Source: Clostridiales bacterium
GTDB taxonomy: Bacteria; Bacillota; Clostridia; Christensenellales; Borkfalkiaceae
NCBI GenBank assembly: GCA_015071005.1
Contig: SVIG01000002.1
Coordinates: forward strand, 124,001 to 188,000
Length of the DNA stretch: 64,000 nucleotides
Direction: 5' to 3'
Below, piece by piece: positions 1-64,000 of this stretch (positions are counted from its first letter, which is position 1; every line of letters begins with the position of its first letter). The position numbers and the translations under genes are program-made. The notes beneath the pieces are model-generated. The model saw only the letters and a program-made list of their open reading frames with translations. It made no database searches and was not told the origin of the DNA.

Positions 1-115
1 CGATAGCCGATGTTTTTGAGTTCTAACATAGCTCGCTCTCTTAAAATTCTCTCTTTTATTTATACCGCAATTCTCACGCGCTTAAACGCGCGTATGGGAA
101 TTTGCCGCTCGGACG

Positions 116-1627
116 TCAACGGTTGGATTCCGTTAACTCATATCCGTTTTTGTTCAGTTTCGTATAGTCAAAATCGACGTAGCGCAAGGTCACGTTGCTA
201 CCAAGCGTCACCTCGCCTGCCGAAAGTGCGGCAAGATAGTAGCTTAAAATGCCAACCTTAACCTTTTTGCCCGTGATTTGCAAATGGGCAACGCTCGGCG
301 TCGCACCTGCAAAATATCCGCCGCTTAAAGAAATTTCCACACTCTTTTGCGCGGTATATTTCGTGTCGGGATACAGAATAATCTCGTACCTGCCCTGCTG
401 ATTCGTCATTTTTTCGAATGCGACTTCGAGTGACTTTTCCATTTCGTACTCGCCGTTTTCTTCCCCGTAATATACGGGGCAAAGCCCTGCGCTTGCAAGA
501 GCGGGAAGAGCGTATTGATATTCAATTCCCCATGTTTCCGACGTGTCCGCTATATGCGTTTTAGCAAACTCCGTAGGCGCTTTGCCAAACCAATCGCGCG
601 TGTAGGTGGTTTGGTCGCTCCAAGTCAAGTCCATCGTATACCATTCGCCGTCGAGTGCCAGCATATTCCACGCGTGCCCTTCCGAAACGCCGTTTTGCGT
701 TGCCGTGCCCGTCACCGTCAAGCAGTCGAGCCCGAAAAGTCCGCAAAAATAATCGAACGTTTCCGCGTACGTTTCGCATACGCCTGCGTTATAGAGCGCG
801 CCACCTGCGATCGAGTGCGCCCAGCTCGCGTCTTCGGGCGTTTTGCCGTCCGATTTGTAGGCGTATTCAACCCTGCCGCAAAGATAATCGTAAATCGTCA
901 AAGCGCGTTCGGTCAAGCTCGTTTTTCCGCTCAAATACCGATCGCATTCAAACGCCATATCGTAGAGCGCGTTCAATACCCTCTCGCGCGAAGCATACGT
1001 CGCGTATTCTTCCGCCACCAAACAAAATAGAGTTTTGTCCGTGTACAAAATCTTTCGATCCAACCAAAAGAAGAGCGGATTTTCTTGCGCAAAGACTTTC
1101 CAAACCGTAATCGCTTGGTCCGTCGTGATACCGCAATCTTTATAGGAAATTTCCGCGCATTCATAGACGTCGTTTTCGCTCAAAACGTAGTCCGTTTTTT
1201 CAAGGTGCGCCTTGGCGAGCGCGTTGTATATTTTCGTATAAAAGACTTGCAAACCCTCGCCGTTTTCTTCCTTTTGAAAGGCTATGTAGCTATACTGCGA
1301 CGTGGGTGCGGGCGAAACGAAATTCAACGGCTCTACCCTGCCTAAATCCTCGTACGTACCGTCCGTATAATAGACGACTTTATGCCCGATTGCATCGGTT
1401 TCTTCGTACGCTACGACCTTTTCCGCGTCCGGCTCGGGCGTTTCCACGTCAGGTAAAACGGGATTGTCCACGCTTACCTCCGAATCGCCGCCAACGCCGT
1501 TTTGCGTGGGGTCGGAATCCGAATTGCCCGTCAATTCGTCGAGTAAACTGCACGAAGAAAAGGCAAACGCCGCCGCGCCTGCCAAACAACAACAAAGCAT
1601 ACGCAAAATTGTTTTCTTCTTACTCAT
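116..1627 (-). CDS. Secreted lipoprotein with transglutaminase-like domain
   Basis: A 503-residue protein. The start at 1627 is chosen over an upstream ATG because GAAGGAG lies just before it and it clears the preceding gene by 20 bases. An N-terminal signal peptide ends in a lipobox (FSSC, Cys26), so it should be anchored outside the membrane. A low-complexity acidic stretch follows. The middle holds a transglutaminase-core-like domain: Cys near residue 284 (GVCETYAETF), then GHAWN and DLTW supplying the expected His and Asp. Such domains act as cysteine peptidases or in peptide crosslinking; the substrate cannot be read from sequence. It is the last gene of a minus-strand group after galE and the YgjP-like gene. 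The roughly 190 residues after the domain match nothing I recognise. Confidence 0.8.
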   Translation of the reverse strand: MSKKKTILRMLCCCLAGAAAFAFSSCSLLDELTGNSDSDPTQNGVGGDSEVSVDNPVLPDVETPEPDAEKVVAYEETDAIGHKVVYYTDGTYEDLGRVEPLNFVSPAPTSQYSYIAFQKEENGEGLQVFYTKIYNALAKAHLEKTDYVLSENDVYECAEISYKDCGITTDQAITVWKVFAQENPLFFWLDRKILYTDKTLFCLVAEEYATYASRERVLNALYDMAFECDRYLSGKTSLTERALTIYDYLCGRVEYAYKSDGKTPEDASWAHSIAGGALYNAGVCETYAETFDYFCGLFGLDCLTVTGTATQNGVSEGHAWNMLALDGEWYTMDLTWSDQTTYTRDWFGKAPTEFAKTHIADTSETWGIEYQYALPALASAGLCPVYYGEENGEYEMEKSLEVAFEKMTNQQGRYEIILYPDTKYTAQKSVEISLSGGYFAGATPSVAHLQITGKKVKVGILSYYLAALSAGEVTLGSNVTLRYVDFDYTKLNKNGYELTESNR

Positions 1628-1647
1628 TTCTACTCCTTCATTCGGGC

Positions 1648-2310
1648 TTAAAAAATCTCCATCACCGCGGAATATTTTTTCAGCCAAGCGCGTTTGGTCT
1701 TGTAATCGGGAATATATTTCCCCACTTCCGACCAAAACCACGCGGAATGATTTTTGTGAATGACGTGCGCGAGCTCGTGCACAATCACGTACTCGACGAC
1801 GTCTTTGGGCGCAAACAGCAGCCGATAGGAGTATTTGATGACGTTATCCGCCGTACATAAGCCCCAGCTACCCCTTGCGGAATTGATTTTTACCGCTTGG
1901 AAACTGACGCCCATTTGCGCCGCACGTTGCGAAGTCACCTTCGTGAAGATGCGGAGCGCGTTTTCTTTCAGCCATTCCACCAACCGTTTGCGGGTGTTTT
2001 TCTTGGGTAAATACAAGAGCCCTCGCGCGCTATCAAAGCCGATTATGTCCTCTTCGATACAAACGATTTTATAGCGGTTGCCCAAAATCAAAAATTCGTA
2101 GCCGTCCAAGTTTTCGGGCGGTAATTCAATACCTGCCCCCTTTCTTTCCGCTTGTTTGCGTAAAATCCAAGGCTCTTTTTCGAGCAAGAACGCATCAATT
2201 CGTTTTTGCTCATAGCGCATAGGCGCACGAACGATTAACCGACCGAACGGATCGATGGAAATCGACAGCGTCTTACGCTTGGAACGAATGATTTCGTGCG
2301 GCGTTATCAA
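1648..2310 (-). CDS. YgjP-like (DUF45/SprT-type) zinc metallopeptidase
   Basis: A 220-residue cytoplasmic protein with the zinc-peptidase helix [16 protein letters not shown] near residue 175 and the family's usual N-terminal half ([22 protein letters not shown]). This is the YgjP/M48-like metal-dependent hydrolase family, generally annotated as a putative metalloprotease of unknown substrate. Its start overlaps the galE stop by four bases (ATGA), which implies translational coupling. The lipoprotein gene follows after 20 bases, so the three probably share one mRNA. No signal peptide is seen. Confidence 0.85.
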
Positions 2311-3320
2311 GCCTCGTAGCCCCTAGGATTGCCGCTTTGCCATTTCCATTGCGAAGCGCACATTTCTTCGATACCGAACTTCGCTTCCCACTTCAATTCC
2401 GCTTTCGCCTTATCGGGCGCGGCATAGCAAGTCGCGATGTCCCCAGGACGGCGAGGGCTAATTTTGTAGGGCAAAGTCTTGCCGCAAGCCTTTTCAAAGG
2501 CGTGGATCATATCGAGTACGCTATAACCGTGTCCCGTACCCAAATTGTAGATATGCACGCCGCTCGTTTGGCATTGTTCGATTGCCGCGATATGCCCAAG
2601 CGCCAAGTCAACGACGTGGATATAATCGCGCACACCCGTACCATCGGGCGTATCGTAATCGTTGCCAAATACGTTGATGCAAGCGAGTTTCCCGCTCGCT
2701 ACCTGCGCTACGTAGGGCATCAGGTTGTTGGGAATACCCTTCGGGTCTTCCCCGATCAATCCGCTTTCATGCGCGCCGACGGGGTTGAAGTAACGGAGCA
2801 AAATAATGTTCCATTCGTTGTCCGCTTTGTGCAAGTCCTGCATAATCATTTCCATCATGAGCTTCGTCGAGCCGTAAGGATTCGTTGTGGAAAGACGGCA
2901 GTTTTCGTCCAAAGGCAAACGCTCGGGATCGCCGTATACCGTTGCCGACGACGAGAAAATGATTTTCTTGACGTTGTGCTTCTGCATAATCTTCAAAAGC
3001 CCGACCGTGCCGCTGATGTTGTTTTCGTAATATTTCAAAGGAAGCTTCACGCTCTCGCCCACCGCTTTGAATGCCGCGAAATGGATTACCGCGTCTACTT
3101 TGTGCGCGGAGAAAATTTTGTCCATTCCCTCTTCGTTGGCGATGTTTTCTTCGTAGAACGTCACTTCCTTGCCCGTAATTTTTTGTACGCGGCGCAAGCT
3201 TTCATAGCTCGAATTGCTAAAATTATCCACGACGATTACTTCGTAATCTCTATTCAAAAGCTCTAAAACCGTATGCGAACCAATGTAGCCGCAACCACCC
3301 GTCACTAAAATCGTTGCCAT
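2307..3320 (-). CDS. galE: UDP-glucose 4-epimerase
   Basis: A 337-residue protein interconverting UDP-glucose and UDP-galactose for the Leloir pathway and surface polysaccharide precursors. The N-terminus has the NAD-binding GGCGYIGSH glycine motif. The SSSATVYG segment and the YGSTK catalytic Tyr/Lys pair lie near residues 124-155, as expected in extended short-chain dehydrogenases. Length matches the family. A GAGGTG ribosome binding site precedes the ATG, and a TTGAAA-N17-TATAAT promoter sits just upstream. It heads a three-gene minus-strand group. Confidence 0.95.
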
Positions 3321-3347
3321 AATTTCACCTCGTTGATTTTTTGCTTT

Positions 3348-3376
3348 ATTATAGTCTTTTTCACGTCAATTTTCAA
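3348..3376 (-). promoter_or_regulatory. Promoter of the galE group
   Basis: On the minus strand, TTGAAA (3371-3376) and TATAAT (3348-3353) are separated by 17 bases, and the galE ATG is about 28 bases downstream. Confidence 0.75.
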
Positions 3377-3435
3377 TAGCTATTGCTTCGCAAAAGCGTG
3401 GGATTCTTTCGCCGTTTTTTACGCGAAGAATTCCC

Positions 3436-4704
3436 TTAATCTTCTTCCGTCTCGTCCACGTCTTCCGTGATATGCGAACGGAGTTTGAGCACCTTTTGAC
3501 GGGTCGCTTTTACGATTTTCAGCTCGACGTTTTTCACGCGAACACATTCCCCGATCGGCGGTATACCGCCGTAGACCTCGGTCACCCAACCGCCAACGGT
3601 GTTCGATTCGCACTCTTCCGCTTCGTCTTCCAAGCCGTAGAGTTCAAAGAACTCTTCCAGCCCGCATTTACCGTCCACCCAATACTCGTCTTCCGCGATT
3701 TTGCCGAACAACACTTCTTCTTCGTCATGTTCGTCCCAAATCTCGCCGACAAGCTCTTCTAAAATGTCTTCCAAAGTGACGATACCCAAAAGTCCGCCGT
3801 ACTCGTCCGAAACCGCCGCCATGTGAATTTTTTGCTTTTGGAGCTGTTTCAAAAGGGTGGAAATACGTGTGTATTCCGTTGTGAACACGATATCCTGTAC
3901 GAAATGGGAAATTTCCTTTTCACCGCGCACGTACGCGCTGAAAAAGTCGCGCTCGTGGATCAAGCCGATGACGTTGTCAATCGTGTCTTTATACACGGGC
4001 AAACGGGAATACCCCGTACGCTCGAAAAGCTCGCGGACTTCGTCCATTGTCGAGTCTTCCTCGACCGCGAATACGTCCACGCGCGGAACGAGAATATCTT
4101 CTACTTTCAAATCGTCGAATTCCAAAGCCGAGCGCACGAGTTCGGATTCGTCTTCTTTGAGCGTACCGCTTTCTTCCGCTTCTTCGACCAGGGAAAGGAG
4201 CTCCTCGTCCGTGACTGTTTCGTCCTTTTTCAGCTTGAAAATTTTCGCAAGCAAATATTTGTAGCCGTCGAAAATTTTGCATAAGGGCCAAAGCAGCCAA
4301 TAGAAAAGCGCCATGAGCGGATAGAATAAAAAGCATGCTTTTTCGGGGTACACGCTCGCCAAATATTTGGGCGTGATTTCACCGAACAGCAATACGACTA
4401 CCGTCAAAACCGCCGTAGAAACCGTCGCCGCTACGTCGGGATTCATAATAAGCTTTGCAAAGAGAATTGTACCGAGCGCGGAAGCCGTCAAGTTCACGAT
4501 GTTGTTCCCGACGAGAATTGCCGTTACGAGCTTATCGTATTTTGCATCGGCATATTTATATATTGCCTTCGCGTTCTTCTTACCTTGCGATGCAAGCGTT
4601 TTCAACTTGATTTTGTTCGCGCAAGAAAATGCGGTCTCCGTCCCCGAAAAGAAGCCGGAAAGAAGCACTAACACTATGATCGCAATCGTTAGGGGTAGGT
4701 CCAT
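3436..4704 (-). CDS. CNNM/CorC-type membrane protein (DUF21-CBS-CorC_HlyC)
   Basis: A 422-residue protein of the hemolysin C/CorC-like CNNM family, implicated in magnesium or other divalent cation homeostasis. The N-terminal DUF21 domain has about four membrane segments (first at residues 5-25; the GTETAF and FGEITPKYLA motifs are typical). Two CBS domains occupy about residues 200-320, and a CorC_HlyC domain (about 335-415) ends in an acidic tail. The only in-frame ATG lies about 15 bases after GGAGGA, which is longer than ideal, but an in-frame stop just upstream excludes an earlier start. Transcribed alone from its own promoter. Confidence 0.9.
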   Translation of the reverse strand: MDLPLTIAIIVLVLLSGFFSGTETAFSCANKIKLKTLASQGKKNAKAIYKYADAKYDKLVTAILVGNNIVNLTASALGTILFAKLIMNPDVAATVSTAVLTVVVLLFGEITPKYLASVYPEKACFLFYPLMALFYWLLWPLCKIFDGYKYLLAKIFKLKKDETVTDEELLSLVEEAEESGTLKEDESELVRSALEFDDLKVEDILVPRVDVFAVEEDSTMDEVRELFERTGYSRLPVYKDTIDNVIGLIHERDFFSAYVRGEKEISHFVQDIVFTTEYTRISTLLKQLQKQKIHMAAVSDEYGGLLGIVTLEDILEELVGEIWDEHDEEEVLFGKIAEDEYWVDGKCGLEEFFELYGLEDEAEECESNTVGGWVTEVYGGIPPIGECVRVKNVELKIVKATRQKVLKLRSHITEDVDETEED

Positions 4705-4769
4705 GATAGTTATTGATTATCCTCCAAAAAACATTAAATAACATTTTGAGTTTTTTACTCTCATTTGCT

Positions 4770-4799
4770 ATTATAATACTTTTCACGCAGTTTTGTCAA
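4770..4799 (-). promoter_or_regulatory. Promoter of the CNNM/CorC gene
   Basis: Minus-strand TTGACA (4794-4799) and TATAAT (4770-4775) with an 18-base spacer, about 65 bases before the start codon. The rest of 4800-4950 is AT-rich and I see no gene in it. Confidence 0.75.
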
Positions 4800-4952
4800 C
4801 GAATGTGACGAAATAATTGACTTTTTTCACACGTTTTTTAGAAAATCATAATATTTTATATTATGTATTGAAGTTTTTAGAAGTACTATTGAATTTGAGA
4901 CGCTCCCACGCAACGCCTGACTTTTTTCGTTAGATACGTCGATAAACACGCC

Positions 4953-4979
4953 GCGCCGCCCGAAAAATTCGGGCGGCGC
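4953..4979 (-). terminator. GC-rich hairpin downstream of oppF
   Basis: Perfect 12-base arms (GCGCCGCCCGAA and its complement) around an AAA loop, 17 bases beyond the oppF stop. The T-tract on the minus strand is poor, so it may be a weak terminator or an mRNA-stabilising end. Confidence 0.6.
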
Positions 4980-4995
4980 TTATCGATTTTGCTCC

Positions 4996-6024
4996 CTACT
5001 CTTTTCTTGCCTTCTTCCATTTCATTTCCGTGCTATCTAACGAGAAATGACAGACGCAAAAATGTCCGTTTTCCACCTCTATGACGGGGGCAGGTACGCG
5101 TTGACAAATCTCTTGCGCGTAAAAACAGCGAGTATGGAAGGGGCAGCCCTTCGGCGGCGAAACGGGGTTGGGCAGCTGCCCTTCAAGCAGGATTTTTTCC
5201 GTGCTTTGCGCTTGGATATTCGGCGCGGCGGAAATGAGCGCCATCGTGTAAGGATGGCGCGGATTTTCAAAAATCTGCTCCGCGTCACCCATTTCCACGA
5301 TTTTCCCCAAATACATCACCGCGATTCTATCGGAAATATAGCGCACTACCGACAAATCATGTGAAATGAATAAATAGGTCAGCCCTTCCCTTTCCTTTAA
5401 CTCGGACAAAAGATTGAGAATTTGCGATTGTATCGAAACGTCGAGCGCGGAAACGCATTCGTCGCAAACAATGAATTTCGGTTTTACCGCCAATGCCCTT
5501 GCAATACAAATCCGTTGGCGCTGTCCACCCGAAAACTGATGGGGATAACGGCGCAGCATGTGCTCTTGCAAGCCGCAAGCGCGCATCACCCCTAAAACGT
5601 ACTCCCAAAGCGCGGCGCTCCCTTTCTTGAAATATCCGTGGGTGACCGCCCCTTCCGCAATCAGTTGCCCCACCGTCATGCGCGGATTGAGCGATGAATA
5701 GGGGTCTTGGAAAATAATTTGTAAATCCTTTCGAAAGGCGCGCATTTGTCGGATATTCAAATCGGTCAGCGCCGTTTCCCCTTCCTCTTGATGAAAAAGC
5801 ACTTGTCCGTCCGTCGGCTCGTAAAGACGCAAAAGCGTTCGTCCAAACGTTGACTTCCCCGATCCGCTTTCGCCGACCAAACCAAAGGTTTCCCCCTCGT
5901 AAATTTCCAAGTCCACGCCGTCCACCGCGCGCAAAAACGTTCTATTTCGCGCAAGAAATCCCGTCTTAATGGGGAAATATTTTTTAAGATTTTTAACCGT
6001 TAGTAGTTTCTTTCTGTCGTTCAT
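4996..6024 (-). CDS. oppF: Oligopeptide ABC transporter ATPase OppF
   Basis: About 342 residues from the ATG at 6024 ([13 protein letters not shown]); an in-frame ATG at 6039 is also possible and the ribosome binding site is weak for both. Walker A is [11 protein letters not shown], the signature is FSGGQRQRICIARAL, and Walker B is FIVCDECVSALD. The C-terminal oligopeptide-binding extension with clustered cysteines (CPFHTRCFYAQEIC) marks the OppD/OppF/DppF class, whose members can carry an Fe-S cluster. It begins 32 bases inside oppD, as is usual for coupled subunits, and is last in the opp operon. Confidence 0.93.
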   Translation of the reverse strand: MNDRKKLLTVKNLKKYFPIKTGFLARNRTFLRAVDGVDLEIYEGETFGLVGESGSGKSTFGRTLLRLYEPTDGQVLFHQEEGETALTDLNIRQMRAFRKDLQIIFQDPYSSLNPRMTVGQLIAEGAVTHGYFKKGSAALWEYVLGVMRACGLQEHMLRRYPHQFSGGQRQRICIARALAVKPKFIVCDECVSALDVSIQSQILNLLSELKEREGLTYLFISHDLSVVRYISDRIAVMYLGKIVEMGDAEQIFENPRHPYTMALISAAPNIQAQSTEKILLEGQLPNPVSPPKGCPFHTRCFYAQEICQRVPAPVIEVENGHFCVCHFSLDSTEMKWKKARKE

Positions 6025-7015
6025 TTTTTCTACTCTCATAGTTGGGATAAAAACACCGCACAAAACGTCCGTTCTCACACTCAAAAAGGCTTGGCTCTTC
6101 CGCAACGCATTTTTCCGTGGCATACTTACACCTCGGCGCGAATTTACAGCCCTTGGGAAGCTTGGACGGATGGGGAGTTTTTCCTAAAATCGTCTCCAAG
6201 CGCTCCCCCTTTTTTCGTGCGCTTGGTATCGATGCTAATAAGCCTTCCGTATATGGGTGTAAATAGACGTTTTTTTGAAAAAGGCGAGGGGCAGGTACGC
6301 GTTCAACGATTTGTCCGCAGTACATCACCGCCACGTCGTCCGCCATTTCCTTGACCACGCCCAAGTCGTGCGTGATGAATAAAATCGCCGTGCCGCGCGC
6401 TTTTTGTAAGTCCTGCATTAGCCGCAAAATTTGCGCTTGGATCGTCACGTCAAGCGCCGTTGTCGGCTCGTCGGCAATCAAGAGCTTAGGCTCGCAGGAA
6501 AGCGCCATCGCAATCATTACTCGTTGCCGCATCCCCCCTGAAAGCTGATGCGGGTACTGCTTTGCGACCCGCTCAGGCGAAGCAATCCGCACTTCTTTTA
6601 GCATTTTGAGGGCGTTTTCCTCCGCTTCCTTTTTCCTTTGTTTGCGATGGTATATAAAGGGCTCGGAAAGCTGTTTTTTGATGCTGAATACGGGGTTTAA
6701 TGCGGTCATCGGCTCTTGAAAAATCACGGAAATTTGATTGCCGCGAATGGAACGCATTTCGCTTGGGAAAAGCTTGGTCAAATCCAACGTTTTTCCGCCG
6801 TCACGAAAGAGTATTTCCCCGCTTTCGATTTTTCCGTTTTCATCGAGCAACCCCAAAATACTCATTGCGGAAACGCTTTTTCCCGAACCGCTCTCCCCAA
6901 CGAGCGCGAGCGTTTTTCCTTCTTCCACGGAAAAAGATAGGTCGTTTACCGCCGTCACGTACGTTTTTCCTACCCGAAAAACCGTCCGCAAAGAACGCAC
7001 TTCTAAAAGACTCAT
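5993..7015 (-). CDS. oppD: Oligopeptide ABC transporter ATPase OppD
   Basis: A 340-residue nucleotide-binding subunit. Walker A is [12 protein letters not shown], the signature is [15 protein letters not shown], Walker B is [13 protein letters not shown], and the C-terminal oligo_HPY region has the cysteines [14 protein letters not shown]. It pairs with OppF to power peptide import through OppB/OppC. Its ATG overlaps the oppC stop by four bases, so translation is coupled. Confidence 0.94.
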
Positions 7016-8934
7016 GCCCGTCCCCCCTTTTTCGGGTCAAGCGCGTCGCGCAGAGCGTCCCCGATGACGTTAATGGCGATTACCGCCACCGACAAAAATA
7101 GCGCGGGGAACAGCCATTGCCACCAGTAGTGCTGAATGATCGTGCTATTGTTGCAGCCCGTTAGCATGTTCCCCCAAGTCGGGCGGGGCTGTTGTACGCC
7201 AAAGCCTAAATAGGACAGCGACGATTCCGTCAAAAGACAACCGGCGAAATCGAGCGTCATACTCACCAAAATTACCGACACGACGTTTGGCAACACGTGT
7301 CGAAAGGCAATTTTGCCTTCTTTAACCCCCATAGCGCGCGCGGAAAGAACGAACTCCTTTTCCCTTTCGGCAAGCACTTGCCCACGAATCATCCGCGCAA
7401 GCCCCGTCCACGAAAGCGCGCCCAAAATCAGCATAATGATAAAGATGCGCGTCGTTTCGCTGACGTTGTAATTTTTGATGATTTGCGATAGGAGCATCGC
7501 AAACGGTAAAAAGGGAATCGACGAGAAAATTTCCGTAATGCGCATTAAAAGAGTATCCACAAAACCCCCGAAATATCCCGCCGTACAACCGACCAGAATG
7601 GCAATCGTAGAGGAAACAAGCACCGCGACCGCGCCGATCGTCATAGTCATTTTACCGCCGTGCGCGATTCGCGCAAACACGTCGCGACCACGTCCGTCCG
7701 TACCCATCAAATATCCCTTTAAGCCTGCGCTTTGGCGGAGCTTTCCTGCTCCTACTATATAGCTTTGCAACGACCCCGCAAACACGCGATCTCCCGATTT
7801 TTTGACGTTGCATTGTCCGTAAGCGTTATGCCCCCACGCGTAAGAATTGCCTTGATTCGTCACTCCAACAAAATGCCTAGAACCGCCGTCTAAATCCACG
7901 AAATATTCCCCGTTTTTAAGCGTCGGGAGCAGGTCTTCGCCGTTCTCAAACGCCCCTGCTACAACAAGCTCGTCATCTTCCGTCAAAAGGGCAATACATT
8001 TGTTGCTGGAAGTGATTTTTTTGACTTTTCTACCACCCAGGTACGCGTTCAAATCCCGTCCGCGCCCGTTTTTAGAGCCTACAACAGACGAGAAAAAGCT
8101 CGTATTCGTCACGATCTTTCCATCGCTTGTTAAACCTACCGCCAAGGAGTTGGTAAAAACGATTTTTTCCATACCCGTACTCTTTTCAAAATCCTGTAAA
8201 TTGCGGACGGCGTTCGTATTTCCCCAAACGTAGCATTTTCCGTCTTCCAAAATCAAAGCGGTGGCTTGATATCCACAAGAAAGACTTTTTATCCCCGACT
8301 CGCCCACGCCGTTTTGCAGCTCAATCGGCATAGAAATAGCATTTAAGGTCGGCTCGTAATCGTACTGTCCGCAACTCTTATCCCCCCAACCGACAATTTC
8401 CCCCGTTTTCGTGACGGCGATGATATGGTCTTTCCCCGCCGCCGCGGCAAGCACGCCCTCTTTTTTTACTTGTTTGGGAATAGATTTTAAGTCCTTTTTA
8501 TTTAATCGATCCTTGGTATTTCCCCAAACGTAAAGCTTCCCCTTGCCCGAAACGCCGACGGTGAAATCGGCAAAGCCATTGATATCCTGCACGTCCTTTT
8601 TTAAGCCGCGCGGCAGAGCGCGCAAGGAATACCCAGGGGGCGCGTTTTGCTGCAATGGGTCGGTGTAGTTTTTATCAAGCTTTACGATATTCGGCGCGAT
8701 AAAGACGAACAAGAAAAGACTAATCAATACCGTGAGCGCGAAAACGGCGCTTTTCTTTGCGAAAAACGCCTTAGCAAGAAGCTTGGACGGACTTTCAATT
8801 TTCTCGTCCCCTTGCAACGTTTGCCATTCCTTTTTGCTGCCAAAAATCGTGCGTTTTATCCATCTGAACGCCCGTTTCAACGCGGACACGGTGGCTCGAT
8901 ATGCTTTTTTGAATATATTTTTATCACTTTTCAT
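7012..8934 (-). CDS. oppC: OppC-type ABC permease with an inserted RCC1-like propeller domain
   Basis: 640 residues, about twice the usual OppC length. Residues 1-60 are a basic cytoplasmic lead, and residues 62-82 are the first membrane helix. Residues about 105-395 are an insertion with at least six RCC1-like units, recognised by repeated G-x-x-x-x-W-G-x signatures (KLYVWGN, EIVGWGDKSCGQ, KCYVWGN, SYAWGHNAYGQ). From residue about 408 the normal permease resumes with MGTDGRGRDVFARIAHGG, five further membrane segments, and the EAA loop (AREKEFVLSARAMGVKEG-like region). By OppC topology the propeller would lie outside the membrane, between helices 1 and 2, where the substrate-binding protein docks. 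The reading frame is continuous and both transporter halves are intact. The function of the insertion is unknown. Confidence 0.9.
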   Translation of the reverse strand: MKSDKNIFKKAYRATVSALKRAFRWIKRTIFGSKKEWQTLQGDEKIESPSKLLAKAFFAKKSAVFALTVLISLFLFVFIAPNIVKLDKNYTDPLQQNAPPGYSLRALPRGLKKDVQDINGFADFTVGVSGKGKLYVWGNTKDRLNKKDLKSIPKQVKKEGVLAAAAGKDHIIAVTKTGEIVGWGDKSCGQYDYEPTLNAISMPIELQNGVGESGIKSLSCGYQATALILEDGKCYVWGNTNAVRNLQDFEKSTGMEKIVFTNSLAVGLTSDGKIVTNTSFFSSVVGSKNGRGRDLNAYLGGRKVKKITSSNKCIALLTEDDELVVAGAFENGEDLLPTLKNGEYFVDLDGGSRHFVGVTNQGNSYAWGHNAYGQCNVKKSGDRVFAGSLQSYIVGAGKLRQSAGLKGYLMGTDGRGRDVFARIAHGGKMTMTIGAVAVLVSSTIAILVGCTAGYFGGFVDTLLMRITEIFSSIPFLPFAMLLSQIIKNYNVSETTRIFIIMLILGALSWTGLARMIRGQVLAEREKEFVLSARAMGVKEGKIAFRHVLPNVVSVILVSMTLDFAGCLLTESSLSYLGFGVQQPRPTWGNMLTGCNNSTIIQHYWWQWLFPALFLSVAVIAINVIGDALRDALDPKKGGRA

Positions 8935-8942
8935 CTTGTCAC

Positions 8943-9959
8943 CTATTGTCCCACTCGAATGCGCGGATCGACGAGCCCGTAAGCAAGATCGACAAGCAAA
9001 TTCCCCACGAGCGCAAGCACAATATAAAAGGTCTGCATTGCGAGCACAATCTCGTTGTCGTTTGCGCTTAACGCGTCGAAATACACCTTTCCCATACCGT
9101 TGATCCCGAAAATGTTTTCAATCATAATCGAGCCCGAAAATATTCCCAAAAGCCAACCAATCACGAGTGCGACAATCGGGATTAAAGCGTTTCGCCATGC
9201 GTGCGAGCGCACAACCAACCGCTCCTTCAAGCCCTTTGCGCGGGCGGTGCGGATACAGTCGAGCGAAAGCGCGTCGATCATCGCCGCGCGAACGTAACGC
9301 GTCATACCGCCGAGTGAACAAAAGGTCATCACAATCAGCGGCAAGGCGAAATGATATAGTTTATCCAAAAAGGCGCGAAAACCGACAAAGTCTTTCCCTA
9401 TCGAACTCATGCCCGAAACAGGAAAAAGATTGAACTGCACCGCAAAGAGCCAAATACCCAAAATTGCGACGATAAAGGTGGGCATACTGTATCCCACGAT
9501 CGTGCCGATTTGCACCGCCGTATCCCGTTTGCTTCCCTTTTTCCGCGCGCAAAATATCCCCAAAGGAATGGTGATCCCCAATGCGAACAACGCACCGAAA
9601 AAATTTAGAAATATCGTATTGAAAAAGGGTTCTTTAACCACCGCTGTGACTGGTTTTGCATAGACGATAGAATTGCCCAAGTTGCCCTGCAAAAGTCCAT
9701 TGAACGAGCCGTCGTAAAAACTTGCAAGCCCAAGCCAACGCAAATACCTTGTGAATAAACTACCGTCTAAACCCAATCGCCTTTGCCAATAGAGATACCG
9801 CTCGGCATAGATCAAATGCTTATTCGCGGCAATTTCCTGCATCGCCATATCCGCCGCCTTATCCACAGGCAACATATTGTATACTACAAAAATCAAAAAG
9901 GATAAAATTATGAGCACAACGAGCATATATCCAAGCCGTTTTAAGACGTATTTCCCCAT
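8943..9959 (-). CDS. oppB: Oligopeptide ABC transporter permease OppB
   Basis: A 338-residue permease. It has the family N-terminus (KYVLKRLGYMLVVLIILSF), six predicted membrane segments, and the EAA-type loop (YVRAAMIDALSLDCIRTARA, followed by KGL). It ends with the typical DLAYGLVDPRIRVG. A GGGGG-type ribosome binding site precedes the ATG. It is separated from oppC by eight bases and from oppA by a 216-base repeat-bearing spacer. It forms the membrane channel with the unusual OppC. Confidence 0.94.
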   Translation of the reverse strand: MGKYVLKRLGYMLVVLIILSFLIFVVYNMLPVDKAADMAMQEIAANKHLIYAERYLYWQRRLGLDGSLFTRYLRWLGLASFYDGSFNGLLQGNLGNSIVYAKPVTAVVKEPFFNTIFLNFFGALFALGITIPLGIFCARKKGSKRDTAVQIGTIVGYSMPTFIVAILGIWLFAVQFNLFPVSGMSSIGKDFVGFRAFLDKLYHFALPLIVMTFCSLGGMTRYVRAAMIDALSLDCIRTARAKGLKERLVVRSHAWRNALIPIVALVIGWLLGIFSGSIMIENIFGINGMGKVYFDALSANDNEIVLAMQTFYIVLALVGNLLVDLAYGLVDPRIRVGQ

Positions 9960-10175
9960 TTTTTATCCCCCTTTTTGAATTTCAACGCGTACACGGTACG
10001 CTGTTTTGAGTGTTTGTTGCGCAGAGGCGCAACGACGTATTTCGCAATAGATTCACGAAACGAAGCAATGTGCAAGAAAGACAAGGCGCGGCGAGCACAC
10101 CGACGGGAGTTTACTTGCCGTAAACGAGCAAGGTGCGCGGAGACGCAACGCCGTATTTCGTAGCAGATTCTTCGT
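9960..10175. repeat. Intergenic palindrome-rich repeat between oppA and oppB
   Basis: This spacer holds no convincing gene. It starts with the mini-palindrome GCGTACACGGTACGC (9987-10001), then a GTTGCGC/GCGCAAC hairpin. It also contains two imperfect copies of one roughly 35-base unit, CAACGACGTATTTCGCAATA-like near 10028 and CAACGCCGTATTTCGTAGCA-like near 10146. The layout resembles a dispersed intergenic repeat rather than a promoter. Confidence 0.5.
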
Positions 10176-12323
10176 TTATTCGTAAAAATCGGCAGAATCG
10201 CGTAGATAATTCATACTATAATGATCGTATTTTTCGGGGTCGAGTGTCCAAGAAAAGGATTGATCGTATGCCGCGCCCGTAAAGCCCGTGGCAAAGTTTA
10301 CTGCACCATAGCGCGCGCGGGTAAAGCCGTAGGCAGGCATTTGCGCGTACTCTCCGTAAAGCGCCGTATTCATATTTCCCGAAGAATAGGTGATATATGC
10401 GCCGATCTTTTTGCCTGCGTTGGGGTTGTTTTGCCAAGCGGTGATGAGTTGATCGGTGACAGGATTGGGTTGCGTGCCCATCCAGTTGATTACGAGCGGC
10501 ATATAATACTCACCGTTTACCTTTACCGTTTTGTATTTATTGTCCGTCGCGGCAAACGTGAGGTTATTATAGGTTTTTTCGTAACCCGAAAGCTTTTTGT
10601 AGCGCACGCCGACGCCCTCTTTGTACGGTTCGCCCTTCGCGTTGTAGACCCATCCGCCTTCTTCAAGCTCCGCTTTCGCGTCTTCGACGCTGTACGGATA
10701 GGTGTTGAGCTTTAATCGGTCCTTGACGGCGAGATAGGCATCCGAGCCGACGTGATAGGGCGCGTGTACGACTGTGCCGTAGCCGCCCGTAAAGACTTGC
10801 GCGAACTCGTCCCGATCAATCGTGTGCATCACCGCTCTACGCACCTCCGCAAACTGCGTTGGACCAAAATCACATCGGAAAGCGAGCTTGCCATATCCAG
10901 CGCGATCGTAATGTGTTTCCTTGAAACGAACGTTGTCCACGAGTGCCAGCGCGGCGCGTGTTTCTTCGCCGCCCGTCACCGAAGCAAGCACGTCCACTCT
11001 GCCTTGCCGCAGTTGATCAAGCTGTGTTTCGGGCACGATTTTCACGTACGAAATCCGTTCGATGGACGGAATTCCGCGATGGTCGCCAAGATAGTTTGGA
11101 TTGCGTTTTAAGGTAGCCGTTCTTGCACTCGCGTCATACTTTTCTAAAACATACGGACCTGCGTAAGGGAAATCGTTCTCATCCAAATTGCGCAAATTGC
11201 CCTTAATTTCGTCCGCCATTACGTAAGACGAAACGCCGTTTTTCGTCGTCTTTTCATAGTAGGCTTTCTCCAAGTATGCGCCTTCCCCATCATCCTTCAC
11301 CTCATACCTGCCCCCATATAACGCTGTTGGAACAGGGACAAATTCCCCATAGCGAATGGCGTAATAATAGTTTGCATATTCCCTTTTCACCGTCACGGAA
11401 AAAGTGTTGTCATCGAGCAAACGCACGCCTAAAAAAGGAGCGATTTCCCCTTCGCCCGTATTTGCGTTAAAAGCTTCGTACCCAACGAGCGCAAGCCCTG
11501 CGGCGTCGCTGCCGCCCGCTTCCTTCATTACCTTACTACTCCCTGCGAGCAAGGGCATAAGATAGTTTTGCGCAGTAATTTTCGAGCCGTCAGAAAAAAC
11601 GAGATTATCCGCGATTGTAAGCGTGAACGTTTTGGTTCCGTCCTCGTTCATTTTCTCGTCGTGCGCGGCTAAAATTTTACTATCCGCCCATTGATACGTG
11701 CCACCCATGTCCGTGATGACGGTGGAATAACCGCTCGTAAGGTTTTGAATGGCAAGGTCCGCCGCCCCAGGCGCGGACTTGCCGAAAGACGCGTTTCTAA
11801 ACGCACCCGAAAGCTCGGTGTTGCTACCTAAAATCACCGAGTTTTCCCCCTTGATGATTTTCGCGCCAACTATCGCGTCCGTCACGCTCCAATAAGGGCT
11901 TGTTTTTAGCTCGTCTATCTTCGCGTTGTAGACGTCGTAATACTGATTGGAATAAAGCGGCGCTTCGGGGACAAGCATATTCCAACGTTGCATAAAAAGT
12001 CGCCACCATTCGTTGTAGGCGGCTGTCGGGGTCGGAAAATTTGCCGTCGGTTGGGCGTTATATACCATTGCCATGGACAAAAAGTCCATGCCAAGCTCAT
12101 ATTCCTTGCCCTCGACAAGCGCATACGCCCTACCGTCCAAGCCTTCCCTAACCATATCCAGCGTCACCTTTTGCCCGATTTCTTCGTAGACCGAGCGGTA
12201 GCTCTCTCGGTATACCACGTCTTGAAAGACCTGCTCGTTTTTCGATTTTTTACAAGCGGAAAAGCCCAAAATCGGCACAATTACACAGCCTATCCAAGAA
12301 AAAAAACGCATTTTTGTATTCAT
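10176..12323 (-). CDS. oppA: Oligopeptide-binding lipoprotein OppA
   Basis: A 715-residue extracellular solute-binding protein (SBP_bac_5 type), longer than the usual 540-600. The signal peptide has a lipobox ending at Cys24. Family traits include the YNAQPTANFPTPTAAYNEWW region, LTIADNLVFSDGSKITAQNY near residue 230, and the LEKYDASARTATLKRNPNYL segment. It delivers peptides to OppB/OppC. No clear ribosome binding site is seen before the ATG at 12323 (only an A-rich stretch). It is first in the opp operon, and its 5' region lies back to back with the metY promoter. Confidence 0.9.
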   Translation of the reverse strand: MNTKMRFFSWIGCVIVPILGFSACKKSKNEQVFQDVVYRESYRSVYEEIGQKVTLDMVREGLDGRAYALVEGKEYELGMDFLSMAMVYNAQPTANFPTPTAAYNEWWRLFMQRWNMLVPEAPLYSNQYYDVYNAKIDELKTSPYWSVTDAIVGAKIIKGENSVILGSNTELSGAFRNASFGKSAPGAADLAIQNLTSGYSTVITDMGGTYQWADSKILAAHDEKMNEDGTKTFTLTIADNLVFSDGSKITAQNYLMPLLAGSSKVMKEAGGSDAAGLALVGYEAFNANTGEGEIAPFLGVRLLDDNTFSVTVKREYANYYYAIRYGEFVPVPTALYGGRYEVKDDGEGAYLEKAYYEKTTKNGVSSYVMADEIKGNLRNLDENDFPYAGPYVLEKYDASARTATLKRNPNYLGDHRGIPSIERISYVKIVPETQLDQLRQGRVDVLASVTGGEETRAALALVDNVRFKETHYDRAGYGKLAFRCDFGPTQFAEVRRAVMHTIDRDEFAQVFTGGYGTVVHAPYHVGSDAYLAVKDRLKLNTYPYSVEDAKAELEEGGWVYNAKGEPYKEGVGVRYKKLSGYEKTYNNLTFAATDNKYKTVKVNGEYYMPLVINWMGTQPNPVTDQLITAWQNNPNAGKKIGAYITYSSGNMNTALYGEYAQMPAYGFTRARYGAVNFATGFTGAAYDQSFSWTLDPEKYDHYSMNYLRDSADFYE

Positions 12324-12387
12324 ACTTTTTATTTTGCGCCTTGACGGGATTTTTATCCCTCTCCAAGGACAAAACCCACAAAAACAC

Positions 12388-12416
12388 TTGACGAATACGG
12401 GCGTAAGTGTTATACT
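12388..12416 (+). promoter_or_regulatory. Promoter of metY
   Basis: TTGACG (12388-12393), a 17-base spacer and TATACT (12411-12416), with the start codon 52 bases downstream. I looked for a SAM or T-box leader here and see none; the 5' UTR is too short for either. Confidence 0.75.
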
Positions 12417-12467
12417 AATTCCGTATGGAATCTATAAAGTCGCGCGCATGCGCGAAAGGAGAACACT

Positions 12468-13757
12468 ATGGAAGATAAAAAACTTCGCATTGAAACCACT
12501 TGCGTACAAGGCGGCTACACCCCCGGCAACGGCGAGCCTCGTCAAGTACCCATCGTACAGAGCACGACGTTTAAGTACGCTACGAGCGAAGATATGGGTA
12601 AGCTTTTCGATTTGGAAGCGAGCGGTTATTTCTATTCCCGTTTACAAAACCCAACCTGCGATACGGTTGCGGCAAAAATTTGCGCGCTCGAAGGCGGTAG
12701 CGCGGCGATGCTTCTCTCGTCGGGACAAGCGGCGAATTTCTTTGCGGTATTTAATATCGCGACCTGCGGCGATCATATCATTTCCTCGTCCTCGATCTAC
12801 GGCGGTACGTTCAATCTTTTCGCCGTGACGATGAAGAAAATGGGAATTGAATTTACTTTCCTTTCCCCCGACTGCACGGAAGCAGAGCTGAACGCGGCGT
12901 TTAAGCCCAACACGAAAGCGGTGTTCGGCGAGACGATTGCAAACCCTGCCCTTACCGTACTCGATATTGAAAAGTTCGCAAAAGCGGCGCACGCGCACGG
13001 CGTACCCTTGATTATCGACAACACCTTTGCAACCCCTGTAAATTGCCGTCCTTTCGAGTTCGGCGCGGACATTGTCACCCATTCGACCACCAAGTATATG
13101 GACGGTCACGGCGTAGCGGTGGGCGGTTGTATCGTAGATTCGGGCAAGTTCGATTGGCTCGCGCACGCGGATAAATTCCCTGGACTTTGTACCCCCGACG
13201 ATAGCTATCACGGGATTACGTATGCGGAAAAATTCGGGCTTGGCGGCGCGTATATCACCAAGGCGACGGCACAGCTTATGCGCGACTTCGGCTGTACGCA
13301 ATCTCCGCAAAGCGCTTTCTATCTCAACCTTGGCTTGGAAAGCTTGCACGTGAGAATGGAACGCCATTGCTTGAACGGTCAAAAGGTTGCCGAATACTTG
13401 GAATCCAACGAAAAAATTAGCTGGGTGAATTATCCCGGTCTTAAATCGAACAAATACTACGATTTGGCGCAAAAATACATGCCGAAAGGCACGTGCGGTG
13501 TCGTTAGCTTTGGCGTAAAAGGCGGCAGAGCGGCGGCGGAAAAATTCATGAAAGCGCTCAAAATCATCGCGATTGAAACGCACGTTGCGGACGCACGTAG
13601 CTGCTGTTTGCACCCTGCAAGCGCAACCCACCGTCAAATGAACGAAGAAGAACTCATCGCGGCAGGCGTACCCGGCGATCTCGTGCGCCTTTCCTGCGGC
13701 ATCGAAAACTATCAGGATTTGATTGCCGATATCGAGCAAGCGCTCAACACGCTTTAA
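12468..13757 (+). CDS. metY: O-acetylhomoserine sulfhydrylase (PLP enzyme)
   Basis: A 429-residue Cys/Met-metabolism PLP enzyme making homocysteine from O-acetylhomoserine and sulfide. The phosphate-binding SSGQAANFFAVF lies near residue 85, and the PLP Lys is at about residue 209 in STTKYMDGHG. The N-terminus RIETTCVQGGYTP and the length of about 430 favour MetY over the shorter MetB/MetC/Mgl enzymes. An AAGGAG site lies 7 bases before the ATG. metA, whose product it would use, follows 54 bases downstream, so the pair makes a direct-sulfhydrylation route to methionine. Confidence 0.9.
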   Translation: MEDKKLRIETTCVQGGYTPGNGEPRQVPIVQSTTFKYATSEDMGKLFDLEASGYFYSRLQNPTCDTVAAKICALEGGSAAMLLSSGQAANFFAVFNIATCGDHIISSSSIYGGTFNLFAVTMKKMGIEFTFLSPDCTEAELNAAFKPNTKAVFGETIANPALTVLDIEKFAKAAHAHGVPLIIDNTFATPVNCRPFEFGADIVTHSTTKYMDGHGVAVGGCIVDSGKFDWLAHADKFPGLCTPDDSYHGITYAEKFGLGGAYITKATAQLMRDFGCTQSPQSAFYLNLGLESLHVRMERHCLNGQKVAEYLESNEKISWVNYPGLKSNKYYDLAQKYMPKGTCGVVSFGVKGGRAAAEKFMKALKIIAIETHVADARSCCLHPASATHRQMNEEELIAAGVPGDLVRLSCGIENYQDLIADIEQALNTL

Positions 13758-13780
13758 TCAGCGTTTTCAAAACAAAAAAA

Positions 13781-13799
13781 CGCTCGCGGTTTGCGAGCG
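13781..13799 (+). promoter_or_regulatory. Hairpin in the metY-metA spacer
   Basis: CGCTCGC and GCGAGCG pair across a short GTTT-type loop, right before the AAAGGTG ribosome binding site of metA. There is no T-run, so an RNA end or processing/translation-tuning structure is more likely than a terminator. Confidence 0.4.
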
Positions 13800-13811
13800 C
13801 AAAGGTGAACT

Positions 13812-14738
13812 ATGCCTATTAAAATTCCCGACAATTTACCTGCGGTCAAGACGTTAGAAAGCGAAAATATTTTCGTGATGACGGAAAACCGCGCTATCAC
13901 GCAGGACATTCGTCCCTTGCGTATTCTCGTGCTGAATTTAATGCCGAAAAAAATCGAGACGGAAACGCAGTTTGCGCGCCTTCTCGGCAACACCCCTTTG
14001 CAGGTGGAAATGGAGCTTATTCACACGAAATCCCACCAATCGAAGAACGTGGCGGAAGAGCATTTGCTCGCTTTTTATAAGACTTTTGACGATATCAAAG
14101 ACCAAAAATTCGACGGTATGATTATCACGGGCGCACCCGTGGAACATATGCCCTTTGAAGAAGTGGAATATTGGCAAGAGCTTTGCGAGATTATGGAGTG
14201 GACCAAAACCCACGTGCATAGCACCTTCCACGTTTGTTGGGGGGCGCAGGCTGGGCTTTACTACCACTACGGTATTCAAAAACAGGAAGTCGCGTCGAAA
14301 ATGTTTGGCGTATTCCCGCACCGCGTTGAATACAAGCAGTCCATTCTATTCCGTGGCTTTGACGATATGTTTATGGTGCCGCAATCCCGTCATACGACCG
14401 TTTTGCGCTCGGACATTGAAAAGGTGACGGACTTGAAAATCCTCGCTTCGTCCGATAAGACGGGCGTTTATGCGGTTTCCACGAAAAACGGAAAACAAAT
14501 TTTCATCACGGGGCACTCGGAATACGATGCGGACACGTTGAAAAACGAATACCTGCGCGACCTTTCGCAAGGCAAACCGATCGCCATCCCCGAAAACTAT
14601 TTCCCCGAAAACGATCCGACGCTGCCGCCCATCGTTTCTTGGCGCGGACACGCACATTTGCTCTTTTCCAACTGGCTCAATTACTTTGTATACCAAAGCA
14701 CGCCGTACGACATTAAAAAGGTTGAGGAACGAGAGTAA
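13812..14738 (+). CDS. metA: Homoserine O-acetyltransferase (MetA/HTS family)
   Basis: A 308-residue protein activating homoserine for methionine synthesis. The catalytic Cys142 is in [11 protein letters not shown], and His235 and Glu237 are in GHSEYD, exactly at canonical positions. Residue 111 is Glu ([12 protein letters not shown]); in this family Glu111 is associated with acetyl-CoA and Gly111 with succinyl-CoA use, so an acetyltransferase is inferred, matching the metY neighbour. The last 51 bases of the gene plus 16 bases beyond it are repeated exactly 2.5 kb downstream. Confidence 0.94.
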
Positions 14739-14754
14739 ACGCGTACATGGTAGC
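14688..14754 (+). repeat. 67-bp direct repeat, copy 1 (metA 3' end)
   Basis: Identical base for base to 17166-17232 with an offset of 2478. It covers the final codons and stop of metA and the first 16 bases downstream, including the ACGCGTACATGGTAGC motif. Similarity fades beyond both ends. Confidence 0.9.
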
Positions 14755-14780
14755 TTAATTTTTGAATTTTTATATATGAA

Positions 14781-14816
14781 AACACCGTTACGGAATATCC
14801 TGTAACGGTGTTTTTT
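14781..14816. terminator. Bidirectional terminator between metA and the islet gene
   Basis: Arms AACACCGTTAC and GTAACGGTGTT around a 10-base loop, followed by TTTTTT on the plus strand and preceded by A-rich sequence for the minus-strand gene. Confidence 0.8.
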
Positions 14817-14817
14817 C

Positions 14818-16302
14818 TTATTCAAAAAAATAAATTTTTTCTTTGTCGGGAAGATTGGTTGGCAGTTTGTAAATCTTTCCTTGCGGCGTTTGGAAACAGG
14901 TATATCCCCACTCTGCTTCAACCTGCGTTAACGAGTAACCATTGTCCCAATAATCTACGCCTTTCCAACCGTTGTTGTAGGTGTTATCTTGGTAGTAAAT
15001 CGCAAATTTACAAAGACCGCCTCGGTTTATAATTTGTTGGCGTACGTATGCCTGCAACTCGGTAGGGCTAAGGTTTGAAGACTGACTTTGATATCCGTTA
15101 TTGCCGGAACTGCCGCTTGCTTGTCCCGTGAGAAACAAATAACCGATTGCGCCTATTAACAAAACACCCGCCGTGAAAGGTGCAAACAGCACGAAGCCAA
15201 GGTATATCCGATAATCTAAATCCCCTTCTTTGTTTTTTAAGATTGCATAGACTAATAAAGAAACTAATCTATGCCCTACTAAAAAGCCTGCGGGATAAAT
15301 CAGCGCATTTATCCAATATTTCTTTTCCTTGAAAAGCAATCCGTTGCTGATTTCTTCCTTATATGGCAAAATACCGTCTGCCATACAACCTATCAAAATA
15401 ACGATATAACCCAGCACGAAAAACACGTTGTGCTTGCCGTTGTTTTTCTTATAGAAATATGCCATCAACAGCCAAAGGACTGCGCCGTAATTCAGCAATA
15501 AAGTTGCGACAACCCCTAAAAACGGATTTTTTTCTATCGATATTTCATAAGCGCTCGCCAAATCAAATTCTCTTCTAAGAAGTATCGATAATAGAGAATA
15601 AACAAGAAACATCGCAAGCACAGCAAAATAATGCTTAGACGTAAAAAGCTTTTCTTTCTTTACGGGCAATTCCACTTTTTGACTGCCGACCGTAGCGTTT
15701 ATTTCCGATTTTTTTACTCCGCTTTGTTTTTGCTTATTCTCTTCGTTTTCTTTGCGGCTTTTTTCATACAACGCCAAGCAAGCTTCATATTCGTCCTTTA
15801 TAAATTTTTTCACCGCCTGCTGTTCCATACCGATATATTCGCTAACAGGCAATTCCGTAGCTTTTTTCAAATATTTCAAGCCTAATTCTTCATCTTTTTG
15901 CCATATCCCATTCCCAAAGAATATAGCCTTGCCAGCCATCATATACGCATAACTAAAATTTCGGTCAAACGATTCCTGTAAATATTCCAGCGCATATCCT
16001 TCATATTTTTGGACGTCCTTTTGGTTACCCTCGCGAGCCGAATAATCCGCCCACGTTAAGGCGCACATAAACAAAGCAAAATGCGGAATACCCGTTCCTA
16101 TATTCGCTTGATTTTCCATTTCGCGCAAATTAACGGCATTATCTTGGATTTGCTTGAAAAATAATAAGCTTTCGTTATCCTTAAATTCGCCTTCATTCCA
16201 ACAATTCTCTGAAAAATACAAAATTGCGGGAATTAACGCAGTAATACTACCATTAGACAGTCTTTCCCTTAAGTCTTCAAAGGGATTTAACGGTTCGCTC
16301 AT
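14818..16302 (-). CDS. Sel1/TPR-like multispanning membrane protein, unknown function
   Basis: 494 residues. The N-terminal 180 residues are soluble and contain a helical-repeat region like Sel1/TPR units (YAYMMAGKAIFFGNGIWQKD, followed by EELGLKYLKKA). A Lys/Glu/Gln-rich linker (about 180-220) leads to a membrane part with about six hydrophobic segments (residues 225-395). The C-terminal 100 residues are Gly/Ser/Asn/Gln-rich then Trp/Tyr-rich. I do not recognise the family as a whole. It lies in the metA islet 14 bases after the zinc-ribbon gene, so the two are likely cotranscribed. AT-richer than the neighbours. Confidence 0.7.
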   Translation of the reverse strand: MSEPLNPFEDLRERLSNGSITALIPAILYFSENCWNEGEFKDNESLLFFKQIQDNAVNLREMENQANIGTGIPHFALFMCALTWADYSAREGNQKDVQKYEGYALEYLQESFDRNFSYAYMMAGKAIFFGNGIWQKDEELGLKYLKKATELPVSEYIGMEQQAVKKFIKDEYEACLALYEKSRKENEENKQKQSGVKKSEINATVGSQKVELPVKKEKLFTSKHYFAVLAMFLVYSLLSILLRREFDLASAYEISIEKNPFLGVVATLLLNYGAVLWLLMAYFYKKNNGKHNVFFVLGYIVILIGCMADGILPYKEEISNGLLFKEKKYWINALIYPAGFLVGHRLVSLLVYAILKNKEGDLDYRIYLGFVLFAPFTAGVLLIGAIGYLFLTGQASGSSGNNGYQSQSSNLSPTELQAYVRQQIINRGGLCKFAIYYQDNTYNNGWKGVDYWDNGYSLTQVEAEWGYTCFQTPQGKIYKLPTNLPDKEKIYFFE

Positions 16303-16316
16303 TGTATTAGCCCTTT

Positions 16317-16619
16317 TTATTTATCAAAATGCGCCTTTAATTCTTCATCAAGATATCTATCCGAAATCTTACCTTGAAGCGTTACCTGCGTATTATGTAC
16401 TTTTCCGCATTTTTTGCAACGTAAGGTAACGTTTACATCGCTGTAATCTTTGCCCATCGCCGCTTTTACCGTGCGTACAACTTTAGCGTTCTCGATACAT
16501 TCAGAATCGTATTTTTCCTTGCAAGCAGGGCAATTTTTACCCCTATTCATAATCGAACGATAAATAAAGAAGCAACCTACCGCCGCAGCAAGTACTACAA
16601 TTGCAATAATAAGTCCCAT
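16317..16619 (-). CDS. Small membrane-anchored zinc-ribbon protein
   Basis: 100 residues from the ATG at 16619, chosen because GGAGG lies 8 bases before it. One N-terminal membrane helix (residues 2-23) is followed by two CxxC pairs (CPACKEKYDSEC and CKKCGKVHN), which would hold a zinc ion, and a charged C-terminus. Unknown role. Positioned just upstream of the Sel1-like membrane gene, with a consensus promoter of its own. Confidence 0.7.
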   Translation of the reverse strand: MGLIIAIVVLAAAVGCFFIYRSIMNRGKNCPACKEKYDSECIENAKVVRTVKAAMGKDYSDVNVTLRCKKCGKVHNTQVTLQGKISDRYLDEELKAHFDK

Positions 16620-16668
16620 AAATTTGACCTCCAGTTTTTTATTTTTCAAAGCTGCAACTTTTATACAT

Positions 16669-16697
16669 ATTATATTATGTGAAAAATAATAAGTCAA
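16669..16697 (-). promoter_or_regulatory. Promoter of the islet minus-strand pair
   Basis: Minus-strand TTGACT (16692-16697), 17-base spacer and TATAAT (16669-16674), about 50 bases before the zinc-ribbon gene. Confidence 0.7.
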
Positions 16698-16848
16698 GCG
16701 AAATTTGTTGTTTTTTGAAAAATAATTATTTGATACATAATGTTTTGCTATGTGACAAATATTTTTATTAAGTATTAAATAACGTTTTTTTCTTCAGTTA
16801 GGTGTATAATTTTTATAGACTATGATATGATGGGAGTAACGCAGTCGA

Positions 16849-17151
16849 ATGACTATTAAAGAAATTATTGAACGGATTAGCCTTATTCGCGCAAACGCCA
16901 ATTTAAGCGCACGTGAATTAAGCTTGATTATAGGAAAAAATCCTGCATATATCAGCCAGCTAGAAAACACCGCTAGTTTTGAGCCGAGCTTGAGCACTCT
17001 TTTAGACATTTTAACCGTATGCGACGTTTCCGTAGAAGAATTTTTCTACCATAATATGCAACAATACAAAAGCGACAAAAAACTCTTGGACTTCTTTTCC
17101 ACTCTTTCTGACAAACAAAAAGAAGCTATACTGCATTTGTACGAAGTATAA
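16849..17151 (+). CDS. XRE-family helix-turn-helix regulator
   Basis: 100 residues. The HTH (residues about 17-60: ANLSARELSLIIGKNPAYIS, then QLE) is a Cro/CI-type DNA-binding fold, followed by a 35-residue tail (LLDFFSTLSDKQKEAILHLY). A GGGAG site lies upstream at slightly long spacing. It is divergent from the zinc-ribbon/membrane pair across a 229-base AT-rich gap, so it may regulate them. A TATAAT hexamer at about 16803 could be its -10, but no good -35 is visible. Confidence 0.8.
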   Translation: MTIKEIIERISLIRANANLSARELSLIIGKNPAYISQLENTASFEPSLSTLLDILTVCDVSVEEFFYHNMQQYKSDKKLLDFFSTLSDKQKEAILHLYEV

Positions 17152-17165
17152 ATCCACACGATCTC

Positions 17166-17232
17166 GTATACCAAAGCACGCCGTACGACATTAAAAAGGT
17201 TGAGGAACGAGAGTAAACGCGTACATGGTAGC
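17166..17232 (+). repeat. 67-bp direct repeat, copy 2 (displaced metA end)
   Basis: An exact copy of 14688-14754. It encodes the last residues of MetA ([16 protein letters not shown]) but has no metA body upstream. Confidence 0.9.
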
Positions 17233-17255
17233 CCAATTTTGAAAAATTGCATACA

Positions 17256-17290
17256 AAACCGCCGCTGCGGAACGCAGCGGCGGTTTTTCT
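17256..17290. terminator. Terminator of the symporter gene
   Basis: Strong GC-rich hairpin, ACCGCCGCTGCG with its complement around GAA, flanked by A- and T-runs so it can work on both strands. Confidence 0.8.
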
Positions 17291-17304
17291 ATTCTTTCCT
17301 ATTT

Positions 17305-18693
17305 TTACATTACGTTAAAGGCTTGCAAAATGCCCACCACAAACAAGATGAAAATGATTGCGGGAAGCACGAAGGTCATGTACCAACGCATCCATTTCTT
17401 CACTTTCATGCCCTTGCCTGCGTTTGCTTCTTCTTCGAAATTTTTCCAGCCCCAACCCCATTTGGTCGTACAGAAAAGCACGAATACGAGTGAGCCGAGC
17501 GGCAATAAAATATTCGACACAAGGAAATCTTCCCAGTCCATAATGTTCATATCAGCAGGAGCAAAATCCGACCAAATATTGAATCCGAAAATGCAAGGCA
17601 ACGCCAAAATGCACATCAAAACGCCGTTGATTACGCAGGATTTGATTCTGCTCCAACCAAATTTTTCACAGCAACAAGCTACGATCAATTCAAACACGCC
17701 GATTACCGTCGAGAATGCCGCAAACACCATAAAGACGAAGAAAAGCGAGCCCCAAAGCTGCCCCAACGGCATATTATTGAAAATATTCGGCAAGGTGACG
17801 AAAATCAAGCTCGGACCGCTGTCCGTCGCGCCGCCGTTGAAGGCAAAGCACGCAGGGAACACGATCAACCCCGACGTGAATGCAACGAACGTATCGAGCA
17901 ACGCTACGTTGACCGATTCGCCCATAAGCGAGCGTTCTTTGCCGATATAGCTGCCGAAAATCGCCATCGCGCCGATACCAAGACTCAACGTGAAGAAGGC
18001 TTGCTTCATCGCCGCAACGATTACCTCGCCAATCCCCGCTTCTTTCATTCGTCCAAGGTCGGGCTTCAAATAGAATTTCAAGCCTTCCGACGCGCCGTTC
18101 ATGCAGCAGCAGTATACCGCGATTGCAATCATCAAAACGAGGAGCGCAATCATCATCACTTTCGTCACGCGTTCCAAGCCGTTTTTCACGCCGAAGCCGC
18201 AGACCAAGAAACCCGCTAACACGACAATAAAGGTGGAAATGAGCATAGCGAGCGGACTATCAAGTACGTCGTTCGTGAAATGCGCCCCCACTTCCGCGGC
18301 GCTCATATCCGAAAGCGTGCCAAGCGCGGTATCCTTGAAATACAAGAGCATCCAGCCCGCCACCACGACGTAGAACATCATAAGCAAATAGTTGCCAATC
18401 AGCGCCGCCCAACCGTGGATATGCCATTTTTGCCCAGGCTTTTCTAACTGTTGATACAAAAGCACGGGGCTTTTTCCACTCGCGCGCCCCAACGAAAATT
18501 CCATCGTCATAACGGGTACGCCCATAATTACCAAAAAGAATAAATAAATCAATACGAAAATACCGCCGCCGTACTGACCGACGATATACGGGAATTTCCA
18601 AACGTTCCCGATCCCGATCGCGCAACCTGCACTAAGAAGTATAAAGCCAAGTCGGCTGCCGAGTTTTTCTCTTTTTTGCGTTTGCTCTGCCAT
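17305..18693 (-). CDS. Sodium:solute symporter of the SNF/NSS family
   Basis: A 462-residue membrane protein with the LeuT/MhsT-type N-terminus (GSRLGFILLSAGCAIGIGNV), where helix 1 is unwound at the sodium and substrate sites. About 11-12 membrane segments are predicted, as in bacterial neurotransmitter:sodium symporters, which import amino acids. The substrate cannot be assigned. It starts 11 bases after tcdA and is likely cotranscribed with it. The terminator at 17256 ends the unit. Confidence 0.9.
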   Translation of the reverse strand: MAEQTQKREKLGSRLGFILLSAGCAIGIGNVWKFPYIVGQYGGGIFVLIYLFFLVIMGVPVMTMEFSLGRASGKSPVLLYQQLEKPGQKWHIHGWAALIGNYLLMMFYVVVAGWMLLYFKDTALGTLSDMSAAEVGAHFTNDVLDSPLAMLISTFIVVLAGFLVCGFGVKNGLERVTKVMMIALLVLMIAIAVYCCCMNGASEGLKFYLKPDLGRMKEAGIGEVIVAAMKQAFFTLSLGIGAMAIFGSYIGKERSLMGESVNVALLDTFVAFTSGLIVFPACFAFNGGATDSGPSLIFVTLPNIFNNMPLGQLWGSLFFVFMVFAAFSTVIGVFELIVACCCEKFGWSRIKSCVINGVLMCILALPCIFGFNIWSDFAPADMNIMDWEDFLVSNILLPLGSLVFVLFCTTKWGWGWKNFEEEANAGKGMKVKKWMRWYMTFVLPAIIFILFVVGILQAFNVM

Positions 18694-18704
18694 TTTTCTT
18701 TATC

Positions 18705-19400
18705 CTATTTAATCAAATCTTTAATCACTTCACCTGCCAAAATCAAGCCCACAACCGACGGTACGAAGGCAACGCTGCCAGGAATCGGTTTTCCCGATTC
18801 CTCGTCTACACATTCCGACGTTTTCGGTTCTTCCTTCGAATAGACCACTTTTAAGCGTTCTATACCCCGTTTTTTCAACTCTCGGCGCATAACCCTCGCC
18901 AACGGACAAACGCTCGTTTTCGAGATATCCGCGACCTCAAAAGCGGTGGGATCGAGCTTATTCCCTGCACCCATGGACGAGATGACGGGAGTATTCGCTC
19001 GATACGCTTGCTCCACGAGCGCGATTTTTCCGCTGACCGTATCGATCGCGTCCACGACGTAATCATACTTCGAAAAATCAAACTCCGCCGCCGTTTCAGG
19101 CAAGTAAAAAACGTCGCGCACCGTCACTTGAATTTCAGGGTTGATGTCCTTGATCCGCTCCGCCATCACTTCCGTTTTTTTTCTTCCAACGGTGGAATGC
19201 AACGCAATAATTTGTCGATTGATATTCGATACGCTCACCACGTCCTTATCAATCAAATCAAGCGCACCCACGCCGCTGCGCGCGAGCGCTTCCGCAACGT
19301 AGCCGCCCACGCCGCCGATCCCAAAGACCGCCACGCGGGATTTTTTCAATTTTTCTATGCCTTCTTCCCCAAGAAGAAAAGCCGTCCTTGAAAATTGCAT
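18705..19400 (-). CDS. tcdA: tRNA threonylcarbamoyladenosine dehydratase
   Basis: A 231-residue E1-like (ThiF/MoeB) protein of the TcdA/CsdL family, which cyclises t6A37 of tRNA to ct6A using ATP. The nucleotide-binding motif GIGGVGGYVAEALARSGVG lies near residue 28, followed by DKDVVSVSNINRQ, and the family C-terminal GSVAFVPSVVGLILAGEVI. It lacks the zinc CxxC pairs of MoeB. A GGAG site lies 8 bases before the ATG. Confidence 0.9.
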   Translation of the reverse strand: MQFSRTAFLLGEEGIEKLKKSRVAVFGIGGVGGYVAEALARSGVGALDLIDKDVVSVSNINRQIIALHSTVGRKKTEVMAERIKDINPEIQVTVRDVFYLPETAAEFDFSKYDYVVDAIDTVSGKIALVEQAYRANTPVISSMGAGNKLDPTAFEVADISKTSVCPLARVMRRELKKRGIERLKVVYSKEEPKTSECVDEESGKPIPGSVAFVPSVVGLILAGEVIKDLIK

Positions 19401-19423
19401 ATCTTTACTCCGTTATTTTCATC

Positions 19424-19438
19424 GCGTACACGGTACGC
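19424..19438. repeat. Mini-palindrome GCGTACACGGTACGC
   Basis: Six-base arms around ACG, between the tcdA start and the end of the upstream gene. The same 15 bases occur at 9987-10001, and related forms at 14739, 17217, 41653 and (inverted) 60958. Confidence 0.7.
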
Positions 19439-19449
19439 CCATTTCCCCT

Positions 19450-20697
19450 TTAAGCGGATTTCTTCCAAGCGTCGGGCGTAACGCGGTTTTTGATAAACCA
19501 CTCCGTATCCTTTAAGAGGGTGTTATTGTTCGAACAGTTCACCGACACTTCGCCGCCGTTACTTGAAACAACGATATTTCCGTTCATCGATTGATAACCG
19601 TTTGCATTATCCGCTACCATCGTCGTCACGTACACCTTTTGCGTGTACGGCGCAATTCTATCCACAAAGGCTTGCGCAGGGAACATATTTGCCGGCTCAT
19701 CCGTGTACTCGTCGCTACCCGCACAGCAGCAAACGCAAACGATTTCGGGCTGAATCGCAGAAAGAAGCGCGTCCGTGCTCGACGTGGGACTGCCGTGGTG
19801 ACCGCCTTTATAGAGCTTGCACTTGGGCAATTTATTATTTGCTACCAGCGAAGCTTCGCCGTCCTTTTCCAAGTCGCCCGTGAAAAGATAGTTGTTCGAG
19901 CCTTGCGTTAAAAGCATACAAACGGAATAGTCGTTTTCGTCGCTCGTCTTTTCTTCGTAGAACTTTTGATAAAGGAAATTCATGGTGATATCGTTCGCAA
20001 GGGTGTAGCTGCGGCTTGCGCCGTTAGCGTTATTCCAGCATTCGAGCGCGGTGTAGACCGTTGCGCCTTGCGATTTGGAATACTCTACGGCGTCTAAATA
20101 CTCGGCATACAAGGTTTTATTCCCCTTATCCGTTAACAGCGGTTGATTGGTCAAAGAAAACTGAATTAACGTACCCACTTTATATTCGTACAGCACGCCC
20201 GTGCGAGCATTGCCTACTTTATTGCCGATAAAAGCCGCAATATGGTCTTCGTGGGCGTGTGTTGCAATCACGTATTCGAGCGTACCGTCGGCACAATATT
20301 TCTCTAAATACGCGTTGATCGTGGGCGCGGAATTCTTCTTCGAGCCTGCGTCGATCAAAATTTCCGTATCGCCGATATCAATCAGCGTGCAATCGCCCGT
20401 ATTACCGTTGCCAAGCTCTAAAAAGTGAATGCTCAATTCGTCCGTGACAATCACGCCGCCTTCGGGCGGTTCGCTCGTTTCGGGATTTTCGCTCGTTTCG
20501 GGCGCTTCCGCGCTTTCGCTCGTGGAATCCTTTTCTAAAAACGGGATTGTGATAATCCCTTTCTTATGTAAAAACAGTCCGACAAAAATCGCTGCGACGA
20601 GGAGTACGACGATGATAAAGGTAATCAAGGGGTACTTTTTCGCCACTTTCTCGACTTGTTTTTTCACTTGTCTTTTTGTACTTTTTCTTCTTGCCAT
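19450..20697 (-). CDS. Membrane-anchored ComEC-like metallo-beta-lactamase-fold protein
   Basis: 415 residues. A basic N-terminus and one membrane helix (about 23-45) are followed by a Ser/Glu/Pro/Thr linker with ETSENPETSEPPE repeats, then an extracytoplasmic MBL domain. The domain has THAHEDHIAAFIG (metal site), DAGSKKNS, FTGDLEKDGE and KGGHHGSPTSS. This matches the C-terminal nuclease-like domain of ComEC without its channel part; such stand-alone proteins are proposed extracellular hydrolases or nucleases. The ribosome binding site before the ATG is poor. It is first in the minus-strand run leading to tcdA and the symporter. Confidence 0.85.
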   Translation of the reverse strand: MARRKSTKRQVKKQVEKVAKKYPLITFIIVVLLVAAIFVGLFLHKKGIITIPFLEKDSTSESAEAPETSENPETSEPPEGGVIVTDELSIHFLELGNGNTGDCTLIDIGDTEILIDAGSKKNSAPTINAYLEKYCADGTLEYVIATHAHEDHIAAFIGNKVGNARTGVLYEYKVGTLIQFSLTNQPLLTDKGNKTLYAEYLDAVEYSKSQGATVYTALECWNNANGASRSYTLANDITMNFLYQKFYEEKTSDENDYSVCMLLTQGSNNYLFTGDLEKDGEASLVANNKLPKCKLYKGGHHGSPTSSTDALLSAIQPEIVCVCCCAGSDEYTDEPANMFPAQAFVDRIAPYTQKVYVTTMVADNANGYQSMNGNIVVSSNGGEVSVNCSNNNTLLKDTEWFIKNRVTPDAWKKSA

Positions 20698-20727
20698 AAT
20701 TTATCTAAAAAAATGCTTTTCTTTGAA

Positions 20728-20765
20728 AAAACTGCCGTCGACTTTGCCGACGGCAGTTTTGTGTT
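20728..20765. terminator. Terminator after the pfl genes
   Basis: Hairpin of AAAACTGCCGTCG and its complement, with a T-run on the minus strand, 26 bases downstream of the glycyl-radical gene. Confidence 0.8.
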
Positions 20766-20790
20766 CATGGATTATTCCCAAAAGCCACGA

Positions 20791-21024
20791 TTACATGGAT
20801 TCGTGAATGGTTCTGGAAATAACGTCATCCTGTTGTTCTTTCGTGAGCTTAATGAAGTTTACCGCATAGCCGGATACACGAATGGTAAGCTGAGGGTATT
20901 TTTCAGGGTGCGCTTGCGCGTCCAAAAGCGTTTCACGATTGAATACGTTTACGTTGAGATGGAAACCACCGTCGCTAACGTAGGTATCCAACATTTGAAC
21001 CAAGTTATCTACTCTATTCGACAT
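20791..21024 (-). CDS. Stand-alone glycyl-radical domain of split pyruvate formate-lyase
   Basis: 77 residues that match only the extreme C-terminus of pyruvate formate-lyase and the E. coli spare-part protein YfiD/Grc[21 protein letters not shown], then [12 protein letters not shown] with the radical-bearing Gly52, ending [17 protein letters not shown]. It has its own ATG and an AAGGAG site 9 bases upstream, so it is a separate protein and not a frameshift product. The neighbouring pflB ends exactly where this begins, so together they make about 755 residues, the normal PFL length. It would be activated by PflA and assemble with the larger part to give formate and acetyl-CoA. Confidence 0.92.
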
Positions 21025-21058
21025 AATATTATCTCCTTTCTATTATTGTATTTTCCGC

Positions 21059-21093
21059 AGCGAGCTTTTGCGAATAACTCGCGAAAGCTCGCT
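21059..21093 (-). other. Hairpin between the two pfl parts
   Basis: Perfect 10-base arms (AGCGAGCTTT and AAAGCTCGCT) around a loop that itself has TGCGA/TCGCG complementarity. There is no T-run. It may protect or process the mRNA so that the two parts are made in different amounts. Confidence 0.6.
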
Positions 21094-21118
21094 GTGAATT
21101 TGCGGTTTTTGAAAACGA

Positions 21119-23155
21119 TTAGTCGTCTTCTCTGCCAAGCGAACCGGGCGTGATCGAGAAGGTGTTCGAAATACCGTCTCTCGAATATTCGTAAGGAATC
21201 TTCGCAACCGATTCAAGGGAAGCCAATGCACCGTTCATATCTCTGCCGTGCATGGGGTTAGCACCGGGAGCAAGAGGCGTACCGCCACGTCTACCGTCGG
21301 GCGTATTACCCGTCTTCTTACCGTATACAACGTTCGACGTGATCGTCAAAATCGACGTCGTGGGAACGCTTTCACGATAGGTGTAGTGGCTCTTAACCTT
21401 CTTCATGAAGGACTTAACGATCCATACAGCGATTTCGTCAACTCTATCGTCGTTGTTACCGTACTTAGGATAATCCCCTTCGATCTTGTAATCTACAACG
21501 ATACCGTCTTCGTTACGAACGGGGTAAACCTTTGCGTACTTGATAGCGGAAAGCGAGTCAGCCGCGCAGGAAAGACCTGCGATACCCGTTGCGAAGAAAC
21601 GGCGTACTTTCGTATCGTGCAATGCCATTTCAAGGGATTCATAGCTGTACTTATCGTGCATATAGTGGATAAGGTTAAGGGTGTTCACGTATACTTCTGC
21701 AAGCCACGTCATCATATTGTCGAACTTCGCAAGAACTTCGTCGTAGTTGAGCGCGCCGTCGCCGTAGATGGGAACAAATTCAGGGGAAACCTGCATAGGT
21801 TTGCCGGTCACCTTATCTTTCATAATTTCGTCTTTACCGCCGTTGATAGCGTAAAGCAAGCACTTCGCAAGGTTTGCTCTCGCGCCGAAGAACTGCATGT
21901 CTTTACCGACTTTCATACAGCTTACGCAGCAAGCGATTGCGTAGTCGTCGCCCATTTCCGCTCTCATCAATTCGTCGCTTTCGTATTGAATGGACGACGT
22001 ACGGATAGAGATGTCTGCGCAGAACTTCTTGAAGTTTGCGGGCAATCTCTTCGACCAAAGAACGGTGAGGTTGGGTTCGGGTGCAGGGCCAAGGTTGTCA
22101 AGCGTGTGCAATACACGGAACGCCGTCTTCGTAACAAGCGTTCTGCCGTCTACGCCCATACCGCCGATCGCTTCGGTTACCCACGTGGGGTCGCCCGAGA
22201 ACAATTCGTTGTATTCTTTCGTTCTCATGAACTTCACTATACGAAGCTTCATGATGAAGTGATCGATAAATTCTTGCGCTTCCGTTTCGGTGATGATACC
22301 CTTTGCAAGGTCACGTTCGATATAGATATCAAGGAACGTCGTGTTTCTACCGATGGACATCGCCGCGCCGTTTTGATCCTTAACTGCGCCAAGATAACCA
22401 AAGTACAACGCTTGGATGGCTTGTTGTGCCGTTTCAGCGGGCTTGGAAATGTCGCAGCCGTAGCTTGCAGCCATTGCTTTCAAGCCTTTAAGCGCTTTGA
22501 TTTGTTCAGCGATTTCTTCACGGTCTCTAACCTTATCGGGAGTCATCGTGCCGCCCATAGCAAGCTTGTCTTCTTCTTTCTTTTGAACGAGGTAGTCGAT
22601 ACCGTAAAGAGCAACTCTACGATAATCGCCGATGATACGACCACGGCCGTAAGCGTCGGGCAAACCCGTCAAAATGTGTGCGGAACGAACCGCTCTCATT
22701 TCAGGCGTATATGCGTCGAACACGCCTTCGTTGTGCGTCTTACGATACTTCGTGAAGATTTCCTTTACGCCCGGATCCAATTCGTAGCCGTACATATTCA
22801 ATGCGCCTTCGGACATACGAATACCGCCGAAGGGTTGCAAAGCGCGCTTGAAAGGTTCGTCCGTTTGAAGACCAACGATCTTTTCAAGGTCCTTATCCAA
22901 ATAACCTGCGCCGTGGGACGTAAGCGTGGAAACGATCTTCGTATCCGCGTTCAAAACGCCGCCTGCCGCAATTTCTTTCTTCGTGAGATCGCAAACGATA
23001 TCCCAAAGTTTTTTCGTAGCTTCCGTTGCAGGAGCAAGGAATGCTGCGTCGCCTTCATACGGCGTATAGTTGTGCTGAATGAAATCACGCACGTCTATTT
23101 CGTCGCTACACCATTTACCGGGAACAAAACCTTCCCAACCTTTGTATTGAACCAT
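21119..23155 (-). CDS. pflB: Pyruvate formate-lyase, catalytic part lacking the glycyl-radical domain
   Basis: 678 residues. It is clearly PFL (not a diol dehydratase or choline lyase) by the adjacent catalytic cysteines near residues 407-408 ([20 protein letters not shown]) and by family segments such as [17 protein letters not shown] and [20 protein letters not shown]. It stops at [12 protein letters not shown], about 75 residues short, just before the linker to the Gly loop. The missing C-terminus is the separate downstream gene. ATG with a GGAG site. The upstream neighbours are the thioredoxin-like gene and pflA. Confidence 0.93.
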
Positions 23156-23221
23156 AACAGTAACTCCTATTATTTTATTTTTCCTTTATGACAACCGTTT
23201 CACAACGGATTGTTTTCGTAT

Positions 23222-23542
23222 TTATTTACTCGCTTTGCGCTCTTCGATCTTTGCGTCCAACCAAAGCTCTAAAATCTCTTCCGGTTGATACCCAGCGCAA
23301 CGGGCGAAGATTTCCCCGTCGTCAAAAAGCAAGATCGTGGGTACTTTTTCCACTTCCCAAGCTTCCATCAAGGGCAAAGTCGAATAGTCCGCTTCCACGT
23401 GCACCAAACGGATATCGCCGCGCGCGTCGCACAATTCCTTCAAAATCGGCATCAGCGTTAAGCAGTTGGCGCAAGACTCGCCGCTCACTTCCACGCAGCA
23501 AAGCCCTTTCAATTCGTCCTTGTAGTTCTTTTCGTTGATCAT
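23222..23542 (-). CDS. Thioredoxin-family protein
   Basis: A 106-residue thioredoxin fold with the redox motif as CANC (SGESCANCLTLM, about residues 24-27) and the cis-Pro in VEKVPTILLFDDGE. The unusual active-site dipeptide and a Cys pair just upstream (GLCCVEV) set it apart from TrxA. Its ATG overlaps the pflA stop (ATGA), and pflB follows, so it is embedded in the formate-lyase operon. A role in thiol maintenance of PFL or PflA is possible but is inference. Confidence 0.82.
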   Translation of the reverse strand: MINEKNYKDELKGLCCVEVSGESCANCLTLMPILKELCDARGDIRLVHVEADYSTLPLMEAWEVEKVPTILLFDDGEIFARCAGYQPEEILELWLDAKIEERKASK

Positions 23543-24273
23543 ACTCTACCTTCTATCAAAATCCGCTTAGCATTGAGCACTCGTTCTTTCTTGGGCGACT
23601 CGACGTCTTTGAGCGGATATTCTATACCCAGCTTTTCGTACTTAACTACGCCCATCGTGTGATAGGGAAGCACTTCCACCTTCTCTAACGTTTCAAGCCC
23701 GTCGATGAACGCGCGGACGCGTTTTAAGCTCTCGTCGTCGTCCGTAATCCCAGGCACGAGCACTTGGCGAATCCAAAGCTTGACCTTTTTCTCGCTGACG
23801 AACTTCGCAAACGCGAGCGTATTCGCATTCGACTGCCCCGTGAGCTTTTTACAAGCCTCGTCGTCGATATGCTTGATATCGAGCATCACAAGATCGGTAA
23901 GCGAAAGCAGTTTTTCGTGTTTTTCCACGCTCACCGCCGAGTTTGGATTAAACGTAATCCCCGACGTATCGATGCAGGTATGCACTCCCTTGGCTTTGAG
24001 CAAGGTGAAAAGCTCGATGACGAAATCGATTTGCACGAGCGGTTCGCCGCCCGTCACGGTCACGCCGCCTTTCTCGCCGAAATAGTTCCGATAGCGAAGG
24101 GCGCGCTCTACCACCGCTTCCACCGTGTATTCCGTACCTTCGCCAATCGCCCACGTATCGGGATTATGACAATACTGACAGCGAAGCGGACAGCCTTGCA
24201 GGAAAATCACGAAACGAATCCCCGGCCCGTCTACCGTACCGAATGATTCAAACGAATGAATACGTCCCGTCAT
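23539..24273 (-). CDS. pflA: Pyruvate formate-lyase activating enzyme (radical SAM)
   Basis: 244 residues from the ATG at 24273 (MTGRIHSFESFGTVDGPGIR), which is the family's N-terminus and has a GGGGG-type site 6 bases upstream; a longer frame exists but is unsupported. The radical-SAM cluster cysteines are in CPLRCQYC, and the SAM-binding GGEPLVQ follows. It abstracts hydrogen from the Gly of the separate 77-residue domain. First gene of the pfl cluster. Confidence 0.93.
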   Translation of the reverse strand: MTGRIHSFESFGTVDGPGIRFVIFLQGCPLRCQYCHNPDTWAIGEGTEYTVEAVVERALRYRNYFGEKGGVTVTGGEPLVQIDFVIELFTLLKAKGVHTCIDTSGITFNPNSAVSVEKHEKLLSLTDLVMLDIKHIDDEACKKLTGQSNANTLAFAKFVSEKKVKLWIRQVLVPGITDDDESLKRVRAFIDGLETLEKVEVLPYHTMGVVKYEKLGIEYPLKDVESPKKERVLNAKRILIEGRV

Positions 24274-24443
24274 GATTACCCCCAAGAATTGCCGAGCTCT
24301 TCGGGCTTTTTTCAGTTTACTGAAATTCGTCCCTTGTCTCGCACATTGTATTATAGCAAAAGTCTTTCGATTTGTCAAGCCTTTGTAGATATTCTTTTTA
24401 TCTTTTTCGTATTTTATACGAAAGAAGAATTTTCCATTAAAAA

Positions 24444-24482
24444 GAGCGCGGAATTGCGCTTTTTAGCCGCAATTCCGCGCTC
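24444..24482. terminator. Terminator of the glycan/phosphatase operon
   Basis: 15-base perfect arms (GAGCGCGGAATTGCG and complement) with an A/T-rich flank, 5 bases beyond the phosphatase stop on the minus strand. Confidence 0.75.
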
Positions 24483-24487
24483 AATCC

Positions 24488-25651
24488 TCAATCTTCTACG
24501 CCGAAAAGGTCACACATAATTTCAAATACGTCCGTATTCTTGATAAGCTCGTCCGTTTCAAAGGAATACTGCGAGAAATCCACGTCCGCGCCGTTGATAA
24601 AGCACCAAACGTCTGCCGCGCTGTGTCCCGTTGAGCCCCAATCGAAATACTCACTATACCCGTTGCCGTTATACGCTTCCATCAAGGTTTCTTGATTAAG
24701 CCCGTCGTAAAGCTGCAAGTCGCCCGTTTCGTGGTCCGCCGTGACGATCACCACCGTATCGTCGCGCCCTTCCGCCCATTCCAAAACCGCTTGCACAGCG
24801 TCGTCAAACGCCATCAGCTCGTCAATCATATACTTGATATCGTTATCGTGTCCGCCGTGGTCGATATGCGAACCTTCCGCCATCAGGAAGAACCCATCCT
24901 CATCTTGGGATAAATATTCAAGCGCCTCTACCACCACACGGTCAAACGCCGTACTTGCAACCCCGTCAGCCATAGATTCCGCTTCCGCTTTAATCATATA
25001 GGACCCAAAAATTTTCTCCGAAGTCGCTTCCGAGATATCCGCCACGTCTTTGATTTTCTCATAACCGTTCGACTTCAAGGGCATTTCTTCCGTCGTGTCT
25101 ATAAGATAACTTGCAAACAAGTTCACGTTGCTCGATTCCGCCGCGGAATTCATCAAAATGAGCGATTGACCACGCGCGCCCGCATGCCCCGAAAAGCCCA
25201 TCGGCGTCGCACCCGTCAATTCTTCCGTTGCAATAATCCCCGTACGTTTGCCAAGACCGTGCGCGATGTCTACAATCGTCGTAAGATCCTCCAATGCGTT
25301 GTTTTTACCGATGACTCCGTTGTTCGTACGCACACCCGTTGCCAACGCCGTTGCCGCCGCTGCCGAGTCGGTGACGACGCTATTCGCCGAACGCGTTTCC
25401 ACCTTCGTCGCATAAGGGAATTTTTGCATCGTAAGCTTTTCCCCTTTGAAAATTTCGCCTACCGTGACTTGGTTGGGTCCCATGCCGTCCCCAATCAACA
25501 AAATGATATTCTTCGCCGTCGTGACGTTTTCTAAAATAATCGTCTTGTTTTCGTCTTTACCGCCCTTGTCGCCGCAAGAAACCAGCGAAAAACAGGTCGC
25601 ACCGGCAAGCGCAAGAGAGAGCCATCTTTTTGCATTTTTGAATTTTTTCAT
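24488..25651 (-). CDS. Secreted alkaline phosphatase lipoprotein
   Basis: 387 residues. The signal peptide ends in a lipobox (SLVSC, Cys about 26). The alkaline phosphatase fold is shown by the metal site LIGDGMGPNQ, the nucleophile Ser in VTDSAAAATALATG, EGSHIDHGGHDND, and TADHETGDLQ. It should hydrolyse phosphomonoesters outside the cell. At about 390 residues it is shorter than E. coli PhoA but normal for Firmicutes enzymes. It is the last gene in an operon with GtrA, a GT39 enzyme and a flavin oxidoreductase, separated by 23 bases from gtrA. Confidence 0.92.
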   Translation of the reverse strand: MKKFKNAKRWLSLALAGATCFSLVSCGDKGGKDENKTIILENVTTAKNIILLIGDGMGPNQVTVGEIFKGEKLTMQKFPYATKVETRSANSVVTDSAAAATALATGVRTNNGVIGKNNALEDLTTIVDIAHGLGKRTGIIATEELTGATPMGFSGHAGARGQSLILMNSAAESSNVNLFASYLIDTTEEMPLKSNGYEKIKDVADISEATSEKIFGSYMIKAEAESMADGVASTAFDRVVVEALEYLSQDEDGFFLMAEGSHIDHGGHDNDIKYMIDELMAFDDAVQAVLEWAEGRDDTVVIVTADHETGDLQLYDGLNQETLMEAYNGNGYSEYFDWGSTGHSAADVWCFINGADVDFSQYSFETDELIKNTDVFEIMCDLFGVED

Positions 25652-25674
25652 ACGTCTTTCCTCTGTGTGTTATT

Positions 25675-26181
25675 TTATGATTTGAAAACGAAAATCTTTC
25701 TGCCTAAATAGTTCCAAATCAGCACGATTCCCGTCATCACGCATTTCATCAGCCACCATTTCCATGCCTCGCCTAAAAATTCCACGCTACCGAAAAGCGA
25801 AAAGTTCGGCAAAACTTTCACAAGCAACATCCCTATCCAAGTAATTCCCAAGCCAATCACGCCAATCAGCGTGAAAATCAAGAAGGACTTCTTCGAAGTC
25901 GCTTCCTTTTTATCGCGTACCGCGCGGAAGACGAAATGAATAGACAAAACCCAATTCACCGTCAAACCAGCCGTAAAACCGAATAAGACGGAAAAGGTCG
26001 TCGCCCAAAAATGTCCTACGAGATCCGTCGGGAGTAGGAAATGGAAAAATAGATAGCTCACGGTATAATCCACCACCGTTGCCGTACCGCCTACGAGCAA
26101 AAAGCGGAAAATTTCCCAAAAAAGCTCTTTTTTCGTTTGTTTGTGCGGAGTTTTTTCTGCTCCGTTATTAAGTTCTTCCAT
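25675..26181 (-). CDS. GtrA-family membrane protein
   Basis: 168 residues with four membrane segments and the GtrA signature FLLVGGTATVVDYTVSYLFF and GLTVNWVLSIHFVF. GtrA-like proteins assist flipping of lipid-linked sugars or partner membrane glycosyltransferases. It lies 18 bases after the GT39 gene, which supports a joint role in surface glycosylation. Confidence 0.88.
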   Translation of the reverse strand: MEELNNGAEKTPHKQTKKELFWEIFRFLLVGGTATVVDYTVSYLFFHFLLPTDLVGHFWATTFSVLFGFTAGLTVNWVLSIHFVFRAVRDKKEATSKKSFLIFTLIGVIGLGITWIGMLLVKVLPNFSLFGSVEFLGEAWKWWLMKCVMTGIVLIWNYLGRKIFVFKS

Positions 26182-26199
26182 AGTACACCTTACATTCGC

Positions 26200-27969
26200 T
26201 TAAACGCAACCGCAATAGAATAATACCGAGAAAAGCAAGAACGCGCTTACGGAAAAAAGCATCGCTCGATCGATCGCCACCGACGTTTTTCCGTTGTCCG
26301 TCGCCAAAATTTTGTGCGTATAGCCTACGGCGAGCGCAAGCCCCAAAATAATCGGCATTATATAACGGAAATCCATTGTACAAGCATACGGCATTTGGAT
26401 ATAGAAATACACTTCCGAGGCAGCCTGCGAGAGCAAGAGCAGGACAATAAAGAGCAAATCCGCCCCGCTTAACTTCACGTCCTTTAATAAATCGCCGCCC
26501 GATTTCCGCTTCTTTGCGTACAGCACGATCGCGCGAATCATACCCACGAGCAGCGCAAAACAGCTTACCCACGCCAAGAAGAGCGCCACCGTGCCAAACC
26601 CCGCGCCATTGGGATAGGTAAACTCACCGAAAACCGCCGAGCGCACGCTATAATTGAACAAATTGTAATGCCCGTTTGCGCCGTAGATTGTATGCGCGTC
26701 ATCTGCCCATTTTGAGAAGGGCACGCAATAGAGCGAGCCAAAATATTCGTTCGCATCAAACGCCACGAAAAATCTTTCGAAGAAAGAATGTCTTTCCGTA
26801 GAGAGCAAACGATTCAAATTCGAGAACACGAACCCAAACTCTTGATCGAATCTCTTTTTTACGTAAATTTGAAACCAAAGCCCAATCGGCGCGCAAATTA
26901 CCAAAAATACGCCGTACTGCAAGCAAAGCTTTTTCCAAGACATAGCCCCCTTACTCTTTCTCGCCGTACCGATGAGCTCGTAAAGGAAAATGCCGCCAAT
27001 AGGCAAGCAAACGGTCGCGGAAGAAAGCTTCGCCATCATCCCCAACCCCGCGGCAAGCGCGCAAAGCCAAATATAGACGGGGGATTTTCCGCCCTTTTGC
27101 CATTTCAAGGCGTAGTAAATCGCCGTCATACTCAACATATATGCAAGCGCGTCGTTATTGACCATCCCTGCGAATTGAATATGCCTAGGGAAGAAAATCA
27201 CAAACGCCGAAAGGAATACTTCCGTTTTCTTTGAAAAATGGAAGAGCTTGATCGTTTTCAAAAGCACCACGCAGGTGATCACTGAGTACATGACGGATAA
27301 AATCTGCGTTGTCGAGTACAAATAATAACGCTCGGCTGTCACGTATTCCTTTATCTTGCTGGACAAGCCGCTATGCCCGTATAAGAACTTCGACGGGAAA
27401 TAATTCCCCATGCCAAACACCTTTGTCAGCACGTCGGTAAACAAGTCCATAAACTTCATAAACGCCGCTTGCATAAACGCGTTCAAAGGCGGATGATAGA
27501 ATTGATAATAGTTCGACGAGGGCAGCTTGCCCGTTGAGAAAATCGTCCATGCGTACGCCTCGTGACCGGCGCAAATTTTCTTGGACGTACTATAATGATA
27601 GGTGTCTTGCTGTCTTACCGATATAGGCGTATAAAGCATATACCCGATACGAAGAATACAGCCCAAGATGAACATCAGCAGGATAATTCTCGACGCTGTA
27701 AGGCGTTTTGTGATACCCATGTACGCGCCGACGAGAATTACCGCCGCCAAACCAAACGCAATAAACGTCTGCCCCGCCGCGCTTTGATACTGCGGTTTTA
27801 GCCAAAGAAAGAGCACGAGCGTAACCACGAATACAAGCGCGTAAACCCCTGCTTCTTTCAGGCATTTCCGCCAAACCTCTTTCTTATTCAGTTTTGGCTC
27901 TTGTTCGAGCGGTTGCCCTTCCCCGTCTTGGGGAATTAGCGGTAATTTTTCCGTTTGCGTCGTTTGCAT
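26200..27969 (-). CDS. GT39/PMT-type polytopic glycosyltransferase
   Basis: 589 residues with about 11-13 membrane segments and the PMT/ArnT-like features QQDTYHY after the first helices and YHPPLNAFMQ. Such enzymes move a sugar from a polyprenyl-phosphate donor to a cell-surface acceptor. The Pro/Gln-rich cytoplasmic N-terminus (about 30 residues) is unremarkable. It sits between the flavin oxidoreductase and gtrA with 18-base gaps. Confidence 0.85.
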   Translation of the reverse strand: MQTTQTEKLPLIPQDGEGQPLEQEPKLNKKEVWRKCLKEAGVYALVFVVTLVLFLWLKPQYQSAAGQTFIAFGLAAVILVGAYMGITKRLTASRIILLMFILGCILRIGYMLYTPISVRQQDTYHYSTSKKICAGHEAYAWTIFSTGKLPSSNYYQFYHPPLNAFMQAAFMKFMDLFTDVLTKVFGMGNYFPSKFLYGHSGLSSKIKEYVTAERYYLYSTTQILSVMYSVITCVVLLKTIKLFHFSKKTEVFLSAFVIFFPRHIQFAGMVNNDALAYMLSMTAIYYALKWQKGGKSPVYIWLCALAAGLGMMAKLSSATVCLPIGGIFLYELIGTARKSKGAMSWKKLCLQYGVFLVICAPIGLWFQIYVKKRFDQEFGFVFSNLNRLLSTERHSFFERFFVAFDANEYFGSLYCVPFSKWADDAHTIYGANGHYNLFNYSVRSAVFGEFTYPNGAGFGTVALFLAWVSCFALLVGMIRAIVLYAKKRKSGGDLLKDVKLSGADLLFIVLLLLSQAASEVYFYIQMPYACTMDFRYIMPIILGLALAVGYTHKILATDNGKTSVAIDRAMLFSVSAFLLFSVLFYCGCV

Positions 27970-27987
27970 AATCCGTTATCCGTTCTC

Positions 27988-29580
27988 TTATTCCGATTTT
28001 TCTTGACTTTCGCCTTCCGTTTTCGTTTCGTGGTACGCCTTTTCCGTATTCACGTTCCAAAGCGCCGTCTTGTCCGTATTGCCGCTAATAATATTCTCGC
28101 AAGCCACCATAGACGTGACCATCGAATGATCCATATTGTTATAGCGGTGCTGACCGTTTCTACCGACGCAATACAAGTTTTCAAAGGTGTTGAGCCATTC
28201 CTTGACCTTGTCGAATTCCCCGTACGAGCCAAAGTAGGCAGGGTACGCTTTTTTCACTCGAATGAGCGTAGAATCGAGTACGTTTTCTTTCGATTCGATT
28301 ACGCCGATTTTGATGAGTTCTTCCACGCCTTTTGCAATAAATTCTTCGTCGGGGCTTGTCCACATGGAATCCCCTTCGCTGCAAAAATATTCCAAGCCGA
28401 TCCAAATATGTTCCTCGGGATTGCCAACCATATACGGCGACCAGTTATTGAAAATTTGGATACGTCCCAAACGCACATCGCGATCCTGCACGTAAATCCA
28501 GCAATCGGGTACAATATCGCCAAGCGTTTTCATCTTCGTCTTATTCTTGACTTTGAGCTTATCAAGCTTTAAGCCAACCGTCATAAAATCTCTATAAGGA
28601 AGACTCGTGGCAATCTCATACACGTCCGCAGGCGCGTTCTCTTTGCCGATCGCTTCCAAAAGGTCCTTAATGGGCATAGACGAAATAAAATAGTCCGCGG
28701 CGTATTCTTCTATGCGTCCTTCCTTATTCAACGCGGACACGGTAGTCACCTTTCCGTCTTTTAAGGTGACTTTTTGCACCGTTCTACCGTACAAAATTTC
28801 CCCGCCAAGACGTTCGATTTCCGCCGCCATTTTCTCGTATAACTGCCCTGGCCCTTTCTTGGGATAGATAAACTGCTCGATTAAGCTCGTTTCCACTTCC
28901 CGATTTTTCTTGCCGAAAAGCTTCTTAAACGCATTCCCGATCGCCTTGGAAATGGACAAGCCTTTTACTCGCTGCGAGCCCCAATCCGCCGAAAGCTGAC
29001 TCGGATGCACCCCCCATAATTTTTCCGTGTAATCCTCGAAAAACATCTCGTAAAGGGGTTTGCCGAAGCGGTTGATATAGAAGTTTTCAAGGTTGGTTTC
29101 GGGGCGTTTGTGCATACAACTGCCGAGGTAGCCAAAGCCCGCTTTTAAGGTGCTCCAAAGCCCCATATTGATGAAGGTACGCGCCTTTAAGGAAATGGGA
29201 TAATCGAAGAATTTGCGCTTGTAAATAATGCGAGAAACGCGGTCGCGCACGAGCATAACCTCGTCCGTTTCTTCGGGGTCGGGCCCCCCTTCCTGCAAGG
29301 GTTTTTCCCTGCCGAGAATTTTATCGTCCTTTGCAGCCGCGCCTTGTACGGGAAGCATCTTCGTCCAAAGCGCCGTCACGCGATCGTCTTTGGAAAAGAA
29401 ACGGTGTCCGCCTATATCCATACGGTTGTCTTTATAGGTCGCAGTACGCGAAATACCGCCGACAAAATCTTCCAGCTCTAAAATAATCGGCTTAATATCT
29501 TGAGATTTTGTTAAAAGCTCGTATGCAGCGGTAAGACCGGCAGGCCCTGCACCGATAATAATCGCTTTCTTTTCTCTCAT
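27988..29580 (-). CDS. FAD-dependent oxidoreductase, UDP-galactopyranose-mutase/protoporphyrinogen-oxidase-like
   Basis: 530 residues. The N-terminal FAD-binding motif is [16 protein letters not shown], then [20 protein letters not shown], and near the C-terminus [15 protein letters not shown] contacts the flavin, as in UDP-galactopyranose mutase-like proteins. At 530 residues it is longer than classical Glf (about 370-390). It may convert a nucleotide-sugar or lipid-linked sugar for the GT39 enzyme that follows; the substrate is not readable. It heads the operon behind a consensus promoter. Confidence 0.82.
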
Positions 29581-29641
29581 AATTTCCTCACTCCAAGCTT
29601 ATGCTTTTGCCGCATAATACCGCATAATAATACATATTAAA

Positions 29642-29670
29642 ATTATACTACATTCTAGCCGTATTGTCAA
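29642..29670 (-). promoter_or_regulatory. Promoter of the glycan/phosphatase operon
   Basis: Minus-strand TTGACA (29665-29670), 17-base spacer and TATAAT (29642-29647), about 60 bases before the oxidoreductase ATG. Confidence 0.8.
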
Positions 29671-29720
29671 TAGCTAACTCCAAATTTAACCACAATAAAA
29701 TCCAAGCGAATAAACGGCAA

Positions 29721-29756
29721 AACCGCCTTTCAGGATCTCCCGAAAGGCGGTCTTTT
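29721..29756 (-). terminator. rpoC terminator
   Basis: Arms ACCGCCTTTC and GAAAGGCGGT, with T-rich tails on both strands, about 25 bases beyond the rpoC stop. Confidence 0.75.
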
Positions 29757-29776
29757 CTTTTGTGTTTTTGACGGAA

Positions 29777-32700
29777 TTATGCGTTTTCAGCCGCTTCTTC
29801 CGCTTTTTCTTCCGCTACCGGCGCGTTGTATCCGCCAACGTACTGGGGCGTAACCGTTTTGTACGCCTTTGTACCCGTACCTGCAGGAATCAACTTACCG
29901 ATGATAACGTTTTCTTTCAAGCCGACAAGATAGTCTCTCTTCGTGCGGATAGCCGCTTCGGTGAGTACCTTGGACGTTTCTTGGAAGGACGCCGCCGAAA
30001 GGAAGGAATCAGTAGCAAGCGCTGCTTTCGTGATACCGAGAAGTACACGTTTTGCAAGTGCGGGTCTGCCGCCGTTCATCATCGCTTTCGCGCTTTCTTC
30101 TTGGAAGGTGACCATATCCACGAGTTCACCGGGAAGAAGGTTCGTATCCCCTGCGTTTTCTACGCGGACTTTCTTGAGCATTTGACGAACGATGATTTCA
30201 ACGTGTTTATCGTTGATTTCAACGCCTTGCGAGCGGTAAACGGTCTGTACCTGTTCAAGGATATAGTCCTGTACGCCCTTAACGCCTTGTACACGAAGAA
30301 TGTCTTGAGGATATACGCTACCTGCGTTCAAAAGTACGCCGGGCACAACCTTTTCGCCGTCCTTGACTTTGATTTCCGCATTGAAGGGAAGCGAGTAGTC
30401 CGCTTTTACTTCCTTCGTTGCTTCGTCCAAAACCTTAACGTGCTTCGAACCGTCGGAAGTATCGATCGAGATAATACCGTCCGCTTCGCAAATCGTTGCG
30501 CAGCCCTTCGGCTTTCTAACTTCGAACAATTCTTCGACACGGGGAAGACCTTGCGTGATGTCCCCCGTCGCTGCGATACCGCCCGTGTGGAAGGTACGCA
30601 TGGTAAGCTGGGTACCAGGTTCACCGATGGACTGCGCCGCAATCGTACCGACTGCTTCGCCGACTTGTACGGGAAGGGTGGTAGCCATGTTTTTACCGTA
30701 GCACTTCGCGCAAACGCCCACTTTCGAGGAGCAGGTGAATACGCTTCTGATGGAAACTTCTTTCAAGCCAGCCGCAACGATTGCGTCCGCTTCTTTTTCG
30801 TCGATGAATTGGTTCATCGCAACGATGACTTCGCCCGTTGCAGGATCGATCACGTCTTCCGCAGCAAATCTACCGAGCACACGCGAATGCAAGCCTTCGA
30901 TTTCTTTGCCGATGGAATCGTAGATTGCTCTTACGGGCAAGCCTTGAGGCTTTCTGCCTGCGCAGCAATCGTCTTCACGAACGATAATTTCGTGCGATAC
31001 GTCTACAAGACGACGGGTAAGATAACCCGAGTCAGCCGTCTTCAATGCCGTGTCGGTCAAACCTTTACGGCCGCCGTGCGACGAAATGAAATATTCGAGA
31101 ACGGAAAGACCGTTACGGAAACAGGATTTTACGGGGACTTCGATCTTCTTACCTTGAGGGTTAACCATTAGACCACGCATACCCGCAAGCTGCTTGATTT
31201 GGTCGATCGAACCACGCGCGCCCGAGTCAGCCATCATCCAAATAGGATTGAACTTGTCTTCAGCGCCTTGTTTCTTCAAAAGGTCTGCAACCTTGTTCGT
31301 TGCTTCGTCCCATTGCGCGATAACTGCGTCGTAACGTTCGTCTTCGTTCAACAAACCACGCGCATATTTCTTCGCGATCTTGGAAACTTCGCGTTCCGCA
31401 TTGTCGATGATTTCCTGCTTTTCATCGGGAATCTTCATATCGAATACGGACGTCGTCAAAGCTGCAAGCGTCGAATATTTATAACCTCTTTCCTTCATTG
31501 CGTCGAGTACGTACGCAGCCTTGGGCGCTTTGCCCGTTCTGAACGCCGCTTCAACGATTCTGGAAAGGTGCTTCTTGCCGATTGCTCTCGCCTTGCCGAT
31601 GAACTCGGTGTCGAGTTCCAAACGAAGGTAAGATTCAGGCGTGTTTCTCTTTACGAAACCGAGATCTTGAGGCAAACCGTCGTTGTAGATAAGTCTACCG
31701 ATCGTCGTCTTGATGATACCCGTCACTTCAAGCTTGCCCGTCTTTTCATTGCGACGAACTACTGCGCTCTTAATAGGCGCTTCGCCTTCCTTATTTTCAA
31801 TCGGGCACACGTAAGGCAATTCCAAATCCTCGAACTTGCCTTCGGGAAGCTCTACCGTACGCTTGAGGTACATTTCATCCTGTTCGTGCGCGATCTTGTT
31901 TTGGTAAGCCAAAATCGCTTCGTTTTCGGACGAATATACGGGCGGGATATATACTTCGCCGTTTTCGTTGGGACGGCCTTGCTCGTCGTACTTGCCACCC
32001 TCTTCACAACGCTTGATCGTAAGGCAGTAAGCACCGATGATCATGTCTTGCGTGGGCGACATAACGGATTTACCGTCAGCGAGCTTCAAGATATTGTTCG
32101 CGGAAAGCATCAAGAATCTTGCTTCCGCTTGCGCTTCTACGCTCAAAGGAAGATGCACAGCCATTTGGTCACCGTCGAAGTCGGCGTTGAAAGGTCCGCA
32201 GACAAGGGGCGAAATCTTAATCGCTCTACCTTCGATAAGGACGGGTTCGAACGCTTGAATGGACAAACGGTGAAGGGTCGGAGCACGGTTCAAAAGTACG
32301 GGATGGTCTTTGATAACGTCTTCGAGAACGTTCCAAACCATATCCTTCGCCTTTTCTACTGCGCGCTTCGCCGTCTTGATGTTGTGGCATTGACCGCTTT
32401 CTACCAAACGCTTCATAATGAAGGGCTTGAAAAGCTCGATCGCCATTTCTTTGGGCAAACCGCATTGATAGATTTTGAGTTCAGGACCTACGACGATAAC
32501 CGAACGACCGGAATAGTCTACACGTTTACCGAGCAAGTTCTGACGGAAACGGCCTTGCTTACCGCGAAGCATTGCGGAAAGGGATTTCAAGTCACGGTTG
32601 GAAGGGCCGCTAAGCGCCTTACCGCGACGGCCGTTGTCGATGAGCGCGTCCACCGCTTCCTGCAACATACGCTTTTCGTTCTTGATGATCATATCAGGCG

Positions 32701-33559
32701 CGCTGATTTCCATCATCTTCTTCAAACGGTTGTTACGGTTGATAACGCGGCGGTACAAATCGTTCAAATCCGACGTAGCGAATCTGCCGCCGTCGAGCTG
32801 TACCATAGGACGGATATCGGGGGGAATAACGGGAAGCACGGTCATGATCATCCATTCGGGGCGGTTGCCGCTCTTCCTGAACGATTCGATTACTTCAAGA
32901 CGCTTAATCGCCTTGATCGCCTTTTGACCGGGACCCTTTTGGCTATTCGCCGATTCGTCCACTGCTTTTTTACATTCTTCGCTTTCCTTGTCAAGGTCGA
33001 CAGCCATCAAAAGTTCACGGATCGATTCCGCGCCCATGCCGACTTTCAAGCCCGTGACGGAAGAATCGCCGTAGCGTTCTTCGATTTCGCGGAGCTGCTT
33101 ATCGGTGATGACTTCCTTATAGGAAAGCTCGTTTACGCTACCCGGATCGAGAACGACGTAGGAAGCGAAATAGATAACTTGTTCCAATTGCTTCGGTCCC
33201 ATATTGAGGAGAAGACCGATTTTAGAAGGTACGCCTTTGAAATACCAAATATGGGAAACGGGCGCTGCAAGCTCGATATGCCCCATTCTTTCACGGCGTA
33301 CTCTCGAACGAGTGATTTCAACGCCGCACTTTTCGCAGGTGTGCCCCTTATATTTTACTCTCTTGTACTTACCGCAATGACATTCCCAATCCTTCATCGG
33401 CCCGAAGATCTTTTCGCAGAAAAGACCGTCTTTTTCGGGTTTTTGGGTGCGGTAGTTAATGGTTTCGGGCTTGGTTACTTCGCCGTACGACCATTCTCTG
33501 ATTTTCTCGGGAGAAGCAATGCTGATTTGAATAGAATGAAAATCGTTTAATTCGTACAT
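29777..33559 (-). CDS. rpoC: RNA polymerase beta' subunit
   Basis: 1260 residues. The N-terminal zinc finger [20 protein letters not shown], the catalytic metal loop [12 protein letters not shown] (three Asp), the bridge-helix and trigger-loop region, and a second zinc site ([11 protein letters not shown]) are present. Length fits Firmicutes RpoC, with an Ala/Glu-rich C-terminal tail. It follows rpoB by 12 bases with a GGAGG site. It forms the polymerase active centre with RpoB. Confidence 0.97.
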
Positions 33560-33571
33560 AGTATTACCTCC

Positions 33572-36500
33572 TTACTCCTCGTCGCCGAAAAGATCGTCCT
33601 CACCGTCGTCTTCAACGGTTTCAAACAGTTTGCCAAAATCGAAGGAATCGTCGTCTTCATCGTCGAAATCTTCATCGTCGTCCGATTCCGTGATGTTAAG
33701 ACCGTCTTCATCATCGCCGTCGTCTTCGAAGATGGACTTGACGTCGAATTCGTCTTCTTCGTCCTCTTCGTCGTCCGTCGTGAAGTCGATTTCTTCGAGT
33801 TCTTCTTCTCTCAAGCTCGTCTTGCGGTTTGCCGAAACGTCGAGGTTGTCCTCTTCTTCCACTTCGCGGATGATGAGTTCGTCGCCCGATTCAGTGAGTA
33901 CCTTCACGTCAAGCGCCAAGGATCTCAATTCTTTGAGCAATACCTTGAATGCTTCGGGAATACCCGGCTCGGAAATATTTTCACCGCGAACGATGGATTC
34001 GTACGTCTTAACACGGCCGTTCGTATCGTCCGACTTAACGGTGAGAATTTCTTGCAAAATGTGCGCCGCGCCGTAAGCTTCAAGCGCCCAAACTTCCATT
34101 TCACCGAAACGTTGGCCACCAAATTGCGCTTTACCGCCAAGAGGTTGCTGCGTAACGAGCGAATAAGGACCGATTGCACGCGCGTGAATCTTATCGTCAA
34201 CAAGGTGGATCAGCTTAATCATATATTGAACGCCGATCGTGACGCGGTTTTCAAACGGTTCACCCGTTCTACCGTCGAATACTTGGAACTTACCGTCGAC
34301 CTTGCCGTCGGGGTTCAACAAGTTGTTTTCACGGAACATAACTTCGAGGTCTTTTTCCGTTGCACCGTCGAATACGGGAGTCGCGATCTTCCAACCGAGC
34401 TGTTTACATACGTAGCCAAGATGCACTTCGAGTACCTGACCGATGTTCATACGGGAAGGAACGCCGAGGGGGTTGAGCAAGATTTGCAAAGGCGTACCGT
34501 CGGCAAGGAAAGGCATATCCGCTTGCGAAAGCACGCGGGAGATAACGCCCTTGTTACCGTGACGACCTGCCATCTTGTCACCGATTTGGATCTTACGTTT
34601 TTGCGCAATATATACTCTAACGAGCTTGTTAACGCCCGGCTCGAGTTCGTCTTTGTTTTCTCTCGTGAAGACTTTAACGTCTACGACTACGCCGCCTTCG
34701 CCGTGGGGTACTTTCAAAGACGTATCGCGTACTTCTCTCGATTTTTCACCGAAGATTGCACGGAGCAATCTTTCTTCCGGCGTGAGTTCCGCTTCGCCCT
34801 TCGGGGAAACCTTACCGACGAGAATGTCGCCGCTTTGGATTTCCGCACCGATACGGATGATACCGTCTTCGTCGAGATCTTTGAGCGCGTCGTCGCCTAC
34901 GTTAGGAATGTCGCGCGTGATTTCTTCAGGACCAAGCTTCGTATCTCTCGCTTCCGTTTCGTATTCTTCGATGTGGATGGACGTGAACACGTCGTCCTGT
35001 ACGAGTTTTTCGGAAAGCAAAATAGCGTCTTCGTAGTTGTAGCCTTCCCATTCCATATAACCGATGAGAATGTTCTTACCAAGGGCAAGTTCCCCGTTAT
35101 TGGTGGAAGGACCGTCTGCAATGATTTCGTTCTTGAATACTCTATCCCCCGTCGAAACGATAGGTCTTTGGTTCAAGCACGTACCTGCGTTGGAGCGTTC
35201 AAATTTCTTCAAAGGATATTCGCGGATCGTGCCGTCGTCTTCCTTGATCTTGATCATATCGGACGAACAGGAAACGACTACGCCAGGTTCTTTCGCCGTA
35301 ACGATTACGCCTGAGTATTTCGCGATTTCCCCTTCGATACCCGTCGCAACAATCGCCGATTCCGTCTTAAGAAGAGGAACTGCCTGACGTTGCATGTTCG
35401 AGCCCATGAGGGCACGGTTGGTATCGTCGTTTTCAAGGAAAGGAATAAGCGCCGCTGCGACGGAAACGAGCTGCTTGGGCGAAACGTCCATGTAGTCCAT
35501 TTTTTCGCGAGGCATTTCCGTGATATCGTTTTGGTGACGGCAGCCTACGCGTTCGTTGAGGAAGTGCCCTTCTTCATCGAGCGGTTCGTTTGCCTGTGCA
35601 ACGATATATCTATCTTCTTCGTCAGCCGTAAGATAGTCAACGTGGGTGGTAACGATACCCGTGTCCTTGTCCACTTTTCTGTACGGGCTCATGATGAAGC
35701 CAAATTCATTCACTTTCGCATACGTCGAAAGAGAGGTGATAAGACCGATGTTTTGACCTTCAGGCGTTTCAATAGGACACATACGGCCATAGTGCGTATG
35801 GTGAATGTCACGTACTTCGAAGGTAGCGCGGTCGCGGTTCAAACCGCCAGGGCCGAGCGCGGAGAGCTTACGCTTGTGCGTGAGTTCTGCAATCGGGTTC
35901 GTTTGATCCATGAATTGCGAGAGCTGCGAAGAGCCAAAGAATTCGCGGATAACTGCCGATACCGGTCTGATATTGATAAGAGCGGACGGCGTAACTTCCA
36001 TAGGATCTTGCGTCGCCATTCTTTCTTTGATGAGTCTTTCGAGTCTTGCAATACCAATGCGGAGTTGACCTTGGAGCAATTCCCCTACCGAACGTACACG
36101 ACGGTTGCCAAGGTGGTCGATATTATCGATCGTGCCGATGCCGTACTTCAAATCCAAGTTCGTGGAAATGGACGCTACGATATCGTCGATGGTTACATGC
36201 TTATGGCAAAGCTTGTCGATAAGCGGACGGAGTTCCTTCTTTTGTTCTTTCGTGGGAACGGGGTGTTCGCTGAAAAGAACTTCGTGGAATACCTTACAAG
36301 CCGCAACGAATCTACGACGGTTTTCACGGCGTTTTTCTCTGTTCTTCTTTTCTTCGGGCTTTTCGTCGGGTTCTTCCGGCTTATCGTGCGTATAGTAAAG
36401 CGCGTCGATTTCGTCGGTGTATTTTTCCGCTACTTCTTCTACCGTAAGCGATTGACATTCTTCCGCGATAAGCTTCGAGAACTTATAGGTGGGATAGAAT

Positions 36501-37612
36501 ACCGTGGGAAGAAGACCGAAGTCTTTCGCTCTTGCCGATACGGGAACGTCGGAGATTGCCGAAAAATCAACGGTGTTGTTCGCGATCATCTTATGACGGA
36601 TTTCGCCGTCTTCGGGATCGTCTACGAGTACGTAAAGCTCGTTGACGCCGCAGTTTTGGATTTCACGAGCTTTCACTTCGGAAATCTTTTCGCCTGCTTC
36701 TGCAATAACTTCGCCCGTTTCAGGGTTGATAACCGCGTCGGCAACTCTTGCGCCTTCCAATCTGTACGCAAGGTTGAGCTTTTTATTGTACTTGTATCTG
36801 CCGACCTTTGCAATATCATAACGACGAGGGTCAAAGAAGGTATTGTAAAGGTGCGCTCTTACGGAATCTTCCGTAGGCGCTTCACCGGGACGAAGACGTC
36901 TGTAAAGTTCGTACAAACCGTCCGATTCGCTCTTCGCCGTATCCTTTGCAAGCGTAGCAGCGATAATCTTGTTTTCAGCAAACAAGTCTTCAATCGCGCG
37001 GTTCGAGCCAAAGCCCAACGCTCTCAAAAGTACCGTCACAGGCAATTTTTTCTTTCTGTCCACACGAACGAACAATGCGTCCTGCGCGTCCTGTTCGAGT
37101 TCGAGCCATGCGCCGCGGTTGGGCATAACCGTCGTTTCGAACATTTCTTTACCCGTCTTGTCCTTGCTCGACTTGTTGTAAACGCCGGGCGAACGAACGA
37201 GCTGGGATACGATAACACGTTCCGCACCGTTGATGATGAACGCGCCGTTTTCCGTCATAAGCGGAAGCTCGCCCATGTAAATCTCACGATCAAGCACTTC
37301 GTTCTTTACTTTGTTTACCAAACGAGTCTTAACGTAAAGAGGCAAGGAATACGTAGCGTCACGGGTACGGCATTCTTTTTCATCGTACTTGGGCTTGTCA
37401 CCAAATCTGTGCTCCAAGAAATAGAGCTCGTAGTGGTCGGAATAGTCGGTAATCGGAGAGAAATCTTCGAATACTTCGCTAATCCCCTCTTCGATGAAGG
37501 TTTGATAGCTGTCCTTCTGGATTTCAACGAGATCGGGAATGTCGATTACTTCGTTGATCTTACCGAATTTTCTTCTTTCGGTTTTGCCATACTTGGAAAT
37601 AGGTAAATCCAT
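33572..37612 (-). CDS. rpoB: RNA polymerase beta subunit with acidic C-terminal tail
   Basis: 1346 residues against about 1190 in Bacillus. Standard RpoB motifs are present, including the rifampicin-pocket segment [13 protein letters not shown] and [14 protein letters not shown] (about residues 557-590), and [12 protein letters not shown]. Two features are unusual. A Lys/Arg/Glu-rich stretch (about residues 407-435, [20 protein letters not shown]) lies in the lobe region. The last 85 residues are extremely Asp/Glu-rich (for example [20 protein letters not shown]). Inside the pocket, the position equal to E. coli Arg529 is Lys. No rplJ/rplL lies upstream; the gene has its own promoter. Confidence 0.96.
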
Positions 37613-37886
37613 TCTTTTCAGTTGCTCCTTAAAAGTTTTTTAGGCGATCTACCGAGTATATCTTTTCATCGATAAAAATCGAAATTTTTGTCTTGGTTTG
37701 AAACATTTTTATCATTTTGCCTTATTTTTTCCCCATTTGCGCGAGTATATATAATATAGAAAGGAAAAAATCGACGAAAAACGACCGTTTTTTGCTATTT
37801 TTGACCGTTTTTTAACCGTTTTTTTACCCAAAAAAACGTCATCGCGCGACATTAGGGCATTATAAAGCATTATAATACATTATCTA
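37613..37886 (-). promoter_or_regulatory. Long rpoB leader
   Basis: About 270 bases between the inferred transcription start and rpoB hold no gene. Three copies of AAAAAACGGT (plus-strand ACCGTTTTTT near 37784, 37804 and 37815) lie in the upstream half. I see no L10-type ribosomal protein site. Confidence 0.45.
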
Positions 37887-37915
37887 ATTATATCCCCCCG
37901 AAAAAAAGATGTCAA
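37887..37915 (-). promoter_or_regulatory. Promoter of rpoBC
   Basis: Minus-strand TTGACA (37910-37915), exactly 17 bases, then TATAAT (37887-37892): a perfect consensus promoter. Confidence 0.85.
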
Positions 37916-37944
37916 GCATTTTTTGAACTGTTTTTTATAAAAAC

Positions 37945-37973
37945 TTGAAATTTCCGTTTTTTTGTGCTATAAT
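37945..37973 (+). promoter_or_regulatory. Promoter of rqcP-ispDF
   Basis: TTGAAA (37945-37950), 17-base spacer and TATAAT (37968-37973), 45 bases before the S4-protein start and back to back with the rpoBC promoter. Confidence 0.82.
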
Positions 37974-38018
37974 TATCCACAAGAATGAAAAAATCCCCTA
38001 TTTTTATTAGGAGTAGCT

Positions 38019-38261
38019 ATGCGAATCGATAAATTTTTGAAAGTTTCCCGTATTTTGAAGCGGAGAACGGTCGCGCAAGAGGCTTGTACGGAAGAAAAAG
38101 TCGTCGTCAACGGCAGAGCTGCCAAGCCCGGCACGAAAATCAAAATCGGCGACGTGGTAGAAATCCACTACGCGACGGGCGTACTGAAATTCCGCGTTGT
38201 CAATATCAAAGAAACTGTGAAAAAGGAAGAAGCGTCTTCCCTTTACGAGGTGATAGTATGA
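38019..38261 (+). CDS. rqcP: S4-domain RNA-binding protein, RqcP/YabO-like
   Basis: 80 residues, nearly all one S4 domain (MRIDKFLKVSRILKRRTVAQ, then VVNGRAAKPGTKIKIGDVVE). Its size and start are those of YabO/RqcP, which works in ribosome-associated quality control with RqcH, binding the 50S subunit during C-terminal Ala tailing. The ATG follows an AGGAG site. Its stop overlaps the ispDF start (ATGA). Confidence 0.85.
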   Translation: MRIDKFLKVSRILKRRTVAQEACTEEKVVVNGRAAKPGTKIKIGDVVEIHYATGVLKFRVVNIKETVKKEEASSLYEVIV

Positions 38262-39406
38262 GCAAAACAACCGTTTGCGCCGTCATTTGTGCGGCAGGAA
38301 AAGGTCTTCGCGCCGGCTTTGAAAAGAACAAGCTTTTGATTCCGTTTATGGGCTCGACCGTTTTGGAAAAGACTCTTTCCGCTTTCGATTTTCCCGCTAT
38401 TGACGAAATTGTCGTCACCGCGTCGGAAAGCGATTATCAGGAAATTTCCGCGCTTTGCGAAAAATTCGATAGGACAAGCGTAGTGCTCGGCGGCGAGGAC
38501 CGCTCGCACTCCGTCTATAACGCGCTCAAAGCCGCGCAATCGGATATCGTACTTATCCACGACGGGGCAAGGCCTTTCGTCCCGCGCGAAATTATTGAGA
38601 ACTGTATTCAAAGCGTCAAAACGAGCGGTAGCGGCGTTTGCGCGGTGGAATGCAGAGACACGATCGCCGTTGTCAAAGACGGAAAGATTGTTTCCGTTCC
38701 TGCACGCGATACTTTGCGACAAATCCAAACGCCGCAGGGCTTTTACCGTGAGAATATTACGTACGCGTACGAGCGCGCGTTTGAAAGCGGTAAATCGGGC
38801 TACACGGACGATTCGTCGGTGTTTGCGGACTACTGCGGCGCGCCCCGTATTTGCATGGGCTCGCGCGAGAATATTAAAATGACCTACAAGGAAGATTTTG
38901 TAGACAACGCGGCGCGGTGCGGTTTCGGCGTCGACACCCACGCGTTTGGCAAAGATCAGGATTATATCGTGCTTGCAGGGGTGAAAATCCCTTCCCAAAG
39001 CGGACTGATTGCCCACAGCGACGGCGACGTACTCGTACACGCCGTTATGGATTCCCTGCTTTCGGCGGCGGGCTTGAAGGATATCGGGCATTATTTCCCC
39101 GACACGGACGAGAAATGGAAGAACGCCGATTCCATGAGGATGCTTGAAGCGGTGGTTGCATTGATTGCAAAGGAAGGCTACGCGGTAAAAAATCTTTCCG
39201 TTTCTATTCAAGCGGAAAAGCCCCGTTTGGCAAAATACATTGATGAAATGAAAAACAACCTTGCGCGCGTATTGAAGCTCGATCCGACGTCGGTGGGCGT
39301 AGCGGCAGGCACGAACGAAGGCTTGGGCTACGTAGGCGAAGGCAAAGGCATTACGGTAAACGCGTATGCGCTATTAAAAAGTGAATTGAACGCTTCGCGT
39401 TCGTGA
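38258..39406 (+). CDS. ispDF: Bifunctional IspD-IspF isoprenoid enzyme
   Basis: 382 residues from the ATG at 38258, which overlaps the preceding stop; longer in-frame starts lie inside the S4 gene and are rejected. The IspD half (1-225: CAAGKGLRAGFEKNK, HDGARPFVP) is a cytidylyltransferase for methylerythritol phosphate. The IspF half (about 228-375: GFGVDTHAFG, AHSDGDVLVHAVMDS) is the cyclodiphosphate synthase with its zinc-site Asp and His. The last eight residues (SELNASRS) are encoded by the start of a hairpin repeat array, suggesting that the repeat has replaced the native stop region. Confidence 0.93.
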   Translation: MSKTTVCAVICAAGKGLRAGFEKNKLLIPFMGSTVLEKTLSAFDFPAIDEIVVTASESDYQEISALCEKFDRTSVVLGGEDRSHSVYNALKAAQSDIVLIHDGARPFVPREIIENCIQSVKTSGSGVCAVECRDTIAVVKDGKIVSVPARDTLRQIQTPQGFYRENITYAYERAFESGKSGYTDDSSVFADYCGAPRICMGSRENIKMTYKEDFVDNAARCGFGVDTHAFGKDQDYIVLAGVKIPSQSGLIAHSDGDVLVHAVMDSLLSAAGLKDIGHYFPDTDEKWKNADSMRMLEAVVALIAKEGYAVKNLSVSIQAEKPRLAKYIDEMKNNLARVLKLDPTSVGVAAGTNEGLGYVGEGKGITVNAYALLKSELNASRS

Positions 39407-39529
39407 ATTGGCTTCGCCGTGAATTGACGGCAATAGCCGTCGTGAATTGCATTACTGTGTAATGCGTTGTGGAATTATTTATATATTTTTCCTTAACGAA
39501 TTGCTTTCAGCGAAAGCAATTCAATTCAC
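39381..39529 (+). repeat. Array of GTGAATTG units separated by mini-hairpins
   Basis: GTGAATTG occurs at 39381, 39403, 39419 and 39442. Each is followed by a different small hairpin: AACGC-TTC-GCGTT, GGC-TTC-GCC, ACGGC-AATA-GCCGT, CATTAC-TGT-GTAATG. The block ends with GAATTGCTTTC-AGC-GAAAGCAATTC (39498-39522) and an inverted copy, CAATTCAC (39522-39529). It begins inside ispDF and supplies its stop codon. Confidence 0.85.
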
Positions 39530-39567
39530 GAGAGCCAACGCGCAAACGGTAAGCCGTAAGGAATATT

Positions 39568-40017
39568 ATGAAAAAAGAAAAACAACAAATTCTCTACTTC
39601 GAGAGTTTTTATTCCCCACAAACCTTTATTGAACACGCACACCACGCCCTTTGTAATGAAAAATACACTTATTTTTCTCACACCGAAAAAGGTTTTGTTT
39701 TTCAAATTGATGCTAACCATGGCGGCAAAGTTTACTTAGATTGCGAGGTTATTCCAAACGAAAATAGCGGTTCTATTATTTGTGGAAAAATCGTTTATGA
39801 ACCTTGGAAGAATGGAAAAGAAACTATCGCTGAAAAAATACGCGGCGGTGTTATAATTTTCCTTATATCCGTTCTCCTATTTCCCCTTGTTATTTGGGTA
39901 GGAATCAGCAATCTAATTTCTCGTTTTTCAAAAAAAAGAAAGCTCACTCCGCACGAGAAAAAAGCAGTCAAATTTATGACGGAAAAGCTAAATTGCACCC
40001 ATAAAACGAGCGAATAA
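39568..40017 (+). CDS. Small membrane protein of unknown function
   Basis: 149 residues, AT-rich compared with its neighbours. The N-terminal 95 residues are soluble and beta-rich (FEIDANHGGKVYLDCEV-like). A membrane helix follows (about 97-118: GGVIIFLISVLLFPLVIWVG), then a basic C-terminus (SRFSKKRKLTPHEKKAVKFM). I do not recognise a family. A weak GGA site precedes the ATG. It stands alone between two mini-hairpin runs, which suggests late arrival. Confidence 0.6.
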   Translation: MKKEKQQILYFESFYSPQTFIEHAHHALCNEKYTYFSHTEKGFVFQIDANHGGKVYLDCEVIPNENSGSIICGKIVYEPWKNGKETIAEKIRGGVIIFLISVLLFPLVIWVGISNLISRFSKKRKLTPHEKKAVKFMTEKLNCTHKTSE

Positions 40018-40030
40018 TTTTTTGTTTACT

Positions 40031-40166
40031 ACGCCGTTAGCGTTGACCGCTATGCGGTAAAAGCGCAAGCGTAGCTTGCTTTTAATAAGGCTACTCTTTC
40101 GTGGGCTCTGCCCACTCTCGTTAGGGCTACTCGCCCTAATCCTCACGCAAGGACGTCACGCCCTTG
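40031..40166 (+). repeat. Run of six mini-hairpins before radA
   Basis: In 136 bases: ACGC-N5-GCGT (40031), ACCGC-TAT-GCGGT (40046), CAAGC-GTA-GCTTG (40066), GTGGGC-TCT-GCCCAC (40101), TTAGGGC-TACTC-GCCCTAA (40121), and CAAGGACGT-C-ACGCCCTTG (40148, one G-U pair). No gene is seen in it. Confidence 0.8.
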
Positions 40167-40194
40167 ACCCGTATCACAAAAAAGGAACTTTTCT

Positions 40195-41595
40195 ATGGCA
40201 ACCAAACAAAAAACACCGACAAGTCAATTCGTTTGCTCCTCTTGCGGCTACGTCGCGCCCAAATGGCTCGGCAGATGCCCCGATTGCGGTAGCTTTAATA
40301 CCATGCAGGAAGAGCTTGTGCGCGTGGAAAATCCCACCGCAAAAAACGAATTACGCAGGGGCGTGTCCGAGATGAAAGCAAAAGCGCTCCCTTTGTCCAA
40401 GGTCGGCTATGAAAAATTCGATCGCGTAAAAAGCGGTATTTCGGAGTTCGATACCGTACTCGGCGGCGGCATTGTCCGCGGCTCGCTCGTCCTGCTTGGC
40501 GGCGATCCCGGGATCGGGAAATCCACCCTGCTCACCCAAGTTTCCGCGCACCTTGCGGCGGCACAAAACGAGCCCGTACTTTACGTTTCAGCAGAAGAAA
40601 GCTGTTCGCAGGTCAAAATGCGCTGCGAGCGCTTAGGACTCAATTCGGACAATTTGCTCCTGCTCAACGAAACCTGCTTGGAAGATATCGAAACGGCGCT
40701 TGGGGATTGTAAATTTGTCGTAATCGACTCCGTGCAAGCCATTTATACGGAAACGATGTCGTCCGCGGCTGGCTCGGTGGGACAAGTACGCGAATGCGCG
40801 TCCAAGCTGATGCGGATTGCAAAATCGCAAAATATCACCTTTTTTATTATCGGTCACGTGACCAAAGAAGGCGCGCTCGCAGGGCCGAAAGTGCTCGAAC
40901 ATATTATGGACACCGTGCTCTATTTCGAAGGGGAGCAAGAGGATAATTTCAAGCTCCTTCGCGCCGTGAAAAACCGTTTTGGCTCAGCGCAAGAGGTAGG
41001 CGTGTTCGAGATGACGGACAAAGGAATCAAGAGTGTGAGCGATTACGCCGAGATCTTTCTTTCCGATACGCGCGGACTTGCCGCAGGCTCGGCGGTCACG
41101 CCGTCGGAAAGCGGAAACCGTTGCATGAACGTAGAAATCCAAACGCTCATTTCCAAAACCCCTTACGGTCAGCCCCGCAGAATGAGCTTGGGCGTGGACT
41201 ACAACAAGCTCGTCGTATTGATTGCGGTGCTGGAAAAGCGTTGCGGCATCCCCTTCTTTAATGCGGACGTCTATATCAATGCAATGGGCGGCATTAAGCT
41301 GAACGAGCCGTCCGTCGATCTTGCTATCTGCGCGGCGCTTGCGTCCGCGGCAAACGACGTGCCTATTGATAAGTACACCGCGCTCTTTGGCGAAGTGGGT
41401 TTGACGGGCGAAATTCGCCCTGTTTCCTTTGCGGATAAGCGAGTAAACGAGTGCATTAAAACGGGCTTCAAACGAGTAATTCTCCCCAAGAAAAATATGA
41501 AAGTCTGCGAAAAATACAAAGACCAAATCGAGCTGATTCCCGTGCAATACGTTGGGCAAATGATTAAGGCTTTAGCTTTGCGCGGAAACGAATAA
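40195..41595 (+). CDS. radA: DNA repair protein RadA
   Basis: 466 residues. The N-terminal zinc finger is CSSCGYVAPKWLGRCPDCGS. The RecA-like ATPase has Walker A GGDPGIGKST, the RadA-specific motif KNRFG (VKNRFGSAQEVGVF), and a C-terminal Lon-like domain (DVYINAMGGIKLNEPSVDLA). It promotes branch migration in recombinational repair. The GGAA-type site before the ATG is weak. A strong terminator follows the stop. Confidence 0.96.
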   Translation: MATKQKTPTSQFVCSSCGYVAPKWLGRCPDCGSFNTMQEELVRVENPTAKNELRRGVSEMKAKALPLSKVGYEKFDRVKSGISEFDTVLGGGIVRGSLVLLGGDPGIGKSTLLTQVSAHLAAAQNEPVLYVSAEESCSQVKMRCERLGLNSDNLLLLNETCLEDIETALGDCKFVVIDSVQAIYTETMSSAAGSVGQVRECASKLMRIAKSQNITFFIIGHVTKEGALAGPKVLEHIMDTVLYFEGEQEDNFKLLRAVKNRFGSAQEVGVFEMTDKGIKSVSDYAEIFLSDTRGLAAGSAVTPSESGNRCMNVEIQTLISKTPYGQPRRMSLGVDYNKLVVLIAVLEKRCGIPFFNADVYINAMGGIKLNEPSVDLAICAALASAANDVPIDKYTALFGEVGLTGEIRPVSFADKRVNECIKTGFKRVILPKKNMKVCEKYKDQIELIPVQYVGQMIKALALRGNE

Positions 41596-41607
41596 AAACA
41601 CGAATTA

Positions 41608-41645
41608 AGCCCCCGAAAACGTCCGTTTTCGGGGGCTTTTTTTAT
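41608..41645 (+). terminator. radA terminator
   Basis: AGCCCCCGAAAAC and GTTTTCGGGGGCT around a 4-base loop, then a long T-run. Confidence 0.88.
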
Positions 41646-41681
41646 TATTCAACGCGTACATGCCCTATCCAAATACAAAAA

Positions 41682-41706
41682 ACCGAGCCGTTAGGCTCGG
41701 TTTTTT
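41682..41706. terminator. Terminator of the ltaS-like gene
   Basis: ACCGAGCC and GGCTCGGT around GTTA, with A- and T-runs on both sides; 19 bases beyond the minus-strand stop. Confidence 0.8.
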
Positions 41707-41719
41707 ATTCTTCCTATTT

Positions 41720-43768
41720 TCAAGGATTGATCGCGTGCATTTTTTGATGGAAAAGATCAAGCTTTCCTTTGCCGTCGAAATAGTCCTGCAAGAAGATATA
41801 GTCGCAATGCTTAATCTTCTCTACAAGCTCAACGCCCGTTGCTTTATACGTCTCAAGCATTTCGTCCGTTACGGAATCGTCACGGAAAAGCAAGTTGTTT
41901 ACACTTCTGCCCACAATACCGTCGGAAACGAAAATGTCGTACGCACGGGAATAGAGCACCGATTGTTTTTCCGCAAACGCCGAAGTACCGTACCAAAGGT
42001 TCGTATAATAACGAATACCCAGCAAATCCAAAAGGGTGGGCATAATGTCCGCCGTGCAGGTGAACTTATCCACTGTAATCGGTTTGTTCGTGAACTCGGG
42101 GTTATCCTGACGCATTTGCTTTGCCAAGTCTTGGTCGTAAATGATAAAAGGTACTTTGAACAAGTCGGTGTAGTTCCCTTCCGTGTTCTTATACTTCTTA
42201 ATATTCTTTACGTAGCCGCTTAATTGCTGATAGTACGCAGGGTGGTCGCCGAAAAGTGCGATAACCGTATTATCCAGCAAGCCCTTCTTTTCCAAATCGT
42301 CCATCATACAACCAATCGCCGCGTCGAATTCCATCGCCGTTTGCATATAGTTGTAAAGGATCATTTCGTCGTCATCATCCTCATTGGGCTGATAGTATTG
42401 CAAGAGCTTTTCACGGTGTTTTGCAAGGTTTTCACGTTCGTAGTATACACCGTGCATCGTGATCGTCGTAATGTAGGTATAGAAACGTTCGTTGGTGGGG
42501 AACATTTCTTCCTTACAAATTTCAATCATTTCACTATCGAGGTTACGCTGACCTTCTTCCATCCAGTTGTAGAAAATCTCTTCTCCGCCAGCCGCTTCAA
42601 TTTCATTCGAATAGTCTTCCATATCGTACATATCCGTCAAGAACTCGAAACCGAAGCTCTCGTGTACGTCCATACGCTTATAGAAGGTCTTAAACCCGTT
42701 ATGATAGGAACGGCATTGGATAGGTTCGGAAGAAAGCTCCTTCAAAAGATTCGGCATCGTATGCGGCATTTCGTTGTACGTATAATCGTAGTTGATATAC
42801 GAGTCGGTAGGATACGAACCCATGATGCTGAGCGTTTCCGAAATGTCCGTCTTTTCACGGGAATGGAAGTTCGTCATCGAAATCCCTTGTTCGTAGAACT
42901 TGCTCAAGTTCGGATAAAGGATTTTCAAGGTTTCGGGCGAGATATCCAATTCGTTGGGGTTTCTCGCGTCACGCATGAACGCAAACCATTCGAGCGATTC
43001 CGCCAAAATAACGACGACGTTCTTGCCTTTGGAAACTCCAAAATATTCGGTAGGTTGAGAAATATATTTCTCGCTGCCGTCGCCGTAAATGAACGTTTCA
43101 ATTTCTTCGTCGGGCATCGTACCGGGATCGTAGAACATCGCCCCGCCGAATTCGCCGATCGCGTTCCCGATCATACCGTACGCGGAGTAGGCACTTTCTA
43201 CCTTACCGTTAATCATATCTTCATACTTATTCGTATTGCCAGGGAAATAGATTGCAAACGAGCCGCAAAGGATTGCAAGCCCCGAAACGCAAACCCCTAT
43301 ATGCCAAATAAACGATTTCTTGCCTTTCTTCGCCTGTTTATGATAGTAGGTTCTACGCATACCGTAAATGATATACAATACGCAAAAGAACAAACCCGAA
43401 TAGAAGGTGATGAAGTTTACGGGTATGCTTTCCAAAATACCGAACGCGTCGTTTTTCAAGTTCAACATACCGAAATCGAAATATTGGTCGGTCATATCGA
43501 AAATAACCGAAAATACAAGGTCAACAATCGCTTGTCCAATCAAAAGGATTGAACCAATAACCAATCTTACGCGGTTGCTCTTGAAAAGAAATAAAATCCC
43601 GCAAATGAAGAGCAATAACCCCAGCGAAAGGAAAGGACGGGTCATAAACGGGTCCCCTTCTACGGCGTATACCGCTACCATTTCTATCCCAATCGCGAAG
43701 ATGAAATACAATACGATTAAACTATTTTCTCTAATCCAATTCCAAACCTTGGATGCAAATTTACGCAT
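41720..43768 (-). CDS. ltaS: LTA-synthase-like phosphoglycerol/sulfatase-family membrane protein
   Basis: 682 residues. Five membrane helices fill the first 190 residues. An extracellular sulfatase-fold domain follows, with the metal-binding Glu in ILAESLEW, the catalytic Thr in SREKTDISETLSIMGSYP, and the FGDHPAYY metal site. This is the layout of LtaS, which polymerises glycerol phosphate from phosphatidylglycerol onto a glycolipid anchor. The assignment to LTA rather than another phosphoglycerol transfer is by family. It follows a smaller membrane gene by 27 bases. Confidence 0.85.
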   Translation of the reverse strand: MRKFASKVWNWIRENSLIVLYFIFAIGIEMVAVYAVEGDPFMTRPFLSLGLLLFICGILFLFKSNRVRLVIGSILLIGQAIVDLVFSVIFDMTDQYFDFGMLNLKNDAFGILESIPVNFITFYSGLFFCVLYIIYGMRRTYYHKQAKKGKKSFIWHIGVCVSGLAILCGSFAIYFPGNTNKYEDMINGKVESAYSAYGMIGNAIGEFGGAMFYDPGTMPDEEIETFIYGDGSEKYISQPTEYFGVSKGKNVVVILAESLEWFAFMRDARNPNELDISPETLKILYPNLSKFYEQGISMTNFHSREKTDISETLSIMGSYPTDSYINYDYTYNEMPHTMPNLLKELSSEPIQCRSYHNGFKTFYKRMDVHESFGFEFLTDMYDMEDYSNEIEAAGGEEIFYNWMEEGQRNLDSEMIEICKEEMFPTNERFYTYITTITMHGVYYERENLAKHREKLLQYYQPNEDDDDEMILYNYMQTAMEFDAAIGCMMDDLEKKGLLDNTVIALFGDHPAYYQQLSGYVKNIKKYKNTEGNYTDLFKVPFIIYDQDLAKQMRQDNPEFTNKPITVDKFTCTADIMPTLLDLLGIRYYTNLWYGTSAFAEKQSVLYSRAYDIFVSDGIVGRSVNNLLFRDDSVTDEMLETYKATGVELVEKIKHCDYIFLQDYFDGKGKLDLFHQKMHAINP

Positions 43769-43795
43769 ATATCTTTGGTCTCCTTATTAAAGCGG

Positions 43796-44647
43796 TTAGA
43801 ATATATAGATGAGCAATACCAAGCCCAACGTCTTGTTTCCGTTGCGTTTGGTCAAGAAGTAGATGAGGGTAAACGCCATGTAGAACAAAACGTAGGTCCA
43901 CGCGAAACGTCCCATTCTGCAAAACGCGTCAAGCGCGCCGAAAATCATTAAGATAGCGCCGCTTACCAACCATGTGAGCCACGATTTTCCTTTATACTCC
44001 CTCGTAAGAACCTCTGCCATTCCATAGGACGCACGAATGAAGAACAAAATCCAAATACACTTAATAGCGTTACAAGCCCAAAGCGCAATTTGGCTATATA
44101 ATTGGTGACCCGTTACCTTTTCACCGATATCGTAAATAGGCTTGACTTGGAATTCCGTTTGAAAACTGATAAGCAAAATACAGCTAACCGAAATGAGCGT
44201 CAATAAAAATACGTTCAACAAAGGCAAGGGCGGTGCTTTCGGCTTACGATTTTTCTTCCCTTTCACTTTTTGGGGCGGAAGCTTGTCTTCGTTTTCCTTC
44301 GCCTTGACCCAAGCACGGAAGGTTTTATCCAAAGCCGGCTTCAATTCTTGTCCGCTACGCAAAGCTCTGCTAAGCGAGCGCTCTATATTGAGCCCATTGC
44401 GAATTTCCTCCTCTTCACATGCTTTGAAGTAAAACTCGATGAGAACAATCGTGAGAAGCTGCAACACCCAAAAAATACAGGTGAATACTCTTGCAAACAT
44501 AGGACGCATTTGCCCGTAACCTACCCAGTCGAAATACGGCGCGATAGATTTCGTCAAAATCGGCGTGAAGACAATGCACGCAAAATACACCAAATACCGT
44601 ATAAAATTCAATACAAATTTTTTTATCGTTTGTGCAGATTTTTCCAT
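43796..44647 (-). CDS. Polytopic membrane protein of unknown function
   Basis: 283 residues with about six hydrophobic segments: two near the N-terminus, then a long charged cytoplasmic loop (about 75-140, with the Lys/Pro-rich KVKGKKNRKPKAPPLP), then four more. No family recognised. Directly upstream of the ltaS-like gene in the same transcript, so a role in teichoic acid or envelope work is plausible. A consensus promoter lies upstream. Confidence 0.7.
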   Translation of the reverse strand: MEKSAQTIKKFVLNFIRYLVYFACIVFTPILTKSIAPYFDWVGYGQMRPMFARVFTCIFWVLQLLTIVLIEFYFKACEEEEIRNGLNIERSLSRALRSGQELKPALDKTFRAWVKAKENEDKLPPQKVKGKKNRKPKAPPLPLLNVFLLTLISVSCILLISFQTEFQVKPIYDIGEKVTGHQLYSQIALWACNAIKCIWILFFIRASYGMAEVLTREYKGKSWLTWLVSGAILMIFGALDAFCRMGRFAWTYVLFYMAFTLIYFLTKRNGNKTLGLVLLIYIF

Positions 44648-44701
44648 TTTTTCTCCATTTTTTTCTTTTTATAAAAGAAATAACGCAAAATTACCTATAT
44701 T

Positions 44702-44730
44702 ATTATACTGCTTTTTTAGCAATATTTCAA
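44702..44730 (-). promoter_or_regulatory. Promoter of the membrane-protein/ltaS pair
   Basis: Minus-strand TTGAAA (44725-44730), 17 bases, TATAAT (44702-44707). Confidence 0.78.
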
Positions 44731-44782
44731 GTCAATTTATATAAAAATATTATTTTTTTATAAAAAATTTTATTGACACAAA

Positions 44783-44814
44783 AAAAACCGACTGTGCAAC
44801 AGTCGGTTTTTTTA
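44783..44814. terminator. ddh terminator
   Basis: AACCGACTGT and ACAGTCGGTT around GCA-type loop, with A8 and T7 flanks, just beyond the ddh stop. Confidence 0.85.
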
Positions 44815-44821
44815 CACGTTT

Positions 44822-45805
44822 TTATAACAATTCTTTAATAAGTTCGTCGCGATTTTTCATCGAAAAATAGGTTGGCGGAACGTCCAACATTGTCTTACAT
44901 CCGTACACGCCCCCCTCGTTTAAGCGAAATACCGCTCTTGCACAAGCCACTAAAACGGACGCGGTAAACTCCGCGTTGGAGTCCAATTTCAAGGAATATT
45001 CAATGACGTGAGAATGTTCTTCGTTCAAGCCCGTCTTACCCGTGCGCACTACAACGCCGCCGTGGGGAAGTCCGCTATGCTTTTCCTTCATTTCTTCTGC
45101 GGAAATGAAATGCACCGTCGTGCGGTAGTCCGCAAAATAGTTGGGCATCGTCTTAATTTCTTGCTCGATACGCGCCAAATCCGCGCCCTCTTTCGCTACG
45201 ACAAAGCATTCTCTTTCGTGCTTATCCGCCGTTGCCAAATGGGGATTTTCCCCATTTCTAACCGACTCCAAAGCCGCTTGCACGGGAATCGTATATTGCC
45301 GCGCGTCCGCAACCCCTTCAATCCGACGAATCGCGTCCGAATGGCCTTGGCTTACCCCCTTGCCCCAAAACGTATAATCTTTCCCTACGCTGAGCATAGA
45401 ATTGGAGTAAAGTCTTGCCAAAGAGAACATACCAGGGTCCCAACCAGCAGAAACAAGTGCCGTCTTTTTCGCAGCCGCCGCCACCTTTTCCACGTTTTGT
45501 ACGTGCATAGGAATGTTCGCGTGAGTATCAAAGCTATCCACGACGTTAAAGAGCGCCGTAAGTGCCGCCGTTTGCTTGGGCAAATCGGTCGCGCTGCCGC
45601 CACAAAGGATCATAACGTCGATTTGATCCTGCATTTTTTTCGCTTCTTCCACGGAATACACGGGCAATCCCGTCAACGTTTTTACCGTGGAAGGATCACG
45701 GCGCGTAAAAACGCCCACCGCCGTCAAATCGGGGTTTTGACGAATTGCCAGCTCTACCCCTCGTCCTAAATTACCGTAACCGTAAATACCGATACGAATA
45801 CCCAT
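44822..45805 (-). CDS. ddh: meso-Diaminopimelate dehydrogenase
   Basis: 327 residues. The NADP-binding IGIYGYGNLGRGVELAI is at the N-terminus, and the family motifs SAGWDPGMFSLARLY and GKGVSQGHSDAIRRIEGV identify Ddh. It makes meso-DAP in one step by reductive amination of tetrahydrodipicolinate, giving a short route to lysine and peptidoglycan precursors. It is monocistronic, with its own promoter and terminator. Confidence 0.95.
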   Translation of the reverse strand: MGIRIGIYGYGNLGRGVELAIRQNPDLTAVGVFTRRDPSTVKTLTGLPVYSVEEAKKMQDQIDVMILCGGSATDLPKQTAALTALFNVVDSFDTHANIPMHVQNVEKVAAAAKKTALVSAGWDPGMFSLARLYSNSMLSVGKDYTFWGKGVSQGHSDAIRRIEGVADARQYTIPVQAALESVRNGENPHLATADKHERECFVVAKEGADLARIEQEIKTMPNYFADYRTTVHFISAEEMKEKHSGLPHGGVVVRTGKTGLNEEHSHVIEYSLKLDSNAEFTASVLVACARAVFRLNEGGVYGCKTMLDVPPTYFSMKNRDELIKELL

Positions 45806-45836
45806 AAACTTGCCTCTTATGCTTTACTTAATGTAT

Positions 45837-45865
45837 ATTATAGCATACGCTTTTACGTTTTTCAA
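45837..45865 (-). promoter_or_regulatory. Promoter of ddh
   Basis: Minus-strand TTGAAA (45860-45865), 17 bases, TATAAT (45837-45842). Confidence 0.78.
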
Positions 45866-45937
45866 GCGTTCATGAAGAAAAATTTTTGTCTTTTTGCTGA
45901 TTATTTTTTATACCCGTCTTTCGTTTTACTTATACGT

Positions 45938-45968
45938 AAAAGGGACGGGCATTGCGCCCGTCCCTTTT
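45938..45968 (-). terminator. purA terminator
   Basis: AAAAGGGACGGGC and its complement around ATTGC; T-tails on both strands, 18 bases past the purA stop. Confidence 0.85.
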
Positions 45969-45985
45969 CCTATATATTATATATA

Positions 45986-47260
45986 TTAGTACATTTCAAT
46001 ATACGCGTCACGTTCCGCACCGACGGAAACGTACTTAATCTTGCAGCCGCAAGCTTCTTCCAAATACTTCACGTAGTCAAGCGCTTCTTTGGGCAAGTCT
46101 TCTACCTTACGGCAAGCGGAAATATCACAGTTCCACCCCTTCACCGTCTTGAATACGGGTTTGCAATCGTCCAAAACGTCAATGAACGGGAAGTCGTGAA
46201 TGATTTCGCCGTTAAGCTCGTACGCTACGCACACTTCGATTTCTTCATAACCCGAAAGCACGTCCATTTTCGTGAGCGCGATTTCCGTAGCGCCTTGGCA
46301 ACGGATCCCATAACGGGAAGCAACGATATCAAACGGACCTACGCGGCGGGGTCTACCCGTAGCCGCACCGTATTCGCCGCCGAGTTCACGGAGTTTTTCC
46401 GCCTTTTCCCCGAAATATTCCGCCGTAAAAGGACCTTCCCCTACGCAGGTGGAGTACGCTTTCATAATACCGATGGAGTTGTCGAGTTGGAGCTGGGGCA
46501 CGCCTGCACCGATGGGTGCATACGCCGCAATCGTCGACGAGGACGACGTGTAAGGATGGATACCGAAATCGATATCGCGCATTGCGCCAAGCTGTGCTTC
46601 AAACATGATGTTTTTGCCCTGCGCGTTCGCGTTCGTCAAGTACATGCCTACGTCGCACACGAACGGAGCGAGCTTTTTGCCATATTCTTCAAAGTATGCA
46701 ATCATGTCTTCCGTTTTCACCGCTTCCGCCTTATAACCGCCGACTACCGTCAAGTTTTTCCATTCCACGATGTCCGCTACTCTTGCATACAAACGCTCGG
46801 TGTTCAAAAGTTCGCCCATACGGAAAACCTTTTTGAAGAATTTATCCGCATACACGGGGCCGATACCGCGACGGGTCGAGCCGAATTTCTTGCCAGCAAG
46901 ACGGTCTTCTTCCAAGCAGTCCATCAAAACGTGATAGGGCATGGTGATAACTGCACGGTCGGAAATTTTCAAGTTTTCAGGCGTGATTTTGATACCGCCT
47001 TCCTGCAATCTCGCGATTTCGCCGCAGAGGTGCTTGATATCGATAACCATACCAGGGCCCATAACGTTGACTACGTCTTCGCGCAAAATCCCCGAAGGAA
47101 GCAAGTTCAAAACGAACTTACCGCGTTCGTTGATAACGGTATGCCCTGCGTTGTTGCCGCCTTGATAACGGCAAACGACGTCAAACTTTTCGGAAAGAAG
47201 GTCTACCATTCTCCCCTTGCCTTCGTCACCCCAGTTGATACCGCAAATAGATGTAAGCAT
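45986..47260 (-). CDS. purA: Adenylosuccinate synthetase
   Basis: 424 residues from the ATG at 47260 (MLTSICGINWGDEGKGRMVD), with AAGGAG about 12 bases before it; the 31 further upstream in-frame residues are not family sequence. The GTP loop GDEGKG, NNAGHTV, and GSTRRGIGPVYADK are diagnostic. It catalyses the first step from IMP to AMP, using GTP and aspartate. Monocistronic with a perfect-consensus promoter. Confidence 0.96.
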   Translation of the reverse strand: MLTSICGINWGDEGKGRMVDLLSEKFDVVCRYQGGNNAGHTVINERGKFVLNLLPSGILREDVVNVMGPGMVIDIKHLCGEIARLQEGGIKITPENLKISDRAVITMPYHVLMDCLEEDRLAGKKFGSTRRGIGPVYADKFFKKVFRMGELLNTERLYARVADIVEWKNLTVVGGYKAEAVKTEDMIAYFEEYGKKLAPFVCDVGMYLTNANAQGKNIMFEAQLGAMRDIDFGIHPYTSSSSTIAAYAPIGAGVPQLQLDNSIGIMKAYSTCVGEGPFTAEYFGEKAEKLRELGGEYGAATGRPRRVGPFDIVASRYGIRCQGATEIALTKMDVLSGYEEIEVCVAYELNGEIIHDFPFIDVLDDCKPVFKTVKGWNCDISACRKVEDLPKEALDYVKYLEEACGCKIKYVSVGAERDAYIEMY

Positions 47261-47356
47261 ATAACTACGTTCTCCTTTCGATTTTTCCCATAAAAAACGA
47301 GCTTTTTCGCAACACCTTGCCAAAAAGCTCTCTTTCTTCTCGCTATGTTGCAACTA

Positions 47357-47385
47357 ATTATACCGCTTTTTTACTCGCTTGTCAA
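47357..47385 (-). promoter_or_regulatory. Promoter of purA
   Basis: Minus-strand TTGACA (47380-47385), 17 bases, TATAAT (47357-47362). The 90-base leader shows no PurR-box or purine riboswitch that I can recognise. Confidence 0.82.
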
Positions 47386-47432
47386 CTTAAACAGCCCCGA
47401 TTAAAAAATTTCACGGAATTTTTTTCGAACTA

Positions 47433-47461
47433 TTGACAAGTCGGCACAAAAGTAGTATTAT
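47433..47461 (+). promoter_or_regulatory. Promoter of the Nudix gene
   Basis: TTGACA (47433-47438), 17 bases, TATTAT (47456-47461), diverging from the purA promoter. Confidence 0.75.
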
Positions 47462-47500
47462 AATATAGTTAATAGTAGTAATATGATAAGGAGGTAACGT

Positions 47501-47998
47501 ATGTATTGTAGAGAATGCGGTGAAAAGCTCACCCTGCGTTTTTGCGAGAATGAAGGGCTTGTCCCCTACTGCTCGAAATGCGAATCGTATATGTTCCCTT
47601 TATTCCCGATTGCGGTATCCATGGTCGTGACGAATCGAGCGCAAGACAAGATTTTGCTCGCAAAACACGTGGACGATGACGATTATATTTTGTTCGCAGG
47701 ATATATCAAAAAAGGCGAAAACGCGGAAAAGACGGTACCCAGAGAAATCAAGGAAGAGCTTGGTTTGGACGTAGTGAAAGCGAAATATACCTCTTCCCGT
47801 TTCCACGCCGTAAAGGATATCTTGATGCTGAACTTTATCGTTATCGTGGAAGAAAACAAACCCATTAAGCTTGCGGAAGAAGAAATTTCCGAAGCGCGTT
47901 GGTGTACGCCCGAAGAAGCGGTACAGCTGATTCGCAAAGGCACGACGGCGGAGTATTTCTTGCATAACGCAATCCGCGAATTAAAGAAGAAAATTTAA
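47501..47998 (+). CDS. Nudix hydrolase with N-terminal zinc ribbon (NudC-like)
   Basis: 165 residues. Two CxxC pairs at the N-terminus (CRECGEKL and CSKCESYM) form a zinc ribbon, followed by a Nudix domain with the box G-x5-E-x7-REIKEELGL (about residues 72-94). NudC-type enzymes hydrolyse NADH or remove NAD caps from RNA, but the Nudix part is too short for a full NudC and the SQPWPFPxS motif is absent, so the substrate is open. A perfect AAGGAGG site precedes the ATG. Confidence 0.85.
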   Translation: MYCRECGEKLTLRFCENEGLVPYCSKCESYMFPLFPIAVSMVVTNRAQDKILLAKHVDDDDYILFAGYIKKGENAEKTVPREIKEELGLDVVKAKYTSSRFHAVKDILMLNFIVIVEENKPIKLAEEEISEARWCTPEEAVQLIRKGTTAEYFLHNAIRELKKKI

Positions 47999-48012
47999 CT
48001 TTATCGCAAACC

Positions 48013-48049
48013 AAAGCGAGGGCTATCAAATGATAGCCCTCGCTTTTTT
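48013..48049 (+). terminator. Terminator of the Nudix gene
   Basis: AAAGCGAGGGCTATCA and its complement around AA, then TTTTTT. Confidence 0.88.
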
Positions 48050-48103
48050 CGATTTTTTGCAGAAAAAACTCTTGCAATACCCCGAATATTTTTGCTCACG
48101 CCG

Positions 48104-48132
48104 TTGACTTTTTTGACGGTTTTTGTTACAAT
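48104..48132 (+). promoter_or_regulatory. Promoter of the DUF1846 gene
   Basis: TTGACT (48104-48109), 17 bases, TACAAT (48127-48132), 30 bases before the start. Confidence 0.72.
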
Positions 48133-48162
48133 ATAAAAGATAATATCAAAAACGGAGTGCTT

Positions 48163-49647
48163 ATGAATAAAATCGGGTTTGACAACAAACAATATCTTTC
48201 GTTGCAATCGGAAAAAATCCAAGAACGCATCGACGCGTTCGGGGACAAGCTCTATCTCGAATTCGGCGGTAAGCTTTTCGACGATTACCACGCGTCGAGA
48301 GTATTGCCCGGTTTTGAGCCCGACAGTAAGATTAAAATGCTCTTAAAGCTGAAATCGATCGCGGAAATCCTCGTCGTTATCAGCGCCAACGATATTATCA
48401 AAAATAAGTATAGAAGCGATCTTGGGATCACCTACGACGCGGACGTTATCCGCTTGATCGATATTTTCAAGAGCAAAGGCTTGTACGTAGGCAGCGTGGT
48501 GATGACCATGTATCAATCCCAGCCCGCCGTGGACGGCTTTATTAAACGTTTGAATAATCTTGGCATCACCGTTTACAAGCACTATGCAATCGAGGGGTAC
48601 CCTTCCGACGTAGCGAAAATCGTTAGCGAAGAAGGCTACGGTCAAAACGAGTACGTACCCACCACGCGCAGACTTGTGATTGTCACCGCGCCCGGTCCCG
48701 GTAGCGGAAAAATGGCGACTTGCCTTTCCCAGCTCTATCACGAAAATCAACGGGGCGTCAAGGCAGGGTACGCGAAATTCGAGACCTTCCCCATTTGGAA
48801 TCTCCCCCTTTCCCACCCCGTCAACGTAGCCTACGAAGCGGCTACCGCCGATCTCAACGACGTCAATATGATCGATCCGCACCATTTGGAAGCGTACGGC
48901 TCTTTGGCGGTCAACTACAACCGCGACGTGGAAATTTTCCCCGTCGTATCGGCAATGCTCGAAAAGATTTTGGGGTACTCCCCCTACAAATCCCCGACGG
49001 ATATGGGGGTTAACATGGCAGGCTTTTGCATCGTGGACGACGAAGCGTGCAAAGCTTCGAGCAAGGACGAAATTATTCGCCGCTACTACGCCGCACTTTG
49101 CGACGCGAAAAAAGGCAGAATCTCAAAAGAAGTGGTTGCCAAGCTCGAGCTTTTGATGAGCAAACTCGGCATTTCCAGCGAGAATAGAAAAACGGTGGCG
49201 GCGGCTTTGAAAAAATCGGAATTGACGGACACGCCGTCCGTGGCAATCGAGCTCAACGACGGACGCATCGTCACGGGTAAAACGGGCGAGCTGCTCGGCG
49301 CAAGCGCCGCTTGTCTTCTCAACGCCTTAAAGGAACTCGGCGGCATCGACGATAAAAAGGAACTCATTTCCCCCACCATTATTGAACCCATTCAACGCTT
49401 GAAGGTCAAGCACATGGGCTCTGTCAACCCCCGTTTGCATACGGACGAAGTGCTGATGGCGCTTGCCATTTGCGCGGTGAACGATCCGAAAGCGAAAAAG
49501 GCGATGGCGCAATTGGAAAAACTGAAAAATTGCGAAGTACACTCCACAGTTATGCTTGCCCATGTGGACGAGCGAACCTTCAAATCACTCGGTATGCACT
49601 TGACCTGCGAACCGCAACGCCAAGTGGTTGTAAGCGAACAAGTATAA
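48163..49647 (+). CDS. DUF1846 (UPF0371) family protein
   Basis: 494 residues, the usual length of this widespread but functionally uncharacterised family. Recognised by the N-terminus MNKIGFDNKQYLSLQSEKIQ, the PGPGSGKMATCLSQLYHE nucleotide-loop-like segment near residue 175, and NMAGFCIVDDEAC. The glycine-rich loop suggests nucleotide binding, but no reaction is established to my knowledge. The ATG at 48163 is preferred to an in-frame GTG two codons earlier because GGAG ends 5 bases before it. Confidence 0.9.
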   Translation: MNKIGFDNKQYLSLQSEKIQERIDAFGDKLYLEFGGKLFDDYHASRVLPGFEPDSKIKMLLKLKSIAEILVVISANDIIKNKYRSDLGITYDADVIRLIDIFKSKGLYVGSVVMTMYQSQPAVDGFIKRLNNLGITVYKHYAIEGYPSDVAKIVSEEGYGQNEYVPTTRRLVIVTAPGPGSGKMATCLSQLYHENQRGVKAGYAKFETFPIWNLPLSHPVNVAYEAATADLNDVNMIDPHHLEAYGSLAVNYNRDVEIFPVVSAMLEKILGYSPYKSPTDMGVNMAGFCIVDDEACKASSKDEIIRRYYAALCDAKKGRISKEVVAKLELLMSKLGISSENRKTVAAALKKSELTDTPSVAIELNDGRIVTGKTGELLGASAACLLNALKELGGIDDKKELISPTIIEPIQRLKVKHMGSVNPRLHTDEVLMALAICAVNDPKAKKAMAQLEKLKNCEVHSTVMLAHVDERTFKSLGMHLTCEPQRQVVVSEQV

Positions 49648-49663
49648 TAAAACGTATATAAAA

Positions 49664-49696
49664 AACGCCCCCGAAGCTTTCCGCTTCGGGGGCGTT
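49664..49696. terminator. Terminator, copy 1 of an identical pair
   Basis: AACGCCCCCGAAGC and GCTTCGGGGGCGTT around TTTCC. A 29-base core is identical to the hairpin at 50710-50738 on the other side of the lipoprotein gene. Confidence 0.8.
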
Positions 49697-49708
49697 GCTT
49701 ACGCACTT

Positions 49709-50560
49709 TTATTGCACGATAATTTCACAGTTTACACCTGCGTAATCAACGGTCACTTTGCCCGCTTTTAAGCCTGTAATCTTCACCGTTGGATAAGATT
49801 CATAATTGGGTTCTATGCTTACAATCGTTTCGTCCGAAACTTGCCAAATGGGGGGAATATCAATACCCCAGCTCATATTCTTTTGCACCATTTCTATCGT
49901 GGATAAACGCGTGATTTTATCACACGCCTTGATTACGTTGAAATAGCTCTCTTCTTCCAACGTCAATAAAAGCCAGCCCCCATTTACTTCTTCGACGGAT
50001 TTGAGCGCAACGTCAGGGAAGGAGTCTACGTCGTATTGTCCTTCCTTTGCAGGCTTTACGAAAAAGCTGTCAAAAGCAAAGGGTTGAACGTAATAATCAA
50101 TATTCCCCATTAAAGTTAATTGCAATGTTTCCCCGACGGAAATGGTATCTTTTTCCTTTTCGATTCGTCGCGTATCCACCGTTTCAAAAGGCAGGTCACG
50201 CGCGGCGGAAGCGTGGTTTATCCTTTCGTCTTGCTCTAAAAGGTGAATAAATTCTTTTTGCGTTGTACTCCCATTATCGTCCAAAACGAAAAGAAGGGAC
50301 AACGGCGTCCACTCGTTCACGTTCTTATCCGCCACGTAAACTTTTTCAAAGGACAACGAGGCAAACGCATCTTCTATATCTTGCAAAATATCCTTTTCGT
50401 ACCCTGCCTTTACGTAGGCATATACCGCGTTTTCGTTCGTCCACAGCAAATCGTCTTCTTGGTGTTGGCTTTCCTTGCTTTTCCCGCATCCGCAAAAAAG
50501 AAAACAGCCCATAGCGAGCATAAGAATGATTCGAAAAATAAGATTACATTTTTTTCTCAT
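49709..50560 (-). CDS. Lipoprotein of unknown function
   Basis: 283 residues from the ATG at 50560 (MRKKCNLIFRIILMLAMGCF), which follows a GGGG site and begins a clean signal peptide with lipobox FCGC; a 17-residue longer form is less likely. The mature part has no recognised domain. The last 45 residues (TIVSIEPNYESYPTVKITGL, KAGKVTVDYAG) read like a bacterial Ig-like (BIG2) strand pattern. Bounded by two identical terminator hairpins, and transcribed opposite to the DUF1846 gene. Confidence 0.75.
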   Translation of the reverse strand: MRKKCNLIFRIILMLAMGCFLFCGCGKSKESQHQEDDLLWTNENAVYAYVKAGYEKDILQDIEDAFASLSFEKVYVADKNVNEWTPLSLLFVLDDNGSTTQKEFIHLLEQDERINHASAARDLPFETVDTRRIEKEKDTISVGETLQLTLMGNIDYYVQPFAFDSFFVKPAKEGQYDVDSFPDVALKSVEEVNGGWLLLTLEEESYFNVIKACDKITRLSTIEMVQKNMSWGIDIPPIWQVSDETIVSIEPNYESYPTVKITGLKAGKVTVDYAGVNCEIIVQ

Positions 50561-50707
50561 ACTATTTTCCCCGATCCTTAATTTAAAAAAATAATACACG
50601 CCTTTGCGCATTTTCTACTATATATACCGCTTTTTTTCTCACTTTTTCCCACTATTTATTAAAATAATAGCACATTTTTTAATAAAGTCAATATCCTTTT
50701 TCATAGC

Positions 50708-50745
50708 AACGCCCCCGAAGCTTTCCGCTTCGGGGGCGCAATTTT
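50708..50745. terminator. Terminator, copy 2 of an identical pair
   Basis: CGCCCCCGAAGC and GCTTCGGGGGCG around TTTCC, with a T6 run on the plus strand; also placed 16 bases beyond the minus-strand EIIC gene. Confidence 0.8.
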
Positions 50746-50753
50746 TTCATGTT

Positions 50754-51878
50754 TTATTCGGGAAGCTTCATATCCCCTTTCTTAATCCATTTCCATTTTC
50801 TCATAAGCTCGGAAATTAGGAAATTCAAAACCGCAGGCAAAACGATCATCAAAAGAATAATACCCAAGCCGCCGACAAATCCACTCGTATTTTCAAACAA
50901 ATCAAATACGCCGACAAGTCCGCTCGTACCCATACCGCCGCCCGACGCGCCGCATTTGAGCTTGAAAAGACAGGTGGACAACGGCCCACAAATCGCACTC
51001 GATAAAATCATCGGGAGCATAATAATCGGTTTTTTCATCACGTTCGGGATTTGCAGCATACTCGTGCCGATTCCCTGCGAAACCAAACCGCTGACGCCGT
51101 TTTCCCTAAAACTTGCTACGGCAAACCCGATCATGTGACACGCGCAACCGACCGTCGCCGCGCCGCCTGCAAGCAGCATCGCGTTTTCGTTCCCTGCCGA
51201 CACCTGCGTAGCTACCGCTACCCAAATCGCCGCAGACGAGGTAGGCAGGGTCAAAAGTATGCCCATTACAACGGCAATGACAATCCCCATGACAAAGGGC
51301 GTAATCTCCGTCGCAACCGCAATCCAATCGCCGAATTTATTGACAAGCTCGATAAACGGATAGGAAACGAATACGCCGCCAAAGGCAAGCAACAGCGTGC
51401 CAAGCGGCACAAGCAAAATGTCTAATTTCGTCTTCCCTGCATACAAACCCACGATTTCCACGACGAGCATTGTCGTCACGTACGCACCAATCGGATTCCC
51501 AGGCAACGCCTTCGTACCCATAAGCGTTGTAATTGCGGCAAAACCGCCGCCGCTCGGCATAAGCTGATCCGCCCAAGCACCGATAAAGCCAGCCACCGCC
51601 GCCGAAAAGACAAGCAATTTATGTTTGCCAAGTGCGTGCGCAATCCCAACGCCAATCCCTGCGCCCATCAACACTTTCGCAAGATTCGCAATCCCCGTCA
51701 AGTTTTCCCCGACGTAGTTGTCCCCGATTAAATCGGCGATTTGCGCCAAAATCGTGCCCGCAATCAACGTGACGAAAAGCCCCTGCGCCATGCCAGAAAA
51801 CGCCGTAATAAACCAGCGCTTGGGCAGCGACTTCAAATATCCAAATACTTTTGAGCCTTTTTTATTTTCCGTGCTCAT
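50754..51878 (-). CDS. PTS EIIC-like membrane protein of the PfoR type (PF13303)
   Basis: 374 residues with about ten membrane segments, Gly-rich (SGGGFAAITTLMGTKALPGN; CGASGGGMGTSGLVGVF). This stand-alone EIIC-like family includes PfoR, named as a regulator of perfringolysin in Clostridium perfringens, and proteins annotated as sugar PTS IIC without IIA/IIB. No phosphorylation domains are nearby, so true PTS sugar uptake is doubtful. A 25-base palindrome lies upstream of its promoter. Confidence 0.82.
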   Translation of the reverse strand: MSTENKKGSKVFGYLKSLPKRWFITAFSGMAQGLFVTLIAGTILAQIADLIGDNYVGENLTGIANLAKVLMGAGIGVGIAHALGKHKLLVFSAAVAGFIGAWADQLMPSGGGFAAITTLMGTKALPGNPIGAYVTTMLVVEIVGLYAGKTKLDILLVPLGTLLLAFGGVFVSYPFIELVNKFGDWIAVATEITPFVMGIVIAVVMGILLTLPTSSAAIWVAVATQVSAGNENAMLLAGGAATVGCACHMIGFAVASFRENGVSGLVSQGIGTSMLQIPNVMKKPIIMLPMILSSAICGPLSTCLFKLKCGASGGGMGTSGLVGVFDLFENTSGFVGGLGIILLMIVLPAVLNFLISELMRKWKWIKKGDMKLPE

Positions 51879-51907
51879 AAAAACACTCCTTTTGTTAGGA
51901 TATTTTT

Positions 51908-51937
51908 ATTATAGCACACCCATTCGATAAAAAGCAA
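51908..51937 (-). promoter_or_regulatory. Probable promoter of the PfoR-type gene
   Basis: Minus-strand TATAAT (51908-51913) with TTGCTT (51932-51937) 18 bases upstream. Confidence 0.55.
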
Positions 51938-51958
51938 GCGATTTCACGCAAATCGATA

Positions 51959-51983
51959 AAAATTTATCCATTCGATAAATTTT
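51959..51983. promoter_or_regulatory. Operator-like palindrome upstream of the PfoR-type gene
   Basis: AAAATTTATC, 5 bases, GATAAATTTT: perfect 10-base arms. TCGATAAA occurs three times nearby (about 51924, 51953, 51972), one within the palindrome. Regulator unknown. Confidence 0.55.
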
Positions 51984-52004
51984 ACCGAACGAGGGGTAAA
52001 ATGA

Positions 52005-52046
52005 TGGAAATCCCCCGTCCTGCGCAAAGGCAGGACGGGGGATTTT
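52005..52046. terminator. Terminator after the DUF1540 gene
   Basis: AAATCCCCCGTCCTGC and its complement with A- and T-flanks, about 20 bases beyond the small gene's stop. Confidence 0.8.
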
Positions 52047-52065
52047 TAACACTTCGGCTTTGAGC

Positions 52066-52236
52066 TTATTTTCTTTCAAAGCTATCGCAACAGGTGCAGC
52101 AATCCGCCGCGCTGTTGCAGGTGTTGCCGACGTGAATTTTTCTCAAAGTACAATAGTCGCCTGCGCGATTGTACTTACATTCGGTCACGCCGCAACCGAT
52201 AGAAGTGTTGACATCCGAGCATTTTTCGTTCATCAT
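52066..52236 (-). CDS. DUF1540 cysteine-rich small protein
   Basis: 56 residues, nine cysteines: MMNEKCSDVNTSIGCGVTEC, then KYNRAGDYCTLRKIHVGNTC, NSAADCCTCCDSFERK. The CxxxxCxYN...CTLxxIxV...C..SF pattern is that of DUF1540, short presumed metal-binding proteins common in clostridia, often linked to sporulation. The ATG at 52236 is preferred (GGAGG 9 bases upstream) to one at 52242 with 3-base spacing. Confidence 0.88.
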   Translation of the reverse strand: MMNEKCSDVNTSIGCGVTECKYNRAGDYCTLRKIHVGNTCNSAADCCTCCDSFERK

Positions 52237-52291
52237 AATCATATTCCTCCTTCAAAGGTAAAGATAGTATAAGCAATTTTTCAAAAGAATA

Positions 52292-52320
52292 TTGACAATT
52301 TTGAAAATTTACGCTACAAT
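52292..52320 (+). promoter_or_regulatory. Promoter of rplI
   Basis: TTGACA (52292-52297), 17 bases, TACAAT (52315-52320), 54 bases before the ATG. Confidence 0.8.
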
Positions 52321-52373
52321 ATAGCTGTAAAAATTAGGAAACGGATTTTTTCGTTTCAAAAAGGAGACTGGAT

Positions 52374-52814
52374 ATGAAAGTTATTTTAACGGCGGACGTA
52401 AAAGGCACAGGCAAAAAAGGCGACGTTATCGAAGTGGCGGACGGCTACGGCAAAAATTTCCTTGTGAAGAAAGGCCTTGCAAAAATTGCAACGGCAAGCA
52501 CCGTACACGAAGCACAGCAAAAAAAAGAATCGGCGGCTTTCCACAAAGCGGAAGAAGTGAAGGCGCTCAAAGAGCTTGCGGCAAAGCTTGACGGGCAAAA
52601 GGTAGTCGTCAAGATCAAAACGGGCGAAAACGGAAAGCTTTTCGGTTCGGTGACCGCACAACACGTAGCGGCGGCGCTTGCCGATATGGGTTTTGACATC
52701 GATAAAAAGAAAATTAAGATGGATTCCGTAAAAGCACTCGGCGTGATTTCGGCGGAAATTCGTTTAATGGAAGGCGTTTCTTCGAAAATTACCGTTTCTA
52801 TTGAAGCATTGTAA
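52374..52814 (+). CDS. rplI: Ribosomal protein bL9
   Basis: 146 residues with the L9 N-domain ([33 protein letters not shown]), a long linking helix, and the C-domain ([26 protein letters not shown]). Normal length. It binds 23S rRNA and helps frame fidelity. It is monocistronic here, without the usual rpsF/ssb/rpsR or dnaB neighbours. Confidence 0.96.
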
Positions 52815-52820
52815 GCAATT

Positions 52821-52856
52821 ACCGCTTTGCGAGTGTACTCGCAAAGCGGTTTTTTC
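52821..52856 (+). terminator. rplI terminator
   Basis: ACCGCTTTGCGAG and CTCGCAAAGCGGT around TGTA, then T6. Confidence 0.9.
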
Positions 52857-52871
52857 AAAAGTGCGCGGTTA

Positions 52872-52905
52872 TTTTTGATTCAACTGCTTGCAGTCGAATC
52901 AAAAA
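52872..52905. promoter_or_regulatory. Palindrome overlapping the yitT-like promoter
   Basis: TTTTTGATTC and GAATCAAAAA arms with an inner CTG/CAG pair. It covers the -35 hexamer of the next promoter, as a repressor site would. Confidence 0.55.
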
Positions 52906-52916
52906 TGTGCTACAAT
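52888..52916 (+). promoter_or_regulatory. Promoter of the YitT-family gene
   Basis: TTGCAG (52888-52893), 17 bases, TACAAT (52911-52916). Confidence 0.65.
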
Positions 52917-52955
52917 AGGTCTTGGGTAAATCAGGAAAAAGGATTTATATATTAT

Positions 52956-54011
52956 ATGGAAGAAAAAGAAACACTTACGACGGTGGAAGAAAACGGAACA
53001 AGCTTTTTGCCGCCAAAAATCACAAAAGAAAATATTGATCCCCTTGCGGGCACGAAAAAAAGCGTCGCTCTCTATTGGGTAAAGGCGGTGGTTTTCACCC
53101 TGCTTTCTTCTCTACTCGTGGCGATTGCGGCGTATAGCTTGATTGCGCCGAACAACTTCACCATCGGCGGCATTAGCGGCATCGCGATTCTCATCAACGT
53201 CGCCTCTAACGACAAGATTCCGCAAAGTTTATTGGTTATCGCCTTAAACTCTCCCTTGATTTTGCTTTCGTTTTTCTTTGTGAAACGAAGATTTGCCGTC
53301 TTGACTACGCTCAATACGGCGATGCAGTCGGTTTGGCTTTTAATTTTGGAGAAGATTATTCCCGATTTTAAGATCATTTTCCCTGGCGGCTATATGCCCG
53401 ACGGCGTCACCCTTGTCGGCGGCGAAGCGTCCAAGCTTTTTGCTGCAGTCGCGGCGGGTATTTGTATCGGCTCGGCGATCGTGCTTGCGTTCAAGGTCGG
53501 CGGCAGCACGGGCGGCGCGGATATTCTTGCCGTCATGATTCAAAAGAAAATTGCAGCAGGCTCGATCGCGTGGATTCTTTTTGCTATTAACTGCTTTGTT
53601 ATCGGCGTGTCGGTGTTCATCCTGCCCTGTAACGCGGAAAAGAGCGATCCCCTTTACTACGGCGCTCTCTTTATGCCCGTCGTGCTTTCCGCTTTGGAAT
53701 CGTACATAGAAAGCAAGACGAACGAATCGATGACCAACGGCTTTACGTCGGCAGTCGAGTTCCGCATCATCACGGAAAAGCCCGATGAAATGGCGGCGGC
53801 ACTCATGAAGGAATTGAGCCGCGGCGTAACCTCTGTTCCTGCAAAAGGCATGTACACGAAAGAAGAACGTTCTATGCTCGTTTGCGTCGTTAGCAAACGC
53901 CAAATCGCGACGGTACGCCGTATCACAAAGGAAATCGATCCCGACTCCTTTGCGGTAATGAGCAAGGTGTCGCAAGTGCTCGGTTTGGGCTTCTATACGC
54001 AAGAATTATAA
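52956..54011 (+). CDS. YitT-family membrane protein (DUF2179)
   Basis: 351 residues from the ATG at 52956 (MEEKETLTTVEENG). Five or six membrane segments (about 40-240) with the family's GGISGIAILINV and FKVGGSTGGADILAVMI, then a cytoplasmic DUF2179 ligand-binding-like domain (VEFRIITEKPDEMAAALMKE to the end). Common in Firmicutes in several copies; transport role unproven. The AAGGAT site is a little distant (12 bases), but upstream codons lie before the promoter's start site and are excluded. Confidence 0.88.
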   Translation: MEEKETLTTVEENGTSFLPPKITKENIDPLAGTKKSVALYWVKAVVFTLLSSLLVAIAAYSLIAPNNFTIGGISGIAILINVASNDKIPQSLLVIALNSPLILLSFFFVKRRFAVLTTLNTAMQSVWLLILEKIIPDFKIIFPGGYMPDGVTLVGGEASKLFAAVAAGICIGSAIVLAFKVGGSTGGADILAVMIQKKIAAGSIAWILFAINCFVIGVSVFILPCNAEKSDPLYYGALFMPVVLSALESYIESKTNESMTNGFTSAVEFRIITEKPDEMAAALMKELSRGVTSVPAKGMYTKEERSMLVCVVSKRQIATVRRITKEIDPDSFAVMSKVSQVLGLGFYTQEL

Positions 54012-54033
54012 ACAATTAACAAAACTTATGCAA

Positions 54034-54078
54034 AAACCGCTCTACCCCTTTATTTACAAGGGATAGGCGGTTTTTTTG
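54034..54078 (+). terminator. Terminator of the YitT-family gene
   Basis: Imperfect hairpin, ACCGCTCTACCCCTT paired to AAGGGATAGGCGGT, followed by T8. Confidence 0.7.
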
Positions 54079-54120
54079 TATGCAGAAGATAAAAAACTAA
54101 AATTTTTGCAAAAAAGTTCA

Positions 54121-54430
54121 AAAAAAACTTGAAAAATCAAGTGTTTTTACTCATAGGGACAAAAAGTGAACACTGGGCAAAATTCGATACGGTTTAGATG
54201 GGTTCAAGTAAAAAAGTCATTACGGAAAGAATGCCGTAATGACTTTTTTCTACTATAATAAACCAATTTTTTCAACAATTTTTATGATTCAATAAGTGCG
54301 ATATATCGTATTTCTTTGGTTTTCAATTTACCGCGCTACTTTCTCATCAGCCGATGATTGCTGCTTTGTATAAGCAGCTCCACGCGGTCTTTCTTCCACC
54401 GCAATTTTTTCTCCTTATCATAAAGTATTG
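54121..54430. repeat. About 300-bp repeat, copy A (orphan element end)
   Basis: Closely matches 55249-55560, with scattered single-base differences. It includes CTTGAAAAATCAAG, the CATAGGGACAAAAAGTG segment, a strong AAAAAAGTCATTACGG hairpin (about 54211-54247), and GCTGCTTTGTATAAGCAGC. Here it is not followed by a relaxase gene. Confidence 0.85.
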
Positions 54431-54444
54431 TTTTTGTATTTTTC

Positions 54445-54651
54445 TTAAAACTCTAACCGAATGTAATGCCGTTTTTCTTCGTTCGCTTTTAATATAGGCT
54501 TTTCAAAGTCTTCCATATTGATTGCGTTCGGCGCAAACTGCGGTTCTAACGCCACGCCCCCTCTATCAGCAAGCTTTTCCGCGTTTCTCGTTTCTTCCCC
54601 GCCTGCGCCCGTATACATTTGCATTGCAGGCATAATTCGAGCTTGCAGCAC
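54445..54651 (-). pseudogene. C-terminal remnant of aldose 1-epimerase (galM)
   Basis: About 60 residues (PAMQMYTGAGG, then GGVALEPQFAPNAINMEDFE and HYIRLEF) match the extreme C-terminus of galactose mutarotase. The roughly 280 upstream residues, including the catalytic part, are absent. Confidence 0.7.
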
Positions 54652-54802
54652 CCGTATCCAAAATATTGTTGTATTTATACTTTACCTCATTATACAAGGA
54701 AAGAATATTTTCACGGTTCGGACCTTGTCCGTAGAACACCCCTTCGTAAACCGCGCGCAACAATTCGTCTTGCGTCATATACCCATTCCCGTCATACAGC
54801 AA
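54652..54802 (-). pseudogene. Unrecognised ORF fragment
   Basis: A short open stretch (YDGNGYMTQDELLRAVYEGV, then FYGQGPNRENILSLYNEVKY) that looks protein-like but runs into the galM remnant in another frame. Origin unknown; probably debris. Confidence 0.4.
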
Positions 54803-54956
54803 TATAATTATAACAATCTATGTTTTATTTATAAATTATATAAAAATGTAAATAAAATCAACCATAAAAACCGTTACTATAACTCCATATTTGTATACTA
54901 AGTGTAAATGAAAACTCATTTTTTTAGCGGTATCGCCATTTTATCTCTAACACATT

Positions 54957-55240
54957 TTAGATTTTGTCAAACGTTTTGTTATCCTCGCGCACAAGTCGGT
55001 TAAGCGCGTCGTATTGATAACGGATAGCAAGCTCACCGTTTTCATATACCTTTTCGATATTACCCATCTCATCATAAGCATATAGAATGTTGTCGTTGAT
55101 TTGATAAGTACCGTTCGTTTTATCCCCAAACCAAACCGTGCTCGGCATATTTGTTGCGTGGTCGCTAACTTTACGGTAAGAGATATTTTCTTCCCCAACC
55201 TTGACGTTGTTGATATAAAGAGATTTATCAAAAAGTGTCC
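54957..55240 (-). pseudogene. YD-repeat (RHS-like) protein fragment
   Basis: About 88 residues ending in two clear YD units (LYAYDEMGNIEKVYENGELA, then YQYDALNRLVREDN). It is cut at one side by the left end of the mobile element and stops abruptly at the other. RHS/YD proteins are usually thousands of residues long, so this is debris of one. Confidence 0.7.
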
Positions 55241-55245
55241 CTATG
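55228..55245 (+). repeat. Left element boundary repeat
   Basis: 18 bases identical to 59204-59221. It interrupts the YD-repeat fragment. Confidence 0.7.
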
Positions 55246-55248
55246 GAC

Positions 55249-55560
55249 AAAAAACCTTGAAAAATCAAGTGTTTTTACTCATAGGGACAAAAAGTGAACA
55301 CTGGGCAAAATTCGATACGGTTGAGATGGGTTCAAGTAAAAAAGTCATTACGGAAAGAATGCCGTAATGACTTTTTTCTACTATAATAAACCCATTTTTT
55401 TCAACAATTTTTATGATTCAATAACTGCGATATATCGTATTTCTTTAGTTTTTAATTTACCACGCTAATTAATCGTCAGCCGATGGTCGCTGCTTTGTAT
55501 AAGCAGCTCCGCGCGGTTCTTCTTCCACCGCAATTTATTTATCTCCTTATTATAAAGTAC
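55249..55560. repeat. About 300-bp repeat, copy B (element left region, possible oriT)
   Basis: Non-coding. It holds a CTTGAAAAATCAAG hairpin, the AAAAAAGTCATTACGG hairpin (55337-55376), and a GCTGCTT/AAGCAGC inverted repeat near 55489, directly upstream of the relaxase gene where a transfer origin is expected. Confidence 0.6.
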
Positions 55561-55623
55561 ATTCTTTTATATAAGTCGCCCTTATGAAGAGCTCCGACAG
55601 CTCGCTCGGAAAGGAGCAAAAGA

Positions 55624-57081
55624 TTGGCAACGCTAACAAAAATCAAATACGCAAATCAAACCGACCATCTCCCCTCGCGAATGAAAGCCGTTATCAACTA
55701 TTGTCTTAATCCCGAGAAAACGAACACGGATGAAAACGCACATGCAGTCAGCGGTCAAAACTGCACACCGAAATTTGCCTACCGAGAATTCATGGCAAAC
55801 AAAGCCGTGTGGAATAAGGAAAAAGGTTTATGTTTTCGGCACTACGTGCAATCCTTTCATCCCGATGAAAAGATAACACCCGACCAAGCGAACGAAATCG
55901 GTTTAGAATTTGCCAAGCGCACGTGGCCTGGCTACGGCGTACTCGTCGCAACGCACAGCGACAGAGATCACATTCACAATCACTTTGTTATCGACACGGT
56001 GCATACGGAAACGGGAAAGAAACTCCACGAGAACAAACAGAACATGCAACGGCTTCGAAAAATCAACGACGAACTCTGCGCAGAACATCATCTTTCTGTA
56101 CTCACACCTTACGAGAACGGAGAAACAAAATCCATCTCGTCAAGAGAGTACCGCTCGGGAGTAAAACGAGAGAGTTGGAAATTCCGTTTACGCGCCTCTA
56201 TCAAATACGCAATGGAGCGTTGCGGTACGCAAGAAGAATTTATTTTACGAATGAAGAATATGGGCTACGGCGTTCGCTGGGAGCGCGGTAGAAAAAATAT
56301 AACTTACACTTGTTTCAAAGAACCCAAATACAAAAACGGAGCTTACCGCAAATGCAATGACGATAAGCTCTCGGACGAAAAATATTTAAAGGAGGTAATG
56401 GAAGATGAGTTCAGACAAAGGCAAGAAATTCTCGCTGGACGAGATGACGGACATGTACGAACCAAACGAAGAAGAAACGCAAAACGAGATACCCATGGTC
56501 TTGTTGACGGAAGAAGAATGGAACTCCCTGATAGCGACGCTGGGTCAAATGCAAGCGCTGACGGACGAGATGGAAATGCACAGCCGCAGGTTCTTTTCGA
56601 GGACGGAAACGGCGTTGAATCAGGTAGAGAACTCAGTCAGCGGACTGAACACAGAGATGCGCGGACACATCAGGAATCTACAAGAGCAGACGGACAAAGC
56701 CTTTCGGCAAACGCAAGCGGAGTACGCAAAACAGGTTGGGAAGCTGAACGAGGAATATACTTCTCTGGTACAGCGAACGGACAAACGAGAAAAGGCAATG
56801 TTTTGGACAAGCCTACTCTGCTCTCTGTTCCCTCTCGCACTGGTATTCTTCTGGCTGGCACTGCAGGGTTAATCTCAACCATGGGTACGGGCAATGACGG
56901 AAAAACACCCGAAGAGCGAGAAGCGGAAGAACGAGCAAGAGAAGCTAGCGAAAACCTTGCAGCAGCAGTTGCTCTCACCGCCGTCGGTATATCACTCGCA
57001 CTCAAAAAAGAGCATACAGAAGAAGATAATTCAGAAGACCCCACCCACGAAAACGACAACGAACAAACAATGAGTTTATAA
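55624..57081 (+). CDS. Relaxase/mobilization nuclease
   Basis: 485 residues starting with TTG at 55624, supported by GGAAAGGAG seven bases before it. The N-terminal AVINYCLNPEKT carries the likely nicking Tyr, and HSDRDHIHNHFVID (about residues 116-129) is the metal-binding histidine motif of PF03432 relaxases. It should nick oriT and lead the DNA strand during mobilization by a helper conjugation system. From residue about 261 the protein is hydrophilic and low in recognised domains, and that part of the DNA also encodes another protein in the +1 frame. The C-terminus has one hydrophobic segment and an acidic tail. Confidence 0.9.
   Translation: MATLTKIKYANQTDHLPSRMKAVINYCLNPEKTNTDENAHAVSGQNCTPKFAYREFMANKAVWNKEKGLCFRHYVQSFHPDEKITPDQANEIGLEFAKRTWPGYGVLVATHSDRDHIHNHFVIDTVHTETGKKLHENKQNMQRLRKINDELCAEHHLSVLTPYENGETKSISSREYRSGVKRESWKFRLRASIKYAMERCGTQEEFILRMKNMGYGVRWERGRKNITYTCFKEPKYKNGAYRKCNDDKLSDEKYLKEVMEDEFRQRQEILAGRDDGHVRTKRRRNAKRDTHGLVDGRRMELPDSDAGSNASADGRDGNAQPQVLFEDGNGVESGRELSQRTEHRDARTHQESTRADGQSLSANASGVRKTGWEAERGIYFSGTANGQTRKGNVLDKPTLLSVPSRTGILLAGTAGLISTMGTGNDGKTPEEREAEERAREASENLAAAVALTAVGISLALKKEHTEEDNSEDPTHENDNEQTMSL
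56405..56872 (+). CDS. Coiled-coil membrane protein encoded entirely inside the relaxase gene
   Basis: 155 residues in the +1 frame relative to the relaxase, with GGAGG exactly 9 bases before its ATG. An acidic N-terminus is followed by a heptad-rich helix (about 45-125: LIATLGQMQALTDEMEMHSR, VGKLNEEYTSLVQRTDKREK) and a C-terminal membrane helix (about 131-153: FWTSLLCSLFPLALVFFWLA). It resembles in layout the MobB/MobC-type accessory proteins that overlap mobA genes in plasmids and may tether or assist the relaxase; no family match is claimed. Confidence 0.85.
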   Translation: MSSDKGKKFSLDEMTDMYEPNEEETQNEIPMVLLTEEEWNSLIATLGQMQALTDEMEMHSRRFFSRTETALNQVENSVSGLNTEMRGHIRNLQEQTDKAFRQTQAEYAKQVGKLNEEYTSLVQRTDKREKAMFWTSLLCSLFPLALVFFWLALQG

Positions 57082-57091
57082 GGAGAACACT

Positions 57092-57361
57092 ATGGATGAA
57101 GGGAAAGAATATCTCTCAACAGAAAGAATGGGCGCTTACTATCCCGAAAAGGCAGTCGTTAAGAAATCAGAGAACGGTGTGACAAGAGCCCTCTACCGCG
57201 ACTCCTGCTATACGATTGATGACGTTAATTATACTCGCGAACGCATTATGATTATCAAGGGCAAACGATTTATTATCTCCTCTGTATTTCCTGTTGAAAG
57301 CACTTTGACCGCTACGGATAAAATGCTTGAATTAATAGATGCGGATATGAATAAAAAATAA
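57092..57361 (+). CDS. TnpW-like small element protein
   Basis: 89 residues between relaxase and recombinase, with an AAGGAG site. The second half (IKGKRFIISSVFPVESTLTA, TDKMLELI) resembles the short TnpW proteins of Tn4451-type elements, which pair a short beta strand with a T-x-x-DK-x-x-x-LI ending. Its role is unknown in that family; the match is by eye and modest. Confidence 0.55.
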   Translation: MDEGKEYLSTERMGAYYPEKAVVKKSENGVTRALYRDSCYTIDDVNYTRERIMIIKGKRFIISSVFPVESTLTATDKMLELIDADMNKK

Positions 57362-57397
57362 ACGTTATTCAATTTTTTACTTCTTTCCGCTGGACTT

Positions 57398-57440
57398 CGG
57401 CAAACCGATGTGATATGCTTGGTGTACCGTATCGGCTTGC
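57398..57440 (+). other. Inverted repeat before the recombinase gene
   Basis: GGCAAACCGAT and ATCGGCTTGCC arms about 20 bases apart, 30 bases before the recombinase start; possibly regulatory. Confidence 0.45.
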
Positions 57441-57466
57441 CCGCATAATAAGGAGGATGCATATAA

Positions 57467-59134
57467 ATGACAAGCCAAAAACTGAATATACTCTATGGGA
57501 GATTGAGTCAAGAGGATGCTCGCGCAGGCGATTCCAACAGTATCATCAATCAAAGATTATTGCTTGAAAAGTACGCAAAAGACAACGGCTTTCAGAACAC
57601 GATATTCCTTGCGGACGACGGTTATTCGGGAACAAACTTTGACCGTCCCTCATGGAAGAAAATCGAGGAAATGATTGAACGAGGCGAAGTCGAAACCTTA
57701 ATTGTGAAAGACCTCTCCAGGCTCGGACGAGAATACCTACAGGTTGGATACTATACCGAATTGTATTTCCCGAGAATGGGCGTTCGCTTCATAGCCGTCA
57801 ACGACGGCGTTGACTCGCTGATTGAAAGCAGTAACGATTTCAGTCCTATACGAAATTGGGCAAATGAGCTTCACGCAAAAGATTCGAGTAAGAAGGTCCG
57901 AGCCGTAAAAAAGCTTCAGGCAGAACGCGGTGAACGTCTTGGCGGTCGACCGCCTTACGGTTATAAAAAGGTCGATAAGAATAGTAAGGATATCGTCCCC
58001 GACGAGGAATCCGCAGCTGTTGTAAAACGCATATTCGCTATGTGCATAGCGGGCAAAGGGCCTAATCAGATTGCTCGTATTCTGAGCAACGAAAAGATTT
58101 ATAATCCAACCAACTATTATTATCACGCATTCGGAAAATCACACAAGCAGTTGGACACTACTCATCCGTATCATTGGACAGGGGGCACGATAACCGCGAT
58201 TCTTGATAATATGGTCTACCTTGGTCACACTATAGGATTACGACATACTACGATATCCTATAAAAACAAAACAAAAATCGTTCGTCCCGATAACGAATGC
58301 ATTATTGTAAAAAATACGCACCCTGCATTGGTGACAAAAGAACAGTGGAATATCGTTCAGGATTTGAGAAAGCAAAAAAAGCGTGTACCAAAGCAAATGA
58401 AAGAACCGAACATCTTTTCTGGAATCACTTTCTGCGCCGATTGCGGAAGGTCGATGGTATTGCACCGAGCACGCACAATGAAAAAAACTAATTATAATTT
58501 CAAATGCTATACCTACGGAAAGCGTGGCAGAGCTGAATGTACGCCACACCATATCCGAGAGGAAGAACTCTATGAAATTATACTGGATGACTTACGGAGA
58601 GTAACGCATATAGCAAGAATGAAGGAACGACAGTTTGCGGAGTACATCAATTGCAAAAACAGCGTGAAACTGCGCCGAGAGATAACCGCCCTTCAACGAG
58701 AAGTCGATGCCATGCGTAAACGCCGTGAAGAGCTGACAACATTGTTCAAACGGTTATACGAGGATAACGTGCTTGGACGAATTACCAACGAGCAGTTTCG
58801 ACTCCTCTCTGGCGATTATAATGCCGAGCAGAATGAATTGGATGAAGCAATATCGAAGAAAAAAGAAGGACTCGAAAAACTCAAGTCCTCTGCCGACAAT
58901 GTCAATGCTTTCATAGAAAAAGCTAAAAAGTACAAAAGTATTGACACGCTAACACCCGAAATTGTAAGATTGTTTATTGCGAGGATTGAGGTCGGTGAGC
59001 GGACCAAAAAATATTCAAGATATTCCACTCAAAAAATTCGAATTGTCTACCGTGACATTGGAGAATGGGACAAGTTAGCGGAAACCGAAGAAAAACCGAC
59101 TCACTACTCCGAAGTAATCTCAAAAACAGCATAA
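57467..59134 (+). CDS. Large serine recombinase, TnpX-like
   Basis: 555 residues. The resolvase-type catalytic domain has the likely nucleophile Ser in YGRLSQEDA and the VKDLSRLGREYLQVGYYTEL motif. The recombinase domain begins GGRPPYGYKKVDK (about residue 160). A zinc ribbon (CADCGRSM...CYTYGKRGRAEC, about residues 320-355) and a long coiled-coil DUF4368-like C-terminus (about 395-480) complete the TnpX layout. It would excise and insert the element through a circular form. AAGGAGG ribosome binding site. Confidence 0.93.
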   Translation: MTSQKLNILYGRLSQEDARAGDSNSIINQRLLLEKYAKDNGFQNTIFLADDGYSGTNFDRPSWKKIEEMIERGEVETLIVKDLSRLGREYLQVGYYTELYFPRMGVRFIAVNDGVDSLIESSNDFSPIRNWANELHAKDSSKKVRAVKKLQAERGERLGGRPPYGYKKVDKNSKDIVPDEESAAVVKRIFAMCIAGKGPNQIARILSNEKIYNPTNYYYHAFGKSHKQLDTTHPYHWTGGTITAILDNMVYLGHTIGLRHTTISYKNKTKIVRPDNECIIVKNTHPALVTKEQWNIVQDLRKQKKRVPKQMKEPNIFSGITFCADCGRSMVLHRARTMKKTNYNFKCYTYGKRGRAECTPHHIREEELYEIILDDLRRVTHIARMKERQFAEYINCKNSVKLRREITALQREVDAMRKRREELTTLFKRLYEDNVLGRITNEQFRLLSGDYNAEQNELDEAISKKKEGLEKLKSSADNVNAFIEKAKKYKSIDTLTPEIVRLFIARIEVGERTKKYSRYSTQKIRIVYRDIGEWDKLAETEEKPTHYSEVISKTA

Positions 59135-59150
59135 AACACAAAATATATAG

Positions 59151-59182
59151 CAAAGGCGAAGAGCCTTTGACCTTCGCCTTTG
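59151..59182 (+). terminator. Hairpin after the recombinase gene
   Basis: CAAAGGCGAAG and CTTCGCCTTTG arms, 16 bases past the stop; no T-run, so a weak terminator or an element-end structure. Confidence 0.5.
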
Positions 59183-59203
59183 CTATTAGTTGAAAACCAC
59201 CTG

Positions 59204-59221
59204 TCAAAAAGTGTCCCTATG
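59204..59221 (+). repeat. Right element boundary repeat
   Basis: TCAAAAAGTGTCCCTATG, same as 55228-55245. It lies 44 bases from the hup -35 hexamer. Confidence 0.7.
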
Positions 59222-59265
59222 AACAAAAATAGAAGGATTTTAGCGATTTTTTTTCTTTTTTAGTA

Positions 59266-59294
59266 TTGACAAACGTATAAACTTGCGATATAAT
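59266..59294 (+). promoter_or_regulatory. Promoter of hup
   Basis: TTGACA (59266-59271), 17 bases, TATAAT (59289-59294): perfect consensus. Confidence 0.85.
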
Positions 59295-59357
59295 AGAAAT
59301 ACTTAAAGATAATTCCAAGTTTTTAAGGAAAAAAATTATTAAAGGGGATATCTCTAT

Positions 59358-59633
59358 ATGAACAAAGGCGAATTGATTAAAGCAATGGTAGAAAAAACTG
59401 GTTTCTCTCAAAAAGACGCAGCAGCGGCTTACGAAGCATTCGTAGCTTCCGTTACCGACGCATTGAAAGCTGGCGAAAAGGTACAACTCGTTGGTTTTGG
59501 TACGTTTGAAGTAAAAGACGTAGCGGCTAAGACGGGCATCAACCCTAAGACGGGCGCTTCCGTTGCTATTCCTGCTTGCAAGAAACCCGTTATGAAATTC
59601 GGTAAAGCTTACAAAGACAGCTTCAACAACTAA
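59358..59633 (+). CDS. hup: DNA-binding protein HU
   Basis: 91 residues, normal for HU: MNKGELIKAMVEKTGFSQKD, the core VQLVGFGTFEVKDVAAKTGI, and NPKTG before the DNA-gripping arm. A small nucleoid protein that bends DNA. The arm's usual PAxxxPxFKxGK is present as PACKKPVMKFGK. Monocistronic with a strong promoter and terminator. Confidence 0.96.
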   Translation: MNKGELIKAMVEKTGFSQKDAAAAYEAFVASVTDALKAGEKVQLVGFGTFEVKDVAAKTGINPKTGASVAIPACKKPVMKFGKAYKDSFNN

Positions 59634-59647
59634 TCTACAAGCTTATA

Positions 59648-59682
59648 AAAGCCGAGGCGAATGCCTCGGCTTTTTTCTTTTA
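59648..59682 (+). terminator. hup terminator
   Basis: AAAGCCGAGGC and GCCTCGGCTTT around GAAT, then T-rich sequence. Confidence 0.85.
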
Positions 59683-59720
59683 CTATTTGTACTACCAACC
59701 TATTAACGCGTGTTTATGAT

Positions 59721-59757
59721 AAAACTCCGCCCTGCTTTTTGCAGGGCGGAGTTTTCT
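59721..59757. terminator. trpS terminator
   Basis: AAAACTCCGCCCTGC and its complement around TTTTT, just beyond the minus-strand trpS stop. Confidence 0.85.
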
Positions 59758-59762
59758 ACGCT

Positions 59763-60815
59763 TTATTTTCTATCCGCGAAATAATCGATCTTCATCGCTT
59801 TCTTAACGTCCGCGAGCGTTTCCGCCGCGACTGCTTGCGCTTTCTTGCTCCCTTCGTACAAGATATCCCAAATCGCAGGCAAATCTTTTGCGAGTTCTTC
59901 TCTACGCGTGCGAATCGGCTCTAACGTTTCTTGCATAACCGCGTTTAAGAATTTCTTAACCTTCATATCGCCAAGCCCACCGCGCTCGTAATGCGCTTTT
60001 AATTCGTCCAAATTCGCATACTCGGGTAAATAACGCTCGAAATGCTCGGGCTTGGAAAACGCGTCTAAATAAATGAACGTCGGGTTGTTCTTCGTGTCGC
60101 CGGGGTCGGTCACTTTAATATGGTTGGGGTCGGTATACATACCCATAACCTTACGTTTGATTTCGTCCGCGCTGTCCGAAAGATAAATACAATTCCCCAA
60201 AGACTTACTCATTTTCGCCATACCGTCCGTGCCGGGCAAACGCAAGCAGGACTTGTTTTCAGGCAACACAGCCTTCGGCTCGATGAGCGTTTCGCCATAC
60301 AAGTTATTAAAGCTTCTTACAATCTCTCTTGCCTGTTCGAGCATGGGGAGTTGGTCTTCGCCAACGGGTACCGTGTCCGCCTTGAACGCCGTAATGTCCG
60401 CCGTTTGCGAGACGGGATAGGTCAAAAAGCCCATCGGAATCGAGCTTTCGAAATTGCGAAGCTTGAGTTCCGTTTTTACCGTCGGATTGCGTTCCAAACG
60501 TGAGAGCGTAACAAGGTTCATATAATAGAAAGTCAACTCTGTCAATTCCGCCACGTGCGACTGAATAAAGATGGTCGATTTTTTCGGATCGAGTCCGCAA
60601 GCGAGATAATCAAGCGCGACTTCCGTGATATTCGCGCGCACTTTATCGGGATTGTCGAAATTATCCGTGAGCGCTTGTGCGTCCGCGATCATAATATAGA
60701 TTTTTTCAAATTTGCCGCTGTTTTGCATTTCCACACGGCGGCGCAAAGAGCCTACGTAATGCCCGATATGCAATTTCCCCGTAGGTCTATCGCCCGTTAA
60801 AATAACGTTTTTCAT
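59763..60815 (-). CDS. trpS: Tryptophanyl-tRNA synthetase
   Basis: 350 residues from the ATG at 60815 ([20 protein letters not shown]), preceded by AAGGTG. The class I motifs are a literal HIGH and [10 protein letters not shown] (about residue 205). Variant residues around HIGH ([17 protein letters not shown]) are those of the clostridial type. Charges tRNA-Trp. The 206 bases before it contain the inverted GCGTAC motif and no convincing gene. Confidence 0.95.
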
Positions 60816-60955
60816 ACTGTTCACCTTTCCTAATCTTTGCGTACTCCTCATCGTATAAGCAGCGTGGTTTTTGAGCATACTGCGAATATGAAAAGAAACT
60901 ACGTATATTTGATTGCTTTTTTATTCGTTTTGACTATGTTTCTCGTGCTTTGGGA

Positions 60956-60973
60956 GGACCGTGTACGCGTTCA
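60956..60973 (-). repeat. Inverted relative of the GCGTAC mini-palindrome
   Basis: ACCGTGTACGCGTTCAAC, whose complement GTTGAACGCGTACACGGT repeats the motif seen at 9987, 19424, 14739 and 17217. Located between trpS and the end of pyrE. Confidence 0.6.
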
Positions 60974-61021
60974 ACACGCCACCACCCCCTTTTATCAATC
61001 GAGGATCTTACGCCGAAAACC

Positions 61022-61684
61022 TTATTTCGCGCCGTAAGTATTACGGTAATTGTACATCGCGGGAAGATGCTCCTTCCCGTCGATAACACCCGTTTCAATC
61101 GCTTCGATAATATCGTCCATCGTCACGACGGAGTATACGTCGATGCCGAATTCCTTTTTCGCTTCCGCCACCGCTGAAAGTTCGCTCGTCAAGCCCTTTT
61201 CCTTACGGTCTACGGAAATAATCATCCCTACGACTTCCACTTTTGCCGCCGCCTCAAGCTTAGGCAAAATTTCACGAAGGGCTTTACCCGACGTCATTAC
61301 GTCTTCGATAATGATCACTTTCTCGCCGTCAACAAGCTGTTTCCCTACGAAAAGACCGCCTTCGCCGTGGTCTTTTACTTCTTTTCTATCGAAACAATAG
61401 TTCATTTCCTTTTCATAGTCGTGATAGAGCGCGATTGCCGTTGCAACGGAGAGCGGAATCCCCTTATACGCAGGGCCGACAAGCGTTTCCGCATCCAAAC
61501 CGTTTTCGTGAATGCAAGCCGCGTAGTATTGACCGAGCTTCGCAAGCTGTTTCCCCGTTTTGTAGTTGCCCGTATTGATGAAATAGGGTGCGAGTCTACC
61601 GCTTTTTAAGGTAAATTCGCCGAATTTCAATACGCCGTTTTGTACCATAAAACGGATAAACTCCTGTTTGTACGTATATTCCAT
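61022..61684 (-). CDS. pyrE: Orotate phosphoribosyltransferase
   Basis: 220 residues. FTLKSGRLAPYFINTGNY near the N-terminus and the PRPP-binding VIIIEDVMTSGKALREI identify PyrE. It converts orotate and PRPP to OMP. AGGAGA site before the ATG; 18 bases downstream of pyrD. Last of the pyrFKDE operon. Confidence 0.94.
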   Translation of the reverse strand: MEYTYKQEFIRFMVQNGVLKFGEFTLKSGRLAPYFINTGNYKTGKQLAKLGQYYAACIHENGLDAETLVGPAYKGIPLSVATAIALYHDYEKEMNYCFDRKEVKDHGEGGLFVGKQLVDGEKVIIIEDVMTSGKALREILPKLEAAAKVEVVGMIISVDRKEKGLTSELSAVAEAKKEFGIDVYSVVTMDDIIEAIETGVIDGKEHLPAMYNYRNTYGAK

Positions 61685-61702
61685 AATCTATCTCCTAAAA
61701 AC

Positions 61703-62620
61703 TTATTTTCCGTTGAGTTGTAAAGTGCCCGTAAGCTCGCTAACGCTCGCTACGCCGTGCTTATCGCACCACGCGTTTAAGCCGTCGATAATCTTAGGCA
61801 TTGCGTAGGGATCGGTGAAGTTTGCCGTGCCCACCTGCACCGCCGCCGCGCCTGCCATTAAAAACTCGATCGCGTCTTCCGCGCAAGTGATACCGCCCAT
61901 ACCGATTACGGGGATTTTTACCGCTTGTGCCGCTTCGTAGGTCATACGCACCGCCACCGCTTTCACACCTGCACCCGATACGCCGCCCGTATTGTTCGCA
62001 ATAATCGGTCTGCGCTTTTCAATGTCGATTGCCATACCCGTAAGAGTATTGATAAGGGAAATGCAGTCCGCGCCCCCTCTTTCCGCCGCTTTTGCGTTCG
62101 CCGCGATGCTTTCTACGTTCGGGGAAAGCTTGACAATCAACGGCGTTTTTGTCAAAGCGCTCTTTGCCACGCGCGTGACTTCTTCTACCGTTTCGGGCTT
62201 AATCCCAAACGCCATACCGCCGCTCTTTACGTTGGGGCAGGAAATATTCAGCTCGATCATATCCACCAAGCCGTCCAACCGCGCGCAAATTTTATGATAA
62301 TCGTCAAGCGTTTTGCCTGCAACGTTCGCAATCACGACCGTACCCGTCGATTTCAGCCATTCCAAATCGTTCTTGATGAAATGCTCCACGCCCGGGTTTT
62401 GTAAGCCGACGGCGTTCAAAATCACGCCGCGCGATTCCGCGATACGGGGCACGGGGTTGCCAAGACGGGGCTCGTTCGTCAAACCCTTCGTCGACACGCC
62501 GCCGATTTTGCCGATATCGTAAAGCTCGTTGAACTCACGCCCAAAGCCGTACGTACCCGAAGCCGCAATCACGGGATTCTTGAAATTTACGCCACAAATA
62601 TTGACCGATAAATTCGCCAT
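61703..62620 (-). CDS. pyrD: Dihydroorotate dehydrogenase, class 1B catalytic subunit
   Basis: 305 residues with FMN-site segments AASGTYGFGREF, the active-site Cys in ELNISCPNVKSGG, and GMGGITCAEDAIEFLMAGA. The adjacent pyrK shows that it is the NAD-linked heterotetrameric class 1B enzyme. AAGGAAAG site. 53 bases after pyrK. Confidence 0.95.
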   Translation of the reverse strand: MANLSVNICGVNFKNPVIAASGTYGFGREFNELYDIGKIGGVSTKGLTNEPRLGNPVPRIAESRGVILNAVGLQNPGVEHFIKNDLEWLKSTGTVVIANVAGKTLDDYHKICARLDGLVDMIELNISCPNVKSGGMAFGIKPETVEEVTRVAKSALTKTPLIVKLSPNVESIAANAKAAERGGADCISLINTLTGMAIDIEKRRPIIANNTGGVSGAGVKAVAVRMTYEAAQAVKIPVIGMGGITCAEDAIEFLMAGAAAVQVGTANFTDPYAMPKIIDGLNAWCDKHGVASVSELTGTLQLNGK

Positions 62621-62673
62621 AATTTTTCTTTCCTTTGCGAGTCTTGTCGCGTCTATTAAAAAAGGTTAGTCGA

Positions 62674-63429
62674 TTATAAAACTACTTCCTTCGCGTCGAA
62701 TACAGGTCCGTCTTTACATACGCGCGCGTGTTTGCCGTTTGTCGTTTCGCATACGCAAACAAGGCAAGCGCCGATGCCGCACCCCATTCTCTCTTCCAAA
62801 GAAACGTAGCATTTCAAGCCTTCCTTTTCCACCACTTCTTTAAGCGCGCGCAGCATGGGCGTAGGGCCGCACGCAAGCACGACGTCGGGGCGATTCCCCT
62901 TTTCCAAATCAAGAGCAAACGCTTGCACGGCGTTCATTTTTTCGCCGTAACTCCCATCGTCCGTCACACCGACGAAACGAGTCGCTCTTTGGAATTCTTC
63001 CACGCCGCAAACGGCGTCTTTATTGCGATAACCGATATATGCGGAAATAATTTTCTCTCCGTAATACTGCCGCAAAACGGAAATGAGCGGAAACACACCC
63101 ACACCGCCGCCAACGAGCGCGATTTTCTTTTCATCTTCTTCGACGTAGAACCCGTTTCCAAGCGGCATCAATACGTTTAATTTCGTACCTGCCCCCAACG
63201 TTTTAAGCTTTTGCGTGCCTTCGCCCTTGATTTGATAGCAGAAGGTCACTTCCCGATCTTCCACTTTACAAATGGCGATCGGACGGCGCAAAAGATGCGT
63301 GCCACCGACGGAAATATTCCCAAATTGACCGCAACGCACCGAAATATCTTCGTCCAACGCAAACGTGACCGCATAGATATTCTCCGCGATTTTTTCGTTT
63401 TTGACAATCGTCGCAATATAATCTTTCAT
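62674..63429 (-). CDS. pyrK: Dihydroorotate dehydrogenase electron-transfer subunit
   Basis: 251 residues: an FAD domain (RRPIAICKVEDREV), an NAD domain (VGGGVGVFPLISVLRQYYGE), and a C-terminal [2Fe-2S] site with four Cys (ERMGCGIGACLVCVC, then RVCKDGPVF). It passes electrons from PyrD to NAD. AAAGGAG site before the ATG. Confidence 0.95.
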   Translation of the reverse strand: MKDYIATIVKNEKIAENIYAVTFALDEDISVRCGQFGNISVGGTHLLRRPIAICKVEDREVTFCYQIKGEGTQKLKTLGAGTKLNVLMPLGNGFYVEEDEKKIALVGGGVGVFPLISVLRQYYGEKIISAYIGYRNKDAVCGVEEFQRATRFVGVTDDGSYGEKMNAVQAFALDLEKGNRPDVVLACGPTPMLRALKEVVEKEGLKCYVSLEERMGCGIGACLVCVCETTNGKHARVCKDGPVFDAKEVVL

Positions 63430-63486
63430 AAGCTTACTCCTTTAAGGGTATAACCGCTTAATATTCACACTTTTTACGTCTTACAA

Positions 63487-64000
63487 TCAACCTTGCATTT
63501 TTCCGATTACGTTCGAAAGGTCTTTTTGCATAGCCACGCACGCCGCGCGCGCCGCGTCGTAGTACGTGCCGCCGTTTTTCTTGTACGCGCACAAGATACC
63601 GCGCGAGTTGTTGACAACGCCGCCCAAGCCGTTCTTGCCAAAACAGCTTTTCAGCATTTCCGCATTCCCGCCTTGCGCACCGTATCCAGGGATCAAGAAA
63701 AACGTGTGATTCATCGTTTCGCGAAGTCTTGCCGCTTCCGTAGGATGAGTCGCTCCGACTACCGCGCCAACCGCCGAATAGCCGTATTTTCCGATCGTGC
63801 TTTCCCCCCATTTTTCCACCAAACCGCCTACGTATTCGTACATGGGTACGCCGTTTTCCAAAACCATATTTTGAATTTCCGCGCCCGACGGATTGGACGT
63901 CTTGACCAAAACGAAAATCCCCTTATCGTTCTTTTCGCATTGTTCCACGAAGGGCAAAATGCCGTCCGATCCAAGATAACCGTTTACCGTCACGTAGTCG
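63487..64000 (-). CDS. pyrF: Orotidine 5'-phosphate decarboxylase, group 2 (partial)
   Basis: The C-terminal 171 codons of PyrF; the 5' part lies beyond the window. The first readable residues DYVTVNGYLGSD are internal, so the GTG there is not a start. The segments LVKTSNPSGAEIQN and FFLIPGYGAQGG are typical of the longer group 2 (PRK00125-type) enzymes. Completes UMP synthesis with PyrE. Confidence 0.93.
   Translation of the reverse strand, partial: DYVTVNGYLGSDGILPFVEQCEKNDKGIFVLVKTSNPSGAEIQNMVLENGVPMYEYVGGLVEKWGESTIGKYGYSAVGAVVGATHPTEAARLRETMNHTFFLIPGYGAQGGNAEMLKSCFGKNGLGGVVNNSRGILCAYKKNGGTYYDAARAACVAMQKDLSNVIGKMQG

Follow-up and report, generated by a model that had tools for sequence, protein, structure and literature searches.

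The gene studied here raises the question of what an RCC1-type propeller does inside a permease subunit of a peptide importer. It lies in a stretch of 64,000 nucleotides from a Clostridiales genome, referred to below as the window. A preliminary description, made from the sequence, had read its product as an OppC of 640 aa, encoded in one clean frame, with at least six RCC1-type units placed between the first membrane helix (TM1) and the permease core. Both the permease family and the RCC1 fold are known. The question bears on how type I importers recognize and empty their binding proteins, a matter that has been argued from a few systems. Throughout, coordinates are positions within the window, residue numbers refer to the 640-aa OppC unless stated otherwise, and labels such as L032 denote individual loci.

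A predicted seven-bladed propeller in an OppC-type permease

The single frame of 640 aa was borne out, and Pfam, the alignment to a solved chain and an AlphaFold model all place the RCC1-type repeats between TM1 and the permease core (Table 1). In the Pfam searches, OppC_N (PF12911) scored 31.4 bits (cut-off 23.9), BPD_transp_1 (PF00528) 114.8 bits (5e-33; cut-off 26.4) and RCC1_2 (PF13540), which matched four stretches of the protein, 85.4 bits (1.6e-24; cut-off 22); RCC1 (PF00415) was found by hmmscan with 30 bits (7.7e-07; cut-off 21.7). WD40_RLD (PF25390) remained below its cut-off (5.6e-28, 98.7 bits versus 150), the whole protein did not reach the NCBIfam equivalog Opp4C (NF045476; 297.5 bits versus 350), and the other 24 NCBIfam families listed for it were all under their own cut-offs. 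The known OppABCDF and DppABCDF systems considered were E. coli OppBCDF (8z21), Mtb OppABCD (8j5q-t) and E. coli DppABCDF. E. coli OppC (PDB 8z21_B) aligned in two parts, with chain residues 4-76 at residues 33-100, a weak match when this flank is taken by itself (8.9 bits), and chain residues 80-300 at residues 406-635. This split alignment implies that about 305 residues stand where E. coli OppC has about 3.

The AlphaFold single-chain model contains a confidently predicted propeller with seven sets of strands between TM1 and TM2, and its membrane part matches the permease fold of solved OppC and DppC chains. In a structure search with the model, the propeller matched UVR8 over residues 109-412 and BLIP-II over residues 101-396, from which it follows that the modelled ring is closed. 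The model thereby shows the insert as a complete seven-bladed RCC1-like propeller in the outer TM1-TM2 segment, extending from the end of OppC_N to the GTD..GRD motif. The structure prediction that the preliminary description had suggested as a check thus left its reading standing: the RCC1 repeats hold, the count of at least six units is corrected to seven blades in the model, and the range of 7750-8622, or about residues 105-395, becomes a propeller from about residue 101 to residues 404-406 (7717-8634). None of the listed BLIP-II, UVR8, RCC1 and HERC2 propeller chains is part of a permease.

The limits of the individual blades were drawn by us from the model strands. WG pairs occur within the insert at residues 137, 183, 237 and 367, and blade 4 is the least conserved blade (mean conservation 0.451). 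Because blade 7 runs directly into the motif GTDGRGRD, no linker separates the propeller from the permease. Residues 1-61, which precede TM1, are strongly positive (17 K+R versus 5 D+E); this fits a propeller on the outer side of the membrane and supports the earlier proposal that it faces outside. In the window's genome (93.86% complete), PF13540 has three matches, all of them inside the fused OppC gene. A profile search with PF00415 gave no match in this genome, although hmmscan of the OppC protein matches PF00415, and none in any of 14 control genomes.

Table 1. Features of the fused operon in the window. Blades are listed with their strands in the AlphaFold model.
Feature	Position	Strand	Basis
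OppF-type ATPase, 375 aa	4996..6123	-	Pfam and NCBIfam
OppD-type ATPase	5993..7015	-	Pfam and NCBIfam
OppC-type permease with RCC1 propeller, 640 aa	7012..8934	-	Single open frame; Pfam; model
BPD_transp_1 permease core, residues 445-635	7030..7602	-	Pfam; matches OppC/DppC cryo-EM chains
OppC motif GTDGRGRD, residues 411-418	7681..7704	-	Alignment; directly after blade 7
Predicted seven-bladed RCC1-like propeller, residues 101-406	7717..8634	-	AlphaFold model
Blade 7, residues 380-406	7717..7797	-	Strands 383-387, 390-395, 398-404; runs into permease core
Blade 6, residues 343-379	7798..7908	-	Strands 345-350, 354-359, 364-368
Blade 5, residues 304-342	7909..8025	-	Strands 304-309, 313-318, 323-327
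Blade 4, residues 255-303	8026..8172	-	Strands 255-260, 265-269, then short ones only
Blade 3, residues 213-254	8173..8298	-	Strands 215-220, 224-229, 234-239
Blade 2, residues 158-212	8299..8463	-	Strands 161-166, 170-175, 180-184
Blade 1, residues 108-157	8464..8613	-	Strands 115-120, 124-129, 134-138
OppC_N region with TM1, residues 48-100 (TM1 helix 61-83)	8635..8793	-	Pfam PF12911; model helix
OppB-type permease, 338 aa	8943..9959	-	Pfam and NCBIfam
OppA-type binding protein, 715 aa	10176..12323	-	Pfam and homology
OppA main part, OppA residues 165-715	10179..11831	-	L032 alignment
OppA N-terminal module, OppA residues 28-160, C-terminal in ordinary OppA	11844..12242	-	9p48_A and L032 alignments

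The fusion forms a widespread OppC subfamily

The genes of the operon are arranged in the order OppA, OppB, OppC, OppD and OppF, all on the minus strand. The OppC flanks are intact and so are all four neighbours, in agreement with the normal OppB, OppD and OppF partners noted previously. As judged by family and operon, the fused OppC is a subunit of a peptide-type ABC importer. The same genome also carries a propeller-free Opp operon (L164).

GTDB contigs were scanned with patterns that immediately flank the propeller on either side, which yielded 238 stretches encoding relatives of residues 86-425, and in the best 80 of these 238 the fusion lies in one open frame without exception (80/80). 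Among these 80 loci, L058 and L059 come from one MAG, and L086 and L087 are near copies. The named sources are the culture-collection strain Acetatifactor muris DSM 23669 (L117), an Eisenbergiella, Candidatus Limihabitans and Candidatus Limivicinus; nearly all remaining loci are metagenome-assembled. A full-length fusion was present in 33 of 56 other genomes of the window's genus, a count that largely covers the GTDB loci of this genus. It was found in 7 of the 12 same-genus genomes that are at least 90% complete and was absent from the other 5, which indicates that the operon is patchy.

At the order level, 34 of 395 genomes had a match spanning the propeller and the junction (E ≤ 1e-53), and 77 had any match at 1e-6, free RCC1 proteins included. 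Matches at E ≤ 1e-25 were obtained in 17 of 391 genomes at the class level and 14 of 398 at the phylum level. The genome of the window is part of each of these counts, and another genome stands in two sets; after removal of this overlap, 16 genomes belong to the same class and 12 to the same phylum beyond the class. From 19 of these 28 and one more order-level genome, the loci were fetched (L212-L231), and all 20 encode a fused OppC, of 602-696 aa; the locus searches used the propeller with its flanks and so favour intact propellers. The neighbouring genes are kept as well. All 80 GTDB loci have OppD, 79 have OppB and 76 have OppA, the missing ones falling at contig ends, and in the 20 deeper loci OppB and OppD are present in all and OppA in 19, the contig of the twentieth ending in OppB. 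Where the gene might have been taken for a one-off OppC, these searches thus identify the fusion as a widespread OppC subfamily across families, orders and classes. Among 3173 matching plasmid records, none covered 80% of the query, which was the Acetatifactor protein. The fusion is undescribed in the open-access literature searched, a scope outside which subscription papers and preprints lie.

Origin of the fusion and the insertion site

In a tree built from the permease core only, 39 fused and 20 unfused OppCs were parted at one branch (bootstrap 100, SH-aLRT 96), which was found in all 200 bootstrap trees. The tree comprises 39 of 77 fused rows, and its unfused set consists of 19 same-order OppCs and one paralogue (L092), which was kept and also has a long branch; L181, with a very long branch, was left out and L212-L231 are absent. 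Since the unfused rows are nearly all from the same order, a wider sample could change the single grouping.

The spacing from TM1 to the GTD motif is 47-91 residues in twelve short and 222-548 residues in six long unfused OppCs, and 314-362 residues in the 54 of 98 fused rows that were measurable by motif; the motif missed the other 44 fused rows and 2 of the 20 unfused ones. The TM1-TM2 site accepts inserts, the propeller being one case. Long inserts in the corresponding position, from OppC_N to the core, were observed in L038-L040, L042-L044, L046 and L047 (again as L173-L178, L180 and L181), but these have no RCC1 match and no Pfam family above cut-off. The OppC of L041/L179 is long through an N-terminal extension instead.

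The binding proteins occur in two chain orders

The OppA of the window, to which the residue numbers in this section refer, has a lipobox-like Cys24, as read by eye. Its residues 98-151 match residues 502-555 of the 562 in PDB 9p48_A and its residues 389-524 match residues 177-305, and a profile search agrees with this swapped order. The OppA of L032, which belongs to a fused operon of the same genus, has the ordinary order: residues 150-713 of the window's OppA match its residues 35-615 (7e-139), and residues 68-152 match its residues 629-708 of 713 (6e-22). In the structural model (mean pLDDT 90.1), residues 31-160 have pLDDT values of 89-97. Residues 1-441 of the 507 in E. coli DppA (1dpp_A) align at residues 161-714, as a permutation predicts; a few other solved chains align to the model from residues 126-140 onward. 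The alignments and the model together show the window's OppA as circularly permuted, its C-terminal segment having moved to the N-terminus. Circular permutation has also been reported for Treponema MglB-2 (Tp0684), the binding protein of a putative ABC importer (PMC4990184). MglB-2 binds glucose, whereas the window's OppA is a peptide-type SBP_bac_5 protein, and both chain orders occur within one operon type.

Among the complete OppA frames in the 80 GTDB loci, the permuted order occurs in 68, a number that includes near copies, and the frames of L096 and L129 are ordinary; the OppA of L120 seems to be broken by a frame change. The loci L184-L203 contain 6 permuted, 13 ordinary and one unassigned OppA, and the deeper loci L212-L231 contain 3, 16 and one, respectively. 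On a tree of fused OppCs with 53 permuted and 17 ordinary rows, one change suffices, with a support of 78 for the dividing branch; this tree retains about one in four rows of the window's genus, lacks L059 and L087 as near copies, has 7 unlabelled rows and does not contain L212-L231. The permutation apparently arose once within the fused family. The ordinary order was found in 8 of 8 phylum-level and 8 of 11 class-level loci fetched (of the other class-level loci, 2 are permuted and 1 is unassigned). This presence of ordinary OppA in most of the distant fused loci suggests that the permutation probably came later than the uptake of the propeller.

Two further observations concern the binding proteins. 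In Acetatifactor muris DSM 23669, the fused operon has two OppA genes next to it, one on each strand (2-2089, minus, and 4054-6414, plus, in L117); one is permuted, and the other, truncated where the fetched sequence stops, is ordinary. Among the 20 Opp loci of the order that lack the propeller (L164-L183), 18 have their own larger binding protein of 743-949 aa, and the binding proteins of these loci match only parts of the main module of the window's OppA, the N-terminal module not being detected.

Divergence of the propeller and its partners

Evolutionary distances were compared in 82 of 100 loci and the window, as partial correlations given the remaining operon proteins and with 500 permutations. 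The partial correlation between propeller and OppA, given the core, OppB, OppD and OppF, was 0.76 and was reached by none of the 500 permutations. That between the propeller and its own core was 0.07 (0.37 with tree distances), and core and OppB, the positive control, gave 0.86 (0.65 with tree distances). With tree distances, propeller and OppA gave 0.65 over all loci and 0.35, 0.83 and 0.49 in three sub-sets. The value of 0.35 was that of the window's genus, where the positive control fails (-0.18) and the sub-set is therefore uninformative, and in the 14 loci with canonical OppA the propeller correlated more strongly with OppF (0.60) than with OppA (0.49; 0.09 by rank). The correlation between propeller and OppD was also positive (0.48, reached by 0 of 500 permutations; 0.58 with tree distances), which is not predicted by docking. 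With some exceptions, the divergence of the propeller thus follows that of OppA more closely than that of its own core, and it should be noted that distance correlations can also stem from shared selection on two fast-evolving outer parts. One recombination block would not explain the correlation between propeller and OppA, because OppB lies between the two in the gene order. When the blades were correlated one by one with the parts of OppA, the signal was diffuse across all blades and singled out no docking blade.

Column covariation was assessed in 107 sequences (effective number 83) as the fraction of pairs over 3 sd. Propeller and OppA (0.0054) ranked second to the control pair of core and OppB (0.0068); the values for OppA-OppB (0.0045) and propeller-OppB (0.0042) were both near that of propeller-OppA, and core-OppA (0.0026) and propeller-core (0.0021) followed. 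The single best covarying pairs were not propeller-OppA pairs, and no residue-level interface was drawn.

A conserved face of the propeller was considered and dropped. The AB loops were the best conserved (0.648), but the CD loops (0.547) were hardly above the BC loops (0.534), even though pooled AB and CD loops differed from BC and DA loops with a p-value of ~1e-6. The CD set contains residues of the OppC motif that follows blade 7, a strand in blade 4 had been placed by hand, and RCC1 signature residues fall within the loops compared.

Possible functions of the propeller

We propose that the propeller is a platform on which the lipid-anchored OppA docks and is clamped, through a contact that we infer, in the manner of MalF-P2, and we give this a probability of roughly one in two. 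MalF-P2 belongs to a different importer and differs from the OppC propeller in insertion point and fold. In the pneumococcal Ami importer, AmiC is the OppB-type permease. In published AlphaFold models of Ami (PMC11192437), lobe 2 of the binding protein is touched by a coil that joins TM1 and TM2 of the OppC-type AmiD, and the two outer domains of AmiC are a wedge and a proposed recognition platform (ECD2). Ami, as modelled, is therefore also a Gram-positive peptide importer with a large outer permease insert that holds the binding protein; there, however, the large insert is borne by AmiC, and AmiD has only a coil where the propeller of the window sits. As the propeller occupies the OppC segment that corresponds to this AmiD coil, the comparison points to docking. 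MalF-P2 is described as a folded outer permease region touching MalE (PMC3150292), and the scoop motif of DppB as filling the cleft of DppA in E. coli DppABCDF (PMC12136057).

According to our proposal, the whole propeller, inserted in the outer TM1-TM2 segment of OppC between the end of OppC_N and GTD..GRD, would hold one lobe of OppA over the channel entrance and would help to hand over the peptide to the channel; MalF-P2 acts in this way on MalE, and the models assign such a role to the outer domains of AmiC. In a large branch that includes the window, OppA itself was permuted, probably later, so that its lipid anchor now precedes the former C-terminal module instead of the main part; the permutation may be linked to the propeller. 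An OppA-docking role had been among the functions suggested at the outset, and the kept operon, the distance correlation and the published position of the TM1-TM2 segment support it indirectly. Only tentatively would we go further and regard the fused operons as a separate class of Bacillota peptide importers in which docking was rebuilt, the OppC propeller forming a rigid docking tower and OppA then being permuted in one branch so that its lipid anchor and docking surface suit the tower. If this were true, propeller uptake followed by OppA permutation would provide a natural series of states from before and after the re-engineering of a delivery step.

It appears somewhat unlikely to us that the propeller is a receptor for a ligand other than OppA, for example a free peptide, a glycan or a cell-wall component that is concentrated or sensed. 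RCC1/BLIP-II propellers do include secreted protein binders (PMC9218822), and two of the closest solved folds, those of BLIP-II and UVR8, sit in PDB entries with partner proteins, as judged by the entry titles; the divergence of the propeller following OppA over all loci argues, indirectly, for a different partner. We consider it unlikely that the propeller is carried along as a tolerated passenger or serves only as a spacer, without specific contact. This idea gains from the same-order OppCs with long non-RCC1 inserts at the same place, but a passenger should decay, and the full-length propeller is kept in the best 80 of the 238 GTDB stretches and in 20 further loci, found by searches that favour intact propellers, the spacing from TM1 to GTD is 314-362 residues in the fused rows measured, and many propeller residues are invariant in an alignment of 79 sequences. 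An action on the membrane complex, in which the propeller touches OppB and braces or gates the translocator, is very unlikely: the direct joint between blade 7 and GTD..GRD and the column covariation with OppB would suit it, but the propeller-OppB partial correlation was 0.007 (reached by 213 of 500 permutations) and ranged from -0.26 to 0.02 with tree distances. Lastly, an assembly chimera or a mistranslated neighbour, for which a check among homologues had been suggested, is rejected in view of the one-frame fusion in all 80 GTDB loci, one of them from a culture-collection strain, in the same-genus genomes, which overlap with these loci, and in the 20 deeper loci.

The fused subfamily offers a large, well-folded domain at a likely docking site, which could be expressed alone, and close relatives with two OppA chain orders make docking and tethering directly testable. 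An RCC1 propeller would not have been expected in OppC, and the same operon type of gut bacteria provides a documented circular permutation.

Further features of the fused loci

The OppF proteins of L086-L133 are mostly ~500-580 aa long (median 538 among 40 complete frames, one of which is a 328-aa paralogue), and 17 of 19 in L212-L231 exceed 500 aa; that of the window has 375 aa. Fused OppC frames of 822 aa were found in L096 (7278-9746) and L139 (715-3183), with ~150-175 extra N-terminal residues as predicted from the frame. Two ORFs adjoining the operon in the window, at 12468-13757 and 13812-14738, both on the plus strand, resemble methionine-synthesis genes as read by eye.
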